Assembly: GCA_030295235.1 (NCBI GenBank) | Contig: AP026128.1 | Location: 806,001-870,000, forward strand | From: Fistulifera solaris | Taxonomy: Eukaryota; Bacillariophyta; Bacillariophyceae; Naviculales; Stauroneidaceae | Length of the DNA stretch: 64,000 nucleotides | Direction: 5' to 3' | Shown here: positions 1 through 64,000 of the stretch, piece after piece | Numbering within the stretch: the stretch's first letter is position 1 | Layout of the letters: each line of letters opens with the position of its first letter | Program-made: the position numbers and the translations under genes | Notes under the pieces: model-generated | What the model saw: only the letters and a program-made list of their open reading frames with translations | The model's database searches: none | What the model was told of the DNA's origin: nothing

Positions 1-919
1 CAGTACAACCATACAGCGTTATCGCCAGCAATGAAGTAGCCAAGGGGTAAACTTTCAATTTTGTTGGCAAGCGGATTAAGCTTATGTGCAGACACGTCTG
101 GTTGGCTGCCAGGAAGCAACGCAGACAGAGGTAAAGCGCATAGTGGGATCACAGCACGCTTGGCCGTTGATGCCGTAGCGGTGATAATGACCAGAAAAAA
201 AGGCCTTTTGGTTTCCTTCACCACAATCAGAGACTCGCGGAGTTTTTGTGCAAATAAGGAACCCATCAAGGCAACCGACACATCCATTGATGACACCACG
301 GGTACTCTTCTTCCGAAACCCCCTAGCTGCATGCTTTATCTCTGCCTCGGTTGAAGGAAACTTTATCGCAAGCTCGGGACACTGAATAAGAGCCTTGAGG
401 CAGTTGTTTGTGACGCGGTAAAACGAGGACTTTGAAATTCCCATCTGCAAACACACAGCACGATAATCTGTGCCGCTCAACCACCGCAAAGTCGTGGCAA
501 CGATAAGGACAGTATCAATAGGATCCGTTCCTGTGCTGTAGGAACGACATTTCCTTATTGATTTTCAGAAAAGGATCCAAGAGCGAACACAGCTTTTGAA
601 AGGATGGGTAAGTCATTCGATACAACATGACAAATTCATTTACACGTCGAAGATGCAAAATGTTGACGTGTCTGGTCCAATCGATTCGCTTGTTCACAAT
701 GTATTCCGGACGAGGAATTGGGCGCCTTTTATATGCGGCGCATGCAATAGCAGCGACGACAAAGTCGTCCACAATGATATCGTCGTCCGTATCATCATCA
801 GAATCCGATTCGGAAAACAGATCCATATCACAATCAGAATCAAAATCCCAGTCGGAATCGGAATCGGACTCATGCAGCCAGGAGTGGATAATGTCGCTGC
901 AATTTATGGAAGAAAACAT
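1..919 (-). pseudogene. Harbinger-type DDE transposase (frame-broken, 3' end outside window)
   Basis: Starts at ATG 919 with an Asp/Ser-rich acidic stretch, then the N-terminal helical part (residues ~85-130, LYRMTYPSFQKLCSLL). The nuclease core follows: GCVGCLDGFLI (first catalytic Asp), FFSGHYHRYGINGQ, then SALLPGSQPDVSAHKLN and LPLGYFIAGDNAVW (second catalytic Asp) near the window edge. The pieces lie in three frames. One single-base shift is near 525 (after QHRNG) and one near 125-135 (between MRFTSV and ALLPGSQPD). It is therefore an inactive copy, or sequence errors contribute, as they do elsewhere in this window. DNA cut-and-paste by a DDE nuclease is known for the family. No Myb-like partner gene is visible. 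Confidence 0.7.
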
Positions 920-1180
920 AGCAAGCGTTTACGTTAGGTGAATGAACGAAAGCAATGAACATTAAGTGAAATGCCGACAATCTAAAATGTGGCGCCAAAA
1001 TTGATTTTTAAAAAAAAATGCGTTGTCTTACTGTCACTAACATTAAAACCCATGATCCCAAGTGTCAAAACTCGTTAACACCAATTACGGACCCCATGTA
1101 GGGATAAGCCTCTTGAGTGCCAGTCGTAGGCCATAAAACCTGGGATCCCATCCTCAAAACCCTGCCGTTAGTACAGGCCC
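1..1180 (-). mobile_element. PIF/Harbinger DNA transposon, decayed, cut by window edge
   Basis: A plain DNA transposon of the PIF/Harbinger superfamily. The transposase reads leftward from about 919. The right terminus is probably near 1180: read leftward it starts GGGCCTGTACTAACGGCAGG, a Harbinger-like tip, followed by two subterminal copies of a GATCCCA...TCAAAAC motif (about 1049-1070 and 1139-1160). The left end lies outside the window, so neither the second terminal repeat nor the target duplication can be seen. Superfamily assignment rests on the transposase. The right boundary is inferred. Confidence 0.7.
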
Positions 1181-1248
1181 TATAGTAAATACAAGAGAGG
1201 GCGAATTTACATCATGAATCATTACAGGACATGTGTGAAAGCCCTTAT

Positions 1249-3563
1249 CCCTAAGGAAGTTTTCATGACTTCAAAGTCGACTTACAGGATAAGTGGACTT
1301 GAAAGTCCTCTTAATTTCTGGACGTAGGACATGGTAGGATTTGTACACAGATGATTTTTTCTCCACCTCGCGTAACAACGACAGCGACGTCAATGATGCT
1401 GATCATTGATTTGCATCAAAAAGAGCGATTCAGTTAAAGAAATTCTAATACAAACATAGTAAATCCTCTTGCTATCGGTATGGGCTGCTAAACTTGCCCA
1501 AGGGCTGCTTGTAAGAGCCGAAGGGGACTTATCGCCTCGTATTCGTAATACCTCCGTTGCGCAGTCGATTGCAGCCAACTCCTGTTGAGAAAATCAATGT
1601 ACCCGACTATGTAAGTGATCGAAATATCATAAGGACTTTCTTTATTAGCTCTCACCTATTGTCAACGCTGTAGGCCCCATTCGTTCCGGTAAATACCCCC
1701 GACGGCGCAAGCAATTTTATGATCGTCGCCATGCTTTTTCCCTAAGTAAAATCGTGATTTGTGGACGCGCTTCTTTAATTTCAAACTCCTTCATTCAACA
1801 ATCAACCAAAGTGTCCAAGAAAAGTCAATTCTTGTTTTATTACTTGAACTCCGCTCCGTTGGGGTCGGTAGCTGCTCTAGAGTCACGACGAGCGGAGCCT
1901 ATCCATGATCTCGACTAGCAGGCCATTCTGAACGCCATCTGCTTGATTTACCTCGCAAACTTGCACAAAGAAAGGAATCTATTTACTGCAGTTTGTTTTT
2001 ACGGAGGTTTTGAGCCTCCGTCTGTTTCAAGAGTTCGTGTTATCGTGACGTGATAGTGTGGAAACAACAATTTGCTCCTCACATCAATGCGTTGGAAACT
2101 GGTGCTGTTTTGGTATACATGTTCGCGAAGGCTTTGCAAAAGAAGCCCAGTACTCCTCTTCTTGATATTATGTTGGATTCGAGTGAGGAATCTAGCGATT
2201 GCAACTTCTTCCGTCGTTTTCCTTTGAGAGTGATTCAATGCTGTTGCTTCGCCGACATGCGTACAACAATCCCCATGCCAGCCATGGACTCGTTTACAAC
2301 TTTTGGCGCCTTTTATGTGTCGAGGCAGGGATTCGTTGACCGCTAATTTTATTCAGAAAATGGATGGAAGGGAATGTTAGGCACACAACGGTGTCTATAT
2401 TACATGTTTCATTGCAACAAAGAAGCGTCGGAAGTCTTTACGATGCCTAGGTCAGCTTAATAGATCTAAGTTCTTTCTTTTGCTTAAACGCGATTATTAT
2501 ACGGAGTAGTAAGATTGACTTAGTCATTAGCAGTGTTTTCTCCTAAGGGCGAATGGTATAGCAGAGGCCATGAGCCGTCCACGAGGGTGTTCAAAACAAC
2601 GGCCAAAGTCCAATTCTACCATAAATACTCCATTTAAAGACGCATAAGCACTTATAAGTATTATCAATTAAAGAAATGATAGTCAGCCTTGTTCAAATAT
2701 TCCGAATTAGGCATCAGGTGTTGCACCACGACTGCGAAGAGACACCATATTTCGCTTGATGTAAGACGAAAAACTGTATTGCCCGTAACGAATGGGTAAA
2801 TGATTCAACTAAAACTTTAAACTATGGCTTCTATAACATGTTAAGCGTTGGTTTAGAATACAATAGGTCGCACGCCTTGATTGTAAACGAGTGTCGAAAC
2901 GGCCAAGGCGTCCCCATCCAATGCGTTCGACTATACAACCTCGATTTGAGTTCAATTAACGAAGAAATTTCGGCAACACTCTGTCGCTCAAATAGTTCTG
3001 CTAGTCGAAGTTCTTTCGTAGGATCATGTCAAGGCGTTTTCCTCGAAAATTGAGCAAAAGAGGCGCGGACATACCGAAAACAGCCCCCTTTCCCGAGCTC
3101 AAAGATCGAGCATTTAAACCATTTCTTGCGACATATAAAGCACTCAAACACCCAGCCTTTCCTCTAGAGTGTCATTTCTAAGGTCTTTTAGTCGTCAAAT
3201 CGTTGTTTATACATTTCAAAACAACGAAAGACAGTGGCGGATCGATCGGTTCTTCCGGGGTTTTTTGACGTTGTCGAAAAAACGCCACCGTGCGCCGTAG
3301 GTATCCGTTGCTACCTTCGAAATGGTCCGGCAGGCTCCCAAGGTGTCTAAGCAAGCGCATGGCTGATTAAACAAGCAACGTGCATTTTGTTCAAGCATGT
3401 TTTGTTGATCGACAACAGCAATGGAGAAATCGGTATTTCGTCGGGTGGAGAAAATGGATTTATGTAAAAAACGTACTATGTCCTACGCAAAAAAATTTAG
3501 AGGACTTATAAGTCGATTTAGGGCAAAAAACAGGTAATGAGCCCACAAAAAACTTCCTTAGGG
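1249..3563. mobile_element. 2.3 kb element bounded by ~120-bp inverted repeats
   Basis: Positions 1249-1369 and 3441-3563 are imperfect inverted repeats. Both outer edges read CCCTAAGGAAGTTTT inward. Both share a GTAGGACAT.GTA block and both end with TTTTCTCCACC. No recognisable protein is encoded between them, only short reading frames. A small hairpin (ACGGAGG...CCTCCGT, about 1998-2019) lies inside. This looks like a non-autonomous DNA transposon or a degenerate foldback element. Family and target duplication are not resolved. Confidence 0.5.
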
Positions 3564-4178
3564 TTATTGATAATTGCTTATGTCAGCGACTAGAGTGCAG
3601 CTTTCCAAGCCAAAAAACTGAACGGAGGGTTAATAATAGTCTACCACTGTCGCTCGGAAAAATTATGTTTCGTGACTGAAATGCAGTCGTGGTAATGTTG
3701 GCTTACACTGTAAAAAGCTAACCCATTCGGCATGTGCTAGTGCATTATGTTTCTTGTCGTTTTTTAAGAATCGTTCGCAACCCTTAAAGATCGCGGTGTC
3801 GTTTACGTGCTAATACTGTCATAATTTGCTATACAGTTACACTCGTTAAGACGGACTGGGACTGAGTAATGCCCCAAACAACAGTCCTGTACTGTCAGAT
3901 GGGTCCGAATGTTGGCTCGGTCTCTCGGAATATACAATCCTGCAAAATATATGAATATCTTTAACCATGGGCTGACTGTCGGTTTTCGCGTGGACGAAAA
4001 TCGTTGGAAGGTGTGATAACAATAGCGTTGTATCCGCAGTGTTTTAAGCTTTCATGCAAAAAAACGAGCAATCGGCAGACAAGCCTCCAGTCATTTGGAT
4101 CGTTAAACCTTTGGTTGATTGTTATCTCTTCAGCGATGGGGCGCGCATGCCATTAATTTGGTGGCATGTCTAGTTTCT
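3564..4178. other. Gene-free stretch with a dispersed palindromic repeat
   Basis: No coding potential was recognised. The only structure is at 3673-3715, the quasi-palindrome GACTGAAATGCAGTC followed by GGCTTACACT, which recurs at 63747-63810 and inverted at 49072-49132. The 3' end of the minus-strand glycosyltransferase gene begins at 4179. Confidence 0.5.
3673..3715 (+). repeat. Dispersed palindromic repeat, copy 1
   Basis: GACTGAAATGCAGTC plus about 25 bp of 3' flank that aligns with the copy at 63747-63810. A short transposon terminus is the simplest explanation. Confidence 0.45.
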
Positions 4179-5561
4179 TCACCCGCTTCCTTTGCGTCGT
4201 GAAGCTTTCAATGCTTCTTCAAAGTTGTAAGGTAAGCATACTTGTTTCCACCCTGCTGGTCGTGGAACACACCCTTCGGCTCCGCGTTCTTGTACTTTCT
4301 TGCCGTGAACCTCCCACGCATCGTATCCGCTTTTCGGCATACGAAGATACTCATAGCGTTGTCGGATCTCTTCAAGCGCAAAGTCCGTGTCGCCATTACA
4401 ACACCAATCCGAATAAGAAGAATAGCAGCGCATATCGCTTGCCCCAGCATTTATCTCACAAAACGGATGCGATACAGCTTGATTCTCTCGCGCCATGACA
4501 AGGGATAGAGGCATGGATTGCGTAAAGCTACTGGGCCGAGCCGCAATTACAACATCCGCATGACTCAGAAGTATCATATCCATGAGGGTTGACTCCCAGC
4601 TACGCCAGCATTTAAACCCTGACCCCAGAACTTGTCCCCTTTCTCCAAACAAAACACCATCGCCTTTTGCGGGACGCACTTGATTCACATGCAAGATTGA
4701 AACACCATGGGGATCGAGAAGCGACTTTATTTCTTGTATGATGTCGGCTGTATCTGTCGAAACGAAAAGCTGAATAGATTTCTTTTGCCATTCTGACCGT
4801 GACAGTATCAGCTCCACCACTCGTCTCAACCAGCTCGATGGATCTTTTATTGCACGTCCTCGGTTCTGGAAGTCACCAGTCTCTCCATTTCCCGCTCGAA
4901 TATGGATACCGATAGTAGTGATAGTGGGATGAAAATGCTCTTTTCGATAGTCTTCTACTGCCTGACGACCACGAAACCGGTCTCGGTGTTGACGATAAAA
5001 ATGGACGTCAGAATCGATCTTATCCTGCACGCACGGACATTCGCTAGTCGAAGATGAGTTTCGTTGAAATTTGATCATACCATCGACTTCATTGTTCATC
5101 CGAACAAAGTGATTGCGGTGTTGCACGTGCGTCAGCTCCGATGGCGGCTGCGGCCCGAACAAATAATGATACACCTCCACTGCATCGCAATATCCCCAGA
5201 AACTCCGCAAAGCGAATCCCAACTTTGAAGCCGCATAATATGCGTCAGACAACTTTGATAAACGGTGCCCTAGTCCGCAACAAGCGTTGTAGTCGACAGA
5301 GGATAAGTTGTAAATGTCGCCAGGCAGGGATTGTTGCGTTGTTTCGCTTTTCGATGAATCTGTGATGAAGACTTCTTTCGACAGAATAGAAGTTTCTGAC
5401 GTTTTAGAAGAGTCTTCTTTCGGATTCATAGACTGATAGACATATGCTGTAAGGTTGAAGACGGTAAGGAAAAGAATCATCGCTTTGGCCACAAGGAGGA
5501 AACGCAATGACCGTTTTGGCGAACTGTTGCGGTGACTCAAAATAATGCTTCTTATCGCCAT
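4179..5561 (-). CDS. Golgi type II membrane glycosyltransferase, fucosyltransferase-like
   Basis: A 460-residue single-exon protein. A short basic N-terminus is followed by one hydrophobic anchor at about residues 20-42, then a lumenal catalytic domain: type II Golgi topology. Motifs are CCGLGHRLSKLSDAYYAA (~93-110), IGIHIRAGNGETGDF (~215-229), LFVSTDTADII (~262-272) and ARPSSFTQSMPLSLVM (~340-355). These resemble the donor-binding framework of the GT23/NodZ/POFUT-type fucosyltransferase fold, so a role in protein or lipid glycan fucosylation is likely. Donor and acceptor cannot be read from sequence. It is transcribed divergently from the gene at 5982, with 420 bp between the two starts. It could also be another GT-B transferase with the same loop. 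Confidence 0.6.
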   Translation of the reverse strand: MAIRSIILSHRNSSPKRSLRFLLVAKAMILFLTVFNLTAYVYQSMNPKEDSSKTSETSILSKEVFITDSSKSETTQQSLPGDIYNLSSVDYNACCGLGHRLSKLSDAYYAASKLGFALRSFWGYCDAVEVYHYLFGPQPPSELTHVQHRNHFVRMNNEVDGMIKFQRNSSSTSECPCVQDKIDSDVHFYRQHRDRFRGRQAVEDYRKEHFHPTITTIGIHIRAGNGETGDFQNRGRAIKDPSSWLRRVVELILSRSEWQKKSIQLFVSTDTADIIQEIKSLLDPHGVSILHVNQVRPAKGDGVLFGERGQVLGSGFKCWRSWESTLMDMILLSHADVVIAARPSSFTQSMPLSLVMARENQAVSHPFCEINAGASDMRCYSSYSDWCCNGDTDFALEEIRQRYEYLRMPKSGYDAWEVHGKKVQERGAEGCVPRPAGWKQVCLPYNFEEALKASRRKGSG

Positions 5562-5981
5562 TGCGCCTACGTAGACCTACAGGCGATCAGCGGCAACAGA
5601 CAACGGTTTAGTGGCGGATGTCAAATACGGGCTATCTTTTTTATTTCGTTCTTTGGGTGAATATAAGGGTAAATGGAGTTACTTTGCGTATTTAACAAGC
5701 ATCCCAGTCCGCGATGTGCGGCGGCAGCTTCAAATTTCAATAAGGCCACGCCAAATTTCTGGAACGGCACCTGGTACTCCAGTTTCACTCTATAATTTAC
5801 TGTATCTGCATGTGTGCTTTGCGACATTGAAGACGGATCAGAAAAAGACACACACACGCCTCGCACGCATTATTTTTTCCAGCTCATTGATCACAATTAC
5901 TCACAATGATGCTGACTCTTGCGATATGAATGCTTCATATGTTAATAAAACCACTTAGAGACAACAGACAAGACGAAGAAC
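5562..5981. promoter_or_regulatory. Divergent intergenic region
   Basis: 420 bp between two divergently transcribed genes, so it should contain both promoters. It is AT-rich with a CA/TC-rich patch around 5850-5870. No specific factor site is recognised. Confidence 0.4.
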
Positions 5982-7008
5982 ATGCACCGAAGCATCCTCG
6001 CCCGTTGTTGTGACGCTCTTATCGCCGAATCCGACTCTTTCGCAGAGTTTCAAGAACTGGTTACTGAGCAACACATGGAGAATAAACATTTTGGAAGAAA
6101 GCAGCAACACTGTCAAATCAAGCATCGAAGATGATGACCTCGATCGCTGGGGTGCAGCCGCGTGGAGTTCATTAGCGATTGATGTGTCTGGTGACGACGA
6201 AAGACCATCAACGCTGCTTCATCTTTTATCTCCTGCGAATGCATCAGCAACAACGAAGGGCTCGCTCTCCTTGCTTTCGATACAACATGCATCTTCTGTA
6301 GAAGAATCTCGTTCTCAACTAGCGGCTGTATTTTCTGAGAAAGGATCTCCTTTTTCGATTCGATTACGGCGACTCTTGAATAGACCCATCCTTCCGTCTC
6401 ACTTGTTAGATCAGACGCTATTTCAGTGGGACGAACAATACACGACTGGTGAAGTGACCCCTTCCCGGGAAATACATGTTTCTCCGTCTCCGAAGAAACC
6501 GCAACTCAAAGAAGTTGCCTTACCCGTCGACAATATCGCTTTACAACTACCATCGAGTGGAGTTACCGGTCTTTTACAATGCTCTCCGCAACTGGCAATT
6601 CGTCCCTTACCCCGCGCTATGCACGACCGTTTTCTGACTGTCCCTACTCTGGTATTTCATCAGTCAGCGGACATAAAACCCACAGCAGACTGGCATCCCA
6701 TTGGAGTTTCCAGTTCACGCAAAGGACAATATATGCAATACAAATATGGACTCGATGTGCGGTTGTGTCCCTCGACGATTCGTGAAAGCATGTTCTGTGA
6801 AGCTCAAGATTCCATGTTAGCCGGTTCGCTTCAAGAACTTCAATCTACGAAAGTTTTAGACAATAAGTCTACCGACGATGACCCGCGAATGAACAAGATG
6901 GATTGCTGGGTGGAAGTGAGGGCCAACTTGAAGAGACCATCGGGCTACTTTCAGCAGAACAAAACGACGCCGCGATTTGCAAAAGCCCCGGATATTCCTT
7001 ATGAATAA
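5982..7008 (+). CDS. Hypothetical protein, ~341 aa, no recognised domain
   Basis: I place the start at ATG 5982 (MHRSILARCCDALIAE...). The first ~32 codons and the long frame ending at 7008 differ by one base. Removing one A from AATAAAC near 6078-6084 would join HMEN to NILEESSNTVKSS without a stop, so a sequence error or a very short intron is likely. The N-terminus is slightly basic and could be a mitochondrial presequence, but this is weak. Visible landmarks are an acidic EDDDLDRW segment, a Pro/Ser-rich middle, and a conserved-looking core TVPTLVFHQSADIKPTADWH...YMQYKYGLDVRL (~215-265). The C-terminus is basic. I do not recognise the family. Confidence 0.55.
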
Positions 7009-7377
7009 TGATAGAAAACGTTATACAGTACATAGCTATGATAGCACTAAGGGGGTATCATCGCGGAAATAACCACTAGTACTTGGTTTATTACTTCTTA
7101 GTATGTCGAAAACGATACTGAAAATGAAACGATTGCTAGATCGGCAGCGAATGTCATCTATTTCATCCAAATTATCAACAACGTCAAACTAACCTAATGG
7201 CTAGAAAAATTTGCTTAGAGCATTTGCTAGACGCAAGGTTATTTTGCGAAATGCAAGTTTTAAAAATGATCTACATTTTACCGGGACTGAATCTCTATGA
7301 GTCACGACTCATGACAGGTCAACACTACAGTTCACATAAGGTTAGGACTAAGATGAACCAGTGGAAAGTTCGTGCCG

Positions 7378-7389
7378 AGCGCGTGCTTG
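7378..7389 (+). promoter_or_regulatory. Shared FRE-upstream element, copy 1 (AGCGCGTGCTTG)
   Basis: The 12-mer AGCGCGTGCTTG ends 136 bp before the first FRE ATG (7526). Identical copies precede the second and third FRE genes at 11400 and 15839. Function as a common, possibly iron-responsive, regulatory site is inferred from position and conservation only. Confidence 0.6.
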
Positions 7390-7525
7390 ATCGACCATGA
7401 TGACTGCGACTTCGAATCATTCTTCTGCGCCGCTTGCCGCTCTTCACGAAACGAGAAAGCCGTGATAGCCATGAGAAAAATCATGTGCTGATCTCATTAT
7501 TCTTGTTCTTGTTGCAAATAAAAGG

Positions 7526-10087
7526 ATGATGCAATGGGAATGGGACACGGCGAAAGGCCGATTGATTCCTTACTGGTTAACGGTGTTAAGCGGTTTCTTT
7601 ATCATTTCATTCTGGTGTGCCTTTTCGAATGATCCTTTCTACAAGCTCTTTTATAAAGCCATCTTTCATCCGGTATGTTGACTGCATCATCTTTCATCGA
7701 CATTAGAGCTTCATTCTGACTTCACAATCAATGATTCTGCAAATTTCTAGTTGACGAAGCACATGCATAATTATGAGGAAATGGATGAATGGTCCGACGT
7801 TTTTATTGGGATTATTGCACCAGTTGCTTTCGCAACCTGCGCGTGCTCTTTGTTGTTGACGACACACCGCTTACCGACATGGCGATGCAGCTGGGTACAA
7901 AGAATTGCGGCTGCACTTCGTCGTCATCCCTCGACCAGAGAAAACAATAATGACATTCCTTCGATACCAGCATCGATGACACAACAATTTAAAGCAAACT
8001 TCTGGTTCTTTGTATCGAGTCTCCGTCTCCCTTTCCGAAGCATGTCATCGGATGCTTTGTACGGATACGAGCTGGCGAGTAAAAAGGTCAATCAGTTTAG
8101 CCGTGGCGAACCCGATTTCAATATGCTTTCGTTTGCGTGCATCTTTCTTCCCATCATGATTGGCTTACTCGCGTACATGCCCGTCAGTATCGCGTTTGCC
8201 GATGAGAAGGCTGCCATGTTCGAGATGAGTGTCGCGAAACTGCGCCTCGAAGGAGTATCGTACCTCTATGGTTACGGCTCCATCGTGTGCCTTTCCCTGT
8301 TCCTGATCCCGGTCACGCGACATAGTGTGCTTCTGGCGGCCATGGGTTGGAGCCCCATCCACGCACTACGAATGCACATTTGGTTCGGATACATGTCCTT
8401 TATTTTCATGTTCATCCACGGTATCCTTCTTGTCCCCGTGTGGTTCATCTACGATCCGTATCCTGTTTATCAACAATTCATTCCCGACGCCAGATGCTGG
8501 ACCTTGACTTGGACCGAGAGCACGGAAAATGACATACAACCGTCATGTAGCCATGTTTACGCTAATTTGTCGGGACTTGTCGCCGCTATATTTTATTTCG
8601 TGCTCTGGGGGTCGAGTCTCAATTGGGTGCGCCGAAGAAACTATCGCCTCTTTTACAGCTTGCACGTTTCGTTCGGGACATTGGCCCTACTGGGTATTAC
8701 CTTGCATATGTATTGGTTTGTGATCTACTTCATTCCAAGCTTCACATACTATCTTGCCTCGACAACACCGACGTTGGTGCAAGCGATCGCCAGCCGCTTT
8801 CGCGGAGGAGTCAAGATCCGCAAGGTTGTGCTCGTCGAAGACAGCGGCGGCTGCGTTGAAGTTCAGATTAAGGCTCACCAAACGGCGCATGCTGTGCTAG
8901 ATCGCGAACCCTGTCAATACATCAAACTTTGCGTCCCGAAGATATCGCTCATCTGGCACCCGTTCGACGTCTTCAAGAGCTACTCCGCCGATGGCACGGC
9001 CGACGACACGGTCCGCTTTCTGTTTCGTCCCGTTGGTCCATTCACCAAGGAGCTCGCAAAACGCTTGACTTCCGACGTCGAGCGCCCCGTGACGCTGGTG
9101 GACGGATTTTATCTTGGTGCTGACAACAGTGAGCTCGCGTTGCAGCACGACTGTGTGACAATGGTTGCTGGCGGTGTTGCTCTTTCTCCGTATTTGACAC
9201 TGATTCCTGCACTGTTAAGCCGCATCGCCTTGGCGGAGAGTGTTGGTGATAACGTGAAAACCAAGTCCATCGTGCTCCACTGGGTAGTTCGTGAACCGGG
9301 ACTTTGTCGCCACTACGTTCAGAGCTATCTCAGCAATATATTGAAGCGTGCGAAAATTTTGAAATTAGAGTCCACACTTGCCATTTATGTCTACCTCACA
9401 GGAAGCGAAAAAGCTTTGGGCGATTCGTCTGAAATTGCCGCTGCAGTAGAGCCCAGCATATCTATAAGGAATCCTTCTTCAAATGAAGAGAAAGTCGTCA
9501 ATGGCATCAAAGAATCGCCGGGCCACCCTCTCGAGCTTCCTCGAATGCTTCCACGACGCTACGCAGAGTTTAGATGGAACATTCCTTACTTTGTTTTCTA
9601 TACAGCGGTAACTGTTGCTGGCGTTGTGTATTTATTTGACCGAACCCCACAAACTGTCATGAACTATTATGAGCTTTCTGAAATGACATGGATTGTCCTT
9701 TACGCTGTTTTTATGTTCGTCGGGTTCAGCTTCATTGCCGAGACATGTGTTCTTTGTTTGCGCAATTTCTGGCCGCAGCCAGTGCCGGACATGTTCGAAG
9801 TTGTTGCCACCGACGAAAAGATGAAGGAGCTGAGCGCTTCAGACGACGTGGATGTTACTGTTATAGAAAGCGGGAATCCTTCGGATGCCAACGTGATCAT
9901 TGCCTACCGCCAGGGACGCCCCACCAGCGATCAAATTTTTAAAGATGCTCGCGGTGCTGCCGAGCCTGGTATCTTTATGTGCGGTCCTAGCGCCTTAACT
10001 CAGATGGTCAAGGCGGAAGCGTCGAAAGAAAACTCTTATTTGGGACTTACCAGGTATTGCTTGTATGACGAGCCGTATGAGATGTGA
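7526..10087 (+). CDS. Ferric reductase / NADPH-oxidase-family transmembrane reductase, tandem copy 1
   Basis: Two exons: 7526-7672 and 7751-10087, with a 78-nt phase-0 intron GTATGT...CTAG; ~827 aa. Exon 1 encodes one membrane span (PYWLTVLSGFFIISFWCAF). Exon 2 carries the core with two His pairs 14 residues apart (about H258/H272 and H354/H368), which ligate two hemes across the membrane. An FAD site follows (HPFDVF, ~452, a variant of HPFT), then the NAD(P) glycine loop GGVALSPYLT (~523) and the terminal nucleotide motif MCGPSAL (~793). Two further spans lie between the two NAD(P) motifs, as in plant FRO reductases. Electrons would pass from cytosolic NAD(P)H through FAD and heme to external Fe(III). 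Oxidase activity (superoxide production) is an alternative. First of three tandem paralogues. Confidence 0.88.
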
Positions 10088-11399
10088 ACCCGCACTCCAA
10101 TTGCATCCTTCGGTAAAGCGGATTTTCAGGTCTTCATTAAGAAATGCCGGCGTAAGGTTACTTGCAGTAACCTGTGGTGTTGTTTATTGTACATAACATA
10201 AGACCAAAAGGATGTATTGCTAAAATGCTGAAAAAGATGCACTTTTGCTTCTTGCACTGTGAATGGTAGAGAACGATTCTTGTTGAGTAATCGCAGTTAA
10301 TCATGACACGACGATGCTTCCTGTTTATGATCTCCCTTTAAAAAGAATTGTGCGTGTCTATTCTGTGGTTGGTTGCCAATTTATTCAAATGAGCAGTCAA
10401 ACACTCAATAAAGCGTTGCCAAGAAAGTTAGATCCGGTTGGCTTACGATTAGTCTTCGGTCGGTTTTACACCAACAAGTTTGATGACAAACCGAATTGAT
10501 GACTAGCACGTAATAGCCAACGACATGGAGCTCCATTTCTTCTCATACAAAGAGCTCTCGACGGCAGTCTTATTCGTGAGTTGCGAGCCCTTAAGATAAC
10601 AAAGAAGGGTATCCAGCGATTCCGAAATCTCATTTCGGTCGGTGCTACAAACCTAGTACAAACTACCAAGCAGAGAGCAGGACCTTGGACCATTACTTGT
10701 ACTCATGCTTGGACCGTAAAGCCTGTAAATACATCGTCACGAATTTCTGACCTCACTGGACAGTTTGACAACAGAAAAAAATCGAATGTGAGTCATCCTA
10801 ACGCGCTAAACGCTACAGAGGCACAAATGCGAAGCATGAGAGCTTGGTCTCGGACTGTTTTCAGCTCGGAGTATTTACTAGAACTTTTCTTAACTTGAGA
10901 TTTAAAGGCTGATGGCGAAGCATGCTCAGCACAAGCCATCATCATTTTAAGACACCATGCAAAACACAGGCAATAAGGAGGGCTAACTGTGTACTTCATA
11001 CTCCGTGCTACATTTCGTTGAAACTCAGAAAAGTAAGACACAAAAACTAAAAGGTATCTTTCAGCTTTTAAAGTTTAAAGTTGACAAGTTGCCGTCCATC
11101 GTCCATCTTCACAACTATTTTTGATACACTATACCCTTCTACCAATGACTTGAAGTATGACAAAGATAAGAGATAAAACAAATAAGATCACTTGGACATG
11201 CTGAGTTCGCATTGCTTGCGCATTTACAACATAAAGCACAAAAACCGTTTGGCTCCAAGAATTCCATTGTCAAACTCTGAGCTCGAGACCTCGCGGCCCG
11301 CAAAGCCGTCGGTGGATTGCTCAGCAAAAGTCCTGCGATCCTGAAAATCACAGAAACAATTAACAACGGCCATCCATTTTCTCATTTGAAACCATGCCA
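10088..11399. other. Intergenic region between FRE copies 1 and 2
   Basis: 1.3 kb with only short, non-conserved reading frames. No RNA gene or repeat family was recognised. It contains the 3' flank of copy 1 and, at its right edge, the distal promoter of copy 2. Confidence 0.4.
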
Positions 11400-11411
11400 A
11401 GCGCGTGCTTG
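11400..11411 (+). promoter_or_regulatory. Shared FRE-upstream element, copy 2 (AGCGCGTGCTTG)
   Basis: Lies 124 bp before the second FRE ATG (11536). The extended block CCATGCCAAGCGCGTGCTTG matches the copy at 15831-15850 at 19 of 20 bases. A GATACC...TTGACACT block follows both copies. Confidence 0.65.
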
Positions 11412-11535
11412 CCAAGATGGATACCTTGACACTTCGATTGATGGATACCTATTTCACTGCGCCGAAATTTGATGAAAGATACCAGCCTCATAAAATTGAC
11501 GCTGCATCAAAATACTTGCTTTTGCGATTCGGATC

Positions 11536-14147
11536 ATGGTTGTCAAGTGGGATGTTGTGTGGGGCCGATTGGTCCCGTACTGGACGGCTGTTCTTAGTTC
11601 CTTGTTCATTCTCAGCTTCTGGTATGCGTGGACGAGTGAGTACGGTTACGATGCTTACGAAAAAGCGATCTTTAAGCCGGTACGTTCACCTGCAAAGGTT
11701 CGATCTTTGCATTCACCTCAATTTAACCACAACTTCTGCTGATCAATCAGTTAACACGAGGGATGGACTATGAAGTGGAGGACTGGTCCTCAATTCTAGT
11801 TGGTCTAGTCGCTCCTGCAGTTCTCACAAGCTGCATCTGCGCACTCCTTTTGACAAATCATCCGTTGCCAACATGGCGATGTGGCTGGTTCAACAAGATA
11901 GCGGCTGGACTTCGCCGTCATCCCTCGACCAAAGAAGGTGATGCAGCAATCGATGCATCCTTGGCGAGCCGTCTCATGTCCTCTTTTAAGTTCTTCTTGT
12001 CAAGTCTTCGCCTCCCCTTTCAAAAAGATGGTATCTGATGCCGAGTACGGCCATGACCTCGCAAGTAAAAAGATCAACCAATTCGGCCGCGGTGAGGCAA
12101 ACTTCAACGCCATGTCCATCTGGCTTGTCTTTCTACCCATGGTCATTAGCATAGTGGCAACTTTACCCGACACCATCGAACGAGCTGATGAGCGGGCCGC
12201 CGAGGACGGGTCGAGCGCTACAGCAAAGCGCCTTGAGAGGATTTCGTACCTCTTCGGTTGGGTATCCGCGCTGTGCCTCTCGTTGTTCCTCATACCGATC
12301 ACCAAACACAGTGTGCTTCTCGCTGCCATGGGGTGGAGCCCGATTCACGCTCTGCGAATCCACATCTGGTTCGGATACTTGGCTTTCGTCTACATGTTTA
12401 TCCATGGTATCCTTCTCATTCCAGTCTGGTTCATCTATGAGCCCTATCCGGTCTACAAGCAGATTATTCCCAATCCTGGGTGCTGGGACTGGACGTGGAC
12501 GAAAGAAAATCGCAACGACATTCTGCCACAGTGTCGTCATGTTCATGCCAACTTATCCGGTGTGGTCGCTGCTGTCTTCTTCGTTGTCCTGTGGGGATCA
12601 AGTCTCAATTGGGTCCGTCGCGCAAATTACCGTCTCTTCTACATTTCGCACATCACTTTCGGGACATTGGCCCTGTTGGGCACAATCTTGCATATGTACT
12701 GGTTCGTGATCTACTTCATTCCCAGCATCACATACTACCTTGCCTCAAATACGCCGACGTTAGTACAAGCCTTCGCCAGCCGCTTTCGAGGAGGTGTCAA
12801 GATCCGCAAGGTTGTGCTTGTTGAAAATAGCGGCGGCTGCGTTGAAGTCCAGATGGAGGCTCACCGAACGGCGCATGCTGTCTTGGACCGCGAGCCGTGC
12901 CAGTTCATCAAGCTTTGCGTCCCGACGATATCTCTTATCTGGCATCCATTCGACGTCTTCAAGAGCTATTCAGTCGACGGGATGCCCGACGATACGGTTC
13001 GCTTTCTATTCCGCCCCGTCGGTCCCTTTACTAAGGAGCTCGCAAGACGCTTAACTTCAGACGTCGTGCGACCCGTGACTCTCGTGGATGGATTCTACCT
13101 CGGTGCCGACAAGAGCGAATTGGCCATGCAGCACGACTGCGTGACTCTTGTTGCTGGTGGTGTTGCTCTTTCTCCGTATTTGACTCTCATCCCTGCTTTG
13201 CTGAACCGCATTGCGTCGGCGGAAATCAGCGGCGATAGCGTGAAAACCAAGTCCATTGTGCTCCACTGGGTGGTTCGTGAACCGGGACTCTGCCGCCATT
13301 ATGTCCAGAATTACATCAACAGTATTCTAAAGCGCGCGCGAGTTCTCAATCTTGATACAACGCTGGCCGTCTATGTTTACCTCACGGGGGCGACAAGAAT
13401 TTGGGCGATCCGTCTGAGATGACCGCCGCGGCAGAGTTGAGCAAGTCGACAGTTGAGACACCGTTTGCGGACCAATCGGCAAACCTGTCGCCTGACGACA
13501 CTGCTGATGCTGGAAGCGGAAGCTCTGATGAAGGCAAGAGTACCAGAGATTACACCGTGGTTGTTCAGAAGAATTCAACAGGTCACCCTCTCGAGCTGGC
13601 TCGCATGCTTCCCCGCCGCTACTCTGCGGCAGTTTGGAATATCCCATTCTTTGTCTTTTACTCGGGAGTCACGTTCTTCGGCTTTTGGTACTTGTTTAGT
13701 CAGACGCCCGATAAAGCCAGAAGCTACTACGAGCTCTCCAAAATGACTTGGATCGTTGTTGACGCCGTCCTCATGTACTTTGGATTTGGAATCTTGTCCG
13801 AAGCATTCGTTTTGGGTCTACGCAAGTACTGGCCTCAGCCGAAACTGGATGACTTTGAAATCGTGGCCGCAAACGGCAAGATGAAGGAGCTGAGCGATTC
13901 AGATAACGGTGATGTGATCAATGTCGAAGATGGAAATCTCCCGAGCGCGAACGTGACTATTGTCTACCGCCAGGGCCGCCCCGACGCCGATCAGGTCTTT
14001 GAAGACGCTCGCATGGCAGCCGAACCCGGTATCTTCATGTGCGGTCCCTCTGCATTGACTCACATGGTCAAGGCTGAAGCGTCGAAGGAGAACTCGTATT
14101 TGGGTCTCACCCGTTATTGCTTGTACGATGAGCCCTACGAGATGTGA
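11536..14147 (+). CDS. Ferric reductase family, tandem copy 2, with two single-base frame breaks
   Basis: Exon 1 is 11536-11679, intron 11680-11750 (71 nt, GTACGT...TCAG, phase 0) and exon 2 starts at 11751. The protein aligns throughout with copies 1 and 3: heme His pairs in IHALRIHIWFGYLAF and SHITFGTLALLGTILH, FAD motif HPFDVF, GGVALSPYLT, two late membrane spans and MCGPSALTHMV at the end. The frame breaks twice. One extra base lies in the A5 run 12022-12026 (after SSLRLPF). One missing base lies in the G5 run 13386-13390 (YVYLTG-GDKNLGDPSEM expected). The shifts are opposite in sign and both fall in homopolymers, while everything else is conserved. I therefore favour sequence error, though a recent pseudogene cannot be excluded. 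Role as for copy 1. Confidence 0.8.
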
Positions 14148-15838
14148 GTTGTTGCTCCGAGTACACAATCTCTCTGACGTCGCATCATGACTATTCAGCG
14201 ACATGCATGCTTGCATTCTAATAAAAGATCCATGTTTCATTTCCTCTGTTCGCTTTTATGCCAGTATGTATTCATTTTTTATCGTTCGTGTGAATGATGC
14301 GACCATTTGTCGTGTGCGCACATATTCTCTCGCCTTGGTTGATTGTCACCTAAATCATTTTGCCATAAAACTCGGTCATCATTTGAATTGACAGATAGTA
14401 CAATTGTATCGACGCACCCATCCAAGCAAAATGAAACGAGTACAGCCGATTACAAGCAAGACTTTTGCGCTATTGACAGGCCCTTGAACGAGCGTCTTCA
14501 AGCTCCAAATAATCACACGTATTTGAAAGTTCCTATCGACGAAGCTTATTGGGTTCGTCCCCACTATTGCCGCACCCTCCTTCCACCTATCACATCAAAT
14601 GATCAGCTTTACTTGTTCGTGTACTACTTGCTCACAAAAGATTCAAAGCATTGCTTGACGACTTGATAAACTCCATTGACGCGCGCAGTTGCAAGCAACA
14701 CGGCACGTTGCAGTGCAAAAAAACGGTACGAAACGACGTTAAAATTCTGCCTCGCCGTATCGCTACGTAGAAACTTGTACTGAGAGGCACAATTTTATTT
14801 TAACGTCCTTTCCGTAAAAAAATTTTACCGTAGACTACTGTACGTATCACGGTCGACGAGGAGAGGTGGGAAAACACTTATGTACCGTGTACCGGTAGGA
14901 CTATTACAAGCCTTTTGCACGCGTAACTACTAGTCTGCGGTACCGGTAAGGTTACCAAACGAACGACAAAAAAGACGCAACCAAAAATTGCGCACCTTAG
15001 AATTCATTACTCCGTAATATTGGACTCTTAGAGAGATCTCTAGCGACGATTGCGAGTTGTTTAGAGGCTCGTGAATCTTGATGAAGCTGCGGGAAGCGGA
15101 AGTGAGAGCCGAGCCTCGAACTTTGATCTTTGTTCATGGATCACAAACCCCAGAGACAGTGTGCCTCTAGAGAGAGCTATAGAGATAGTGGAGCATGCAC
15201 AGCACAAGCAGGCACAAGCGGCAAGCCGTCGTACGTCGTAGGTACTAGAGAGCTAGAGAGGTACAAAAGTAAGGACATGCTCACACAAGAGCACTCGAGA
15301 TTAGAAAATGGGGCTGGAGAGGTACACTAAGTATCCAAAAGTGAGACGTGAGACTTTGAGCCTGCTGCAGAAAGCCGAAAGCCGAAAATCAATCTCCTTG
15401 CTCCTTGTACTTCAGACTTCAGACTCCAGACCATAACACATACAGTAACACATTCACCATTCATTCAAACATCCTTACCTGATACCTGATACGGAGTAGA
15501 AGCGAAAGCGAACACTGAGACCATAATGTTCCAGTGGAAAGCTGATGAGGCGAAAAGAAATGTTGGTTTTAAGCCCTATAAACTATCATTTTTTCACCAA
15601 CCTCCAACCTCTCACTCGCCAGTTTTGTTATCTGTTAGTCTAGGGTACAACGGTACGGAGAATAGTGGCGAGCAGCGAATCACGAATCACGATGACTAGT
15701 ACTACAAGTAGCAACTAACAAGGACTCTTTAAAAGCTAAAAACAGAGGCATTTTGGTTTTTGTACACAAGAAACAAGAGCTGCCCGGAGTATTATTTCTT
15801 TGGTTTGGTGTCAACTGTCAACACGTGGTCCCATGCTA
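14148..15838. other. Intergenic region between FRE copies 2 and 3
   Basis: 1.7 kb without recognisable genes. It holds an imperfect inverted repeat (14735-14753 / 14784-14807, GACGTTAAAAT...TGCCTC arms), several GTACCGGTA repeats around 14880-14950, and short AGAGAG/TAGAGA-rich low-complexity sequence at 15030-15350. A CACGTG hexamer sits at about 15823-15828, just before the third FRE-upstream element. Confidence 0.4.
14735..14807. repeat. Imperfect inverted repeat (hairpin)
   Basis: Arms GACGTTAAAATTCTGCCTC (14735-14753) and GAGGCACAATTTTATTTTAACGTC in reverse orientation (14784-14807), with a ~30-nt loop. It could be a small MITE relic or a 3'-processing or insulator structure. Function unknown. 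Confidence 0.4.
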
Positions 15839-15850
15839 AGCGCGTGCTTG
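15839..15850 (+). promoter_or_regulatory. Shared FRE-upstream element, copy 3 (AGCGCGTGCTTG)
   Basis: Lies 160 bp before the third FRE ATG (16011), directly after CCATGCTA. The same 12-mer precedes the other two FRE genes. I did not see it elsewhere in the window when reading for it. Confidence 0.65.
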
Positions 15851-16010
15851 ATACCTTTGTTACTTGACACTCTTTATGAAACCAACAAAATGTGATGGAT
15901 GGAGATGATTTACCGGCTCGACCAGCCTGCTATCAAAGATACCTCATAAAATACATCAAACAAAAATTGATGGCTCAAAATTGAAATCTTGTTTTGTTGC
16001 TCGAATCATC

Positions 16011-18610
16011 ATGTTCGATTTGGACGTTGCCATGGGCCGATTGGTCCCGTACTGGATATCGGTCCTCACCACGCTCTTTATCATCAGTTTTTTGTACGCT
16101 TGGACGAACGATCCTGGTTATCTTGCTTTTGAAAAAGCTATCTTCAAACCGGTACGTAACCACTTCTCAATTGATACCAGCAATTCTCCTATATAGCTCT
16201 CACTGTTCGTGCTGATGAACTTGGCATTATCCATCAGTTAACCAAAGGAATGGATCACGAAGTTGAGGATTGGGCCTCTAATTTGATTGGATTCATAGCA
16301 CCACTTCTTCTTGCGAGCTGCCTTTGCGCGTTGTTTTTGACTAATCATCGATTGCCTACATGGAGATGCAGCTGGTTCAACAAGATCGCAGCGGCAATTC
16401 GCCGTCCTCCAACGAAGAAAGAAGGCGACAACATGACGAATGCAAATGTGCTGCAAAAACTCCAAGCCAGTTTTGGGTTCTTCGTGTCAAGCCTTCGTCT
16501 CCCCTTTATCAACATGACATCAGAGGCTGAGTACGGACATGATCTAGCAAGCAAGAAAGTCAACCAGTTCGGCCGGGGTGAGCCGAACTTTAATGCCATG
16601 TCTATCTGGCTCGCCTTTCTACCCATGGTCATTGGTGTAGTAGCTTACTTACCCGTCAGCTTCAAATGGGCGGATGAAGCAGCTGTTACGGAGGGAACAA
16701 GCAGGACAAGAGAGCGAATGATTTCAGCCTCGTATCTCTCTGGGTGGGGGTCGTTTATGTGCCTGGCCTTTTTTCTCATTCCGGTCACCCGTCATAGTGT
16801 GCTTCTGGCGGCAATGGGATGGAGCCCGATCCACGCTCTACGATTGCACATCTGGTTCGGGTACCTGTCGTATATCTTCATGTTCATCCACGGTATCATG
16901 CTCGTCCCTGTTTGGTACATGTACGAGCCGTATGCAGTGTACAAGCAAGTCATTCCGGATTCCAGGTGCTGGAGCTGGACTTGGACAGCAGAAACCGAGG
17001 CGGACATTGAACCGAGCTGCCGCCATGTCCACGCCAATCTATCTGGTGTCATCGCCGCAGTGTTCTTCACAGTACTCTGGGGATCGAGTCTTAACTGGGT
17101 CCGTCGAAAGAATTACCGTCTCTTCTACACTTTGCACATCATCTTCGGGATTCTGACCATTCTAGGCTCCATCTTGCACATGTACTGGTTTGTTCTTTAT
17201 CTGATCCCAAGCATCACGTACTACCTTGCCTCAACCACGCCAACAGTGGTACAGGCAGTTGCCAGTCGCTTTCGGGGTGGTGTCAAGATCCGCAAGGTTG
17301 TGCTCGTGGAAGACAGCGGCGGCTGCGTCGAAGTCCAGATGGAGGCTCACCGAACGGCGCATGCTGTTTTGGACCGCGAACCATGTCAGTTCATTAAGCT
17401 TTGTGTCCCCAAGATCTCACTCATCTGGCACCCTTTCGACGTCTTCAAGGGCTACTCAGTCGATGGCACAACCGACGATACGGTTCGCTTTCTGTTCCGA
17501 CCTGTTGGTCCGTTTACCAAAGAGCTCGCAAAGCGTTTGACTGGCGTCGAGCGTCCTGTGACGCTGGTGGATGGATTTTATCTTGGTGCCGACAAGAGCG
17601 AGCTTGCGCTGCAGCACGACTGCGTCACTATGGTTGCCGGTGGGGTTGCTCTTTCTCCGTATTTGACCCTCATCCCTGCCTTGTTGAACCGCATTGCCTT
17701 GGCAGAGAGAGTCGGTGATAACGTAAAAACCAAGTCCATCGTGCTCCACTGGGTCGTTCGTGAACCGGGACTCTGTCGTTATTACGTTGACAATTACGTC
17801 AACAGTATCTTGAAACGCGCTCGCGCTCTTAATCTTGACACAACGCTGGCTATTTATGTGTACCTCACAGGAGGCGAGAAAGCTGTTGTAGATTCATCTG
17901 AAAAAACTACTCCGGCAGCTTTGAGCAGTCTAACCATTGCGGATCCCTCACATGACGAGACCGCCGAGGCGGGCAGCGGTAGCTCTGAGCAAGATAAGTA
18001 TTCCAACGACGGTAAGGGCCATGATGACATTGCCACCGGCAATTCAACTGGTCACCCTCTCGAGTTGGCCCGAATGCTTCCCCGTCGTTATTCAGTTGCT
18101 GTGTGGAACTTTCCTTTCTTTCTCCTATTCACAGTGTCAGTGTTCGTCGGCTTTCAACTTTTATGGGATCAGAATCCGCACGATCCCATGAATTATTACG
18201 ACCTTTCCAAGATGACCTGGCTCGTGTTGTATCTCATCCCCCTTTACTTTGGATTCGGTATCTTGTCCGAGGCATGTGTTCTTGGTCTACGCAAGTACTG
18301 GCCTCAGCCGAAACTGGATGACTTTGAAATCGTCGCGGTGGGAGGCAAGATGAAAGAGCTGAGCGATTCTGACGACGGAGACATCAACGAAGACGGAAAT
18401 CTCCCGAGCGCGAAGGTGACCATGGTTTACCGCCAAGGCCGTCCCAACGCTGATCAGGTCTTTGAAGATGCTCGCATGGCAGCCGAACCCGGTATCTTCA
18501 TGTGCGGTCCCTCTGCTTTGACTCACATGGTTAAGGCGGAAGCCTCGAAGGAAAACTCTTATTTGGGCCTCACCCGTTACTGTTTGTACGATGAGCCGTA
18601 CGAGATGTAA
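16011..18610 (+). CDS. Ferric reductase / NADPH-oxidase-family transmembrane reductase, tandem copy 3
   Basis: Exon 1 is 16011-16151, intron 16152-16237 (86 nt, GTACGT...TCAG, phase 0) and exon 2 is 16238-18610; ~837 aa, frame intact. Order of parts is as in copy 1: first-exon membrane span (LVPYWISVLTTLFIISF), an N-terminal span, heme-binding core with His pairs in LRLHIWFGYLSYIFMFIHG and LHIIFGILTILGSILH, FAD motif HPFDVFKGYS, NAD(P) loop GGVALSPYLT, an acidic Ser-rich linker, two more spans, and MCGPSALTHMV. It is closest to copy 2: the last ~70 residues are nearly identical and the upstream 20-mer is shared. Copies 2 and 3 thus arose from the more recent duplication. It probably acts at the plasma membrane in reductive iron uptake. 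Confidence 0.88.
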
Positions 18611-19286
18611 TTGCATTTATTTGATTCAGTGGCGCTGGGGCGGAAAATCTCTCTTTACGGCAAAACGCAGTTCCAGAGCCAATACGTGTTACAAACTCTT
18701 TAACAAAATATACATGTGTCATTCATTTTCTTGTTCGCTGTTTTCCGATCATTAGCATAACGCGCTGGGACTTGTCTGCAGTTGATTGTTGCCTTGACAT
18801 CGTCTTTGTAGCAATGTTTTCGGATCTTTGCTGCTTCCATGACTTTCAGCTTCCGCTTCGATCATTCTTTCTACTAGTCACTGTGATACAGCCGTCATTA
18901 GAGCAGCGCATTGCAGCTATTGTAATATCGAGCGAACGAATGAAGGGCAATGAGAGAACACGCATGCTCCCTTTGTGTTTGTTGTGATGATGATGAGCAA
19001 GAGAAAAATAATGAAGAGGTGCGCTGCGAATAACCTTACTGTAAAAGCGAAAGGATGAAATGATCCGTGATCCTTTCCCGTTGGCGAATGCGTACACTTT
19101 TATCCATATAAAGAGTTGTTTATTTGCGAATCATTACTTAGGCTATATTTTCCGTTCATACGACTATAACGGTTACAAACGTTAATAATTATATCCGCTC
19201 GCATAGCTCGTCGCCTTTCGCTGCAAACAAAATGCCGCACTGCATTGATTTATTTGCTGTCAAGCATTTTTAAATGCAAACTCAAA
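18611..19286. other. Intergenic region, nothing recognised
   Basis: 676 bp between FRE copy 3 and HID1. AT-rich, no conserved reading frame or RNA gene seen. It should contain the HID1 promoter. Confidence 0.4.
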
Positions 19287-21744
19287 ATGGGACAATCTGC
19301 AAGCAAGGAGAAATTTGGAGAGTCCGTACAAGCGTTAATCAAGGTTGATATATCGGCCGACGATGCGGATTTTTGGGACGAATTGTGGAAAATTCCCAGT
19401 TCGGCAGAAGAAGTGTTTGAGTTAATTCCTCCTTCTGCGGCTAGAAAATTACGCGATGATCGCTTTGAGAACTTGGCGACCTTATTTACTCAAGCAGTAG
19501 CGCAGCTGTGTCAGATCGTTGAAACGCCGTATAGTATTTACTTTGACCAAGCACTCAACTGCGTACGAGTTTTGACCCGGGTTCTGCCGTTTCTTCTCGA
19601 AAAAGGTGCGTATCGACGACAAAGGAAGACAGCAGAACACCACGCGCTGACGCTCTAAGCTTAACTCAGGTGATCTAGGGGACGCCGACGAGAACGTTGA
19701 GCAATTGTGTTGGGGAACGGGTTCCGCTGGTTTGGGAAATGACGAAAAAATTGGTTTGATGATTGGGGGAGGCGCGGAAAAGAAAGAGGAAGGGGAACTG
19801 CCAATGTCGGCAAAATTGCCAACAAGAATGTTGACGAAGATCAACAAGAACCGCTGGCGTTATTGGTGGTGCACGCTTGCATGCACATGTTATTTTTACC
19901 GCAATTTACTTGTGATTTCTACGAAGATTCGACCCTCCCGAAACATCGACCCGCAATTGATAAGACTATCGTCACAAAGGAAGATAAAGAACTCCGAGCG
20001 GAAGCGGGTCTTCGTGAAAAGAAAGTGGAATGGGGCGTCCCTCTTGATCCCACTCCGACGAGTATCATTTGGGCGCCTGGAGTTGGCGTGACGGCCACGG
20101 AGTTGGGCTTTGACGCAGGAACGCGCAAATACGACGCCAATCGGGTGGAAGTTTTGCGATTATTACTAGCATGCTCATGTGATCCTCTTTATAGCCCAGC
20201 TGATGAATACAATCCGCTCGCGAGCCGATGGTTAGGAGTGGCCACTGCCGCGGATGCACCGAATGCGATCTGCTTATTTTATAGCTTACTCAACACAATT
20301 CTCAACTACGACCCCCGAGCAATGCCGGTCACAGCGGGCTTTTCGGAAGGCAATCACGTCAAGCTCGTAGAATTATCAACACAAGTCCTTTGCGTTCTTC
20401 TCGATTGTGGATTGCCCGGGACGGCCGAACCGGTCAGCGACCAGAACGGTAAAGAAGTCGTTGAATTTGATGTTGCAAGCAAAGGCGGTTTCAACATCTT
20501 CCGAACACTTATGGCCCGCATTGATACTGGCAGGGAGCTGACGTTTATTTACAATGGCTTTGCTCGCTTACTTCGCAACGTATACGAGGCAGAAGCTACC
20601 TACATTAGCAGCCGAAGACTAGAATGTTTTCAAGAGCTTCTCGTTTTGTTTTGGAAATTCTCCGAGGAAAACCCGCTGTTTGTCAAGCATGCTCTTTTAC
20701 GCTGTAACATCAACGACATTCTTGTTCCGATTTGCTTTCTGATGTACCGAAGTCGTCGAGATCCTTCGCAGATCGGTCTTGTTCACATTTGCACCTTCAT
20801 TCTTCTCAAGTTCTCGGGCGAAAGGTCTTTCGGCGTGGCACTAAACAAACAATTCACGAAGAAGCTACCAACCGACCTTCCTCTCTTCCGTGGGTGTCAT
20901 ACTGACTTGTTGGTCATCACTCTCCACAAGCTGGTCGTCAACGGAGCGTACAAACTGGTACCTTTGTATTCATGCTTTTTGACTATCATCGCAAATGTCT
21001 CGCCCTATTGGAAGAGCATGAGTCTTGTGGCGGCTGTGAAACTCGTCAATCTTTTGAGCTTTTCTCGTCTCCTAAGTTTTTGTACTCAGGCGAATTTGCT
21101 TATCGTCACCTGGCTCTACTTTTGGAGGTGTTCAACAACATTATTCAGTACCAATATCACGGTAACGCTCATCTTGTATACGCGATAGTGAGACGAAAGG
21201 ATGCTTTTGGGCAACTCGCTTCTTTGACTCTTGAGCGTGCCCAGGCAGCTTGTCATAAAGTTTATGGCGAACAAACTTCTCAGCAGAAAAATGTGGATGC
21301 TGCGATGAAGTCTATGGACGCCAAAGCAATACCAATGTCGAACAACAATGCACATGATGATGCATCGCAGAACTCCGAGGTGGTGGGAACCCCCTTTTAT
21401 CCCACGCAAGAATGGCTCGAAGAGCTCAAGGACAGTCTTCCTATGGAAGCTGTGACGCGCCTGTTGCAACACCTTGTACCGGTGGTTGATGATATCGTCA
21501 ATAAGAAAAGCGGAGTCGTCGACGAGCAAGAAATTTTGGATGTCCTTAATGAAATCACAATGGTTGGTTTATTGCCCGTGCCCCACTCCATTGTGATCCG
21601 AAAATACCAGCCAAATCAATACACCGCGCTTTGGTTTACTGCCTTCATGTGGGGCGTCATCTTTTGCGAAACCAATCACTTCCTTTATTCGACGGAGAGT
21701 GCATCGAATTGTTTCAGGTGTCACTCGATGACCATGACGAGTAA
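19287..21744 (+). CDS. HID1: HID1 / Dymeclin-family trans-Golgi trafficking protein
   Basis: Starts MGQSASKEKFGES, an N-myristoylation signal also found in animal HID1. FWDELW follows (~residue 30), then the family pattern through TRVLPFLLE (~100). Intron 19606-19669 (64 nt, GTGCGT...TCAG) joins K to GDLGDADENV. Later family landmarks are VEVLRLLLACS, FLTIIANVSPYWKS, LLLEVFNNIIQYQYHGN and LLPVPHSIVIRKYQ. HID1 acts at the trans-Golgi in vesicle and dense-core granule biogenesis. The frame breaks three times, each explained by one base missing from a run: A4 at 19812-19815, T4 at 21052-21055 and T4 at 21662-21665. After the last, the end reads WGVIFLRNQSLPLFDGEC...DDHDE, matching the family C-terminus. 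Sequence error is far more likely than decay. Confidence 0.87.
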
Positions 21745-22043
21745 CTATATGTTGAATTAGTTAATTATAGATAGGACATTACGTTTTCTGCGGTTTTCTG
21801 CGACACTATAAATAAATCCCTTCTATGAAGGAGACAAGTGCAATGAAATAAAAACGATGACAGACGGAGTTGCTTTTGAAACTTAAACCTTAAATTAAAA
21901 ATTCTTGCCCTCGATCCTTGCCAACGTAAGAAAAGAGCAGCTCTGTGTTTAAGCGCAACTACATCAAATCATATCAAACTTATTCGCAAATAAAATTTGA
22001 TTACAAAACGACACCAATATCACTTAATCTTTTCAATAATAAC

Positions 22044-23218
22044 TTAGTTGACAGGTTCCGGTTTGAGCGCAGTGGCTTCGTCCCACAGATTCTGGAATAG
22101 TGCTGTGGAAAGGTATCGCTCTCCGAACGAAGGAATGATGGCCACGATGCGCTTTCCAGCGTTCTCGGGACGCTTGGCTACTTGAGAAGCCGCCAAGACG
22201 GCCGCTCCGGAGGAAATACCGCAAAAGATTCCTTCTTCCAAGGCCATACGACGAGCCATGGCCATGGCGTCTTCACCCGCAATCTGAACGACTTCGTCGA
22301 TCAACGAAGTATCGGCATTGCCCGGAATGAAACCAGCACCAATTCCTTGAATTTTGTGAGGCCCCGGCTTGCCACCACTCAAGACCGCGGACTCCATGGG
22401 TTCGACGGCGACGATTTGGAGGGAAGGGTTCAGTGGCTTCAAATACTGTCCACACCCAGTGAGAGTTCCACCCGTGCCTACACCACCGACGAGAATGTCG
22501 ACTTTGCCGTCTGTATCGGTCCAGATTTCCGGACCGGTTGTTTCACGGTGGATCTTTGGGTTGTCGGGGTTGTTGAATTGCTGCAACAACATACCATCCG
22601 GTCCAAGTGAATTGACAATCTCCTCTGCCTTGGCGATGGCTGCTCGATGATATCGTAAAATTTGCATGATTGTGTGAGAATAATACGAGATGAATGACAA
22701 TCGGTTGACCTATATGAGTAAATACAGTCGACAATAAACTCACCTCCTCCCATTCCCTTGGCCGCCGGAGTAAGAATGACTTCCGCACCGAAAGCTTTGA
22801 GCAAGACACGACGTTCCATCGACATGGACTCGGGCATGGTAAGCTTCAATTTGTATCCTTTCGCGGCTGCCACCATCGCAAGACCGATGCCCGTGTTTCC
22901 GGAAGTTGGTTCCACGAGGACCGTCTTTCCGGGTGTAATATCCCCACGGGCTTCCGCTTCCGTGATCATGCTCAATGCGATGCGGTCTTTCACTGAGTTT
23001 GCCGGATTACTGCTCTCCAATTTGACCACGACTTCGGCGACACTTCCTTCTGTCACTCGATTGAGCTTGACCAAGGGCGTATTGCCAATTAGCTCGAGGA
23101 CATTGTTCGCGATCTTCGCTGCTGACAAAGCTGACGAGCCGGAAGGAACCGAGCGGGGCACAAACGCATCGCTGGTCGAAAGAAGAGTCAGAAACGTAGG
23201 GAATATAAAACGAGCCAT
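22044..23218 (-). CDS. Plastid cysteine synthase (O-acetylserine (thiol)lyase)
   Basis: Two exons: 23218-22744 and 22639-22044, with a 104-nt phase-1 intron GTGAGT...GCAG that joins GMGG to AIAKAEEIV exactly as in the family; 356 aa. The N-terminus [23 protein letters not shown] is a signal peptide ending in an SDA-F junction, the diatom plastid bipartite presequence. The PLP-binding Lys lies in NSVKDR (~77), the substrate loop is TSGNTG, the phosphate-binding loop is [10 protein letters not shown], and the C-terminus carries [10 protein letters not shown]. It makes cysteine from O-acetylserine and sulfide, the last step of sulfate assimilation in the stroma. Cysteine feeds glutathione and Fe-S assembly. 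Frame intact. Confidence 0.95.
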
Positions 23219-23439
23219 GTTTTATTATCGTAATAAAAGGGTTCTGATTGCTGTTGTGAAAGTGTTAGAAGCGAAACATGCAAAGATCTTTTCTCGTGTC
23301 CATCCGATGACTGACTTTCCCAGACTACTCTTTCGTCTAGTCTGAGGAACCTGTGAGACACATGCGAAGAACAACGAAATACGAACAATGTTTTATGTTT
23401 GCGCCACCAAAAATAGGACGGGGTAACATCATATCTATG
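23219..23439. other. Short upstream region of cysteine synthase
   Basis: Promoter region of the minus-strand cysteine synthase gene. No motif recognised. Confidence 0.3.
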
Positions 23440-23990
23440 CACAACCTAATCTAATTGTAAATTGTAACAGCAAGCAACAATCGACATCGAATGGAATTCA
23501 AAACGTGGATAAGACAAAAGTCAGAGTGCTTCGAATGTCTACGTGAACTGCACGTATCCCCCGTAGGAATTTTATCGATGTAGGTAGCAATCGGACTTTT
23601 CAGAATTTCAGCTCGCCTTTTTCGGGTAACATTGCCACCAAACAACATCATAACCTTCTCCACCACAATGTATTGGTCCCACAAACAGTAATCGACATTG
23701 AATGCAATCGAAGCGTAGAAAAGACACTCGATGCAACGCTCTGAGAGTCTACGTGTATTTCACGTAGCCCTCGTAAGGAAATTTATCGACAGAGGGGACA
23801 CCCGGATATTACGCAGATTCGCGACAAACCATTTTCCTTGCAAACGCTTGACACAACGTCATCATAACTACGCACAACAGCCTAGTCTAATTGTAGTATT
23901 TATCATTGACCGAAATCGAATGGAAGTCAAAACGTAGAAAAGAGAAAGATAGTGTACTTCGAATTTCTAAACGCTCACACCATGTCTGTC
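23440..23990. repeat. Diverged tandem repeat, ~2.5 copies of ~213 bp
   Basis: Matching landmarks recur at about 211-217 bp spacing. TCGACATCGAATGG is at 23481, TCGACATTGAATGC at 23692 and CGAAATCGAATGGAA at about 23911. Each is followed by an AAGCGTAGAAAAG-like and a GTCTACGTGNANNNCACGTA-like block. A CCTAATCTAATTGTA / CCTAGTCTAATTGTA block is at 23443 and 23881. Copies are substantially diverged. The repeat abuts the palindrome array on its right. Confidence 0.6.
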
Positions 23991-23994
23991 TCGC

Positions 23995-24815
23995 CCAAAT
24001 AACCGATTCCAGAAATTCTGGAACGTGAACAAAATCTCTGTGTGACTCAAATCACCAATTCCAGAATTTCTGGAACGCCCACAAAATGTCTGTCGCTGTC
24101 TCGACCAAAATAGTAGTACCGATTCCAGAAATTCTGGAACGTGAACAAAATCTCTGTGTGATTCAAATCACCAATTCCAGAATTTCTGGAACGCCCACAA
24201 AATGTCTGTCGCTGTCTCGACCAAAATAGTAGTACCGATTCCAGAAATTCTGGAACGTGAACAGAATCTCTGTGTGACTCAAATCACTTATTCCAGAATT
24301 TCTGGAACGCCCACAAAAATGTCTGTCTCTGTCTCGACCAAAATAACGATTCCAGAAATTCTGGAACGTGAACAAAATCTCTGTGTGACTCAAATCACCT
24401 ATTCCAGAATTTCTGGAACGCCCACAAAATGTCTGTCTCTGTCTCGACCAAAATAGTAGTACCGATTCCAGAAATTCTGGAACGTCAACAAAATCTCTGT
24501 GTGACTCAAATCACCAATTCCAGAATTTCTGGAACGCCCACAAAATGTCTGTTTTGTCTCGACCTAAATACCGATTCCAGAAATTCTGGAACGTCAACAA
24601 AATCTCTGTGTGACTCAAATCACCTATTCCAGAATTTCTGGAACGCCCACAAAAATGTCTGTCTCTGTCTCGACCAAAATAACGATTCCAGAAATTCTGG
24701 AACGTGAACAAAATCTCTGTGTGACTCAAATCACCTATTCCAGAATTTCTGGAACGCCCACAAAATGTCTGTCTGGCCAAAAACTCCGATGATTATTCCA
24801 GAAAATCCGGAACAT
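23995..24815. repeat. Satellite array: 7 units of ~113 bp, each with two TTCCAGAA..TTCTGGAA palindromes
   Basis: Unit starts (palindrome TTCCAGAAATTCTGGAA) are at 24007, 24123, 24239, 24350, 24466, 24575 and 24686, with a degenerate eighth at 24796, giving periods of 109-116 bp. Each unit has a second near-palindrome, TTCCAGAATTTCTGGAA, 52 bp later (24059, 24175, 24291, 24402, 24518, 24627, 24738). Between them lie GTGAACAAAATCTCTGTGTG and CCCACAAAATGTCTGTC spacers. Each palindrome can be read as two TTCNNGAA pairs, the form bound by heat-shock factor dimers. Whether it is regulatory or only a satellite is not known. Confidence 0.9.
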
Positions 24816-24977
24816 TGAACAAATTCTCTGTGTGCGTTCTAAAAACTACGGCACGCGTACCCGCCGCCATTTCTTTGCGACCAGGCGACCAAAACAAATA
24901 TTGCATCATCTATCATCTTGCAGCTATGTTGTGACAAATATTCATAACTTGAATGCAGAGCACATTCAAATAGAAAA

Positions 24978-26336
24978 ATGTCGACCCTTTCTCGATTATA
25001 CCGCGCCACGGCGACTCGTAGTAACTACGACACAATCTTTCTGATTCTTCTCTTGTCATTTGAGTTGGTCATCAGCATTGGCATTGTTCGATACGTTCCT
25101 TACACCGAAATCGATTGGAAAGCGTACATGCAAGAAGTCGAAGCATGGTTGGATGGTGAGACCAATTACATGAATATTCGAGGCGATACGGGGCCTCTCG
25201 TGTATCCGGCGGGCTTTTTATACCTATTTGCATTATTGCGATGGCTCACCGACGAAGGGAAAAATATAGCCAAAGCACAGTCTATCTTTATTGGCTTTTA
25301 CTGGATACAGCAATTTGTCATTTTACTCATTTATCAAGAAAGATTTTCCTGGATTCGGTCGCGTTGTAAAGAAAAGGACGATGCGACGCTAGCGCATCAA
25401 GTTTGGGCGTGGCGTGGTGCCATGGCAATCACGTGCTTTTCTAAAAGGATTCATTCCATCTTTCTTCTCCGCTTATTCAATGATGGCCCAACCATGCTAC
25501 TGTTATACATTTCCGTCCTCTTATTCATGCGCCATAGATGGAATGTGGGGTGCGTCGTATTCTCGTTGGCGGTTTCGATGAAAATGAATGTTCTGCTGTT
25601 CGCTCCGGGATTGCTGTTATTACTTCTTCAGGCTAGTCCGAACCTTAAAACCGTCATTCTCCGGCTCGGACTTGGCTGTGCTTTGCCCCAACTGATACTT
25701 GGAGCGCCGTTCTTGACGACGTACCCAGTCTCGTATCTTCGCAAGGCCTTCGAGCTGGATCGCGTATTCTTTTACAAATGGACAGTAAATTGGAAGGTAA
25801 GAAAATGTGTTGCCCTGAAAGAGAAGTGTTGACCAACTCTAACATTTTTTAAAGTTTCTGCCGGAGGATTTGTTCTTAGCCAAGTCCGTGTCGTTCGTCT
25901 TGCTACTTTGCCACCTATGCGGATTGGGCATATTGTCAGTTCGATGGCTTCGCGCGGCGCAGAAACAAGCTTCCAGGCGGATATTTTTGCATGAACCCCT
26001 CTCTTCCCATTATATAGCATACACCATGTTCGTTTCGAACTTTGTCGGTATTGCCTTCGCGCGAACATTGCATTACCAGTTTTATTCGTGGTATTTCGCT
26101 GCATTACCATATTTATTGTGGTCACCGACGAATGGCGATTCTTTTGCAATGTGGGCATTCAGGTTGCTTCCGATTGCAGGAGTAGAGATTGCTTTTTGAC
26201 ATTTCCTGCTACCCCTTGGAGTAGTGCGATACTACAACTAAGTCATGTTGCCGTTCTCCTAAGTATTCAACCTCCGCTAGTCATCGACGCAGAGCAGGCC
26301 ACCAAAGCCGTCGAGACAGCCCGGAAGAGAGACTAG
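24978..26336 (+). CDS. ALG3: ALG3, Dol-P-Man:Man5GlcNAc2-PP-Dol alpha-1,3-mannosyltransferase
   Basis: Exon 1 is 24978-25796, intron 25797-25854 (58 nt, GTAAGA...AAAG, phase 0) and exon 2 starts at 25855. Multi-pass ER membrane enzyme of family GT58 that adds the first lumenal mannose to the N-glycan precursor. Family signatures are [13 protein letters not shown] (~46-58), [14 protein letters not shown] (~72-85), [25 protein letters not shown] at the start of exon 2, and the strongly conserved [20 protein letters not shown]. The frame apparently stops at 26199. One base added to the T5 run 26193-26197 continues it as [19 protein letters not shown] to a stop at 26336, the usual ALG3 C-terminal shape. 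The gene faces the CDK gene tail to tail, only ~80 bp apart. Confidence 0.9.
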
Positions 26337-26416
26337 ACTGCTAAAATCAAAATAAATACTCTGTTTATGCACAAAGGGTTCATTTATTCGCTTTTCTTTA
26401 CTGCCTTTCGTATCCT

Positions 26417-27739
26417 CTACTCTTGCAAGAAGAACGGGTGCTGTAGAGCGGCTTTGCAGGCAATTCGTCGATCCGGATCGTAAGCGAGTAGCTTGTTCAG
26501 TAAATCCACACCCACCGGTCCTCCCAGTAAGTTTTGCGCTACAAAGTCCGTAATAGGCCGCTCTCGCCATAGCGGAAACTCTGCATTGTAATGTGGGAGA
26601 CGCAAGACGGCAGGCCATGTTTCTCCACTAGGAGTACCCCGGCGTTGAAAGATTTTGAAAATTTGGTCGCTGTAACATAAGACCGACGAATCAGAAAACA
26701 AGAATCTTTGTAGAGGAGAAACTATCGGCAAGACACTTACATATCACTTCGACCAGGGAATAGGGGCATGCCGTTGGCCATCTCCGCAAAGATACACCCA
26801 ATACTCCATACATCCACTGCCGTACTGTATCGGTTGGCCCCTAACAATAATTCCGGCGATCTATACCAAAGCGTGACGACCTCGAATGTATAGGGTCCAT
26901 TGGGAATAGCCGACAATCGAGCAAGACCGAAATCGGCCAACTTGACGTGCTTGCCGTCACCGGAAATGAGAAGCTAAAACATAGCACGCCAACGATGAGA
27001 CAAAATTTCGCTGCTCGTCACTGATCGCAAAAATATTCTCAGGTGACTTACATTATGAGGTTTCAAATCACGATGCAAGATCCGATACGTGTGACAGCAG
27101 CCAACTCCCGCAATGATTTGACGAAGAAACGATCGCACTGTGGAAATCGGTAACCCAATCCGTTCATTGATATCGTCTGATTTCTGACACTTGTCCATGT
27201 AGCTCTTCAAATCGAATTTGACATATTCGAACACAAGATACAGACCGTCTGGTTGCGCCTGAATGATATCATAGAGTTTGACCTAATCAAGAAAGGATTG
27301 TCAGACACGAAATCAATCGAATTTTAAATTCCGTTGAAAGGAACGCACCACATTGGGATGATCTAGCTCACGAAGTAAGCTAATTTCTCGGATCACGTTA
27401 CAAGGAACGCCTCCTTCCGGGGTAGAATCCGTAAAGGGGATACGTTTGATCGCGACAATGTCGTTGTTATCCAACTTTCGGCCCTTGTATACAATGCCAT
27501 ACGCTCCTTGCCCAAGCATATCCGTCCTATGGAATAAAGATAAACTGTAAGATTGAAAGGAATGTAGTATGCAACAGAAAACAGTTATCCTTGCCGTACC
27601 GTTCATAACCTTCCAAGGCAGGTTCCTCTTCAAGTCCTCCGTGACGACCTCGACGATGATCGACTTCCATATTCTCGTCCTCGTCATCCGATACTTGCTC
27701 GATCAAATCGGCATCGTCGTCAAACATATCGTTATTCAT
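26417..27739 (-). CDS. Cyclin-dependent kinase with variant PCNVIRE cyclin-binding helix
   Basis: Five exons read cleanly: 27739-27600, 27526-27349, 27282-27052, 26973-26741 and 26669-26417, all with GT-AG introns; 344 aa. Residues 1-45 are a short acidic extension ([10 protein letters not shown]). The kinase core follows: P-loop [14 protein letters not shown] Lys in VAIKRI, cyclin-binding helix PCNVIRE in place of PSTAIRE, catalytic loop [11 protein letters not shown], activation segment [14 protein letters not shown] (Thr in the position phosphorylated by CDK-activating kinase), and [10 protein letters not shown]. This is a Ser/Thr kinase of the cell-cycle or transcriptional CDK group. The subfamily cannot be fixed by motif alone. 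The helix differs from CDKA (PSTAIRE) and from plant CDKB types. Confidence 0.92.
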
Positions 27740-28231
27740 TGCTTATATACCGAAAGATGTATCTAATAATAATCGTTGAGTGGAAGTAGAAAGACAGTAA
27801 AGATCTTTTGGTCCGCGCCGCTGTCGTCGTGTTGGTCTTTTTCTCGGTGAAAAGGCATCGTCCGCATTTCCAACGGATACGTATTGCGCCATGGCGCGAA
27901 GGCCAGATCGCGTTTGAAATTTACAGTAAAATGCTGTATACCGTACTTGTGCGACATGTAGCACGTTCTATACTTAATACCTGATGCAACCCTGCCCTTA
28001 TTTTTCGCAGTTGACGATTGACAATGACGCCGTTGGCGCTCATGTGGATGAGATGAAATAACAATTTCTCTCGGAGTTTTCAAACTTGTTGCAATCATTT
28101 ATTCGAAGAGCGAGAGCTTTGAGTAGCGCGTCGTGTTTGACTTAGCCTGTCCCTTTCGTCGAGATCTCCTGTAAGCTTATTTTGGCACGCAAGTCCAAGC
28201 ACAAGGAAAAAAATCAACAGCGCTTGTAATT
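27740..28231. promoter_or_regulatory. Divergent intergenic region (CDK / rhodanese)
   Basis: 492 bp between divergently transcribed genes, expected to hold both promoters. No specific motif is recognised. Confidence 0.35.
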
Positions 28232-28759
28232 ATGTCCGTCAAACGACTCTTTGCCCGCATTGCTTTAGTGTCACTGGTCTCCCGTCCTTCCGTGGGTGCA
28301 TTTGTTGCTCCCGGTATTCCTCGCTTCACTTACCGTGCTCCTCTACAAATCAATCATCAAGTGCGCCGCATGGCTGCCTCGTCGACTGCCGATATCAAGC
28401 ACGTCGGCAAGGAAGAAATGCGGAAGATATTGGATGAATACGAAGAGAATGGGCGAGAAGCTTCGGGATGTGTCGTGATTGATGTTCGAACGGAAGACGA
28501 GGTCTATTCGACGGGAAAATTGAGTCCGAGCGTGCATACTCTTCCGGTGCAAGTGATAATGCAAGCAAATGTATTTCAAATGGATCCCGATGATTTTGAA
28601 GATTATTGTGGATTTGCCAAGCCCACGGTGGACGAGACTATCGTGTTTTCGTGTGCGGCGGGGGTGCGATCGGTGTACGCTTGTCAATTTGCGGCAAAAG
28701 CGGGTTATTCGAATCTCGTCAACTATGCAGGCGGTAGTCATGAATGGTTTGGTAATTAA
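28232..28759 (+). CDS. Plastid-targeted rhodanese-domain protein
   Basis: 175 aa, single exon. The N-terminus MSVKRLFARIALVSLVSRPSVGAFVAP is a signal peptide with a GA-F junction followed by a transit-like Arg/Gln-rich stretch, indicating plastid import. One rhodanese domain spans ~55-172: VVIDVRTEDEV (~87-97), active-site loop SCAAGVRS (~146-153) with the catalytic Cys present, and VNYAGGSHEWFG at the end. Such domains carry persulfide sulfur or act as redox or regulatory modules. The substrate is unknown. It is convergent with the small gene at 28882-29387. Confidence 0.85.
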   Translation: MSVKRLFARIALVSLVSRPSVGAFVAPGIPRFTYRAPLQINHQVRRMAASSTADIKHVGKEEMRKILDEYEENGREASGCVVIDVRTEDEVYSTGKLSPSVHTLPVQVIMQANVFQMDPDDFEDYCGFAKPTVDETIVFSCAAGVRSVYACQFAAKAGYSNLVNYAGGSHEWFGN

Positions 28760-28881
28760 ACATATATACTAACATTGGTGTTGATCGAAGGTCTCGTGTG
28801 TTACTTGTTGAGAATAGGGGAACCCGTCAGACTACTATAAATGGAGATGGAATGGGAATGTTCCGAAACGAACGACAGCGT

Positions 28882-29387
28882 TTATTGCGGCAAGTAAATG
28901 TAGTCGGAACTGTCATGCTGACGAGGAACAAGAAGACTGGGAGACATAGTCGTGAACGGAGACTCGAGCGGACGGGAAATATTTGATCCAGTGTTCGGCG
29001 TTGCGGCGACAGGAACCGGCGGCTGGCGCTGCGCCATGATACCGCGATAATAATCCGCCAAAAATTCCTCTCGCGCCGCCACCGCAGAGCTGGAGCGGAT
29101 CGGTGGATTTGTAGAATCACCATCAAAATTTTCTGCCTCCAAAGCTCGCACAATTTCCTCGAGAGTCTCCTCTTCTTGCTTGTTTTGCAATTCGAAAAAA
29201 CGCCTCCACAAACTGATCACAGCTCGTGAGTTCGGCGCCGTAGAAGTCTATTCAGTGCAAATAGACAAAAGTAAATCAGGGAGTAAGAATGAGAGAGTAC
29301 TGACACGCTCGGTTCATTTGTAAAATCACTTACTCGAGCCGCTCGCGGTCCAAAGATTTTGAGGAAAGACCAGATGGTACTCGCCAT
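28882..29387 (-). CDS. Small hypothetical protein, two exons, 139 aa
   Basis: I infer exon 1 at 29387-29334 (MASTIWSFLKIFGPRAAR) and an 86-nt phase-0 intron 29333-29248 (GTAAGT...ATAG), then exon 2 at 29247-28882. The joined frame runs without interruption. Residues ~25-55 form a charged amphipathic helix (LWRRFFELQNKQEEETLEEIVRALEAE), possibly a short coiled coil. The rest is Pro/Ser/Ala-rich and likely disordered. I do not recognise it. The clean splice sites support a real gene. Confidence 0.55.
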
Positions 29388-29941
29388 GTTGCATCCGTTG
29401 AGCGTTGGCTATAGCAGCTAATAGATTTGACCCGATTAATTCCACACAACGTGAAACGGTCGGAATGAGACCCCCGACGACAACAAAGAAGCTAGCAACA
29501 AGGCTAAGTTCTGACTTTTTATTGTTCCTTTATAATTGCTTGGTTTGTTTCCATTCAAGCAATTTCTTTCGACGTCCATTCCTTCGTGCTTTTTTTCCGC
29601 ATGCGTTCTCAAAGAGTATCACCAATACCGAGTACGACTCATTCTACCTATGTAACATTTTCTGCAGTATAGCATAGAATGTCGTTGAGGATTATTACTA
29701 TGCACATAGTGTAGTGCAGTTTAGGCGGAAATATTTATTGCTCGCACCAATGCTGCGTCAAATAGCGCGGAAGCAAGTTTTCGACAAAAGGAAATGCGGT
29801 CGATCTATACTGCAGCTGCATTGTCTTTATAACTTTATTGTTGCAATTTTCAAAGTCACACAATCCCCATTAGCAGAGGACGAAAGGCGTCTTCTTAAAC
29901 TTTTCCGTAATTAGCCCTGTCGTTTCGTCAAAGCATTCATA
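29388..29941. other. Intergenic region, nothing recognised
   Basis: 554 bp, AT-rich, between divergent genes at 29387 (minus) and 29942 (plus). It presumably contains both promoters. No conserved motif identified. Confidence 0.35.
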
Positions 29942-32464
29942 ATGTCATCCGCAACGTGTGAACAACCAAATTCGTGCACCTACAGCGTCGTGTATTACGC
30001 ACGGAAGAATAAGGTGCACAAATCCAAAGGCGTCTCTAAGATCGATGGCCTTTTGACGGTTCGATTTCCTCCTGTGTCTACAGTAACTCTTAAGAATAAC
30101 GACGATGACGAGAATGATGAGGGTAGTGACGATGAGGACACGAACACCTCAAACAAGAAACGTCGAAAGATGCAGCACAGTTCCTGCGTCAAAGGCATTG
30201 TATTTTCGGGGACTATGCGTGATATTGCAAACTCTGCTTTGGAAGGAGCATTCAAAGAAGACGATATCATCGCAGTCGGCGGATATGAGGTCCAAATTTT
30301 GAGTGTATGTGGTGCATCACCCAAGCCAGTAACATCTACAATTATGGGTGCAATGCGATCTGCCACGCTTTCCCGTGCAAAGCTTCCTCTTCCGTCTTCA
30401 AACAACGTCAAAGTGGAACGAAAACCTCCCGCGCAACCTCAAAAGCTCGTCAAGACGCAACAACATTCGTTAGGAGCCAGAAAAATTGCAACAGCGACCA
30501 AGACTTTGATTCGCCGGCCTTTACACTCGACAACGAACTCGCAAATAGCAGTATCACAGAAGCCGGCGACACTGAAACGTCCTGCTCCCTCCCAGATCAA
30601 GCATTCGTCTGCGTCGGCAATTGCTACGGTCGACACGTCGGTTCTTCCCCACATCCCGTTGCCATCAAGCATTCGACGCGCACTCAAACAACACCAGGTG
30701 GTGGCCGTCGACTTTCTCTGGAAAGCACTCAACACCTTCCACGGTTCAATCTTAGCGGATGAGATGGGCCTTGGGAAGACATTGACAACCATAGCTATCA
30801 TTTGTGCTTTCTATCGTCAGAACAGACTGAAGGTGAGTTTCTTGACAATTTGTTCGCATGAATGACTTTCGTTGTCGAAGCTCATCCTGTCGTAGAACTT
30901 CTTGGTCGTTTGTCCGTCGTCTTTGGTTGGTAACTGGGGCACTGAGTTCGACAAATGGATCGGAAAAGCCTGTGAACCCAAGCGAGTTGTCATTCGCAGC
31001 GGTGGCGAGCAAGCTCAGCAAGATATGCAGACCTTTGCCAGAATCCGAAAGGGCAAGTTTTGATCCTATCATATGACTTGTTCCGGCGCAATGCTGCATT
31101 GGTTTCAAACATCGATGTTTCGATCCTAGTGGTGGATGAAGGGCATCGCTTGAAAAACAAAAACGGGTCGCTGACAATGACGGCCTTGCAAACAGTTCCC
31201 GCTGACGCTCGATTGTGTTTGACAGCAACACCCGTCCAGAACAACCTGGTTGAATTTCACAGCTTGGTCAATTTCAGTTGCCCGGGTCTTCTGGGAGACC
31301 TGGCTACTTTTGTGAAGGAGTTTGATCGACCTATCACCAAAGCCCACAGCAAAAAACGCGACAGTGGCTGAGCGGAAATGTGGCGAAATGATGTCCGCCA
31401 AGCTCGAAAAACTGACCGAGAGTTTCGTCTTGCGTCGTTTGCAAAAGATGTCCTCAAAACCATGTTACCAGCCCGCACGGAGGCGCTTCTATTTTGTCGA
31501 CCAACACCCGAACAGTGTGATTTGTATCAATCCATTGCGACAGCCGCTTCGAATGAAAGTGAGGATGCGGCAGATTCGCTGACGTCGTTGATCGAGCTTC
31601 GAAAAGTGTGTATTCATCCCTGCTTGGTGAACGCACAATTCAAACAATCTCTCAATCTGTCGGGAAAGTTGCTCGTTCTTGACGCGCTACTGCGTTCCAT
31701 TCGTTCCACTTCACCCGATGACAAAGTTGTGGTGGTATCCAACTTCACATCTATGCTATCTCTCCTAGAGACGTCGATCATGCAGCCGATGGGATACACT
31801 TACAGTCGTTTAGACGGCTCTATCGAAATCTCTCGCCGCCAGGGCTTGGTTGATGATTTCAACCGACAGAGTGCGGACAGCCAATTTTGTTTTCTACTTA
31901 GCTCCAAAGCTGGTGGCTGTGGTTTGAACCTGATTGGAGCAAACCGCTTGATTCTGGTAGACAACGATTGGAATCCAGCTACTGACATTCAGGCCATGGG
32001 GCGCGTTTACAGACAAGGTCAGACGAAGCCATGTACGATCTACCGTCTCATCACGTCTGGTACTATCGAAGAGGTGATCTATCAGCGTCAAAGTCAGAAA
32101 GAACGCTTAGCCGCAATGTCCGTGGATAGTCAAAGCAAGGGCAAGTTTGAAGGAGGAATTGGCAGACTGCTTCACATTGAAGAGAAACTGCCCGTGCGAT
32201 ACCAAACGAAAAGTTGGGGACGCGTGGCCAACATACGAGGGGCGAGCTAGCTTGCAAGAATGGGATTGCGATGATGAACCGCTGCTTGAAGTTTCAGAAG
32301 CCGTGAAAGAGCACTTGGGGTTTGTTCATATCGTGGACGGAGCATCCCAGTTACACACGCACGGCACAGCAAATAGCGTCCCCTCTGAAGCGCCGAAATC
32401 TTGCATGGACGACAATGCAATGAGCACCAGTGAGGAAGAGTTTTCCATGAGTGACGATGAGTGA
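29942..32464 (+). CDS. RAD54B/RDH54-type SNF2-family DNA translocase
   Basis: Exon 1 is 29942-30832, intron 30833-30895 (63 nt, phase 0), then exon 2. The N-terminus YSVVYYARKNKVHKSKG...DGLLTV and KGIVFSGTM match the RAD54B/RDH54 N-terminal module, which helps separate it from RAD54. SNF2 core: Walker A ADEMGLGKT, DEGH box VVDEGHRLKN, TATPVQNN, and helicase-C LSSKAGGCGLNLIGANRL, DWNPATDIQAMGRVYRQGQ. The C-terminus EELADCFTLK...CDTKRKVG is typical of RAD54 proteins. It remodels DNA and Rad51 filaments in homologous recombination and meiosis. The frame breaks about four times in exon 2 (near 31048-31053, 31351-31356, 31443-31446 and 32141-32150), mostly in A or G runs, while all catalytic motifs survive. 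I favour sequence errors, but with four breaks a pseudogene is not excluded. Confidence 0.82.
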
Positions 32465-32573
32465 CGATGACGAGTAGAAAGGTGTGCTCTTGATCGACTT
32501 TTGAGATCTGATTTAGCCGATTAGACCATCGTACGAACGTCCTATTTAGATTTGCAAGTTGCTGAATTGCATT

Positions 32574-33348
32574 TTATTCGAGGTCAATGATAGCTTGCTT
32601 TTCTTCCGGTTCTATGATTGGCTTGCCGGATAGTGTGCATGTTAGCCAGTGCAATAGTAATCCCGGAGGGCCTATAAGATTGCAAAACAACACCGAGTGC
32701 GGTGTAAAGATCCCCCTTCGTAGGCCATCGAGCCACACGTACCTTCCGACGAACAGATCCCAGGTCAAGACATGAGACCACTCCTCTGCGACGAAATTGG
32801 GATAATTGCTAGTCATTCCCATGAAGGCCGCTTGCGGGTCACCGGACGGATCGAACACATCATTGAATTCCGCCAAAGGTGCCGTCGCATCTTCTCCGAG
32901 AGCTAACGAAGCCGAGACGATAAAGAAATGAACCAACGCGCAAAGAAGAAGTATTTCTGATAAAACTTTTGAGCGATGAAGTTTCTTGCAATTTCAGAAG
33001 TTTATTGTTGGTTGGGACTTACCGAGTCCGCCCATGATTTGCTTGGTGATTTTTTGCTTTTGAAAGAGAATAATCAGCATCCAAAATGGCTGAGGGAAGA
33101 ACGTGGCTACCGAAAATGCCAAATGAATGGGTTCAGGGGAAGTTTCGACTGCTGTTATTGTGCTGCTCATGAACGAGTCGGAAAGCAGAGAAACTGTCTC
33201 TGGCACCACCGCTAGAACCGAAGTCGGCCTGGGTTTTGAGGGAAGAGGAGGGCGAGAAGATTTTTCTCGCTCGGTGTTGTGTGAAACTTTCCGCTCCTCC
33301 ATTCATCAGGAAAAGAAGAATCAACATTGATAGGCCTTTCGATCTCAT
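32574..33348 (-). CDS. ABA4-like (DUF4281) membrane protein, probably plastid
   Basis: Inferred start ATG 33348: signal peptide MRSKGLSMLILLFLMNGGAES then F, the diatom bipartite presequence pattern. A one-base shift separates this from the following frame. Removing one base from the A5 run (minus strand; 33261-33265) joins HRARK to SSRPPLPSKPRP. Exon 1 ends 33023 and a 66-nt phase-1 intron leads to exon 2, 32956-32574. The domain begins IHLAFSVATFFPQPFWMLI (first span). It has the DUF4281 core EEWSHVLTWDLFVGRYVWLDGLRRGIFTPHSV (in two halves) and a last span ICNLIGPPGLLLHWLT-like. In plants ABA4 is needed for neoxanthin synthesis. In a diatom the role may lie in xanthophyll metabolism or be unrelated. 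Confidence 0.72.
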
Positions 33349-33773
33349 TATACCAAGTTACACCTTCTAAAGAGATTTATCGAACTTCAAAGTAGTCTAT
33401 TTTTGGCATTGATATCTTACTATCCTTTTGTTTCTCGTCCTCGCTCCTCGCTGGCCATCTTCGCGTCTGATTCATATTTTCGATGTTTTTGTTTCTTGTT
33501 CTAGCCAAGTCCGCTTTTTTCTTTTGAATTCCACATTCCACATTCCAATCTTGTTGCTGGCGAACATCAAATACGTCACTGCATCCGTAGCCACACGTCA
33601 CAATCTCTAACATAAAACTAAGGAGGTGCACCGTGCACCGCAAGGTAGATTTAAAGCTTACTCCTTCTTACGTAGCAAAACGTAGAAACACAACACTGAT
33701 AATTATTTTCCATTTACGGCATGACCTCTTGTCGAATAAAACTTTGACTTGGTCATCCACCTTCTCTAGCTAG
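33349..33773. other. Intergenic region, nothing recognised
   Basis: 425 bp between two minus-strand genes. It holds the 3' flank of the MerC-like gene and the promoter of the ABA4-like gene. No repeat or RNA gene was seen. Confidence 0.35.
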
Positions 33774-34703
33774 CTAGTGATGCGAATGGTTGCATCCGGC
33801 ACCTCCATTGCACGTCGCGTTCTCGGCTGCTTTCTTACGAGAAAGATAGTTCGAAAAGAGCAATAGCGCACATCCAGCTAGATTCGCCACGCGGTGTTGA
33901 ATTCCGTGATGGAGAGTGTGAAGCAATTCATGAACGAAATGGCCGACGGATCCGCCGACACCGTGTGGAACCAAGGAACAGCCGGCATTCGCAGAGCCTA
34001 CCAATAAGAGTCCGAGACATCCCAATGCGGCTATCCACTTGGTTTTATGATTGTAGAGGTAGTTGGTCACGGTAGCCAAGCCTCCGACCGGCAATACAAA
34101 ACCGAGAGCAACTGTATGTCCTGCTTGGTGCAGCCATTCCAGTTGCGAAGCCGAAACGAGAATCCCCATTAAAGGGAATACAATCGTAATAATCGGAAGG
34201 ACGGTGCAATCCAAGACACAAAGCAGGGACGCAAAATTCGAGAATTGCAGTAGTTGATCCTTCCATGACGTTTTCGATGGAATCGATGATTCGACGGATC
34301 CTTCACTATCACTGTCGTCCGAGCTAGCGGTGATGTCGGGATTCGATACCATGCCGCAGTAAGTGAGACTGACGGGGGGAGGACAAGAGCGACAGAAAGG
34401 CAAAGTGCATAAACTTCGAAGACTTCCGGCTGCGGACGAGAATCGGCTCGGGCGCTTGTCATAGCGACTTGCGCCGATGCCGCGCGGGGTAGAAGCAAGA
34501 AATGTTGCTCCCGAGTGCACTGAACCCTTGGAACGACGATACGTTAGGGTCGAATGCGGTGCATTGTGAATCGTTTTACTATCATTCATTGTGGTTGCCG
34601 GCTGAAAAGCAGCAAAGGCGACAACGGAGTACTTTGACAAAAGAAAACACCAGATAATCAAAGGCACGAATGACTCTGTCTTGAAGTTACAATGCATAAA
34701 CAT
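33774..34703 (-). CDS. MerC-like membrane transporter-domain protein, plastid-type presequence
   Basis: 309 aa, single exon. Residues 1-35 form a signal peptide ending VVAFAAFQP, matching the diatom plastid motif. A Ser/Arg-rich and then an acidic linker (SSDDSDSEGSVESS) precede the MerC domain from ~150: four hydrophobic segments, with LLCVLDCTVLPIITIVFPL carrying the paired Cys of the first helix. The C-terminus is His/Cys-rich (ATCNGGAGCNHSHH). In bacteria MerC imports Hg(II). Eukaryotic MerC-domain proteins are common in algae and their metal is unknown. The HHGIQH and terminal HSHH segments would suit metal binding. Frame intact. Confidence 0.78.
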   Translation of the reverse strand: MFMHCNFKTESFVPLIIWCFLLSKYSVVAFAAFQPATTMNDSKTIHNAPHSTLTYRRSKGSVHSGATFLASTPRGIGASRYDKRPSRFSSAAGSLRSLCTLPFCRSCPPPVSLTYCGMVSNPDITASSDDSDSEGSVESSIPSKTSWKDQLLQFSNFASLLCVLDCTVLPIITIVFPLMGILVSASQLEWLHQAGHTVALGFVLPVGGLATVTNYLYNHKTKWIAALGCLGLLLVGSANAGCSLVPHGVGGSVGHFVHELLHTLHHGIQHRVANLAGCALLLFSNYLSRKKAAENATCNGGAGCNHSHH

Positions 34704-35721
34704 AAGTTTAAACTGAAATGTCTTTCAAATTCAAAGAAACTGTGATTGTTATTCGAACTGTGAAAGGCAATGCAAAGACAATCATCTATCACAACACTCA
34801 CAACATCATCGCAAATCGCAATCACACTCCACGCGCTTCGTCGCTTTTGGTTTTGCGCGTCCATGCTTTTCCTTCGACACTTCGATACTACTTTGTATGA
34901 ACCAGAATGTACATTACTTTTATAAAAAAAATTAACGTTAACCTTATAGTAATTGCATTGTACGCTTTCACCTGAATAAGAAAGAATAGAAATGAGAGTC
35001 GCTGAATAGTGCCTCAGAAAGCGCATTCATCCATTATTCAACAATGATACCAGGTATGGCTATGGCTGGACATAATGATAAACGATAAACTAACAAACTA
35101 TCATAGTCTAGGAATGATGATTCATTCATGACTGAAGCCCAGTCATGAGACTAGAGAGCGCTTGACGCTTGACGCTTTTGAAGCGTGACTACAAACGACA
35201 TCGCACTTCTTCACGTACCGGTACTTCACGTATCACAGATCAAGTACCGCACATTGTACATTATTGCAAATTGCTGGCGCACTCCAGTACACTATCCAAG
35301 ACACACACCAAACATATTGAAGTTTAAAATGGAAGGGGATATATATTTTGAAACGTAATTAGTGGAAGTGAATTTAGACACACTACTTTATTATATCATG
35401 CAGGCAAATGATCTGTCAAAGTAAGTGTTGAAAAGTAACTTCGTTCTATTGCCCCTTACCCACTTGAGTTGCCTGTTGTGCATTGGGCGAAATTGACTGG
35501 TAAATAAAGGGGAAAAACTAATATAAGCCCCACTATTTTTCTGATACAACAAGACCTGCCCAAGACAAAGTCCAAGACGAAAGACGAAGGAGGAAAAAAT
35601 GAAAAAAAACAGTTCGTTGCATTGTTGTTCATCATTATTTCATTGTTTGTGTTGTTGCTCGTTGCCATTGACAAGTTTCAAAAGGTCAGGAGAACAGAGA
35701 GTTACCCTTTCTTTATGAAGA
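34704..35721. other. Intergenic kilobase with a palindromic repeat relic
   Basis: No gene recognised. It contains CATGACTGAAGCCCAGTCATG at 35127-35147, related to the dispersed palindromic repeat of this window. There are also short direct repeats CTTGACGCTTGACGCTTTTG (35160-35180) and GTACCGGTACTTCACGTA (35216-35233). Confidence 0.4.
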
Positions 35722-36696
35722 ATGAATGACTCGTTTGTGACAACCGTCTCGGCTGAATCCATGTCCGTGGAAGATGTCACAAAATATGGGAAAGGCGGCG
35801 CTCATTCTCTTTCTGATATTTTGAAAAATGGCCTCAGTGATTCCAGTTTAGACTTGTTTGCTTCTTCTTTCAGTGATATTCGGAATGAAGGAGGTCCCAA
35901 AGGCTTGATGCCGCACCGTGAACAGTGTACAGCAAAAAAGCACTCGAGCAAAGAAGCCAACGGAAGTTTAAGTGAATTATTCGATTCTTCGGATTCATGG
36001 GATCTGGAAGAGTTTCGTTTGTCTTCACTTTTCACACCAAAACAAAACGACTCACCTCGCAAGTCGCGCAGACGTACTGCACGAGTTCGTCCGCACCCTC
36101 CGTTGGACATGGTCAAAAACGGGGCTTCGCCTCCATCGCCGAGCAAGAAAAGTCTTGGAAGTTATTTAGAGAAATCCAGAGAAGTCACGTCAAAGCCAAA
36201 AGTTAAAGGAGACGAAAGGGCGGCAAAAGGAGCTCGTTGCAGTTATCTGGTGAAGATGCATCTCGATGGTACCGAGTCGAAACCTGTTAAAAATGACGCA
36301 CCACCTAGAGGAGCAAGGCGGCAACCCTCCGTAACTAGCCAGTTCATGGATTCTTGGCAGAGCAAGTCATCTGATTCCTGCAATTCAAGCCGAAAGAATC
36401 TCTTGTATCCCTACCTTCAAGCGGAAAGCAGCAAAGGCTCCAACCACTGCGACGCGAGCGTTGTTTCCGAAGTCTCAGGTTTAACTTGGTGCAGTGGAAC
36501 TTCTTCGTTGACTATGAGCGAGGATGATAGTACATTTCCAACCTTTGACGGGAAGACTCCTCTTGGTAAGGAGACTTGCATTCACCACTCGATTGATGAA
36601 TCATTACAGGGGAGCTTCAATTTTATCGAAGACGCGACGCCAAAACGACCTGCTCGACGTCGAACTCCAAGTCCTTCTCGGCGACAAACGAAGTAG
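35722..36696 (+). CDS. Hypothetical Ser/Lys-rich protein, 324 aa
   Basis: Uninterrupted frame from ATG 35722. No signal peptide or membrane span. Ser-rich with acidic N-terminal patches (SLSDILKNGLSDSSLDLFASSF), basic clusters (PRKSRRRTARVRP, GARRQPS) and a basic C-terminus (PKRPARRRTPSPSRRQTK) suggesting a disordered nuclear or regulatory phosphoprotein with SP/TP sites. The gene downstream (37087) has a similar acidic-start, basic-Ser-rich composition. I recognise no domain and infer no function. Confidence 0.6.
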   Translation: MNDSFVTTVSAESMSVEDVTKYGKGGAHSLSDILKNGLSDSSLDLFASSFSDIRNEGGPKGLMPHREQCTAKKHSSKEANGSLSELFDSSDSWDLEEFRLSSLFTPKQNDSPRKSRRRTARVRPHPPLDMVKNGASPPSPSKKSLGSYLEKSREVTSKPKVKGDERAAKGARCSYLVKMHLDGTESKPVKNDAPPRGARRQPSVTSQFMDSWQSKSSDSCNSSRKNLLYPYLQAESSKGSNHCDASVVSEVSGLTWCSGTSSLTMSEDDSTFPTFDGKTPLGKETCIHHSIDESLQGSFNFIEDATPKRPARRRTPSPSRRQTK

Positions 36697-37086
36697 TCCA
36701 TTCGGATCGATGTTATCTGTTGACATCACAACAAACATATGCTATTTTCACAATAAATTATACAGAGTAAACACCATAGCTTGCTGCTCGGAGTCTTGCG
36801 TTGTCGTACTTTCTTAGGTGAAAAATGGAATGCGCGACTGCACAGAGACACAACTGTACTACCTGGTACACAGGAGCGAAACTGGTGCGACGCTCGGCAA
36901 ACGGACATGTTTTGCAAGTATGACCTTTCAAAGGTGCGTGACCGATGCAAACCTCGGAGTTACTTTTTATCGCGTCTGTTTCGTCTTAGAAGAAACTAAA
37001 TAAAATTAGAGCTGTTTATCATTGCAAATAATCAACAAACAAGTAGTCGGGCGATACTTTTTTATGACTTGAAGGGCGAAGAGACG
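36697..37086. other. Intergenic region, nothing recognised
   Basis: 390 bp between two plus-strand genes. No motif identified. Confidence 0.3.
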
Positions 37087-38858
37087 ATGCATGCTGGATC
37101 AGCTCGCGAGCAAGCCATCAATGCGGCTCGTAGAGCGACAATGTTGAAGACTACTTTTGCCTCCATTCGACATTTACTAGATGGAGATGAATTCATGTCC
37201 AATCAAAAGGACGACAGCTTTCCTTTTTCTTCTGCGACAGCGGAGCAGAGCGACGATCCGTTCAAGTTCATCGATCAAGCATTTCCGACACAAGAGCTAC
37301 CGTCCTTCCAAGAAAATGGAGACGAAGATAATTCGATCAACGATTTTAGTGATCCATTCCATACGGATGAGTTTTACACCAGCTTTCCTGCCTTCAATCC
37401 ACAGAGCTCGGTCATGACGACGGATCTGTCAATAAATGATTCAAAAGGGATAGTTTCGACGGACGAAGATGAGTTCGGCTTTGGAGAAGCAGACTTTGAG
37501 AACAATTTCTGGAATGAAGGAGCGAATCGCTCAAACGGAAGCAGTAATGATGGATCTTCGAAAGACGGTCTATCCCGTAGGCTGAACTCTTCAACTCGAT
37601 CGCGGCGAAAACATGACAAAAACTCAGAATTTGACAACGTTTCGGCAACTGAAGTCACGGAAACATCGAATGGTAGTAGCATGAAACGTTCAACCAGTTC
37701 GGGGAGCAGTCAGCGAAGAACAGGAAGATCAAAAGTTAGCGTAGAAGCAGAAACACCATCGCCGATGAGTTCGCAGGGTGATGATAACATTCTGACGAGT
37801 CCTCGTGTAGCTGCTCGAAGACGGAAGTCGAAGTCTGGCAATGAATTCTTGTCACCCAGGAAAGCAGACACTCGCCTAACAAAAGCTGATCTTGGACAGA
37901 ATAAAAGTAGAAAAACCCCCGAGACGACTCCCCTTACAAACAATCCAGAGCCAATCGATCTCTTGAAAGCTTTGGCCCTCGAACTGACGCAGAAATCAAA
38001 CGATGGCGAGGGTGTAGATGTAGCAGTCTTGACAGATCGTATTGTGACGCGTGTAAAGGAACTGCAATCCGCACGTCCAAGTAAGGAACCAGGAACGAGA
38101 CGGAGTAGATCACGGGGACGTATGGAAAGGTTCGACAAGCAACCGAATGAGGAGAAGATAAGTGCTAGCTCCAAGGAAAAACAGGCGACGCGATCGAGAT
38201 CCAGATCAAGACCTCGAATGAAAGCCTCGTTGGTATCGCCCACTTCGGATACGAAGCCGGTATCGAAGTCAATGAACAAGACTTTGGATCGATTGTCCTC
38301 GAAAGTTGCATTAGACGAAAAGAACCACCATCGAGGACGGTATCTAGAAACAGCAAGGGCTCGCATTCTTCTCAGTGGGAGAACCTTTTGAACGAAAGTA
38401 CTGTCCCGATGGCGAAAGTGAAAAAGTCAAAATCCAGCCAAGACGCTCCTCGTTCCCCGCCTGCTGAATTACTGAACGAAATAAAGTCGCCAAAGGCAAA
38501 ATCAAAAAAGTCAAAAGAAAACTTAGAAGCACCGCGATCTCCGCCTGCGGCATTATTGAATGAGATCAAGTCAACGAAAGCTAAAGTCAAAAAGACAAAA
38601 GTGAACCTAGATGGGCCTTGTTCGCCGCCCGCTGAATTGCTGAATGAAATCAAGTCACCAAAGGCTAAAACGAAAAAGATCAAAGACGCACCTCGTTCGC
38701 CACCTGCCGTATTATTGGAGGAAATCAAGTCACCAAAGAAATCGCTGAAAAGCAAGTCGAAATCGAGGGATGCGATACCTAGCAATAGATCAGAGGACGA
38801 AATCATTGACGCGTTGGCAAAGCTGATCAATCGACAGCTGCTTGCTACCGATCAATAG
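37087..38858 (+). CDS. Hypothetical disordered protein with four C-terminal SPPAELLNEIKS repeats
   Basis: Start at ATG 37087 (MHAGSAREQAINAARRAT). The frame to 38391 and the frame to 38858 belong together: one base added near the AAGGG at 38355-38359 joins ETAR to GSHSSQWENLLNEST. Total ~590 aa. The first ~130 residues are acidic with FxF/DPF-like motifs (DPFKF, SDPFHTDEF). The middle is Ser/Arg-rich (SRRRKHD, RSRSRGRM, RSRSRSRPRM). The C-terminus has four copies of a 25-28 residue unit, core SPPAELLNEIKSPKAK, starting at nt 38457, 38541, 38625 and 38700. No known domain. DPF motifs could mean clathrin-adaptor binding and SR stretches RNA binding; both are guesses. Confidence 0.6.
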
Positions 38859-38927
38859 AGCCGTTCTTGAAAATAGGAACATCTGATTCACATATCAGAT
38901 TTCATGAACTTGTTTCGTTATGACTTT

Positions 38928-39962
38928 CTACCATATGCATACACACCTGACTTCAATGCTTTGTCGCGGCGTCTTGTCCGCGAGTCCCTTCGGCTCAAGA
39001 AAAGCAGAATGGAGGCAACACGTTGAACAGACTTTTTCCATATCTGGCTTGCTTTGCGCCAGACCACCAGCTGAGTCCCATTGTTTCAGGATCAAAACCT
39101 CGTCATGAGTCATTTGCGGAAAATACACCCAACGATGTGACTCCGAAAAGCATGGAAGTATATTTTCTCCGACACGGTCTTTATAATGAATGTGCAGCGT
39201 CCTCCAGTCTTCGGAAAAGACGGTTTGCGCATCAATACAAGCCAGAGGATTTGTTTCGACTGGATTGTCTCTGTCGATATTTCTCCATATATTAATAATA
39301 GCATAACGCCGGCTCTTTGTAGAAACTGCACTTTCTACCAAGCTTTCTTCCAAAACTGCACCCTCGTCGCGGACATCGTTGCTACTCGCAGATTTACTTG
39401 CTAGTCCTAATAAGCGACGTGGTGCTGATACAGCCGTATAATCTCCATGGACGACACCCAGTGGTTGCTGAACGGTTGCACCCTTTCCGTTCGCAAGTTT
39501 CTCTGCATTCGAACCGGAGATCCGTACATTGTGATCGAACGCCGCAACCACAGAGCAGCCGGTGATGTTCTTCAAAAGGGCTTCGCACAACGGATAGTAT
39601 CGCTCTTTTACGTCTTTACTGTCCTTGAAGTCGATAGAATTATCCGGAAGAACATTTTGGTAAAGCGCAAACGCCTGCTTCTCGAGAGTTGGTCGCTGCA
39701 ACCGACCGTTTTGTATCCACACTTCGTAGCCTTGCCATTCCACATTTTGAAAACCCTCATCCGCTCCCGATGTGTCGCGATAAATGTGCGCAATTTGTGT
39801 CTCGGGTGTCACATACTGCATCACCGCAGGTATACGTTCGAGGAGAGACGAATCGTGCTCGGCAAAGACAGGCCTTGCTTGAGATCGCTGCATCACCGGA
39901 TATCCTTTCGCACAGCATAGCAGAGAAGGAAATAGGATATACTTTATTATAACTACACTCAT
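38928..39962 (-). CDS. CmcJ/NvfI-family Fe(II)/2-oxoglutarate-type oxidoreductase
   Basis: 344 aa, single exon. The family pattern is clear: VVAAFDHNVRISG (~143-155), PLGVVHGDYTAVSAPRRL (~176-193; His and Asp of the metal triad in VHGDYT), RRYAIINIWRNIDRDNPVETNPLACIDAQ (split across ~228-256), HRWVYFPQMTHDEVLILKQWDS (~289-310; second His) and a PRQSIEVR end. Family members include CmcJ (cephamycin 7-methoxylation), fungal NvfI/AsaB and GA4 desaturase-like enzymes. They oxidise or desaturate small molecules. The substrate here is unknown. No biosynthetic cluster surrounds it. The C-terminus is converging on the 37087 gene, with a ~70-bp gap. Confidence 0.82.
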   Translation of the reverse strand: MSVVIIKYILFPSLLCCAKGYPVMQRSQARPVFAEHDSSLLERIPAVMQYVTPETQIAHIYRDTSGADEGFQNVEWQGYEVWIQNGRLQRPTLEKQAFALYQNVLPDNSIDFKDSKDVKERYYPLCEALLKNITGCSVVAAFDHNVRISGSNAEKLANGKGATVQQPLGVVHGDYTAVSAPRRLLGLASKSASSNDVRDEGAVLEESLVESAVSTKSRRYAIINIWRNIDRDNPVETNPLACIDAQTVFSEDWRTLHIHYKDRVGENILPCFSESHRWVYFPQMTHDEVLILKQWDSAGGLAQSKPDMEKVCSTCCLHSAFLEPKGLADKTPRQSIEVRCVCIW

Positions 39963-40034
39963 GATCTAGTAAAGAAACGGCGTAATACTGTGCTATTTTG
40001 TTGCTGAACGTCGGAATGAATGAGGCTAACAACT

Positions 40035-40360
40035 TTTTCCTTACAATCCCCTTGCAAAATTTTACGGATTTTACATAACAAAACGGCACGGACTGGATTT
40101 AACAATCTGAAACCATTTCTCGACAGTGATGTGATGTGGGGGATATCCATAAACGGAAACTGAAAATGCTAAACCTGTTAAGGTTATTTGCTTAAAAAGT
40201 TGCATAACCTTAATAATTTTGATCAAAGTCAGTTTCCGGTTATGGATATCCCCCTACACATCACATCACTGTCGAGAAATGGTTTCAGATTGTTAAATCC
40301 AGTCCGTGCCGTTTTGCTATGTAAAATCCGTAAAATTTTGCAAGGGGATTGTAAGGAAAA
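40035..40360. repeat. Foldback element: ~130-bp near-perfect inverted repeat around a 65-bp loop
   Basis: The left arm 40035-40163 (TTTTCCTTACAATCCCC... to ...GGATATCCATAAACGGAAAC) matches the reverse complement of the right arm 40229-40360 almost base for base. A few differences are visible, e.g. AACGG versus AACCGG and one extra base at TGGGGGATAT. The loop itself holds a second small hairpin (AAGGTTAT 40180-40187 / ATAACCTT 40204-40211). It lies between the CmcJ-like gene start and the gene at 40440, so it sits in their shared promoter space. It is most likely a young MITE or foldback transposon. Confidence 0.85.
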
Positions 40361-40439
40361 TATTTTCATGATCGCGTTGTTGATGCATTGCTCTGGTTTG
40401 ATGTTTGATGTGGCGCATTAGATCTAGACTTTACGAGAA

Positions 40440-42044
40440 ATGATTCATTTGGACTTTTTCCTCCTTCGTTATCTGCAAGTCTATGTCTTTCTACCTGCAG
40501 CCTTGCTAGTATTGATTCTCGTAGCTTATGATGTGCTATCGTTTCACACCTTTCAAGAATGGCACTCTCGAGGTGGCGTTTATTGGCTATGCACAAAGTC
40601 GCTCGTCTTCTTTGATCGGTTGGCAGACATATGCCTGATATCCAGAATAGAAAATGATACTGAGTGGCGCTGTTTGTGGTATCGTGTCCACATCGCTCAT
40701 GCGGAAGCCGATTTACCAAAAGGACGAAATGTGGCCAGCAATCAACGAGGAGTCGAATGGCGACAAATAAATGACGCAATCTACTGTGGGAACTTAAATA
40801 ATCATATTCTGGAACTGAATCAATTACTTTGGACGATCGCCAAATGCTGCTTAATCAGGTTACAAGAAACGCCACAATTCTTACATGAAGATTACCCCCA
40901 GCCGCGATGCGTTCTACATGCCTTTTTATTACATTGTACCCCACTGCTACTGAAAATTGATCAGCAATCAGAACTCTTTCTGTGCCAGCGACTGGAATCC
41001 TTATTAATTCTTCTCGGTGTCGCACAAATTCATTCTTCGGGGCTTTACTCGGTGCGAAGGTTTCTCAGGCAAAATACTTTGCCTCAGGATATCGATTACC
41101 CGACATCAAGGTCAACGTGGAGATTCAATTTATGGGCATCCCTTATGACAAAGCACCGTCAACAACTCGCTCCCATGTTTTTTCCATCTATCTCTGTACA
41201 TCTGGTGTTGCACCCTTCGTTGCCAATGGAGTTGTTGTCAAGCAATGACGTGGTGGCTTCGTACATCATAGAAAGCAAAACTCTGCTCGAAGCAAGTCAA
41301 CAGTTTGTAAGATATCTGTTTGATGCTTTGGCTTTAGTACACGCGCCAAAGAAAGCATTGTCTAGCTTGAAGAAGTTTGAAGAGGCAATTCTGGCCACTT
41401 TGCCGCGACCGTCTGGTGAGATCCCCACTTTGTGTGACGAGGGTAATACTCATCATTGCAAATCGATTAGCAGTATCAAGCAGCTGCCCAACTTAGATTT
41501 CGTAGAGACACAAGGACTCCTTGGTTCCGCATATCTTTGGCTTGGAGCCCATGAGAAAGGGCTACATCGCATCAAGGTTGTTTGTGAAATGCTAAATGAG
41601 TCCTTGTCGAAAACAATACAAGAAATTTCGTATTCACTTCGCTCTCTGGCACTAGTAGCATGGGCTCGCAACAATGTCGAAAAGCATGGGGCCCAAGAAC
41701 AGAACCATGACTCTGCAAAACCTGACACTTTGAAACTAATAGGAGAGGAGCTTTTCTCTCTCCACTTAGAACTGAAAATGAGCCCGACGGAAGGTAAACT
41801 ACTTGAAGCTGCAGCCCCGCTGTCTGGTGCGTTGTCTAGATGGCAAAGACGATTTGCCGAATATAGCCAACCTCCTTGTTGGACGAAATGCAAAGATGAA
41901 TTGATGTCTCTTATCCGCGTTTCTCGCATCGGTCTTGACGCCTTTGACTCACTTTCAAAGCACTTCTTCGCCGACTCGGTAATCAAGCATGCGCGATCAA
42001 ATTACGCCAGGATTTACTCTACGTTATCCGAAACATTCCTCTGA
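40440..42044 (+). CDS. Hypothetical membrane-anchored helical protein, 534 aa
   Basis: Uninterrupted frame from ATG 40440. One N-terminal hydrophobic segment (~9-31, YLQVYVFLPAALLVLILVAY) suggests a signal anchor. The remainder is Leu-rich and helical, without further clear spans. The segment ~390-440 (LLGSAYLWLGAHEKGLHRI... SLRSLALVAWARNN) looks like TPR-type helical pairs. There are many Cys and His residues but no catalytic motif I recognise. Its stop is only 21 bp from the NPRL3 stop, so the two genes converge and their transcripts probably overlap. Confidence 0.6.
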   Translation: MIHLDFFLLRYLQVYVFLPAALLVLILVAYDVLSFHTFQEWHSRGGVYWLCTKSLVFFDRLADICLISRIENDTEWRCLWYRVHIAHAEADLPKGRNVASNQRGVEWRQINDAIYCGNLNNHILELNQLLWTIAKCCLIRLQETPQFLHEDYPQPRCVLHAFLLHCTPLLLKIDQQSELFLCQRLESLLILLGVAQIHSSGLYSVRRFLRQNTLPQDIDYPTSRSTWRFNLWASLMTKHRQQLAPMFFPSISVHLVLHPSLPMELLSSNDVVASYIIESKTLLEASQQFVRYLFDALALVHAPKKALSSLKKFEEAILATLPRPSGEIPTLCDEGNTHHCKSISSIKQLPNLDFVETQGLLGSAYLWLGAHEKGLHRIKVVCEMLNESLSKTIQEISYSLRSLALVAWARNNVEKHGAQEQNHDSAKPDTLKLIGEELFSLHLELKMSPTEGKLLEAAAPLSGALSRWQRRFAEYSQPPCWTKCKDELMSLIRVSRIGLDAFDSLSKHFFADSVIKHARSNYARIYSTLSETFL

Positions 42045-42065
42045 AAAGCTACCAGTGTTGAAATA

Positions 42066-44153
42066 TCACACTTTCATATGTTGCGGTGCGCGAACGGCTA
42101 TTCGAACTTGAGGGTGGGCAAGGGCAAACGCTCGAAGTCTCTGCATATCTAGGCCAGTCTCCCAGCTGCATGATATCAAAGACTTGCCATTGAGCAAACC
42201 AGCATCAAACATCTCCGTGAATAGGCACTCGTCGCTTATTCTGTCCAACCGGAGACTGGAATCTGTTTTTCGCTCGCTGTGCTTGAAATCTTCTGTAGCT
42301 TCGCCTTCGACAATCGTGTTTGTCCCTATTGTTGCATTAGCTGTTGTTACCAATAAGTACTCTTCGAGTTGAACCAAAACATTGTTAGCGCACAGCCATA
42401 CTACCATCTCAAAAGAAGATCTTCAACGGGGTTGAGGTCGTTGTTTCCGGTGTCTCTTCGAAAATTGCACGTGCTTCTTTTATTTACCATCGTGAGTGCG
42501 CTTGCCTCTAGTTTTTCTCGAATCCAAGAGTCATCAGGTGACGTTCTCCAGGCAGTCATGGCATTTCCAAAAGTCCGGTTATTCTTCGTTAAATAAGCAA
42601 GTAAATGATGCACTTGTAAATTATCACCAAATATCTGGGCGAAAGCTAGCGATATCTTAGGAATAATACTGACAGGTCGGCAAGCTAAGCGGCTACTCGG
42701 CAAGAGAACGCCTGATGCTACGCAAGCTCCCTGCTCGATCAGATAATTAGCCAAGTCCAGTGTTGATTGCAGTGGGATATTTGCTTCGAGTGCAGCATCC
42801 GTCAAAGACTTCTGAGGATGAATGACTTGAAGAAGGAGGTGAAGGGTTCGAGGCGGGCCCGATGATGATAAGGAAAGAGCCTCGAGAAGTTCCTCAGCAG
42901 ATGCATGTGGGAATAAAATCGTGTGATACGGCAATACGTTCGACCTGGAATCAAGATTCGTTGAACCATGTACCACATCAAGTGACGATACCGCTTCAAT
43001 GAAAGTCGCCAAATGTCGATTAATAAAAACAATTCCCCTTCGACCTGAAATTAATGCAGCCGGAGTAGCGGGAAAGCTAATGTCGTTTCTGCCGAGCGCA
43101 TGGAACACTTGAACCAGCTCACGAGCAAGGTTTCCATGATAATATTGTTTTGTTGTGTTATCGTCCGTGTCGCTACCTGCACGCGCATACGTTTCAGCCA
43201 TGATGATGTCAAGATATTCTTGTTGAAATTCCTCGGAATTTTGAAAAGCCGAGTTCCCACCTGCCCCTGACCCTTCGCTAGACATATTCGTAGAGCGTTC
43301 AATGTAGGAAGACGACCGGTGACGACGGTGACCTTTGGATGCAACTGAAACTGGGCTGTTTGTAGTTGACGAAGCGGTGGAAATAGCAGCCCCACATCAT
43401 CACTCGATGGGCGAGCTCTGAGCCACTTGCTCTTCAAATCCTGTCGTGTCAGATGAAACTGATGTGTTTGCGACGAGACGTACTTGCAGCGCCTCTCCTC
43501 TCGTTCGAGAACACGACAGAGGCGTGCCAACGACAAATGAACTCTTCGAACCGATAACAAAGTTTGCGATGTATTTCGGCTATTCCCCGTTCCAGAGTTA
43601 TTTATTGCAGGACGCGTCCCAGCGGATTGTGTAAGACTATCTTCGTACCAGCCAGTGATAGGAACGCAAGAGCTCGGTCGTTTCGAAGCCAAAGCAACGA
43701 TGACGCTGAACAGAATGAGATCATTGTTGGATGATGCTGCAGGCGAAGAGGACTCGTTCGCTTGACCCTTTTCTGCTGGTGTAGTTCCGTTTTCTTGCGA
43801 GCTCTCATCCATTAACGTAGCGAAACAACAAAAGAAAGTACTTCCGACAGAAAGGGTCATTGGTTTTCCGCACAGAGCAGGCTTCGGTCGGAATAATTTC
43901 GCCATTTGACGAGGGGGTAGTTTAAAGAATAGATCTTCGACACCTTCCGAAAGCGGGGACGTGGGGTAACGTAAAACCCTGCAAGCGAGGAGAGAAAGAG
44001 ATAGTTCAGCGAATAAAGATGATTGATGTGGTCGTTATTGGCGTCCCAGTTTCCTTACATGCTTGCTCCTTTACCGACTCTGTCCACCACGAAAGCGATG
44101 CCGATGGCATGGAAAGAAGACTCCGCGTCGAGAGTCTCGGAATCATGCTTCAT
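42066..44153 (-). CDS. NPRL3: NPRL3 (Npr3), GATOR1 complex subunit
   Basis: Exon 1 is 44153-44059 (MKHDSETLDAESSFHAIGIAFVVDRVGKGASM), then an 80-nt intron 44058-43979 (GTAAGG...GCAG), and exon 2 starts at 43978 (VLRYPTSPLSEG). Family landmarks: LCGKPMTLSVGSTFFCCFATL, LILFSVIVALAS, LARLCRVLEREERRCKYVSSQ, and near the end MVVWLCANNVLVQLEEYLLV, which matches the NPRL3 winged-helix tail. GATOR1 (DEPDC5-NPRL2-NPRL3) inhibits Rag-TORC1 when amino acids are scarce. The frame breaks twice at homopolymers. The first is plus-strand AAA 43381-43383, where one base more gives LLFSTASSTTNSPV. The second is AAAA 42411-42414, where one more gives VEDLLFEMVVW. Both support sequence error. Confidence 0.8.
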
Positions 44154-44609
44154 CGAATGAGACGAAGCTTCCTGTGATAGCATCTAATGTGTGACTACTT
44201 TCTTGGAAAAATAATTGATCCTTCCTCAGAGAACAATAGTCTCGTCTACCTTGACATAGACTACTGATCTTTGATCTTTTTTCTTTTGTCGCGTGTTGCT
44301 GTTTTTGTCCTCCGGGTCTTCAGGGACTAATAGCAAGCTTGCAAGTCACGAGCGTGAGGTCATACTCTTGCGAAGGTTCGGGTTGACGAATGACGTACGA
44401 AATTCGAGTCCCATTTCTCGTTGAGAATTATTTCAGTCCTGAGTTGGCAGCGTACCTTTTGCTAACAAAATCGTACGTTGAAGAACGGATCTCGCGATCC
44501 TCCCGATCTTCAAGGCAACGCGCAACCATCAAGGACGAATAGCGCGAAGCAAACGCCGCACGTTGTGATTTTACAATCTTGTCCCTCCTGTAAACTTATA
44601 CCCATCACC

Positions 44610-45292
44610 ATGAAGTTCTCTGCTCTTGTCTGCGCCCTTGCCGCTACTTCGGCTGCCGCCTTCGCTCCCTCCGTCAGCGAGGTAAGAATTGTGGCGGTCG
44701 CTCAATCGCTTTCTCGTCTTCCGGACTATTCTCGTCCGTAAACGGTCACTACTTGCACATACGACTCACATCGTTCCGCTGTTGCTTATGGTTCTATTTT
44801 ACATGATAGCGTGCTAGCACTAGCTTGAACTCGGTCGACCGCCGTGCTGCTTTCGGACAGATCGCCGGTGCCGCCGCTGCCGTTGCTGCTTTTCCTCAGC
44901 TTGCCAGCGCGGATGGTGCCGTCTCTGCCGCCACTGTGAACCGCGCCCGTGGTATCTACGGAGACCGCATTGCCGCTCTGAAATCCGCTGTTGAAAAGGG
45001 TGACCTTGATGCCATTGTTGCTGAAAAGAACGCCTTTGTTCTTTTCAACTCGGGTGCTTACCCCACGGCCAAGAGCAAGCAGCAGAAGAAAGCCGCCATT
45101 GAAGGAACCAACGCCATCTTCAAGGCTATCAAGGCTGGTGATAAGGCCGCTGTCAAGTCTGCCTACAACAGCTATGTTGCTGCCAACGATATCTCACCTC
45201 TTCCGGCCGTTGATGCCAACAAGGGACAGGGATACTCCGGTGACTTTGATTTCCGAGTTAGAACCAAGGCCGGTGCCATTTACGTTCGCTAA
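44610..45292 (+). CDS. Psb31: Psb31-like photosystem II extrinsic protein (thylakoid lumen)
   Basis: Exon 1 is 44610-44681 (MKFSALVCALAATSAAAFAPSVSE), intron 44682-44809 (128 nt, GTAAGA...ATAG, phase 0) and exon 2 is 44810-45292; 184 aa. Targeting is tripartite. A signal peptide ends at the AAAFAP plastid motif and a short transit stretch follows. The twin-arginine lumen signal is DRRAAFGQIAGAAAAVAAFP, cut after ASA. The mature ~125 residues form a helical bundle (RARGIYGDRIAALKSAVEKG..., AAIEGTNAIFKAIKAG) and a C-terminal tail ending GAIYVR. Size and shape fit diatom Psb31, which binds the lumenal face of PSII and supports oxygen evolution. PsbQ-prime is the alternative. Codon use is strongly biased, as expected for high expression. 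Confidence 0.72.
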
Positions 45293-46038
45293 GATTTGAC
45301 AGTTTGGTTCGTGTGATAGCGCCTATTTCATTGTAGCGATCAAATGTTGTGAGTTGGACTAGCACGATCCTCCTGGGATACACACCTGATGAGTTTTCTA
45401 GAAATATTTTTTAAAGAAAACCTTTTCGTAGACTATTAGACGCCTCTTTAGACAGCGAATGACTTAGCAGACAATTCACTTGCGTAAGGTCACAGTTGTA
45501 CGATAGAATATTCTTGGAGAGATACGGAGCACGAATCAAGGCATTTGGGATAAAGCATCGTTTGCATTCAATGACTCACATTTCTTTCGTGTACAAGCGT
45601 GAATCGATTACAAAGTTCCTAGTAGGCTTAAATAAGGTCAATGACTATTGATCAGAACAAAGGATGGAATAGTCGAAGCTCAATTCCAAAACTGCTGGAT
45701 AAGCAATGATACATGATACGGCCCTTAGTTGCAACCCGCTACGACGTAAGGATGTATGATGAATAGATAGTTGCAGTGCCGGTAAGTCTTTCTATTTTTG
45801 TCACGGTCGGACGAACAAAGGACTAAAATGTTGCTCCGCGACTGATCCAACCATTTTGTGAAACATGTTATTTTCACATGAAAACTTCACAACCAACACT
45901 CGTTGCCGAATTCTTTCTCGCTGAAATCTGGTCGTATAAAGGTTGTTATTCTTGACAAAAGCTTCCTTATTCATTTGATATTATCGATTGAATGGTAATG
46001 GGTGAGCAAGTGAACCGCTTTGCTCAATACAATCAACA
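45293..46038. other. Intergenic region, nothing recognised
   Basis: 746 bp of AT-rich sequence without conserved reading frames, repeats or RNA genes that I can identify. Confidence 0.35.
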
Positions 46039-46824
46039 ATGAGACTCTTACAGAATCTTTGGAAGAATAATGATCCTTATCTTCACCCACCGCAACATCG
46101 GCACCAACAGTCGCATCCGACGGTCATCAGTCCAGGCTATCATGTAGGTCCCACCTACTCTCCGCCTCAGCATATGTATTCTCAGCAAAGAATGCCACCA
46201 GCTCCGCAGCAACAGTTACCGCAACAACACCAACAACAGCAGCCATATCCACCTCAACAATACGCCCACCAGACCCCTCAGAAGCCGCTTATGAAGCCAC
46301 CGCAGCCACCCCATCCTAATGTAGCACGAGTGACTACAACGGTCCGAGTTCCACCTCCACCTCGGATGAAACCAGAAGCGCGAGAAAATCTATCTGAGGA
46401 AACGACGTCTGCGTCGACGCGCGATGTGGTGAAGAAATTTATCGCTGACATATGGAATCGTGGTGAAGTCGATTTGATACCAGAAATCTGCAGTACAGGC
46501 TTGAGGTTCAACGGAAACACCGGTTTTGATCGGGTAGGACACGATGGGCTTGCGCGAATGGTGGGAACAATACGAGACGCTTTGGATGATTACCATTGTG
46601 AGATCCATAGCATGGTCGTAGAAAACAATAAGGCATTTTGCCGCTTGAGGTTCACCGGGAGACACACCGGTAGCTTACTCGGATACGAGCCAACGAACAA
46701 GATTGTTGCTTGGATGGGCGCCACTGAGTTTACATGCCAAAATGGTAAAATAGTGAAGGTATGGGAACTCGGTGACGTAAAAAGCTTGGAAGAGCAACTC
46801 AGCAATGACATCGTTGAGGATTGA
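46039..46824 (+). CDS. SnoaL-like (NTF2-fold) domain protein with Gln/Pro-rich N-terminus
   Basis: 261 aa, single exon. Residues ~13-110 are His/Gln/Pro-rich (PQHRHQQSHPT, QQQLPQQHQQQQPYPPQQ) and probably disordered. The domain ~125-255 has the SnoaL/polyketide-cyclase pattern: DVVKKFIADIWNRGEVDLIPE, FDRVGHDGLARMVGTIRDAL, YHCEIHSMVVENNKAFCRLRFTG, GATEFTCQNGKIVKVWELGD. The fold serves many small-molecule enzymes and also noncatalytic adaptors. With a low-complexity N-terminus and no cluster, catalysis should not be assumed. Frame intact. Confidence 0.78.
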   Translation: MRLLQNLWKNNDPYLHPPQHRHQQSHPTVISPGYHVGPTYSPPQHMYSQQRMPPAPQQQLPQQHQQQQPYPPQQYAHQTPQKPLMKPPQPPHPNVARVTTTVRVPPPPRMKPEARENLSEETTSASTRDVVKKFIADIWNRGEVDLIPEICSTGLRFNGNTGFDRVGHDGLARMVGTIRDALDDYHCEIHSMVVENNKAFCRLRFTGRHTGSLLGYEPTNKIVAWMGATEFTCQNGKIVKVWELGDVKSLEEQLSNDIVED

Positions 46825-47426
46825 AAGCACTTTTATTGGACTGTTCGAGTTTTGAAGAGACGAAGCACCTGCCAGATTCTGGCTATTTAATGACTGCTCA
46901 GAAGTTGAGACTGGTCCTTGTCCAATATCACGCCCTTTTAATATCATCTACAACGATAACATCTTAACTACTACGTAATTCACAACTTACGAGTAGTTCT
47001 TGATCCACACGATTACTAAGTTTTCGTCTAAACTTTGTCGTGTCGATGGCTGCCAAAATTGTGGACAAAACATAGATGATTGATGATTAGGCGCTCCGCC
47101 AGTGAGCCCTACCCCTACTACTCTTTATGTGGTAGTAGTCCTTCGCATTATAGAACAGGCTCAAAAACGCCCATCATCAGAAAAGTCATTGATTTTTTGG
47201 GCCTGTTCTACGTACTGTTCTCTGCTAATTTTTCCTACTCAAAAAGCCCTTCGAACTTTTATACATTGCCATACAATTTTCTGCACCCATCTGCACCGAA
47301 AAATACGACCTGAACCAGTGTTTATTTATTCTAACTGTTGTCATTGAATGGATCGTGCAATCAAAGCTGTGAGCACCAAACAATCATTAACACGCGAATA
47401 TATACTAAAAAAGAGCTAGACTTACC
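46825..47426. other. Intergenic region, nothing recognised
   Basis: 602 bp between two plus-strand genes. It contains an imperfect inverted repeat around GGCCTGTTC/GAACAGGCT (47153-47161 and 47200-47208), possibly a hairpin. Nothing else is recognised. Confidence 0.35.
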
Positions 47427-48590
47427 ATGATTTACGCATCAGCTCCGGTTGCACGAGTGCGGCTGTTGTTGTCGATCGGGCTCCTAATGACTGATTTCGT
47501 TTTCTCTCAATCATCGCGCCATATCGGCATGAACGGGGATTTTGTCAGCCGTGGTCTCCAAGCTTTGACAGATGGCCCTACTGATCTTGATGGGATCTGC
47601 GCAGTTGTGCAAGAAGCGTTCACAACAGATGTGCGGTGCGAATGCTTCGGATCACCCGAGCGATTTCTGAGCATAACATGCGACTACCAGTCTTCGATTT
47701 GTGGGGCATCTGGAGAAAATTGCGGCCGTCCTCTCATCGGTGTGTCTGTTGTAGAAGGCAAGATGTTTTCCTCGACTAGCTGTATTCGTGACTATCAGCG
47801 AGGTAGTCGCAAGCTTATGGGAGAGACTTGCATTTCCGTGACTGCTTGTGAGAACCCTCAAGATGGCCTTTGCGGGTGCATCGCTAGCTACGAGTCTCAA
47901 GTCTGCAGCAGTTGCAATGTGTGTGAAGGAGGGGCGGGGCTCTCGTTTGATTGCACCAACGTTAATGCAGAGGCTGTTTCAGAACCTTGCAAAAAGATAG
48001 ACATGGACCTTGATCTCAGTGGCGGTGCCGGTATTCTCGGTAACTTTTTGCCCGAAATGGCGGGCTTGTGTACCGGCTTAGAACGCGCTCTTGATAATCG
48101 TGTGAGCTGTGATTGCTCGCGGGCTAAAGGTGGCTCGTATACTATCACATGCAAGACGGAAGAAGAAAATCAGCAAGACAAATCCGTTTCGGTTCTTTCG
48201 TCCGTGGACGTCATTGAAGGTGCTGTGCAAACTGTCACGGCGTGCACAGACCACCCTGATCCCTATGGCAAGACTTGCACGGCTCTGCAGTTTTGTGAGG
48301 ATGATTCGGAACGGGTGTGTTCCTGTTTAGCAACGTATGATGATCAATCGTGCCGCATGTGTCAAGTATGTGACGGTGGTGAAGGTGTTCAAGTCGACTG
48401 CTCTAACGTTTTCGAGCAAGCTTCTGTACAAGAGTGTCAACCGGTCAAACAATCGACAAGTTTCGAGTTCGTTCCCAATTTTCCTTTTATCGAAAGCGAA
48501 AAGAATGTCGTAAAGAGTGACGCCACACCAATTCACTCTTCCCTAGCGGTCCTGTTTGCCGGATTCCTCATCTTGTCGTGTTTAGCTTAG
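47427..48590 (+). CDS. Secreted or GPI-anchored Cys-rich protein with two duplicated domains
   Basis: 387 aa, single exon. A hydrophobic signal peptide (~10-27) is present, and a C-terminal hydrophobic tail SSLAVLFAGFLILSCLA with no following charge looks like a GPI-anchor signal. Two domains repeat the same cysteine plan (~57-180 and ~213-335). The plan is DVRCECF / RVSCDCS, SITCDY / TITCKT, VSVVEG / VDVIEG, GETCISVTAC / GKTCTALQFC, GLCGCIASYESQVCSSCNVCEGG / RVCSCLATYDDQSCRMCQVCDGG and DCTNV / DCSNV. This points to an internal duplication and a disulfide-rich cell-surface protein. No enzyme motif is seen. Function unknown: wall, adhesion or recognition are possible. Confidence 0.75.
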   Translation: MIYASAPVARVRLLLSIGLLMTDFVFSQSSRHIGMNGDFVSRGLQALTDGPTDLDGICAVVQEAFTTDVRCECFGSPERFLSITCDYQSSICGASGENCGRPLIGVSVVEGKMFSSTSCIRDYQRGSRKLMGETCISVTACENPQDGLCGCIASYESQVCSSCNVCEGGAGLSFDCTNVNAEAVSEPCKKIDMDLDLSGGAGILGNFLPEMAGLCTGLERALDNRVSCDCSRAKGGSYTITCKTEEENQQDKSVSVLSSVDVIEGAVQTVTACTDHPDPYGKTCTALQFCEDDSERVCSCLATYDDQSCRMCQVCDGGEGVQVDCSNVFEQASVQECQPVKQSTSFEFVPNFPFIESEKNVVKSDATPIHSSLAVLFAGFLILSCLA

Positions 48591-48775
48591 AACGATTTAG
48601 GCTGAGCATTTATTTGTAAAAAAATAGTTATGAGTTATAGACACGATAGTCGGTATCCAATGCTAAAAAATTGCTTATTCTTCGTTTGTAGCACTTGTAT
48701 GCTATTGACTGTGCACTGTATTCTTACACCTTGTGCCGACCTATCTATCCACGCTGGTACAAGGAGGCTCCGGTA

Positions 48776-48990
48776 TCTCAATAAAATAAAAATTGAGAGT
48801 TTAGCGTGCTTATTTCCTATCCCTATGACAGAACCGAAACACAATCCGTCTCTAGACTATGTCTAGAATGCGGATTGCCAAGACATCGCCGAGGCAATGA
48901 GCAGGGCTGCCAGCGTCAGGAGTCTGACGCTATTCTCCCTGGGGAACGAGCCCCGTGTGAAAGAAGGAATCTCCCCAGCCCCGCAGCGGC
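48776..48990 (+). other. Chain of stem-loops, GC-rich intergenic island (possible structured RNA)
   Basis: In ~215 bp lie several perfect stems: TCTCAAT/ATTGAGA (48776-48782/48792-48798), CAATCCG/CGGATTG (48842-48848/48871-48877, enclosing a TCTAGA repeat), AGCGTCAG/CTGACGCT (48912-48919/48924-48931) and GGGG/CCCC (48941-48944/48951-48954). The stretch 48890-49000 is clearly more GC-rich than its surroundings and encodes no recognised protein. It could be a non-coding RNA or a transposon remnant. Confidence 0.3.
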
Positions 48991-49071
48991 TAGATGAGGC
49001 GGCTAATGTGGAAAGGAAGAGTCTCGTTATTTGCCAAAAGCATTTCTGTATGTTGCAAAATTCAAATATAG

Positions 49072-49132
49072 TATTTACTATAGTCCAAAGTGTATGTCAA
49101 CTTATCCACGACTGCAATTCAGTCATGAATTA
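49072..49132 (-). repeat. Dispersed palindromic repeat, copy 2 (inverted)
   Basis: Reads TTTACTATAGTCCAAAGTGTA ... CACGACTGCAATTCAGTCATGAA and aligns with the reverse complement of 63747-63810. The palindromic core and the ACTATAG tip are shared. Confidence 0.5.
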
Positions 49133-49679
49133 GTTCTTCCTTGCGACAATGTTACCTACAATTCGTTCCTTCGCCAAATTATCTTGAACTCCATTTGTTG
49201 CTAATGCAATCTAATAGTCTTTAGCAGCGTCTATATTAAAAATCATGATAATTTTACGTCGAATAAGCTGTGAAATGCTGTCTTTCATATCTACTTTAAA
49301 CCAAATTGATTTCCGTGTTTCGGCACGAGTGCACTTCAGTCATTGTCCTGTTGCCTAGCGCCTAACTATTGACTCTCATAAATGATCCTAGTATTTACGG
49401 TCTAAGACGACTCGACATGCGTACAATAATCCCAAATAAATATTGTAAGTAGTTTTTCGCCTCAATTGTGTTTGATCGCCAATGTGACTAAAACGGATTT
49501 TCTACTTGTTAGTGGGGTACCGGTACGATGGGAGGTATTCCCGGTGAGAGATATTTCCCCCGTCGCATTCCAATTCCAACGCATGCGAAAACACCACAAA
49601 ACTTTGACTTTTTCACCAACGCCTTTCATCTCCTAGTCCATGCCATAAACGCGAGTTCACTTCCCAGAATCCTGTGATT
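49133..49679. other. Intergenic region, nothing recognised
   Basis: About 550 bp of AT-rich sequence before the AT-hook gene. It contains a partial CAGTCAT motif (49339) and GGTACCGGTACG at 49516-49527. It should hold the promoter of the gene at 49680. Confidence 0.35.
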
Positions 49680-51619
49680 ATGAGGAATTCTCGCAAGCCC
49701 AAGGTTTTATGCTTAGGCTTATCCTATGCGGATATTGAAGGCCAGTTATCGAAGCTTCAGATAGGCAAAAGAGATCGAAGGTTTCGCGATTGTCGGAATG
49801 GCTCCGTCGATGCGGTCGTCCGTAGTGTCCGTCGAAGTCTACTATCTGCAATGGACGGTCGCGATTTAGCTCGCTGTATTAGCACAGAGAAAATTTGCGG
49901 TGTCGATGTGTATACCGTCAGCCAAGAGAAGGGAGCTGTTTATCGTGAAGATCGGCATCTGGACGCTAATTTCAATCGGCACGATTTCGTAAAGAATTTA
50001 CGAAAACGATTTGGCGAAGACTGCTGTTTTGACGAGATCATTCTGGACTACTTTTGGATTCCGCAGGGATGGGATGCTTCTCATTGGTCGAAATCATTCT
50101 TCGAAAAGACTTTAGTGTCCTTTGCAGCAGAAAATATGCTCCGTGAGGAAACCGGTGCTATTTATCTTCCATTTTGCTTACATTGCTTCAAGTCCGTGCG
50201 TATGGCCTTTCACAAGCTAAAACAGTACTTCAACGTGTCCTTTATCCGAAAGAACGAGCTATCACAAGTTTCTCTATGGAAAGGCACACAGGGCATTGAT
50301 CCCTTCAACATGCAGCATTTCTTGGGAAAGAAACTCAACCAAGAAGACATCTATTGTACATTCGGGCCAAGGGATGTCGCGGAGGCCATGGAAGATTCTG
50401 GAATCTCAAAGTCTGTGCTGGTCAAACTCGCTAGATCTCTGGAAGACTTCCATTCTATTCGATTCATTTGTCTCACGCTGCTACCTGGCAAAAGACCTGC
50501 TTTGACTAAAAGACATTCGGCTCATACATCGGTTGTATTGCTCCATCCAAAGTTGAGCGGGGTTTTTATCAAATGGAACTGGATTCCTCCAGCAATATAA
50601 AAGCTGAAACTAATATTATCAGCTGCACGCCTGCTCGGAGATCAACTTATGAGACGAAACCTCAGACACCTACAGTACGGCGATGCTTATTTCCGGCCGA
50701 AGAGTCAGGATACGCCGTTTTTGTTCCGAGACCCTCGAATTCGGAGATAAGTATGGAAAATACGGTGGCTACATCTCTGCGAAATAGAGAGACTCGTGGA
50801 CGCCACGTCAATGATACACCGATTTCGATAGCGGACTCAGAGCAATCGCGGGGTCGAAGACGTGGACGTCCTCCAAAAAACGCTATCACACCAAGCAAGA
50901 AGTTGAGCATTGATTCTCCATCATCTAAGCTGATAAATACTATAGAGAATCCGCGGGCTCGAAAACGGGGACGTCCTCCAGAAAACGATATCATCCCAAG
51001 CACGAAGTCGAGCGTTGAGTCTCCATCGTCCAACCTGATAAACATTATAGAGAATCCGCGGGCTCGAAAACGGGGACGTCCTCCAAAAAACGATATGAAT
51101 TCAAGCAAGAGCTCCAGCATTGGTTCTCCGTCATCGAATTCGATAATCAGCTCAGAAAAACCGCCGACTCGAAAGCGGGGACGTCCTCCAAAAAGCTGTG
51201 TGACCTCAAACACGAGCTCCGGCGTTACTTCACCTTCATTGAACTCGATAACCATTTCAGAGGAAACGCGGGCTCGGAAGCGGGGACGTCCTCCAAAGTC
51301 AAGCATCGGTGCACCGTCAGTAAGGGACAGCTTACCCGCCCCTGCCATAGTTACACCTATGGGAACACCCGACGTACCCGGTTCGCCAATTTCAAACGAA
51401 AACAAAAGAAGCCGGTCACAGAGTCCGTCTCAAATTCTATTATCTCCTCAGGCGCTGTTTTCTTCGTGTCTCATATCTAACACATTCGACGCTATGCCTC
51501 GACATTATTTCGACGTTAAGTCACAAGGCGAAGTGGGCAATTCGTCGCTTGACGGAGAAGTTGGCTGTGCACCTATTGAGATTCATGAAGCTGGATTTTG
51601 TCGCGTTTATGAAGTATAG
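49680..51619 (+). CDS. AT-hook protein with five exactly spaced hooks and an unrecognised N-terminal domain
   Basis: Start at ATG 49680 (MRNSRKPKVLCLGLSY). One base missing from the A4 run 50508-50511 would join LLPGKRPALTKK to TFGSYIGCIAPSKVERGFYQM, uniting the two frames into ~646 aa. The first ~275 residues look like a folded domain (FDEIILDYFWIPQGWDASHW, ETGAIYLPFCLHCFKSVRMAF) that I cannot assign. The C-terminal half is Ser/Pro-rich with five AT-hooks, RGRPPK or RGRPPE cores. Their GGACGTCCTCC codons start at 50864, 50969, 51074, 51179 and 51284, exactly 105 bp (35 residues) apart. AT-hooks bind the minor groove of AT tracts, so a chromatin or DNA-binding role is likely. Confidence 0.75.
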
Positions 51620-52088
51620 CCAAGACTATGTCGGCAAGTGGTGGCTGTTGCGTAGCTACTAGTGCAATGTAGGAACATAATGCTGGCTTATGAAAGGTTT
51701 CTCCACCCAACTGCAGCTCTGGATGTCCTCTATTGTCTGAATAAACGCGCATGATGTTCAGGATGACCACATCGACTCATAACTACTATGAACTTACACA
51801 TAGTTGATGCTACACATCTAAATGAGCGGGTCTTCGTCACCTACTTTTGTAGTAAGCGTTTCGATTTCCTGGCTCTTTGGTCTCCAAAATTGCAGTGCAT
51901 TGGCTGCGCTGGCAAGAGTTTTATTGTCTTGTCGTCTGTTTGAGACAGCAGGCTCCAGAGATACGGAGACGACCCCTTCTTGGACGCCTTCGCACACATT
52001 CGATGCATCAACATTATTAGACAAGTTGCTTTTTCCTCTTCCTTTAAACTTAAAATTAAAGTTGGTAAGCCTCATCTCAGACTTCTTT

Positions 52089-53567
52089 TCATTCACTTGT
52101 CGCGTGTCCCGCTCGACTGTAGCCTCCCTGATTGTGTTGATCCGTCTCATCCTGCTTTATAGCCTTCTGTAGAACTTCGTATTGTCGAGTTGACAGGCTT
52201 TCTTCCCTGAATGTAACAGAGTACATCGAATGTGAACCGCCAGCGTCGTCCACGAGCTCTTCGTTGCTGCTAGCTCTCAAGCTTTCGATAAGTTGATCCA
52301 TTGTGCACCCATCAGGTACCTCAACATTGTTGATGGCGATGATGCGCGAGCCTAGGGAAGGCCTTTTGTTCTTTGTGTCGTCAAAGTCGTTGTAGCCGGA
52401 AACAACGAAAATAGAATGACGACCGGAGTCTCGGCGCTGATGACGCCCTTCTTTATCACCTTTACTATGAAAGAAATTGATGTGAAAAGGTAACCCAACA
52501 TTTCTCTGATTCTCGGTCTCGCCTACCATCTTCGTCTGTTCCGCTTCAGGCGCCAGCAATGCCCTCGTCAATTCGGCGTTGGGTTGCTTGGCTGTCGGAG
52601 TGCTCATAGTATCATCGTGCAACTCCAGGATTTTGATGCCTACTTTGGACCCTCGTGGAAAGTATAAAGTGGTGGTTTGGGCCTTAGGAGATGTTGATGG
52701 CGATGAGTCAAAAGACGAATGGGATGCATCGGATCTTGGCGAAGCAGATCTATGCGTTTGTAAACGAAGAGTTGCAATTCCTTCGTCGGTTACTAACGAA
52801 GATCCACCGCAAGAGAATGAAGAATGGTCATCTCCAGAGCCATCCTCAAGGTGAATAAAATCCAATCCGTCTGAAAAGTTACTATCAGCCGAAGTTGCCC
52901 GATTTCGGTTGGCTTGGAAAAGAAGATTCTCATGAGCCTGTAATTGGTATGCAACCTTCAAGTCTTCAAATTCTCGTTCTTGATCCTTTGATGCTTTTGC
53001 CTTTTTCATATACTGTTTCATGCAGCTCGCAAGATATCGCTTCGCTTCCGATTTCCTCTCCAATTTGATGGCCAGCTTCTTGTTGCGTTCGGTGAGTGCC
53101 TCGACATTCATCTCCAGCTCTTCGTTCCTTTTCTGCAAAGACTTGATAAGCTCGTGCAAAGAATCAACTTCAGCGGCGTGACTGTCCGATTCGTCATGCA
53201 GAATGGCCAGTGATGATTGAAAGCGATGGATGCTCTTGGTGAGACTCGCAATCGGAGTGCTGTGCAATCCGTGAGATCTTTCTAATTGAGCCAGTGCGTC
53301 AGCCAACGGAAATTTTCCCAATTTGGACTTCGATGCTTTCGGTGACTTCAATATCTCGGACTGATATTCATCGCTCTCCATGGCGGCCAACTCCGATAAC
53401 ACCGAGAGGCAGCTTAGCAGCGAATTTAGTTGAGCTTCAGCGGACGCGGAATTCTCATCAGCTAGGCTCTCATCCCCTCGACTTTCGCCTGACTCTGGAG
53501 TGATAAGTTCTGTCTGCATCATACTGGTCAGAGCCTGAGGTGGTATGATGGGAGCGGTGAACGACAA
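52089..53567 (-). CDS. Coiled-coil protein with C-terminal PDZ-like domain
   Basis: 492 aa from ATG 53567. Residues ~125-220 form a coiled coil (LHELIKSLQKRNEELEMNVEALTERNKKLAIKLERK, in parts). A Ser-rich acidic linker (~230-300) follows. A region ~305-460 looks like a PDZ-type fold with a long insert: TTLYFPRGSKVGIKILELHDD, then FFVVSGYND-like, LGSRIIAINNVEVPDGCTMDQLIESLR, with GSRIIAINN in the place of the family's GDRIVAVNG strand. Beyond the stop, a +1 frame from about 52150 down to 51818 runs 110 codons without a stop and is Lys/Arg-rich (EATVERDTRQVNEKKSEMRL). It may be the true C-terminus after another single-base error. Probable scaffold; partners unknown. Confidence 0.65.
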   Translation of the reverse strand: MSFTAPIIPPQALTSMMQTELITPESGESRGDESLADENSASAEAQLNSLLSCLSVLSELAAMESDEYQSEILKSPKASKSKLGKFPLADALAQLERSHGLHSTPIASLTKSIHRFQSSLAILHDESDSHAAEVDSLHELIKSLQKRNEELEMNVEALTERNKKLAIKLERKSEAKRYLASCMKQYMKKAKASKDQEREFEDLKVAYQLQAHENLLFQANRNRATSADSNFSDGLDFIHLEDGSGDDHSSFSCGGSSLVTDEGIATLRLQTHRSASPRSDASHSSFDSSPSTSPKAQTTTLYFPRGSKVGIKILELHDDTMSTPTAKQPNAELTRALLAPEAEQTKMVGETENQRNVGLPFHINFFHSKGDKEGRHQRRDSGRHSIFVVSGYNDFDDTKNKRPSLGSRIIAINNVEVPDGCTMDQLIESLRASSNEELVDDAGGSHSMYSVTFREESLSTRQYEVLQKAIKQDETDQHNQGGYSRAGHATSE

Positions 53568-54019
53568 ACGCAGCAGAAGTTCGGCTCAGTTTTGAAGCTT
53601 CTCCGAGCGACGAAGCGTGTAAATTGTTGACTTGGTTGCGTTTCAAGTTAATCCGATCGATTGCAAAGTACTTGTTTAGTGAACAGAACTTGATGGATGC
53701 TGCTTGACACTTCTGTAAAAAAAATGCGAAAGCGAATCTTGCTTCGTCTTTTCTTTGGCGCACCTCTTCAACAGTCACAATCTTCTAAGTAAAGTTTTCA
53801 TCTCATAATGCAAAACAACCTTCATTTGCGCAAAGGTACGAAAGCGAAGCGGCATTCAAGTTACTATCTGATGGAAAGAAGATTACTTTTTATGATTGCC
53901 CAAGCGTGAGAAAAGCTATACCCGGCTGGCGTGTCGAACGCTTGTCACTCTCACAGCTCGATTTCATCGAAGTGCTTTGTTTATATGCTTGTGTTGCAGA
54001 TCACACAAAGCCCGGCACC

Positions 54020-54964
54020 ATGACGGAAATAGCACTCAATTTAGGGTGTGCACTCATGGCCTTCGGGCCATTCGTCTCTCTTTTCGCTCTAATCATTTAC
54101 CAGAAAGCGCAGTTGGTGATTGTTGTTACCACGGCAGCTTTCTTTTTCTTGTTGGGCGCTACGCCCGCTTCCTTCTTTTGGTCCATGTTTCACGCGATCG
54201 GTCTTCGCGGGCCACTGGCGGCGATTATTCCGGGAGTTTTCTTTCAATTTGTTGCTCGATGTGCGTTTGTTTCGATTTATCATAAAGTGGAGCGAGTCAT
54301 TCAAGTGACTCTGCAAAAGCAGTTGGAAGAAGAGCGCTACGCGGAAGGGGGTGCGGGAAATTCGGATGCGTCGGTGCGACCCGTACAGAGAAATCGCGAA
54401 GAATGGGCTGAAATTGTGAAACTTCGGTTGCAATTGAACGATGCTTCCTGTGGTGTCGCAGCTGGTGTTGGATTTGGTGGGATGCACGCGATTATGCTCT
54501 TTGGAACGTTGCTGGCTAGTCAAATGAAGAACAATGTTGGTGTTCTCTACCAAGAAAGCTGTCCCGGTATGCCTTCACTGGCTGTATCCGCAATATTTGC
54601 GTGCTTATTCAGCATCCTTGACGTCTTTTGGATGCTCTTCACGTTCTTTGGAATGCGCCGCCGCCTGATTTACCATCGAGGAACATTTGACGAAACTGGA
54701 TCGCGAGCTATTGGCGGCTGGTTTGGAAATTCTCGCACAGGAGGAAACATGGCGCTGCTCTTTACGCTAGTTTCACATTTCTTTTCATCTGTTCTCACGA
54801 CTTCAGACTATTTCAAGATGGGGTGCACAATTTCCTTGTCATCGGTCGGGGCTGTTGTACTTTTTACAGCCTACATCTTTTGGGCAGGAGTGGGTCGCAT
54901 CTACATGCCACCCGCGCAGTCTGTCATCTTGACCAATTCCTTGAGCCGAACGCATGCGGAATGA
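54020..54964 (+). CDS. APH1: APH-1, gamma-secretase complex subunit
   Basis: 314 aa from ATG 54020 (MTEIALNLGCALMAFGPFVSLF). An upstream in-frame extension lacks an ATG. Multi-spanning membrane protein. Family landmarks are the first span, then LVIVVTTAAFFFLLG, the central NDASCGVAAGVGFGGMHAIM with the conserved intramembrane His, SCPGMPSLAVSAIFACLFSILDVFWM, and a later SHFFSSVLTT with a second His. With presenilin, nicastrin and PEN-2 it forms the intramembrane aspartyl protease. APH-1 is the scaffold. A charged loop (~120-160, EEERYAEGGAGN) is longer than in animals. Frame intact. The other subunits are not in this window. Confidence 0.88.
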   Translation: MTEIALNLGCALMAFGPFVSLFALIIYQKAQLVIVVTTAAFFFLLGATPASFFWSMFHAIGLRGPLAAIIPGVFFQFVARCAFVSIYHKVERVIQVTLQKQLEEERYAEGGAGNSDASVRPVQRNREEWAEIVKLRLQLNDASCGVAAGVGFGGMHAIMLFGTLLASQMKNNVGVLYQESCPGMPSLAVSAIFACLFSILDVFWMLFTFFGMRRRLIYHRGTFDETGSRAIGGWFGNSRTGGNMALLFTLVSHFFSSVLTTSDYFKMGCTISLSSVGAVVLFTAYIFWAGVGRIYMPPAQSVILTNSLSRTHAE

Positions 54965-55552
54965 GGCTTTGGATCTTATTGTAACGCTCAAATGCCTTGA
55001 TAGGCGCTTGAGCGTAATGACTCACGCATACTGTAAGATAGAATGGTATTCACTACAAAAAGAAAGCCGATGATTCTTCTAGACTACGACTAGCTATTTA
55101 GAAATTAGCTAGAAGCGGGTTGAAACTAGTAAGTGCTTAATATCAAAGGAAAACATGCGGTCGATTCCTCGAATGCCGCCGCCCTTTTCTTCCTTTTGTT
55201 ACTGCGAAACGCCAAAGCGGCAACGTTTCTCAGCAAATTGCTTATAATGGTGCAGTGACAGCAGCCATCGTCGCTTTCCTGGTTATTGATAGATGTGAGC
55301 TTAGAATGTTAGCTTACCAGGTAATGATCGCATACGTGGCAGGTGTCAAAAATCCAGTCGTGAATCATATTTTGTGTAGTGCAAAGAGTAGGTTTAGGGA
55401 GCTGAGTAAGTCTTGCGCGCCACGCGAAAGAGGTGTCAAGAAGCTTTCGCCCTCGTTTTTGCATTCTTCATGAAGAAAACAACGCTCACAAAAATCATTG
55501 AAAGTTCGCATAAAGTTAAAACAAATAATTTACTTGTGATTCTACAAGGAAA
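54965..55552. other. Intergenic region, nothing recognised
   Basis: 588 bp with a small palindrome TAGCTATTTAGAAATTAGCTA (55091-55111). No gene seen. Promoter of the DUF1517 gene is expected at the right side. Confidence 0.35.
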
Positions 55553-56883
55553 ATGTCAAACACTATGTGCATCAAAAGCACGAAAGTCCCCCTTTTGGTA
55601 GTTCTGTTGGTGGCGGTCGGTCTTCCTTCTGGCACCAGTTTCGCTCCCATTGTTTCACCACAAAGGTCTGCTGTGAGCTCGACTGCGCCGATGACAAAAG
55701 CCTTTTTTAATCACCAGAAGCAACAGACGTCTCGCGTAAGGTCGACGCTGTCTGAAAAGCGTCCCAACATGTCCGATTCTGAGAAACAGAAAACTTCCAC
55801 TGACCCAACTCCCTGGGCATTGACTTATTTCAAAGAAAACAACATGGGACTGAATGGTCGTACTTCCGTTGTTGCTTCACTATTACTGGCTTTCGCACTT
55901 GCTCTTTCTCCCATGAATGCGGATGCCGCCATGTCCGGTGGGAGAATGGGCGGATCTTTCTCATCGCCCAGTCGCTCGGCCCCGAGTAGTCGAGTCATGC
56001 CCAGTCGATCCTATTCGTCGCCCTCCTACGGATACTATTCGCGGCCCAACGTGATCGTAGCGCCAACGATCACGCCCTTTACAGTCCCTTCACGCCATTC
56101 TATAATCCTATCACCCCTTTTTACGGTGGAGGGGCGGCTATCACTTACCGCAGCCCATTCTTCTTCGGTGATGGCCTTTTCCCGTTATTTGCTCTCGGCT
56201 TTGGGGCTTGGGCGCTTCTTAATGTAGTTCCTAACTTGCTTTCTCGGTCGGATACCTTCTCTTCCTTCGAGAGCTCGGCGTTGTCTTCGGCGCTGGGGTC
56301 GGGAACATCGGTGGCACAGATCAGTGTGGCGATGGAAGTGCCGGACCGGGACGATCCCAATTCGATTCTGTCTGTTTTGGATCGCTTGTCTCGTACGGCT
56401 CATACAGATAGTCGTGCTGGTATTCAGAATTTGACCAGTCAAGTGGCTCTGGAACTGTTGCGGCGAAAAAGTTCTATTTCGGCCGCATGGACTCGCTCCA
56501 AGCACTTTTCCAAGACGCCAGAGGCTCAACGAGACTACCAGCAGAGGTCCGTTCAGGAACGAAGCAAGTTTGAGCAGGAAACTGTCAGCAAGTATGGTGG
56601 CGTAGACTATTCTTCGACGAGCATGAAAAGTGCCGGTGCCTCGAACAGCAAAGCGACCATGGCAGTTATCACCATTCTAATTGCCATCGACGGTGATTCG
56701 ACCAAACTCCCGACGATCAATTCACTTCGTGACGTGGAAAACGCGTTGCAAAAGATTGCTTCGGATGTCAAAACGGATGATTGTTTGCAGAGTGCCGAAA
56801 TTCTGTGGTCTCCGGAAGCGCGGTTTGAGACGCTTTCGAAACGCGATGTTGTGGCCGACTATCCCGAGCTCCGGTCCGTTTAA
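55553..56883 (+). CDS. Plastid DUF1517 (FLAP1-like) thylakoid membrane protein
   Basis: ATG 55553. The signal peptide VPLLVVLLVAVGLPSGTSFAP ends at the TSFAP plastid motif. The first hydrophobic segment after the transit peptide is VVASLLLAFALALSP, cut near ADAA. The mature part has the Gly/Ser/Tyr-rich stretch typical of DUF1517 (MSGGRMGGSFSSPSRS) and a second span (FPLFALGFGAWALLNVV). The conserved soluble domain has DRLSRTAHT, ERSKFEQETVS, MAVITILIAIDG, LPTINSLRDVENAL and DYPELRSV. One base missing from TTT 56078-56080 explains a frame break: with it the segment reads ITPFYSPFTPFYNPITPFYGG. Plant FLAP1 affects photosynthetic control in fluctuating light. The diatom role is inferred by family. 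Confidence 0.82.
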
Positions 56884-57154
56884 ATATGATTCTTAGATCG
56901 TTACATTAAAAAAAAATAGCTTACTAGTATAGTTTGAATGCTCGGCGTTTGTTGATTTGCAAGACCGTTTACAGTATCAATGCAAATCCAGATTGGTGAA
57001 AGGAACGTAGATAAAGCTGCAAACTGCTCGTTATAGCCTGATGTGTTATCGTCATATCAGTTCGTCTATTAAAGCTATAGAAATGTCTCTCAAGACAAGT
57101 CGCTTTTTGGGTAGTCTAGATGTGTATGTGGGGTGTTTCGTGGCGCACTCTTGC
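56884..57154. other. Short convergent intergenic region
   Basis: 271 bp between convergent genes; A8 run at 56908-56916. Nothing else recognised. Confidence 0.3.
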
Positions 57155-58198
57155 TTAGTCAAAGGGGCCGTGATTGGGTTGGTCGTGAAGGGGACTGGGT
57201 GGTCCAAAGTCGTGGACACTTCCGTCAAAAGAATGATTCTCAAAATGCTCGTTACTAGCGGCGAGAGCGAGCGGATCCAGTTCGGATGCGGGGTTGATTT
57301 CGATCTTATCGGTGAGATGAGAAGGATGAAAAGCGTTGTGAAACGCTGATCCGAGGTTATCAAAGCCAGCGGCTGCCGGTGATGACGGCATTTTGTGATG
57401 AAGCATCAAGTCGGTATGATCTTCGGAGGGACGTTCTTGAGGCGGACTAGCGGCACTCGTATTCCCCGAGTCGAGAAGGCTGGTCTCGCCGAGCATACCA
57501 CTGGAGCTTGCTGCTGTAGTAGGAGTAGTAGTCGGCATGTATCTGCCTTCGTGATCGATTCGTTGCTTCTTCGACCAGTGCATACCATCATCGATGGAGG
57601 GTGACAAGGAAGATGTATCGATCGCTGAAGGATGGAGTTTGCCAAAGTTCCACTTCTCCGCGTCCATGAGATGCTGGCTCGACGACTCACGAAGAGCGGC
57701 TGCGGCTATTTGTTCCGCGTATTCCTTGTTTGAAAGTCCGGTTTGGAGACGCATCTCGTTGACTTGTATGACGTCGGGAGGAACTTCTACTGAGGCTGCG
57801 TAGCCCGTGCGGTCTTGACGGTTACAATCTCGTAAAGCTTGACAAGCCTTCTTCAAACATTCCTGCTCGGTGAGTTCTTCCCAAGGCCCTTCCAAGCCTC
57901 GAGAATTCTTGGAACGCCCTGCTCGTTTGAGAAATCTCCCCGGAGGATTGAGATTTTGGATATAATCCACAATCTCCTGTGCTATGGCTCTCTTTTCCGT
58001 GGTTGTATACTGCGTGCAATAGTTTTCATCGTACCGACTATTCACCAAAGCGCGGAATCGTTCATTTCCAGGATGCTGCGCAATATTGACTCCTCTTCCA
58101 TTTAACACGTCATGATCCGTGGGTACGATCGGTGCAGTGGCTGGTTGCGGCGCTCCCCAGGGATAGTTGACTTTTGGAGCTCTTTGATGATGATTCAT
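57155..58198 (-). CDS. DUF6824-domain protein
   Basis: I prefer ATG 58198 (MNHHQRAPKVNYPWGAP) over an in-frame ATG at 58384, because the extension is unlike the rest (Cys/Val-rich, hydrophobic); 347 aa. Residues ~28-125 carry the DUF6824 pattern that is greatly expanded in diatoms: DHDVLNGRGVNIAQHPGNERFR, ALVNSRYDENY, TEKRAIAQEIVDYIQNLNPPGRFLKR, then GPWEELTEQECLKKACQALRDCN. The remainder is Ser/Pro/His-rich and disordered. The compact basic domain with a disordered tail suggests a transcriptional regulator, but no function is established that I can state. Confidence 0.8.
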   Translation of the reverse strand: MNHHQRAPKVNYPWGAPQPATAPIVPTDHDVLNGRGVNIAQHPGNERFRALVNSRYDENYCTQYTTTEKRAIAQEIVDYIQNLNPPGRFLKRAGRSKNSRGLEGPWEELTEQECLKKACQALRDCNRQDRTGYAASVEVPPDVIQVNEMRLQTGLSNKEYAEQIAAAALRESSSQHLMDAEKWNFGKLHPSAIDTSSLSPSIDDGMHWSKKQRIDHEGRYMPTTTPTTAASSSGMLGETSLLDSGNTSAASPPQERPSEDHTDLMLHHKMPSSPAAAGFDNLGSAFHNAFHPSHLTDKIEINPASELDPLALAASNEHFENHSFDGSVHDFGPPSPLHDQPNHGPFD

Positions 58199-59520
58199 TC
58201 CTCGGCTAGTTTTCTTTTCACAGGTACAGAAGGATTCCTCACAGAGGAGGAGCCCACACAAACACACAGAAACCGCTACAAACACAAATACCGCAACACC
58301 AGGCCGCTCAATTTTCAAGTAAATTCGGAATGATTGGATCGACCCTTTCTGGATAGAATGACAAACAGATAATAATGAGCACAATCGTTATTGACTTGAC
58401 TCCGCGGCTTCTGGGATAGAGTGTGTGTCAAGAGAAACAAAATCTGTATCGAATGTCAATCTCGAACCAGCAGATCGTTTTCCCGTCAAATGAGAGGTAC
58501 GAAAGAGAGGGGTCCGTGGACGACGACAGTTTGTTTTGGGTTGGCAAGTGCCGTGGATTTGTTTGGAATCTCCCTCCCGCCGAGGGTCGCGCAGATCGCG
58601 CATTCGGCCCATTTTGAGGCTCTGGATCGGTCGACTTGGATCACTTTTTCGCTTTCGCGCAATGCGCGATTGTCATTGACTTCGACCAGTCACTGTACAC
58701 TGCAGTATCGCGAAGGCCTAAGCTAAGAACTGTGACTACATATTATCGTATAGTAATGACAGGCTCGTCAGCGCCATCTTTTTCCTCTTTTGAATCTTGA
58801 AGCAAGTTCGTAACGGATAACGGATTGCACGAATACGATTTGAACCTTGCACATGTTAGGTTCGAGTCGAGCCAAATGTATCATGGTGTTTTAAAAGCAG
58901 CGGCAAGAATCAAGAATGCGCTCCTTTGGTGATAAAAATCACCACACGTCGTTCAAGGTCCGTTTTGTCAAGTGCGAGGACTTTAGAATTCACTAGCTTG
59001 TTCCTGTTTTGAAGAAGTCGACTAGAACGGCAAAGGCCGACAACCATACAATACGAACATCTAGCAGACTTTCTACTTGTCCCTGGCTATTCACACCCAT
59101 TCATTTTGCGACCATCTATGCATTTGCAGCAGGCTTGGTTATTTTTTATGCTTTGAAGGCGAACGTGCATCACAAACACGAGATTATTGGTATAAACATA
59201 TACTTTCAGAATAGTAAGTCAGTAAAGACTACTTTGGTTGTACTGCTTCATAAATATTTTTGTGAGTTTATGTCCTTCATTTGATGCACGTTGACTCGTG
59301 AATGAATCATCATTGGTTAGCATACCCAAGACTTGATGTTAACCCGTAACCCATGTCGATGTGGAATTATTGCGCATGAATAAAAAATGCGACGACCTTT
59401 CTTCACAAACACACAAAATAACGTCAATGAATAACTGATCATATTTTTATACCTCACGGAGTGCTTTAAACCCTACTGGATCATTTACAGGGCAATACTC
59501 ATTTGCGCGGATCCATTGTC
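58199..59520. other. Gene-free region between divergent genes
   Basis: 1.3 kb with short, unconvincing reading frames only. It contains the upstream regions of the DUF6824 gene (left) and the Vps39-like gene (right). No RNA gene or repeat family recognised. Confidence 0.35.
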
Positions 59521-62500
59521 ATGTCCGTCGAATCCATTGTCGATTTGCGCGCCGACGCGAGCCCCCGCTCACTCAGCGTGTTCGCCGCTGCCGAAACGAA
59601 AGTTGGGAGCACCAACCCGTTCGATGTCTCCAAGGGATCTGCCGACAAAGGAAGTGTGATTGCTTTCGTCTACGGCACAGATAAGGGTTCTATTCATTAT
59701 CGAACATATGCCGCACCCGGTCCCTCTTCAAATCAAGGAGGGCTTTCCGCACAACTCAATTTGACATCCTCTTTGACGACACCTCCGTCAAATAGGATAT
59801 CCTCTCCTCTGGGAGCGAATTCGTCGAATCAAAGATCGACTAATTTACCCCGTGCTTACTATCCTGTCGATCTGGGGTCATTGGGTGGTCCTGTGGTATC
59901 GTGTATCAAATTGGGAATTTCACAATCGAATTCGACGTATCTTCTGTTGCTTGTCGATGACAATCGAGGGACGTCGGCGACACAACCCGGGGCTTATTCT
60001 GCCATTATTGTGGCCCTGACAGCCGGAAATTTTCATATTGTAGTCCCCTCTGGAAATTTGCCGCGAATGTCGTGCGCTACTTTTCATTCCATGACTGGTT
60101 TGGTCTACGGCGCGGGGCGTTCGATACAGGTGCTGCGACCGGAGACCTGGGAAGAAGAAGTGAAGCGAGGGTCCAGATATGCTGCTAGTCGATCCAAACG
60201 ATTAATATTCGGGAATAACATCTGCCCTGCACCCGGCGTCCGGACTGGGCAAGATGGAATGGAACTTACAGCCAACGGAAAGGTGGTAATCGCCGTCGTG
60301 GGAAACACCTTCCATGCAATAGTAGGCCAAGAAGCAGATGAGCGACAGCAGACAGGAACAGAGGCGGCTTCAGAACATATCAAGCTGATTTCTTTTTCCC
60401 AGTCATCGCAAGTGCATCCAGTGATTGCCTTGGATTTGCGTGACGAATCCCTGGACGCTGACTGGTCTTCGTTATTCCTGGCTAGTGGTCGTGAATGCGC
60501 AGTCGTTGACATAAACTATGGTCCTCCTTCTGCTCCTACGCTTTCTGCCAGTAAGCCTCGAAATGGAATTGTTACCTTGGCGTCGCCCATTCGTGCGGCC
60601 GCTGCATGTTGGCCTTGGATTGTTGTGCTAACCAACGATGGCCTAGTTTCAGTACGTCCGCCTTCTTGCCTTTCTGTAACGCTGAGAACTGTAAGTATAT
60701 CGTGCGTCGTACATAAAGAACTATTTGAAATCTCATCTTATTCTTATTTTGAAACGCTTAGGTTGAAGTTGGTCAACGCCCCAATGACTTTTTTTGTATT
60801 GCGAACGTTACGGAACGAAAGTGGAGCTCCATGGATTGCCGCACTGGCTTATTCAGGCGAAAGTAAAATACTGCAATGTCGACCAGATACGGCTCAAGAT
60901 CTGGCAGATCGACTTATGCGTCATGCAATTGATGCATTCGGAGCCAATGGATTCCCGAGGTCCGAGGTGGCAGAATCGGTGGGGGCATCCGTTACTGCGG
61001 CTTCCTACGTTGGCCCCGAGCCGTCTCAGCAAGCACGGATGTTACTGAAGCAATACTTGGAGGCTCTACTAGGAATGACAGATTTCGAGGGCAATCCTAG
61101 TTCAGGCTGGCCTTCGGAATTAGGAACTGGAAAACTCCGTCAAGGTTCATTTGGGAGTACAAAAGAAAAAGGACGCGGATATCGGCCAACGATGCTGTCG
61201 GCTGAGTCTCCGGGACATCTGATAGCAGCAACTGCCCTATTGTGCCTCGTGTGCAGTAAAATTTCACCTCCCAATCCGGCAGTTGCCAACAGGGCTGCTA
61301 AGTCGTGTGCAGATAAGCTTGGTGTCGTTTTTCGTGAACGCGGGGATCTTTCAGAGAGCGCTTCGCAAGTCTGTGTTCTTGTCGCGGACAAGATATTGCG
61401 TGAGGCTTCCGCGAATTTTTCGCTCTTATCGGGGTCGGCGTCACCATCTCCACTGCAGCATAGTAATCGAGGGTCCAACTCTACAAACAATTCTACTTTT
61501 ATTGAAGCGTCAGTTTGGTTGCTTCGATCGGCTGGCAAGCATGAGCAGGCCATTGACGTCGCTTATACTCGTCTTTTGCAGCAAGGGCAGCAGGTTCAAC
61601 CTGAAGAAGAAAGCTCGTCGGTCGGTGGGAAAGGAACATGGTCGCACATTAAATATGAATCCTACACCGCAACCCATCTAAGTGATTTGTGGTGTTCTGG
61701 GAAGAGCGAGGGCCGTGACTTAGTGTTACGGTCTCCAGCGACGTTTCGACTATTGGCAAATAATCCCCGATTGGGACTCTCTGTATTCACAGCTACTCAC
61801 CCGCAAAACGAAGATCAGTGGAGGAAAATGGCAGCCAAAGACGACCCACTTGTCAATGCCGATTATGTGTACGATGTTCTTAAGCTTCTCAAATCAGTAA
61901 ATCCTGCTCTCCCGTATGATCAGGAACGTTCCGAGAGCGTTTCCGACACAACTCTCCCCCTTGGGATCGGGACGAGCACTAGCAGTTGCATTTCTGGAAT
62001 CGGCAATTGGAATTTATAGTGGTCGACCTTCGGAGCGTAATGATCTCGTAAGCGGTGCTGTTGACAGCAAGGTATCAGAGCACATCGCCAATTTTCATGA
62101 TGAATTGAGCTTTCTTCTGCTAGAAGGGGTTATCGCCGAGAAAAGTGAAGACGGTGCTCAAGCAAGTGATACGTCACTTGGGGAGGTGTATCGAAAGAAA
62201 TTACAAAAACTGCTCAAATCTCCCCTGGCTCGAATTCGTTCCGAGCGCTTTTTGGCCACTTTACCTCCTTCCTTTTTACAGGAAAAGGCGTTAATGCTCG
62301 GTCGTGTTGGTCGACACGAAGATGCTCTTCGAATCCTATACCAGGAGCTTGATAGCTTGGAGTTAGCTCTCGAGTACTGCGATGATAGATTTGAGCAGCA
62401 GCGAATCCTACGGGATCGCAGGTATCAGCAGCAGCAACAACAGCTCACTAGTGGGATCGATCAGTCGTTCGATATGTCTACTTTGATTTCCGGTGAAGAT

Positions 62501-63319
62501 AATGCATATCTCCCTCTTGTTCGCGTTGCCTTGGAGTCAAAAGATCAAGAACGAGGAATAAGGGCGGCAATTCAAATCCTGGCTCTTCGTCGCAATGCGA
62601 TCGATCGAGCGGCAGCTTTGCGTTTGTTACCATCCGGCATTCCCGTCTCTGCAGTGGCACGCCCGTTCCTCATTCCGGCTTTGGTGGACAGCGAGTCCCA
62701 GGAGCGCCGGTTGACAGTGGTCGCTGCCTTGATGCGAGCCAGATATTTGAGATTGAAAGAGGAACTGACGGTTGCGCAATTACGGTCGCAAGCTTCTCTC
62801 CAGGCAGTTCCACAGCTTCGAAGTCTCAATCTTGGTGAGCCTCTATATTCGAGCAAGGCAGTACGAGCCCGAACCAATGCAGCGGCGAGCGCAACAATGC
62901 CCGATGTCATGATAATCAAGCACTTCTTTCCCCGAAATGTTGTAATTCAAGCGAAAGTGACGAACAATACGGGCGGAGATTCGTCGGACTACCGACTGTC
63001 AACACATGGTCGGGTTGGGCGAACTTTTACCGAGATTGCGTTTGTGGTGGCAGAATCTTCCGAAGAAGCCATTCAACCTCTTTTCATCGTACCAATAAAG
63101 GTTTTACCACAAAAGCTATCAGGGTCGGCTTGGTGTGTATTGGAAGCTGCGCCTGCCCGGATGGATGGAGCAGTGGTACAGCTTACGTGCGAATTACGGT
63201 ACACGGTTCAGTCTGTGGAGAGTGCTGGTCTCATCGGCAGCCCCGGTTCCGGTGTAGCGGGTCGGACCTTTGTCGAAGAACTACAGGACTTGGAAGTACA
63301 TGCAGCTCATTTTTCGTAG
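59521..63319 (+). CDS. Vps39/Vam6/TRAP1-family vacuolar tethering subunit (HOPS/CORVET)
   Basis: ATG 59521 to 63319, ~1,240 aa with one intron 60691-60761 (71 nt, GTAAGT...TTAG) joining LRT to VEVGQRPNDFF. The N-terminal ~420 residues resemble a CNH beta-propeller. Helical repeats follow. The middle YRKKLQKLLKSPLARIRSERFLATLPPSFLQEKALMLGRVGRHEDALRILYQEL (in parts) is the Vps39_1 signature, and ILALRRNAIDRAAALRLLPSGIPVSAVARPF the Vps39_2 signature. These proteins tether late-endosome or vacuole membranes with Rab7 or Rab5. Two frame breaks occur at runs, T7 at 60789-60795 and C5/G3 at 61956-61965, each an apparent one-base excess. Whether it is HOPS Vps39 or CORVET Vps3 needs a tree. Confidence 0.78.
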
Positions 63320-63420
63320 ATAGAAAATAGGCTGAAGAGGGTATATATGGAAGCGGTTTATCATATTTTTCCGTTATTATGTTGTGAACGAATGACTAAA
63401 TGTATGAATAAGTAAGAGAC

Positions 63421-63648
63421 CTAAGAGTTCTCCTTCTTGTGTTGCGCCCACTGTGAAGATAGCTTTTTCTTGCGTTCCGCTCGTTCGGCTTGTTTCAGTT
63501 GGTAGTCTTCAGCGCGCTCGATGGCTCGCTGATCACGTTCCTTCTGCCCTGGCTTGGTGGCTGTTTGTGAGGCCAGGCCTTCTTTCGCGTCCTTTAAAAC
63601 GCTTTCGATTTGGTTCTTCGCCGCCATTTGCGATGCCTGATTGCCCAT
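63421..63648 (-). CDS. Small basic helical protein, possible N-myristoylation, 75 aa
   Basis: MGNQASQMAAKN begins with a Gly-2 and Ser-6 arrangement that fits an N-myristoylation site. The rest is a charged helix (KERDQRAIERAEDYQLKQAERAERKKKLSSQW). No domain recognised. Its short length makes it less certain, but composition and the clean ATG support a real gene. It converges with the Vps39-like gene 102 bp away. Confidence 0.5.
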   Translation of the reverse strand: MGNQASQMAAKNQIESVLKDAKEGLASQTATKPGQKERDQRAIERAEDYQLKQAERAERKKKLSSQWAQHKKENS

Positions 63649-63746
63649 GTTGTGTGATAATTGTCAAGCAGAGCAGAGGTCTACTGGTTTGTTTGAAGAA
63701 GAATGCAATGAAATGCAACGGGCGGAAATGACCCGCAACGAAGGCT

Positions 63747-63810
63747 CATGACTGAAATCCAGTCATGGCGAAATTCGCTTACACTTTGTCCTATAGTAAT
63801 TACAAAACAG
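63747..63810 (+). repeat. Dispersed palindromic repeat, copy 3
   Basis: CATGACTGAAATCCAGTCATGG then GCTTACACTTTGTCCTATAG. It matches 3673-3715 in the same orientation and 49072-49132 inverted. Confidence 0.5.
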
Positions 63811-64000
63811 ATCGTGAAATTGGTACAACCATCTGTTTGGATCATAGTAAGAACATGAAGGTCAGGACTCGAAGACATTGCCGGCTGATATTGCAATTGC
63901 GCGAAATTTCAAGGTTAGAGAATAACTAGCTTTCGATTTATTATTGTAATGAGACTGTAATCAAACGCGACAAAGACGAAAAATTCGCGCTGCAGGCTGC
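63811..64000. other. Right edge, nothing recognised
   Basis: 190 bp of AT-rich sequence to the window end. No feature supported. Confidence 0.3.

What the first reader, a model, noticed from the sequence alone, without database searches (positions are those of the whole stretch)
7378..16151. Identical 12-mer AGCGCGTGCTTG upstream of all three tandem ferric-reductase genes
The exact 12-mer sits 124-160 bp before each inferred ATG (7378, 11400, 15839), while most of the surrounding intergenic DNA is not alignable between copy 1 and the others. Copies 2 and 3 share a 20-bp block (19/20) plus a downstream GATACC/TTGACACT block. Selective retention in an otherwise diverged promoter suggests a binding site, plausibly for an iron-status regulator controlling the cluster.
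Basis: partly seen in the sequence, partly recalled or inferred. Interest (0 to 1): 0.75.

Follow-up and report, generated by a model that had tools for sequence, protein, structure and literature searches.

The report
Shared promoter element of reductase genes
Three neighbouring copies of a ferric-reductase-type gene each keep the same short DNA word about 140 bases before their start, although most of the DNA around it can no longer be matched up, so it is probably a control site; that it responds to iron is not shown.

Summary
AGCGCGTGCTTG occurs exactly three times in 64 kb, on the + strand, 136, 124 and 160 bases before the inferred starts of three tandem ferric-reductase-superfamily genes. 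The retained block is 18 bp, RTGCYRAGCGCGTGCTTG, its three variable positions all transitions. Apart from its own sub-words, no 7-mer is shared by the three 400-bp upstream regions; 0 of 7,000 null triples reached 12 bases, the longest being 10. Four-fold sites agree in all three copies at 83 of 248, so chance survival since duplication is unlikely (0.0008 blocks expected; 0.03 at the rate of the most conserved coding stretch). A DNA-level transcription-factor site is the best reading; RNA structure and an upstream peptide are poorly supported.

Iron control is unproven. The published diatom iron motif ACACGTGC is absent from the window; the site comes within two mismatches of it, as do 3.2% of window 12-mers. 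The genome is not held and no relatives were found, so genome-wide enrichment and orthologous promoters stay untested. Copy 2 carries two single-base frameshifts beside homopolymer runs.

The parts
7372..7389 (+). Element copy 1: GTGCCGAGCGCGTGCTTG (12-mer at 7378-7389)
11394..11411 (+). Element copy 2: ATGCCAAGCGCGTGCTTG (12-mer at 11400-11411)
15833..15850 (+). Element copy 3: ATGCTAAGCGCGTGCTTG (12-mer at 15839-15850)
7526..10087 (+). Gene copy F1: ferric-reductase-superfamily protein, intron inferred at 7673-7750
   Evidence: gene model; Pfam PF01794 and PF08030 on the exon-2 ORF
11536..14147 (+). Gene copy F2: homologue, intron inferred at 11680-11750; relative to F1 and F3 one extra base near 12021 and one missing base near 13386
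   Evidence: not scanned against Pfam
16011..18610 (+). Gene copy F3: ferric-reductase-superfamily protein, intron inferred at 16152-16237
   Evidence: gene model; Pfam PF01794 and PF08030 on the exon-2 ORF
11426..11433 (+). TTGACACT, also in copy 3; not found between element and start of copy 1
15864..15871 (+). TTGACACT, also in copy 2; not found between element and start of copy 1
11475..11496 (+). AAAGATACC then CTCATAAAAT, also in copy 3; not found between element and start of copy 1
15935..15952 (+). AAAGATACC then CTCATAAAAT (overlapping by one base), also in copy 2; not found between element and start of copy 1

Best explanation
The 18-bp block is a cis-regulatory DNA element of the proximal promoter, kept by purifying selection in front of all three tandem paralogues since their duplications. 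A sequence-specific transcription factor probably binds it and co-regulates the three reductase genes. Its nearly palindromic core AAGCGCGTGCTT with CGTG suggests a dimeric factor, perhaps of the bHLH or bHLH-PAS type (factor class from recalled knowledge, not from a call). Shown: presence, uniqueness in the window, retention beyond the chance models used. Inferred: that it acts as DNA, that a protein binds it, which factor class. The signal is plausibly iron status; that step alone I put at about 0.4.
For: Three exact copies, all in like position and orientation relative to homologous genes, none elsewhere in the window. No triple of 2000 simulated or 5000 real segments reached 12 shared bases, and no 7-mer outside the block's own sub-words is shared by the 400-bp upstream regions. 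Neutral calibration: four-fold sites identical in all three copies are 83 of 248 overall (fraction 0.205 of 88 in the 5' part, 0.455 of 99 in the middle, 0.328 of 61 at the end); expected invariant 12-blocks per 400 aligned columns 0.0008 at the overall rate and 0.03 at the highest. The introns of the same genes show no clear similarity: 23, 293 and 71 of 300 shuffles score at least as well. The three variable positions of the 18-mer are all transitions. The core is 10 of 12 self-complementary in copies 2 and 3. Between the element and each inferred start lie 4, 3 and 6 ATGs, which suggests that transcription starts downstream of the element (inference).
Against: Three copies in one window are one gene family, not a regulon. 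No expression, footprint or orthologue data. Pairwise local matches with copy 1 are only modestly above shuffles (5 and 3 of 500). Runs of 12 or more invariant columns are not rare in the coding alignment itself: 10 in 2569 columns, 9 of them in columns 1207-1700, though there the protein is constrained. By identity alone the F1-F2 introns look somewhat alike (6 of 300 shuffles as high). The palindrome is imperfect in all three copies, with 8 of 12 self-complementary positions in copy 1. The relaxed search with up to 3 mismatches gives 60 hits against 54.6 expected, so no wider set of sites shows in the window. The 18-mers hold no CANNTG.
Confidence: 0.7

Rival explanations
1. The block is a diverged form of the published diatom iron motif ACACGTGC, bound by the same factor, and makes the cluster iron-starvation inducible.
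For: The 8 bases GCGCGTGC differ from ACACGTGC by two A-to-G transitions and share CGTGC (read from the sequence; best distance 2). Lommer et al. 2012 place their motif around -200 from the start and screened 150-250 bases (passages); here the 12-mer starts 148, 136 and 172 before the ATG. FRE genes of other diatoms are iron-responsive (passages). A bHLH gene (bHLH3) was among the most iron-affected genes in T. pseudonana (passage).
Against: The exact motif is absent from the window: 0 found, 1.99 expected. Of the window's 12-mers 3.2% come within two mismatches of it, and 6.1% of shuffles of this 12-mer do, so the likeness is weak. The retained part extends to TTG, beyond the known motif. The known motif's own tie to iron is loose: of 45 gene models carrying it, most were hypothetical and without significant regulation (passage).
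Confidence: 0.25
2. A promoter element that coordinates the three genes, but for a signal other than iron (light phase, another nutrient, redox), or a general activator site.
For: All sequence evidence for retention applies equally. In P. tricornutum FRE genes are also expressed strongly in the dark phase (passage), and bHLH-PAS factors are tied to day-night timing in diatoms (passages).
Against: A general core-promoter element should recur before other genes; the exact 12-mer does not, in 64 kb, and near matches are at background level.
Confidence: 0.3
3. Passive retention: the block survived by chance or was copied between paralogues by a short gene-conversion tract.
For: The middle of the coding region has excess four-fold identity (0.455 of 99 against 0.205 of 88 sites, Fisher p 0.00035), as conversion between copies could leave. 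At that higher rate the expected number of surviving 12-blocks is 0.03 per 400 columns, not negligible.
Against: The flanks of the block are dissimilar on both sides when all three are compared, so a tract would have to be about 18 bp; at the overall rate only 0.0008 blocks are expected.
Confidence: 0.12
4. The block acts in the transcript, as an RNA hairpin (5-bp stem, GCGU loop) or as a short upstream reading frame (M-P/L-SACL).
For: By eye, CAAGC-GCGU-GCUUG can pair in copy 2, and the changes in copies 1 and 3 would leave G-U pairs; copy 2 folds so in both stretches tried. Copies 2 and 3 have an ATG at the first base of the 18-mer (11394, 15833).
Against: Folding of 36- and 100-base stretches gives z-scores from -1.10 to 1.11, and the hairpin is in the best structure only of copy 2. 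No Rfam match in 5000-20000. Copy 1 has GTG in place of the ATG; the frames from 11394 and 15833 are 11 and 20 codons and differ after SACL; no third position of AGC GCG TGC TTG varies.
Confidence: 0.08

Closest known systems
ACACGTGC iron motif of diatom promoters (Lommer et al. 2012, PMC3491386; passages read)
   Same: Short, nearly palindromic, with CGTG, upstream of genes of iron metabolism in diatoms, at a roughly similar distance from the start codon
   Different: Two of eight bases differ; conservation here extends to 18 bp; the exact motif is absent from the window; iron response untested
Two iron-responsive elements of P. tricornutum promoters (Yoshinaga et al. 2014; known only through citing passages)
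   Same: Cis-elements in diatom iron-starvation promoters
bHLH E-box and G-box sites (CANNTG, CACGTG; oomycete study PMC11267843, passages)
   Same: Nearly palindromic core with CGTG; bHLH factors exist in diatoms (passages)
   Different: The 18-mer holds no CANNTG; no binding data

Membership tests
Diatom ACACGTGC iron motif | Exact 8-mer ACACGTGC | tested here: not met
   0 matches in the window; nearest 8 bases have 2 mismatches
[quoted passage not shown]
   First base at 148, 136 and 172 before the ATG: one of three inside the range; starts are inferred
Diatom ACACGTGC iron motif | Palindromic | tested here: inconclusive
   10 of 12 self-complementary in copies 2 and 3, 8 of 12 in copy 1
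Diatom ACACGTGC iron motif | In front of iron-regulated genes | not testable with these tools
   No expression data for these genes; organism unnamed, genome not held
bHLH E-box | CANNTG core | tested here: not met
   None in any of the three 18-mers. The G-box CACGTG occurs 4 times in the window, one of them at 15822 before copy 3
Ferric reductase / NADPH oxidase superfamily (the three genes) | Ferric_reduct transmembrane domain and NAD-binding domain | tested here: met
   PF01794 and PF08030 above cut-off in the exon-2 ORFs of F1 and F3; F2 was not scanned, being homologous but frameshifted
Ferric reductase (as opposed to NADPH oxidase) | Reduces ferric iron rather than oxygen | not testable with these tools
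   The one solved-structure match of F3 at E up to 0.01 is a NOX2 (cytochrome b-245 heavy chain) domain, whole-sequence E 0.00021, its two stretches weak on their own (0.19 and 5.5)

The most novel reading that the evidence does not exclude
RTGCYRAGCGCGTGCTTG is a diatom regulatory element not described in the papers I could search (the core and its reverse complement with 'diatom', main texts of open-licence papers only), distinct from ACACGTGC, that defines its own regulon including this reductase cluster and is bound by a factor with a long asymmetric site.
Probability: 0.3. Interest if true: 0.6.

Novelty: new member of a known kind. Interest (0 to 1): 0.4.

Why it matters
Few iron-responsive cis-elements of diatoms appeared in the papers I found, and no factor that binds them was named in the passages read. 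A short, sharply bounded element kept in three paralogous promoters is an easy target for reporter tests and for fishing out its factor. If it does respond to iron it would give a handle on how marine diatoms switch on reductive iron uptake.

Tried and rejected
Searching the window's own genome for the 12-mer: not held. Relatives of the protein: viral contigs (1 stretch matched a pattern; 71) and prokaryote genome contigs (251; 7), none of them a relative by tblastn. This is expected for a nuclear gene of an alga and says nothing about other algae. Wider occurrences with up to 3 mismatches: background level. Rfam: nothing in 5000-20000. RNA hairpin: not supported. Bacterial promoter scan of 7200-7560: nothing, and not apt for this organism. 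NCBIfam: no family for F1 or F3. Pfam was run on 28 of the 44 ORFs of 150 aa or more.

Literature, all in one library of open-licence papers. GCGCGTGC with diatom gave 1 paper, unrelated by its title. Its reverse complement gave 5: I opened only PMC2758714, where it lies in a qPCR primer (passages), and judged the other 4 by title. ACACGTGC with diatom gave only Lommer et al.. A search for tandem ferric reductases with a regulatory element gave none at 5 of 6 terms. Other listings. All papers cited were seen as passages from a term search inside them, none in full.

P. tricornutum itself seems less likely because only FRE1, 2 and 5 are described as NADPH-oxidase-type there and FRE2 lies beside FBP1 (passages); this is inference.

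Mended after the filing check: the distance of CACGTG from the element in copy 3, the wording of 'only' claims, the intron control (added), the coding-run result and Lommer's own caveat (added).

Full report
What was checked. The exact 12-mer AGCGCGTGCTTG is at 7378, 11400 and 15839 on the + strand and nowhere else in the 64 kb; shuffled windows gave 0.02 on average and none of 100 gave three. Gene models built on matching splice sites put the start codons at 7526, 11536 and 16011, so the 12-mer ends 136, 124 and 160 bases before them. The exon-2 ORFs of copies 1 and 3 match Pfam Ferric_reduct and NAD_binding_6. Copy 2 is their homologue, at 0.737 (with copy 1) and 0.778 (with copy 3) nucleotide identity in the coding region.

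Is it more than chance? The three 600-bp upstream regions are globally no more alike than shuffled ones. The longest word common to all three is this 12-mer for each of six upstream lengths from 200 to 1000 bp. With 400-bp regions the longest null word was 10, in 2000 Markov triples and in 5000 triples of real window segments. Apart from sub-words of the 12-mer, no 7-mer is shared by the 400-bp regions. Each pair alone is less striking for copy 1: 5, 3 and 0 of 500 shuffles reach the F1-F2, F1-F3 and F2-F3 local scores. The block is in fact 18 bp, RTGCYRAGCGCGTGCTTG, with 15 invariant positions and three transitions; it has three matches in the window, the same three places.

Is it more than common descent? 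Tandem duplicates presumably start with like promoters, so the fair yardstick is neutral divergence. At four-fold degenerate sites whose first two codon bases agree in all three copies, the third base agrees in all three at 83 of 248; the fraction is 0.205 of 88 in alignment columns 0-1125, 0.455 of 99 in 1125-1725 and 0.328 of 61 after. At these rates about 0.0008 invariant 12-base blocks are expected in 400 aligned columns overall, and 0.03 with the most conserved stretch. This assumes independent sites and no indels. The introns agree: their global alignment scores are reached by 23, 293 and 71 of 300 shuffles for F1-F2, F1-F3 and F2-F3, although by identity alone F1-F2 stands out somewhat (6 of 300). 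The 3' flanks of 400 bp show no match of copy 1 with the others (263 of 300 shuffles as good in both comparisons) but a real one between copies 2 and 3 (0 of 300), which fits copies 2 and 3 being the closer pair. Against this, the coding alignment itself (2569 columns) holds 10 runs of 12 or more invariant columns, 9 of them in columns 1207-1700, where the protein is constrained. Chance survival is unlikely and selection the better reading.

DNA or RNA? The core AAGCGCGTGCTT is 10 of 12 self-complementary in copies 2 and 3 and 8 of 12 in copy 1. The same symmetry would allow a small hairpin in a transcript, but folding gives ordinary energies and the hairpin only in copy 2. An upstream ATG coincides with the block in copies 2 and 3 but is GTG in copy 1, and 4, 3 and 6 further ATGs lie between the block and the three starts. 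I therefore favour a DNA-binding site upstream of the transcription start; the start itself is not known.

Iron? Lommer et al. 2012 described the palindromic motif ACACGTGC around -200 in iron-regulated diatom genes, and noted that most of the 45 gene models with it were hypothetical and without significant regulation (passages). It is absent here. GCGCGTGC within the 12-mer differs by two transitions, but 3.2% of all window 12-mers come as close. Yoshinaga et al. 2014 reported two iron-responsive elements (cited in a passage), whose letters I could not see. FRE genes of P. tricornutum, T. pseudonana and T. oceanica respond to iron (passages), and in P. tricornutum they are also expressed strongly in the dark phase. 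The enzymes here belong to a superfamily that includes NADPH oxidases. Iron control is plausible, not shown.

Limits. The source genome is not held, and no relative was found in viral contigs or prokaryote genomes. The two tests that would decide, genome-wide enrichment and orthologous promoters, remain undone.

Noticed in passing
12021 and 13386 (approximate): Copy 2 has one extra base beside an A run and one missing base beside a G run relative to copies 1 and 3; the stretch between is fully open in one shifted frame (0 stops). Either sequencing error at homopolymers or a very young pseudogene.
   Followed up: partly
8728-9328, 12714-13314, 17200-17797: The middle of the three coding regions has excess four-fold-site identity (0.455 of 99 against 0.205 of 88 in the 5' part, p 0.00035), suggestive of gene conversion or synonymous constraint.
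   Followed up: partly
16250-18610: The NAD-binding domain match (positions 2-154 of 156) is spread over residues 457-764, and the weak NOX2 match falls in two pieces (449-545 and 729-765): a long insert, by eye with two hydrophobic stretches, splits the domain.
   Followed up: no
15822-15827: A CACGTG (preceded by A, followed by G) ends 5 bases before the 18-mer in copy 3; the other three in the window are not near copies 1 or 2 of the element.
   Followed up: no
7839-7847: GCGCGTGCT, nine bases of the 12-mer, also occurs inside the copy 1 coding region.
   Followed up: no
11417 onward: In copy 2 an ATG 119 bases before the inferred start opens a different frame with no stop within the 300 bases read; whether it is used is unknown.
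   Followed up: no
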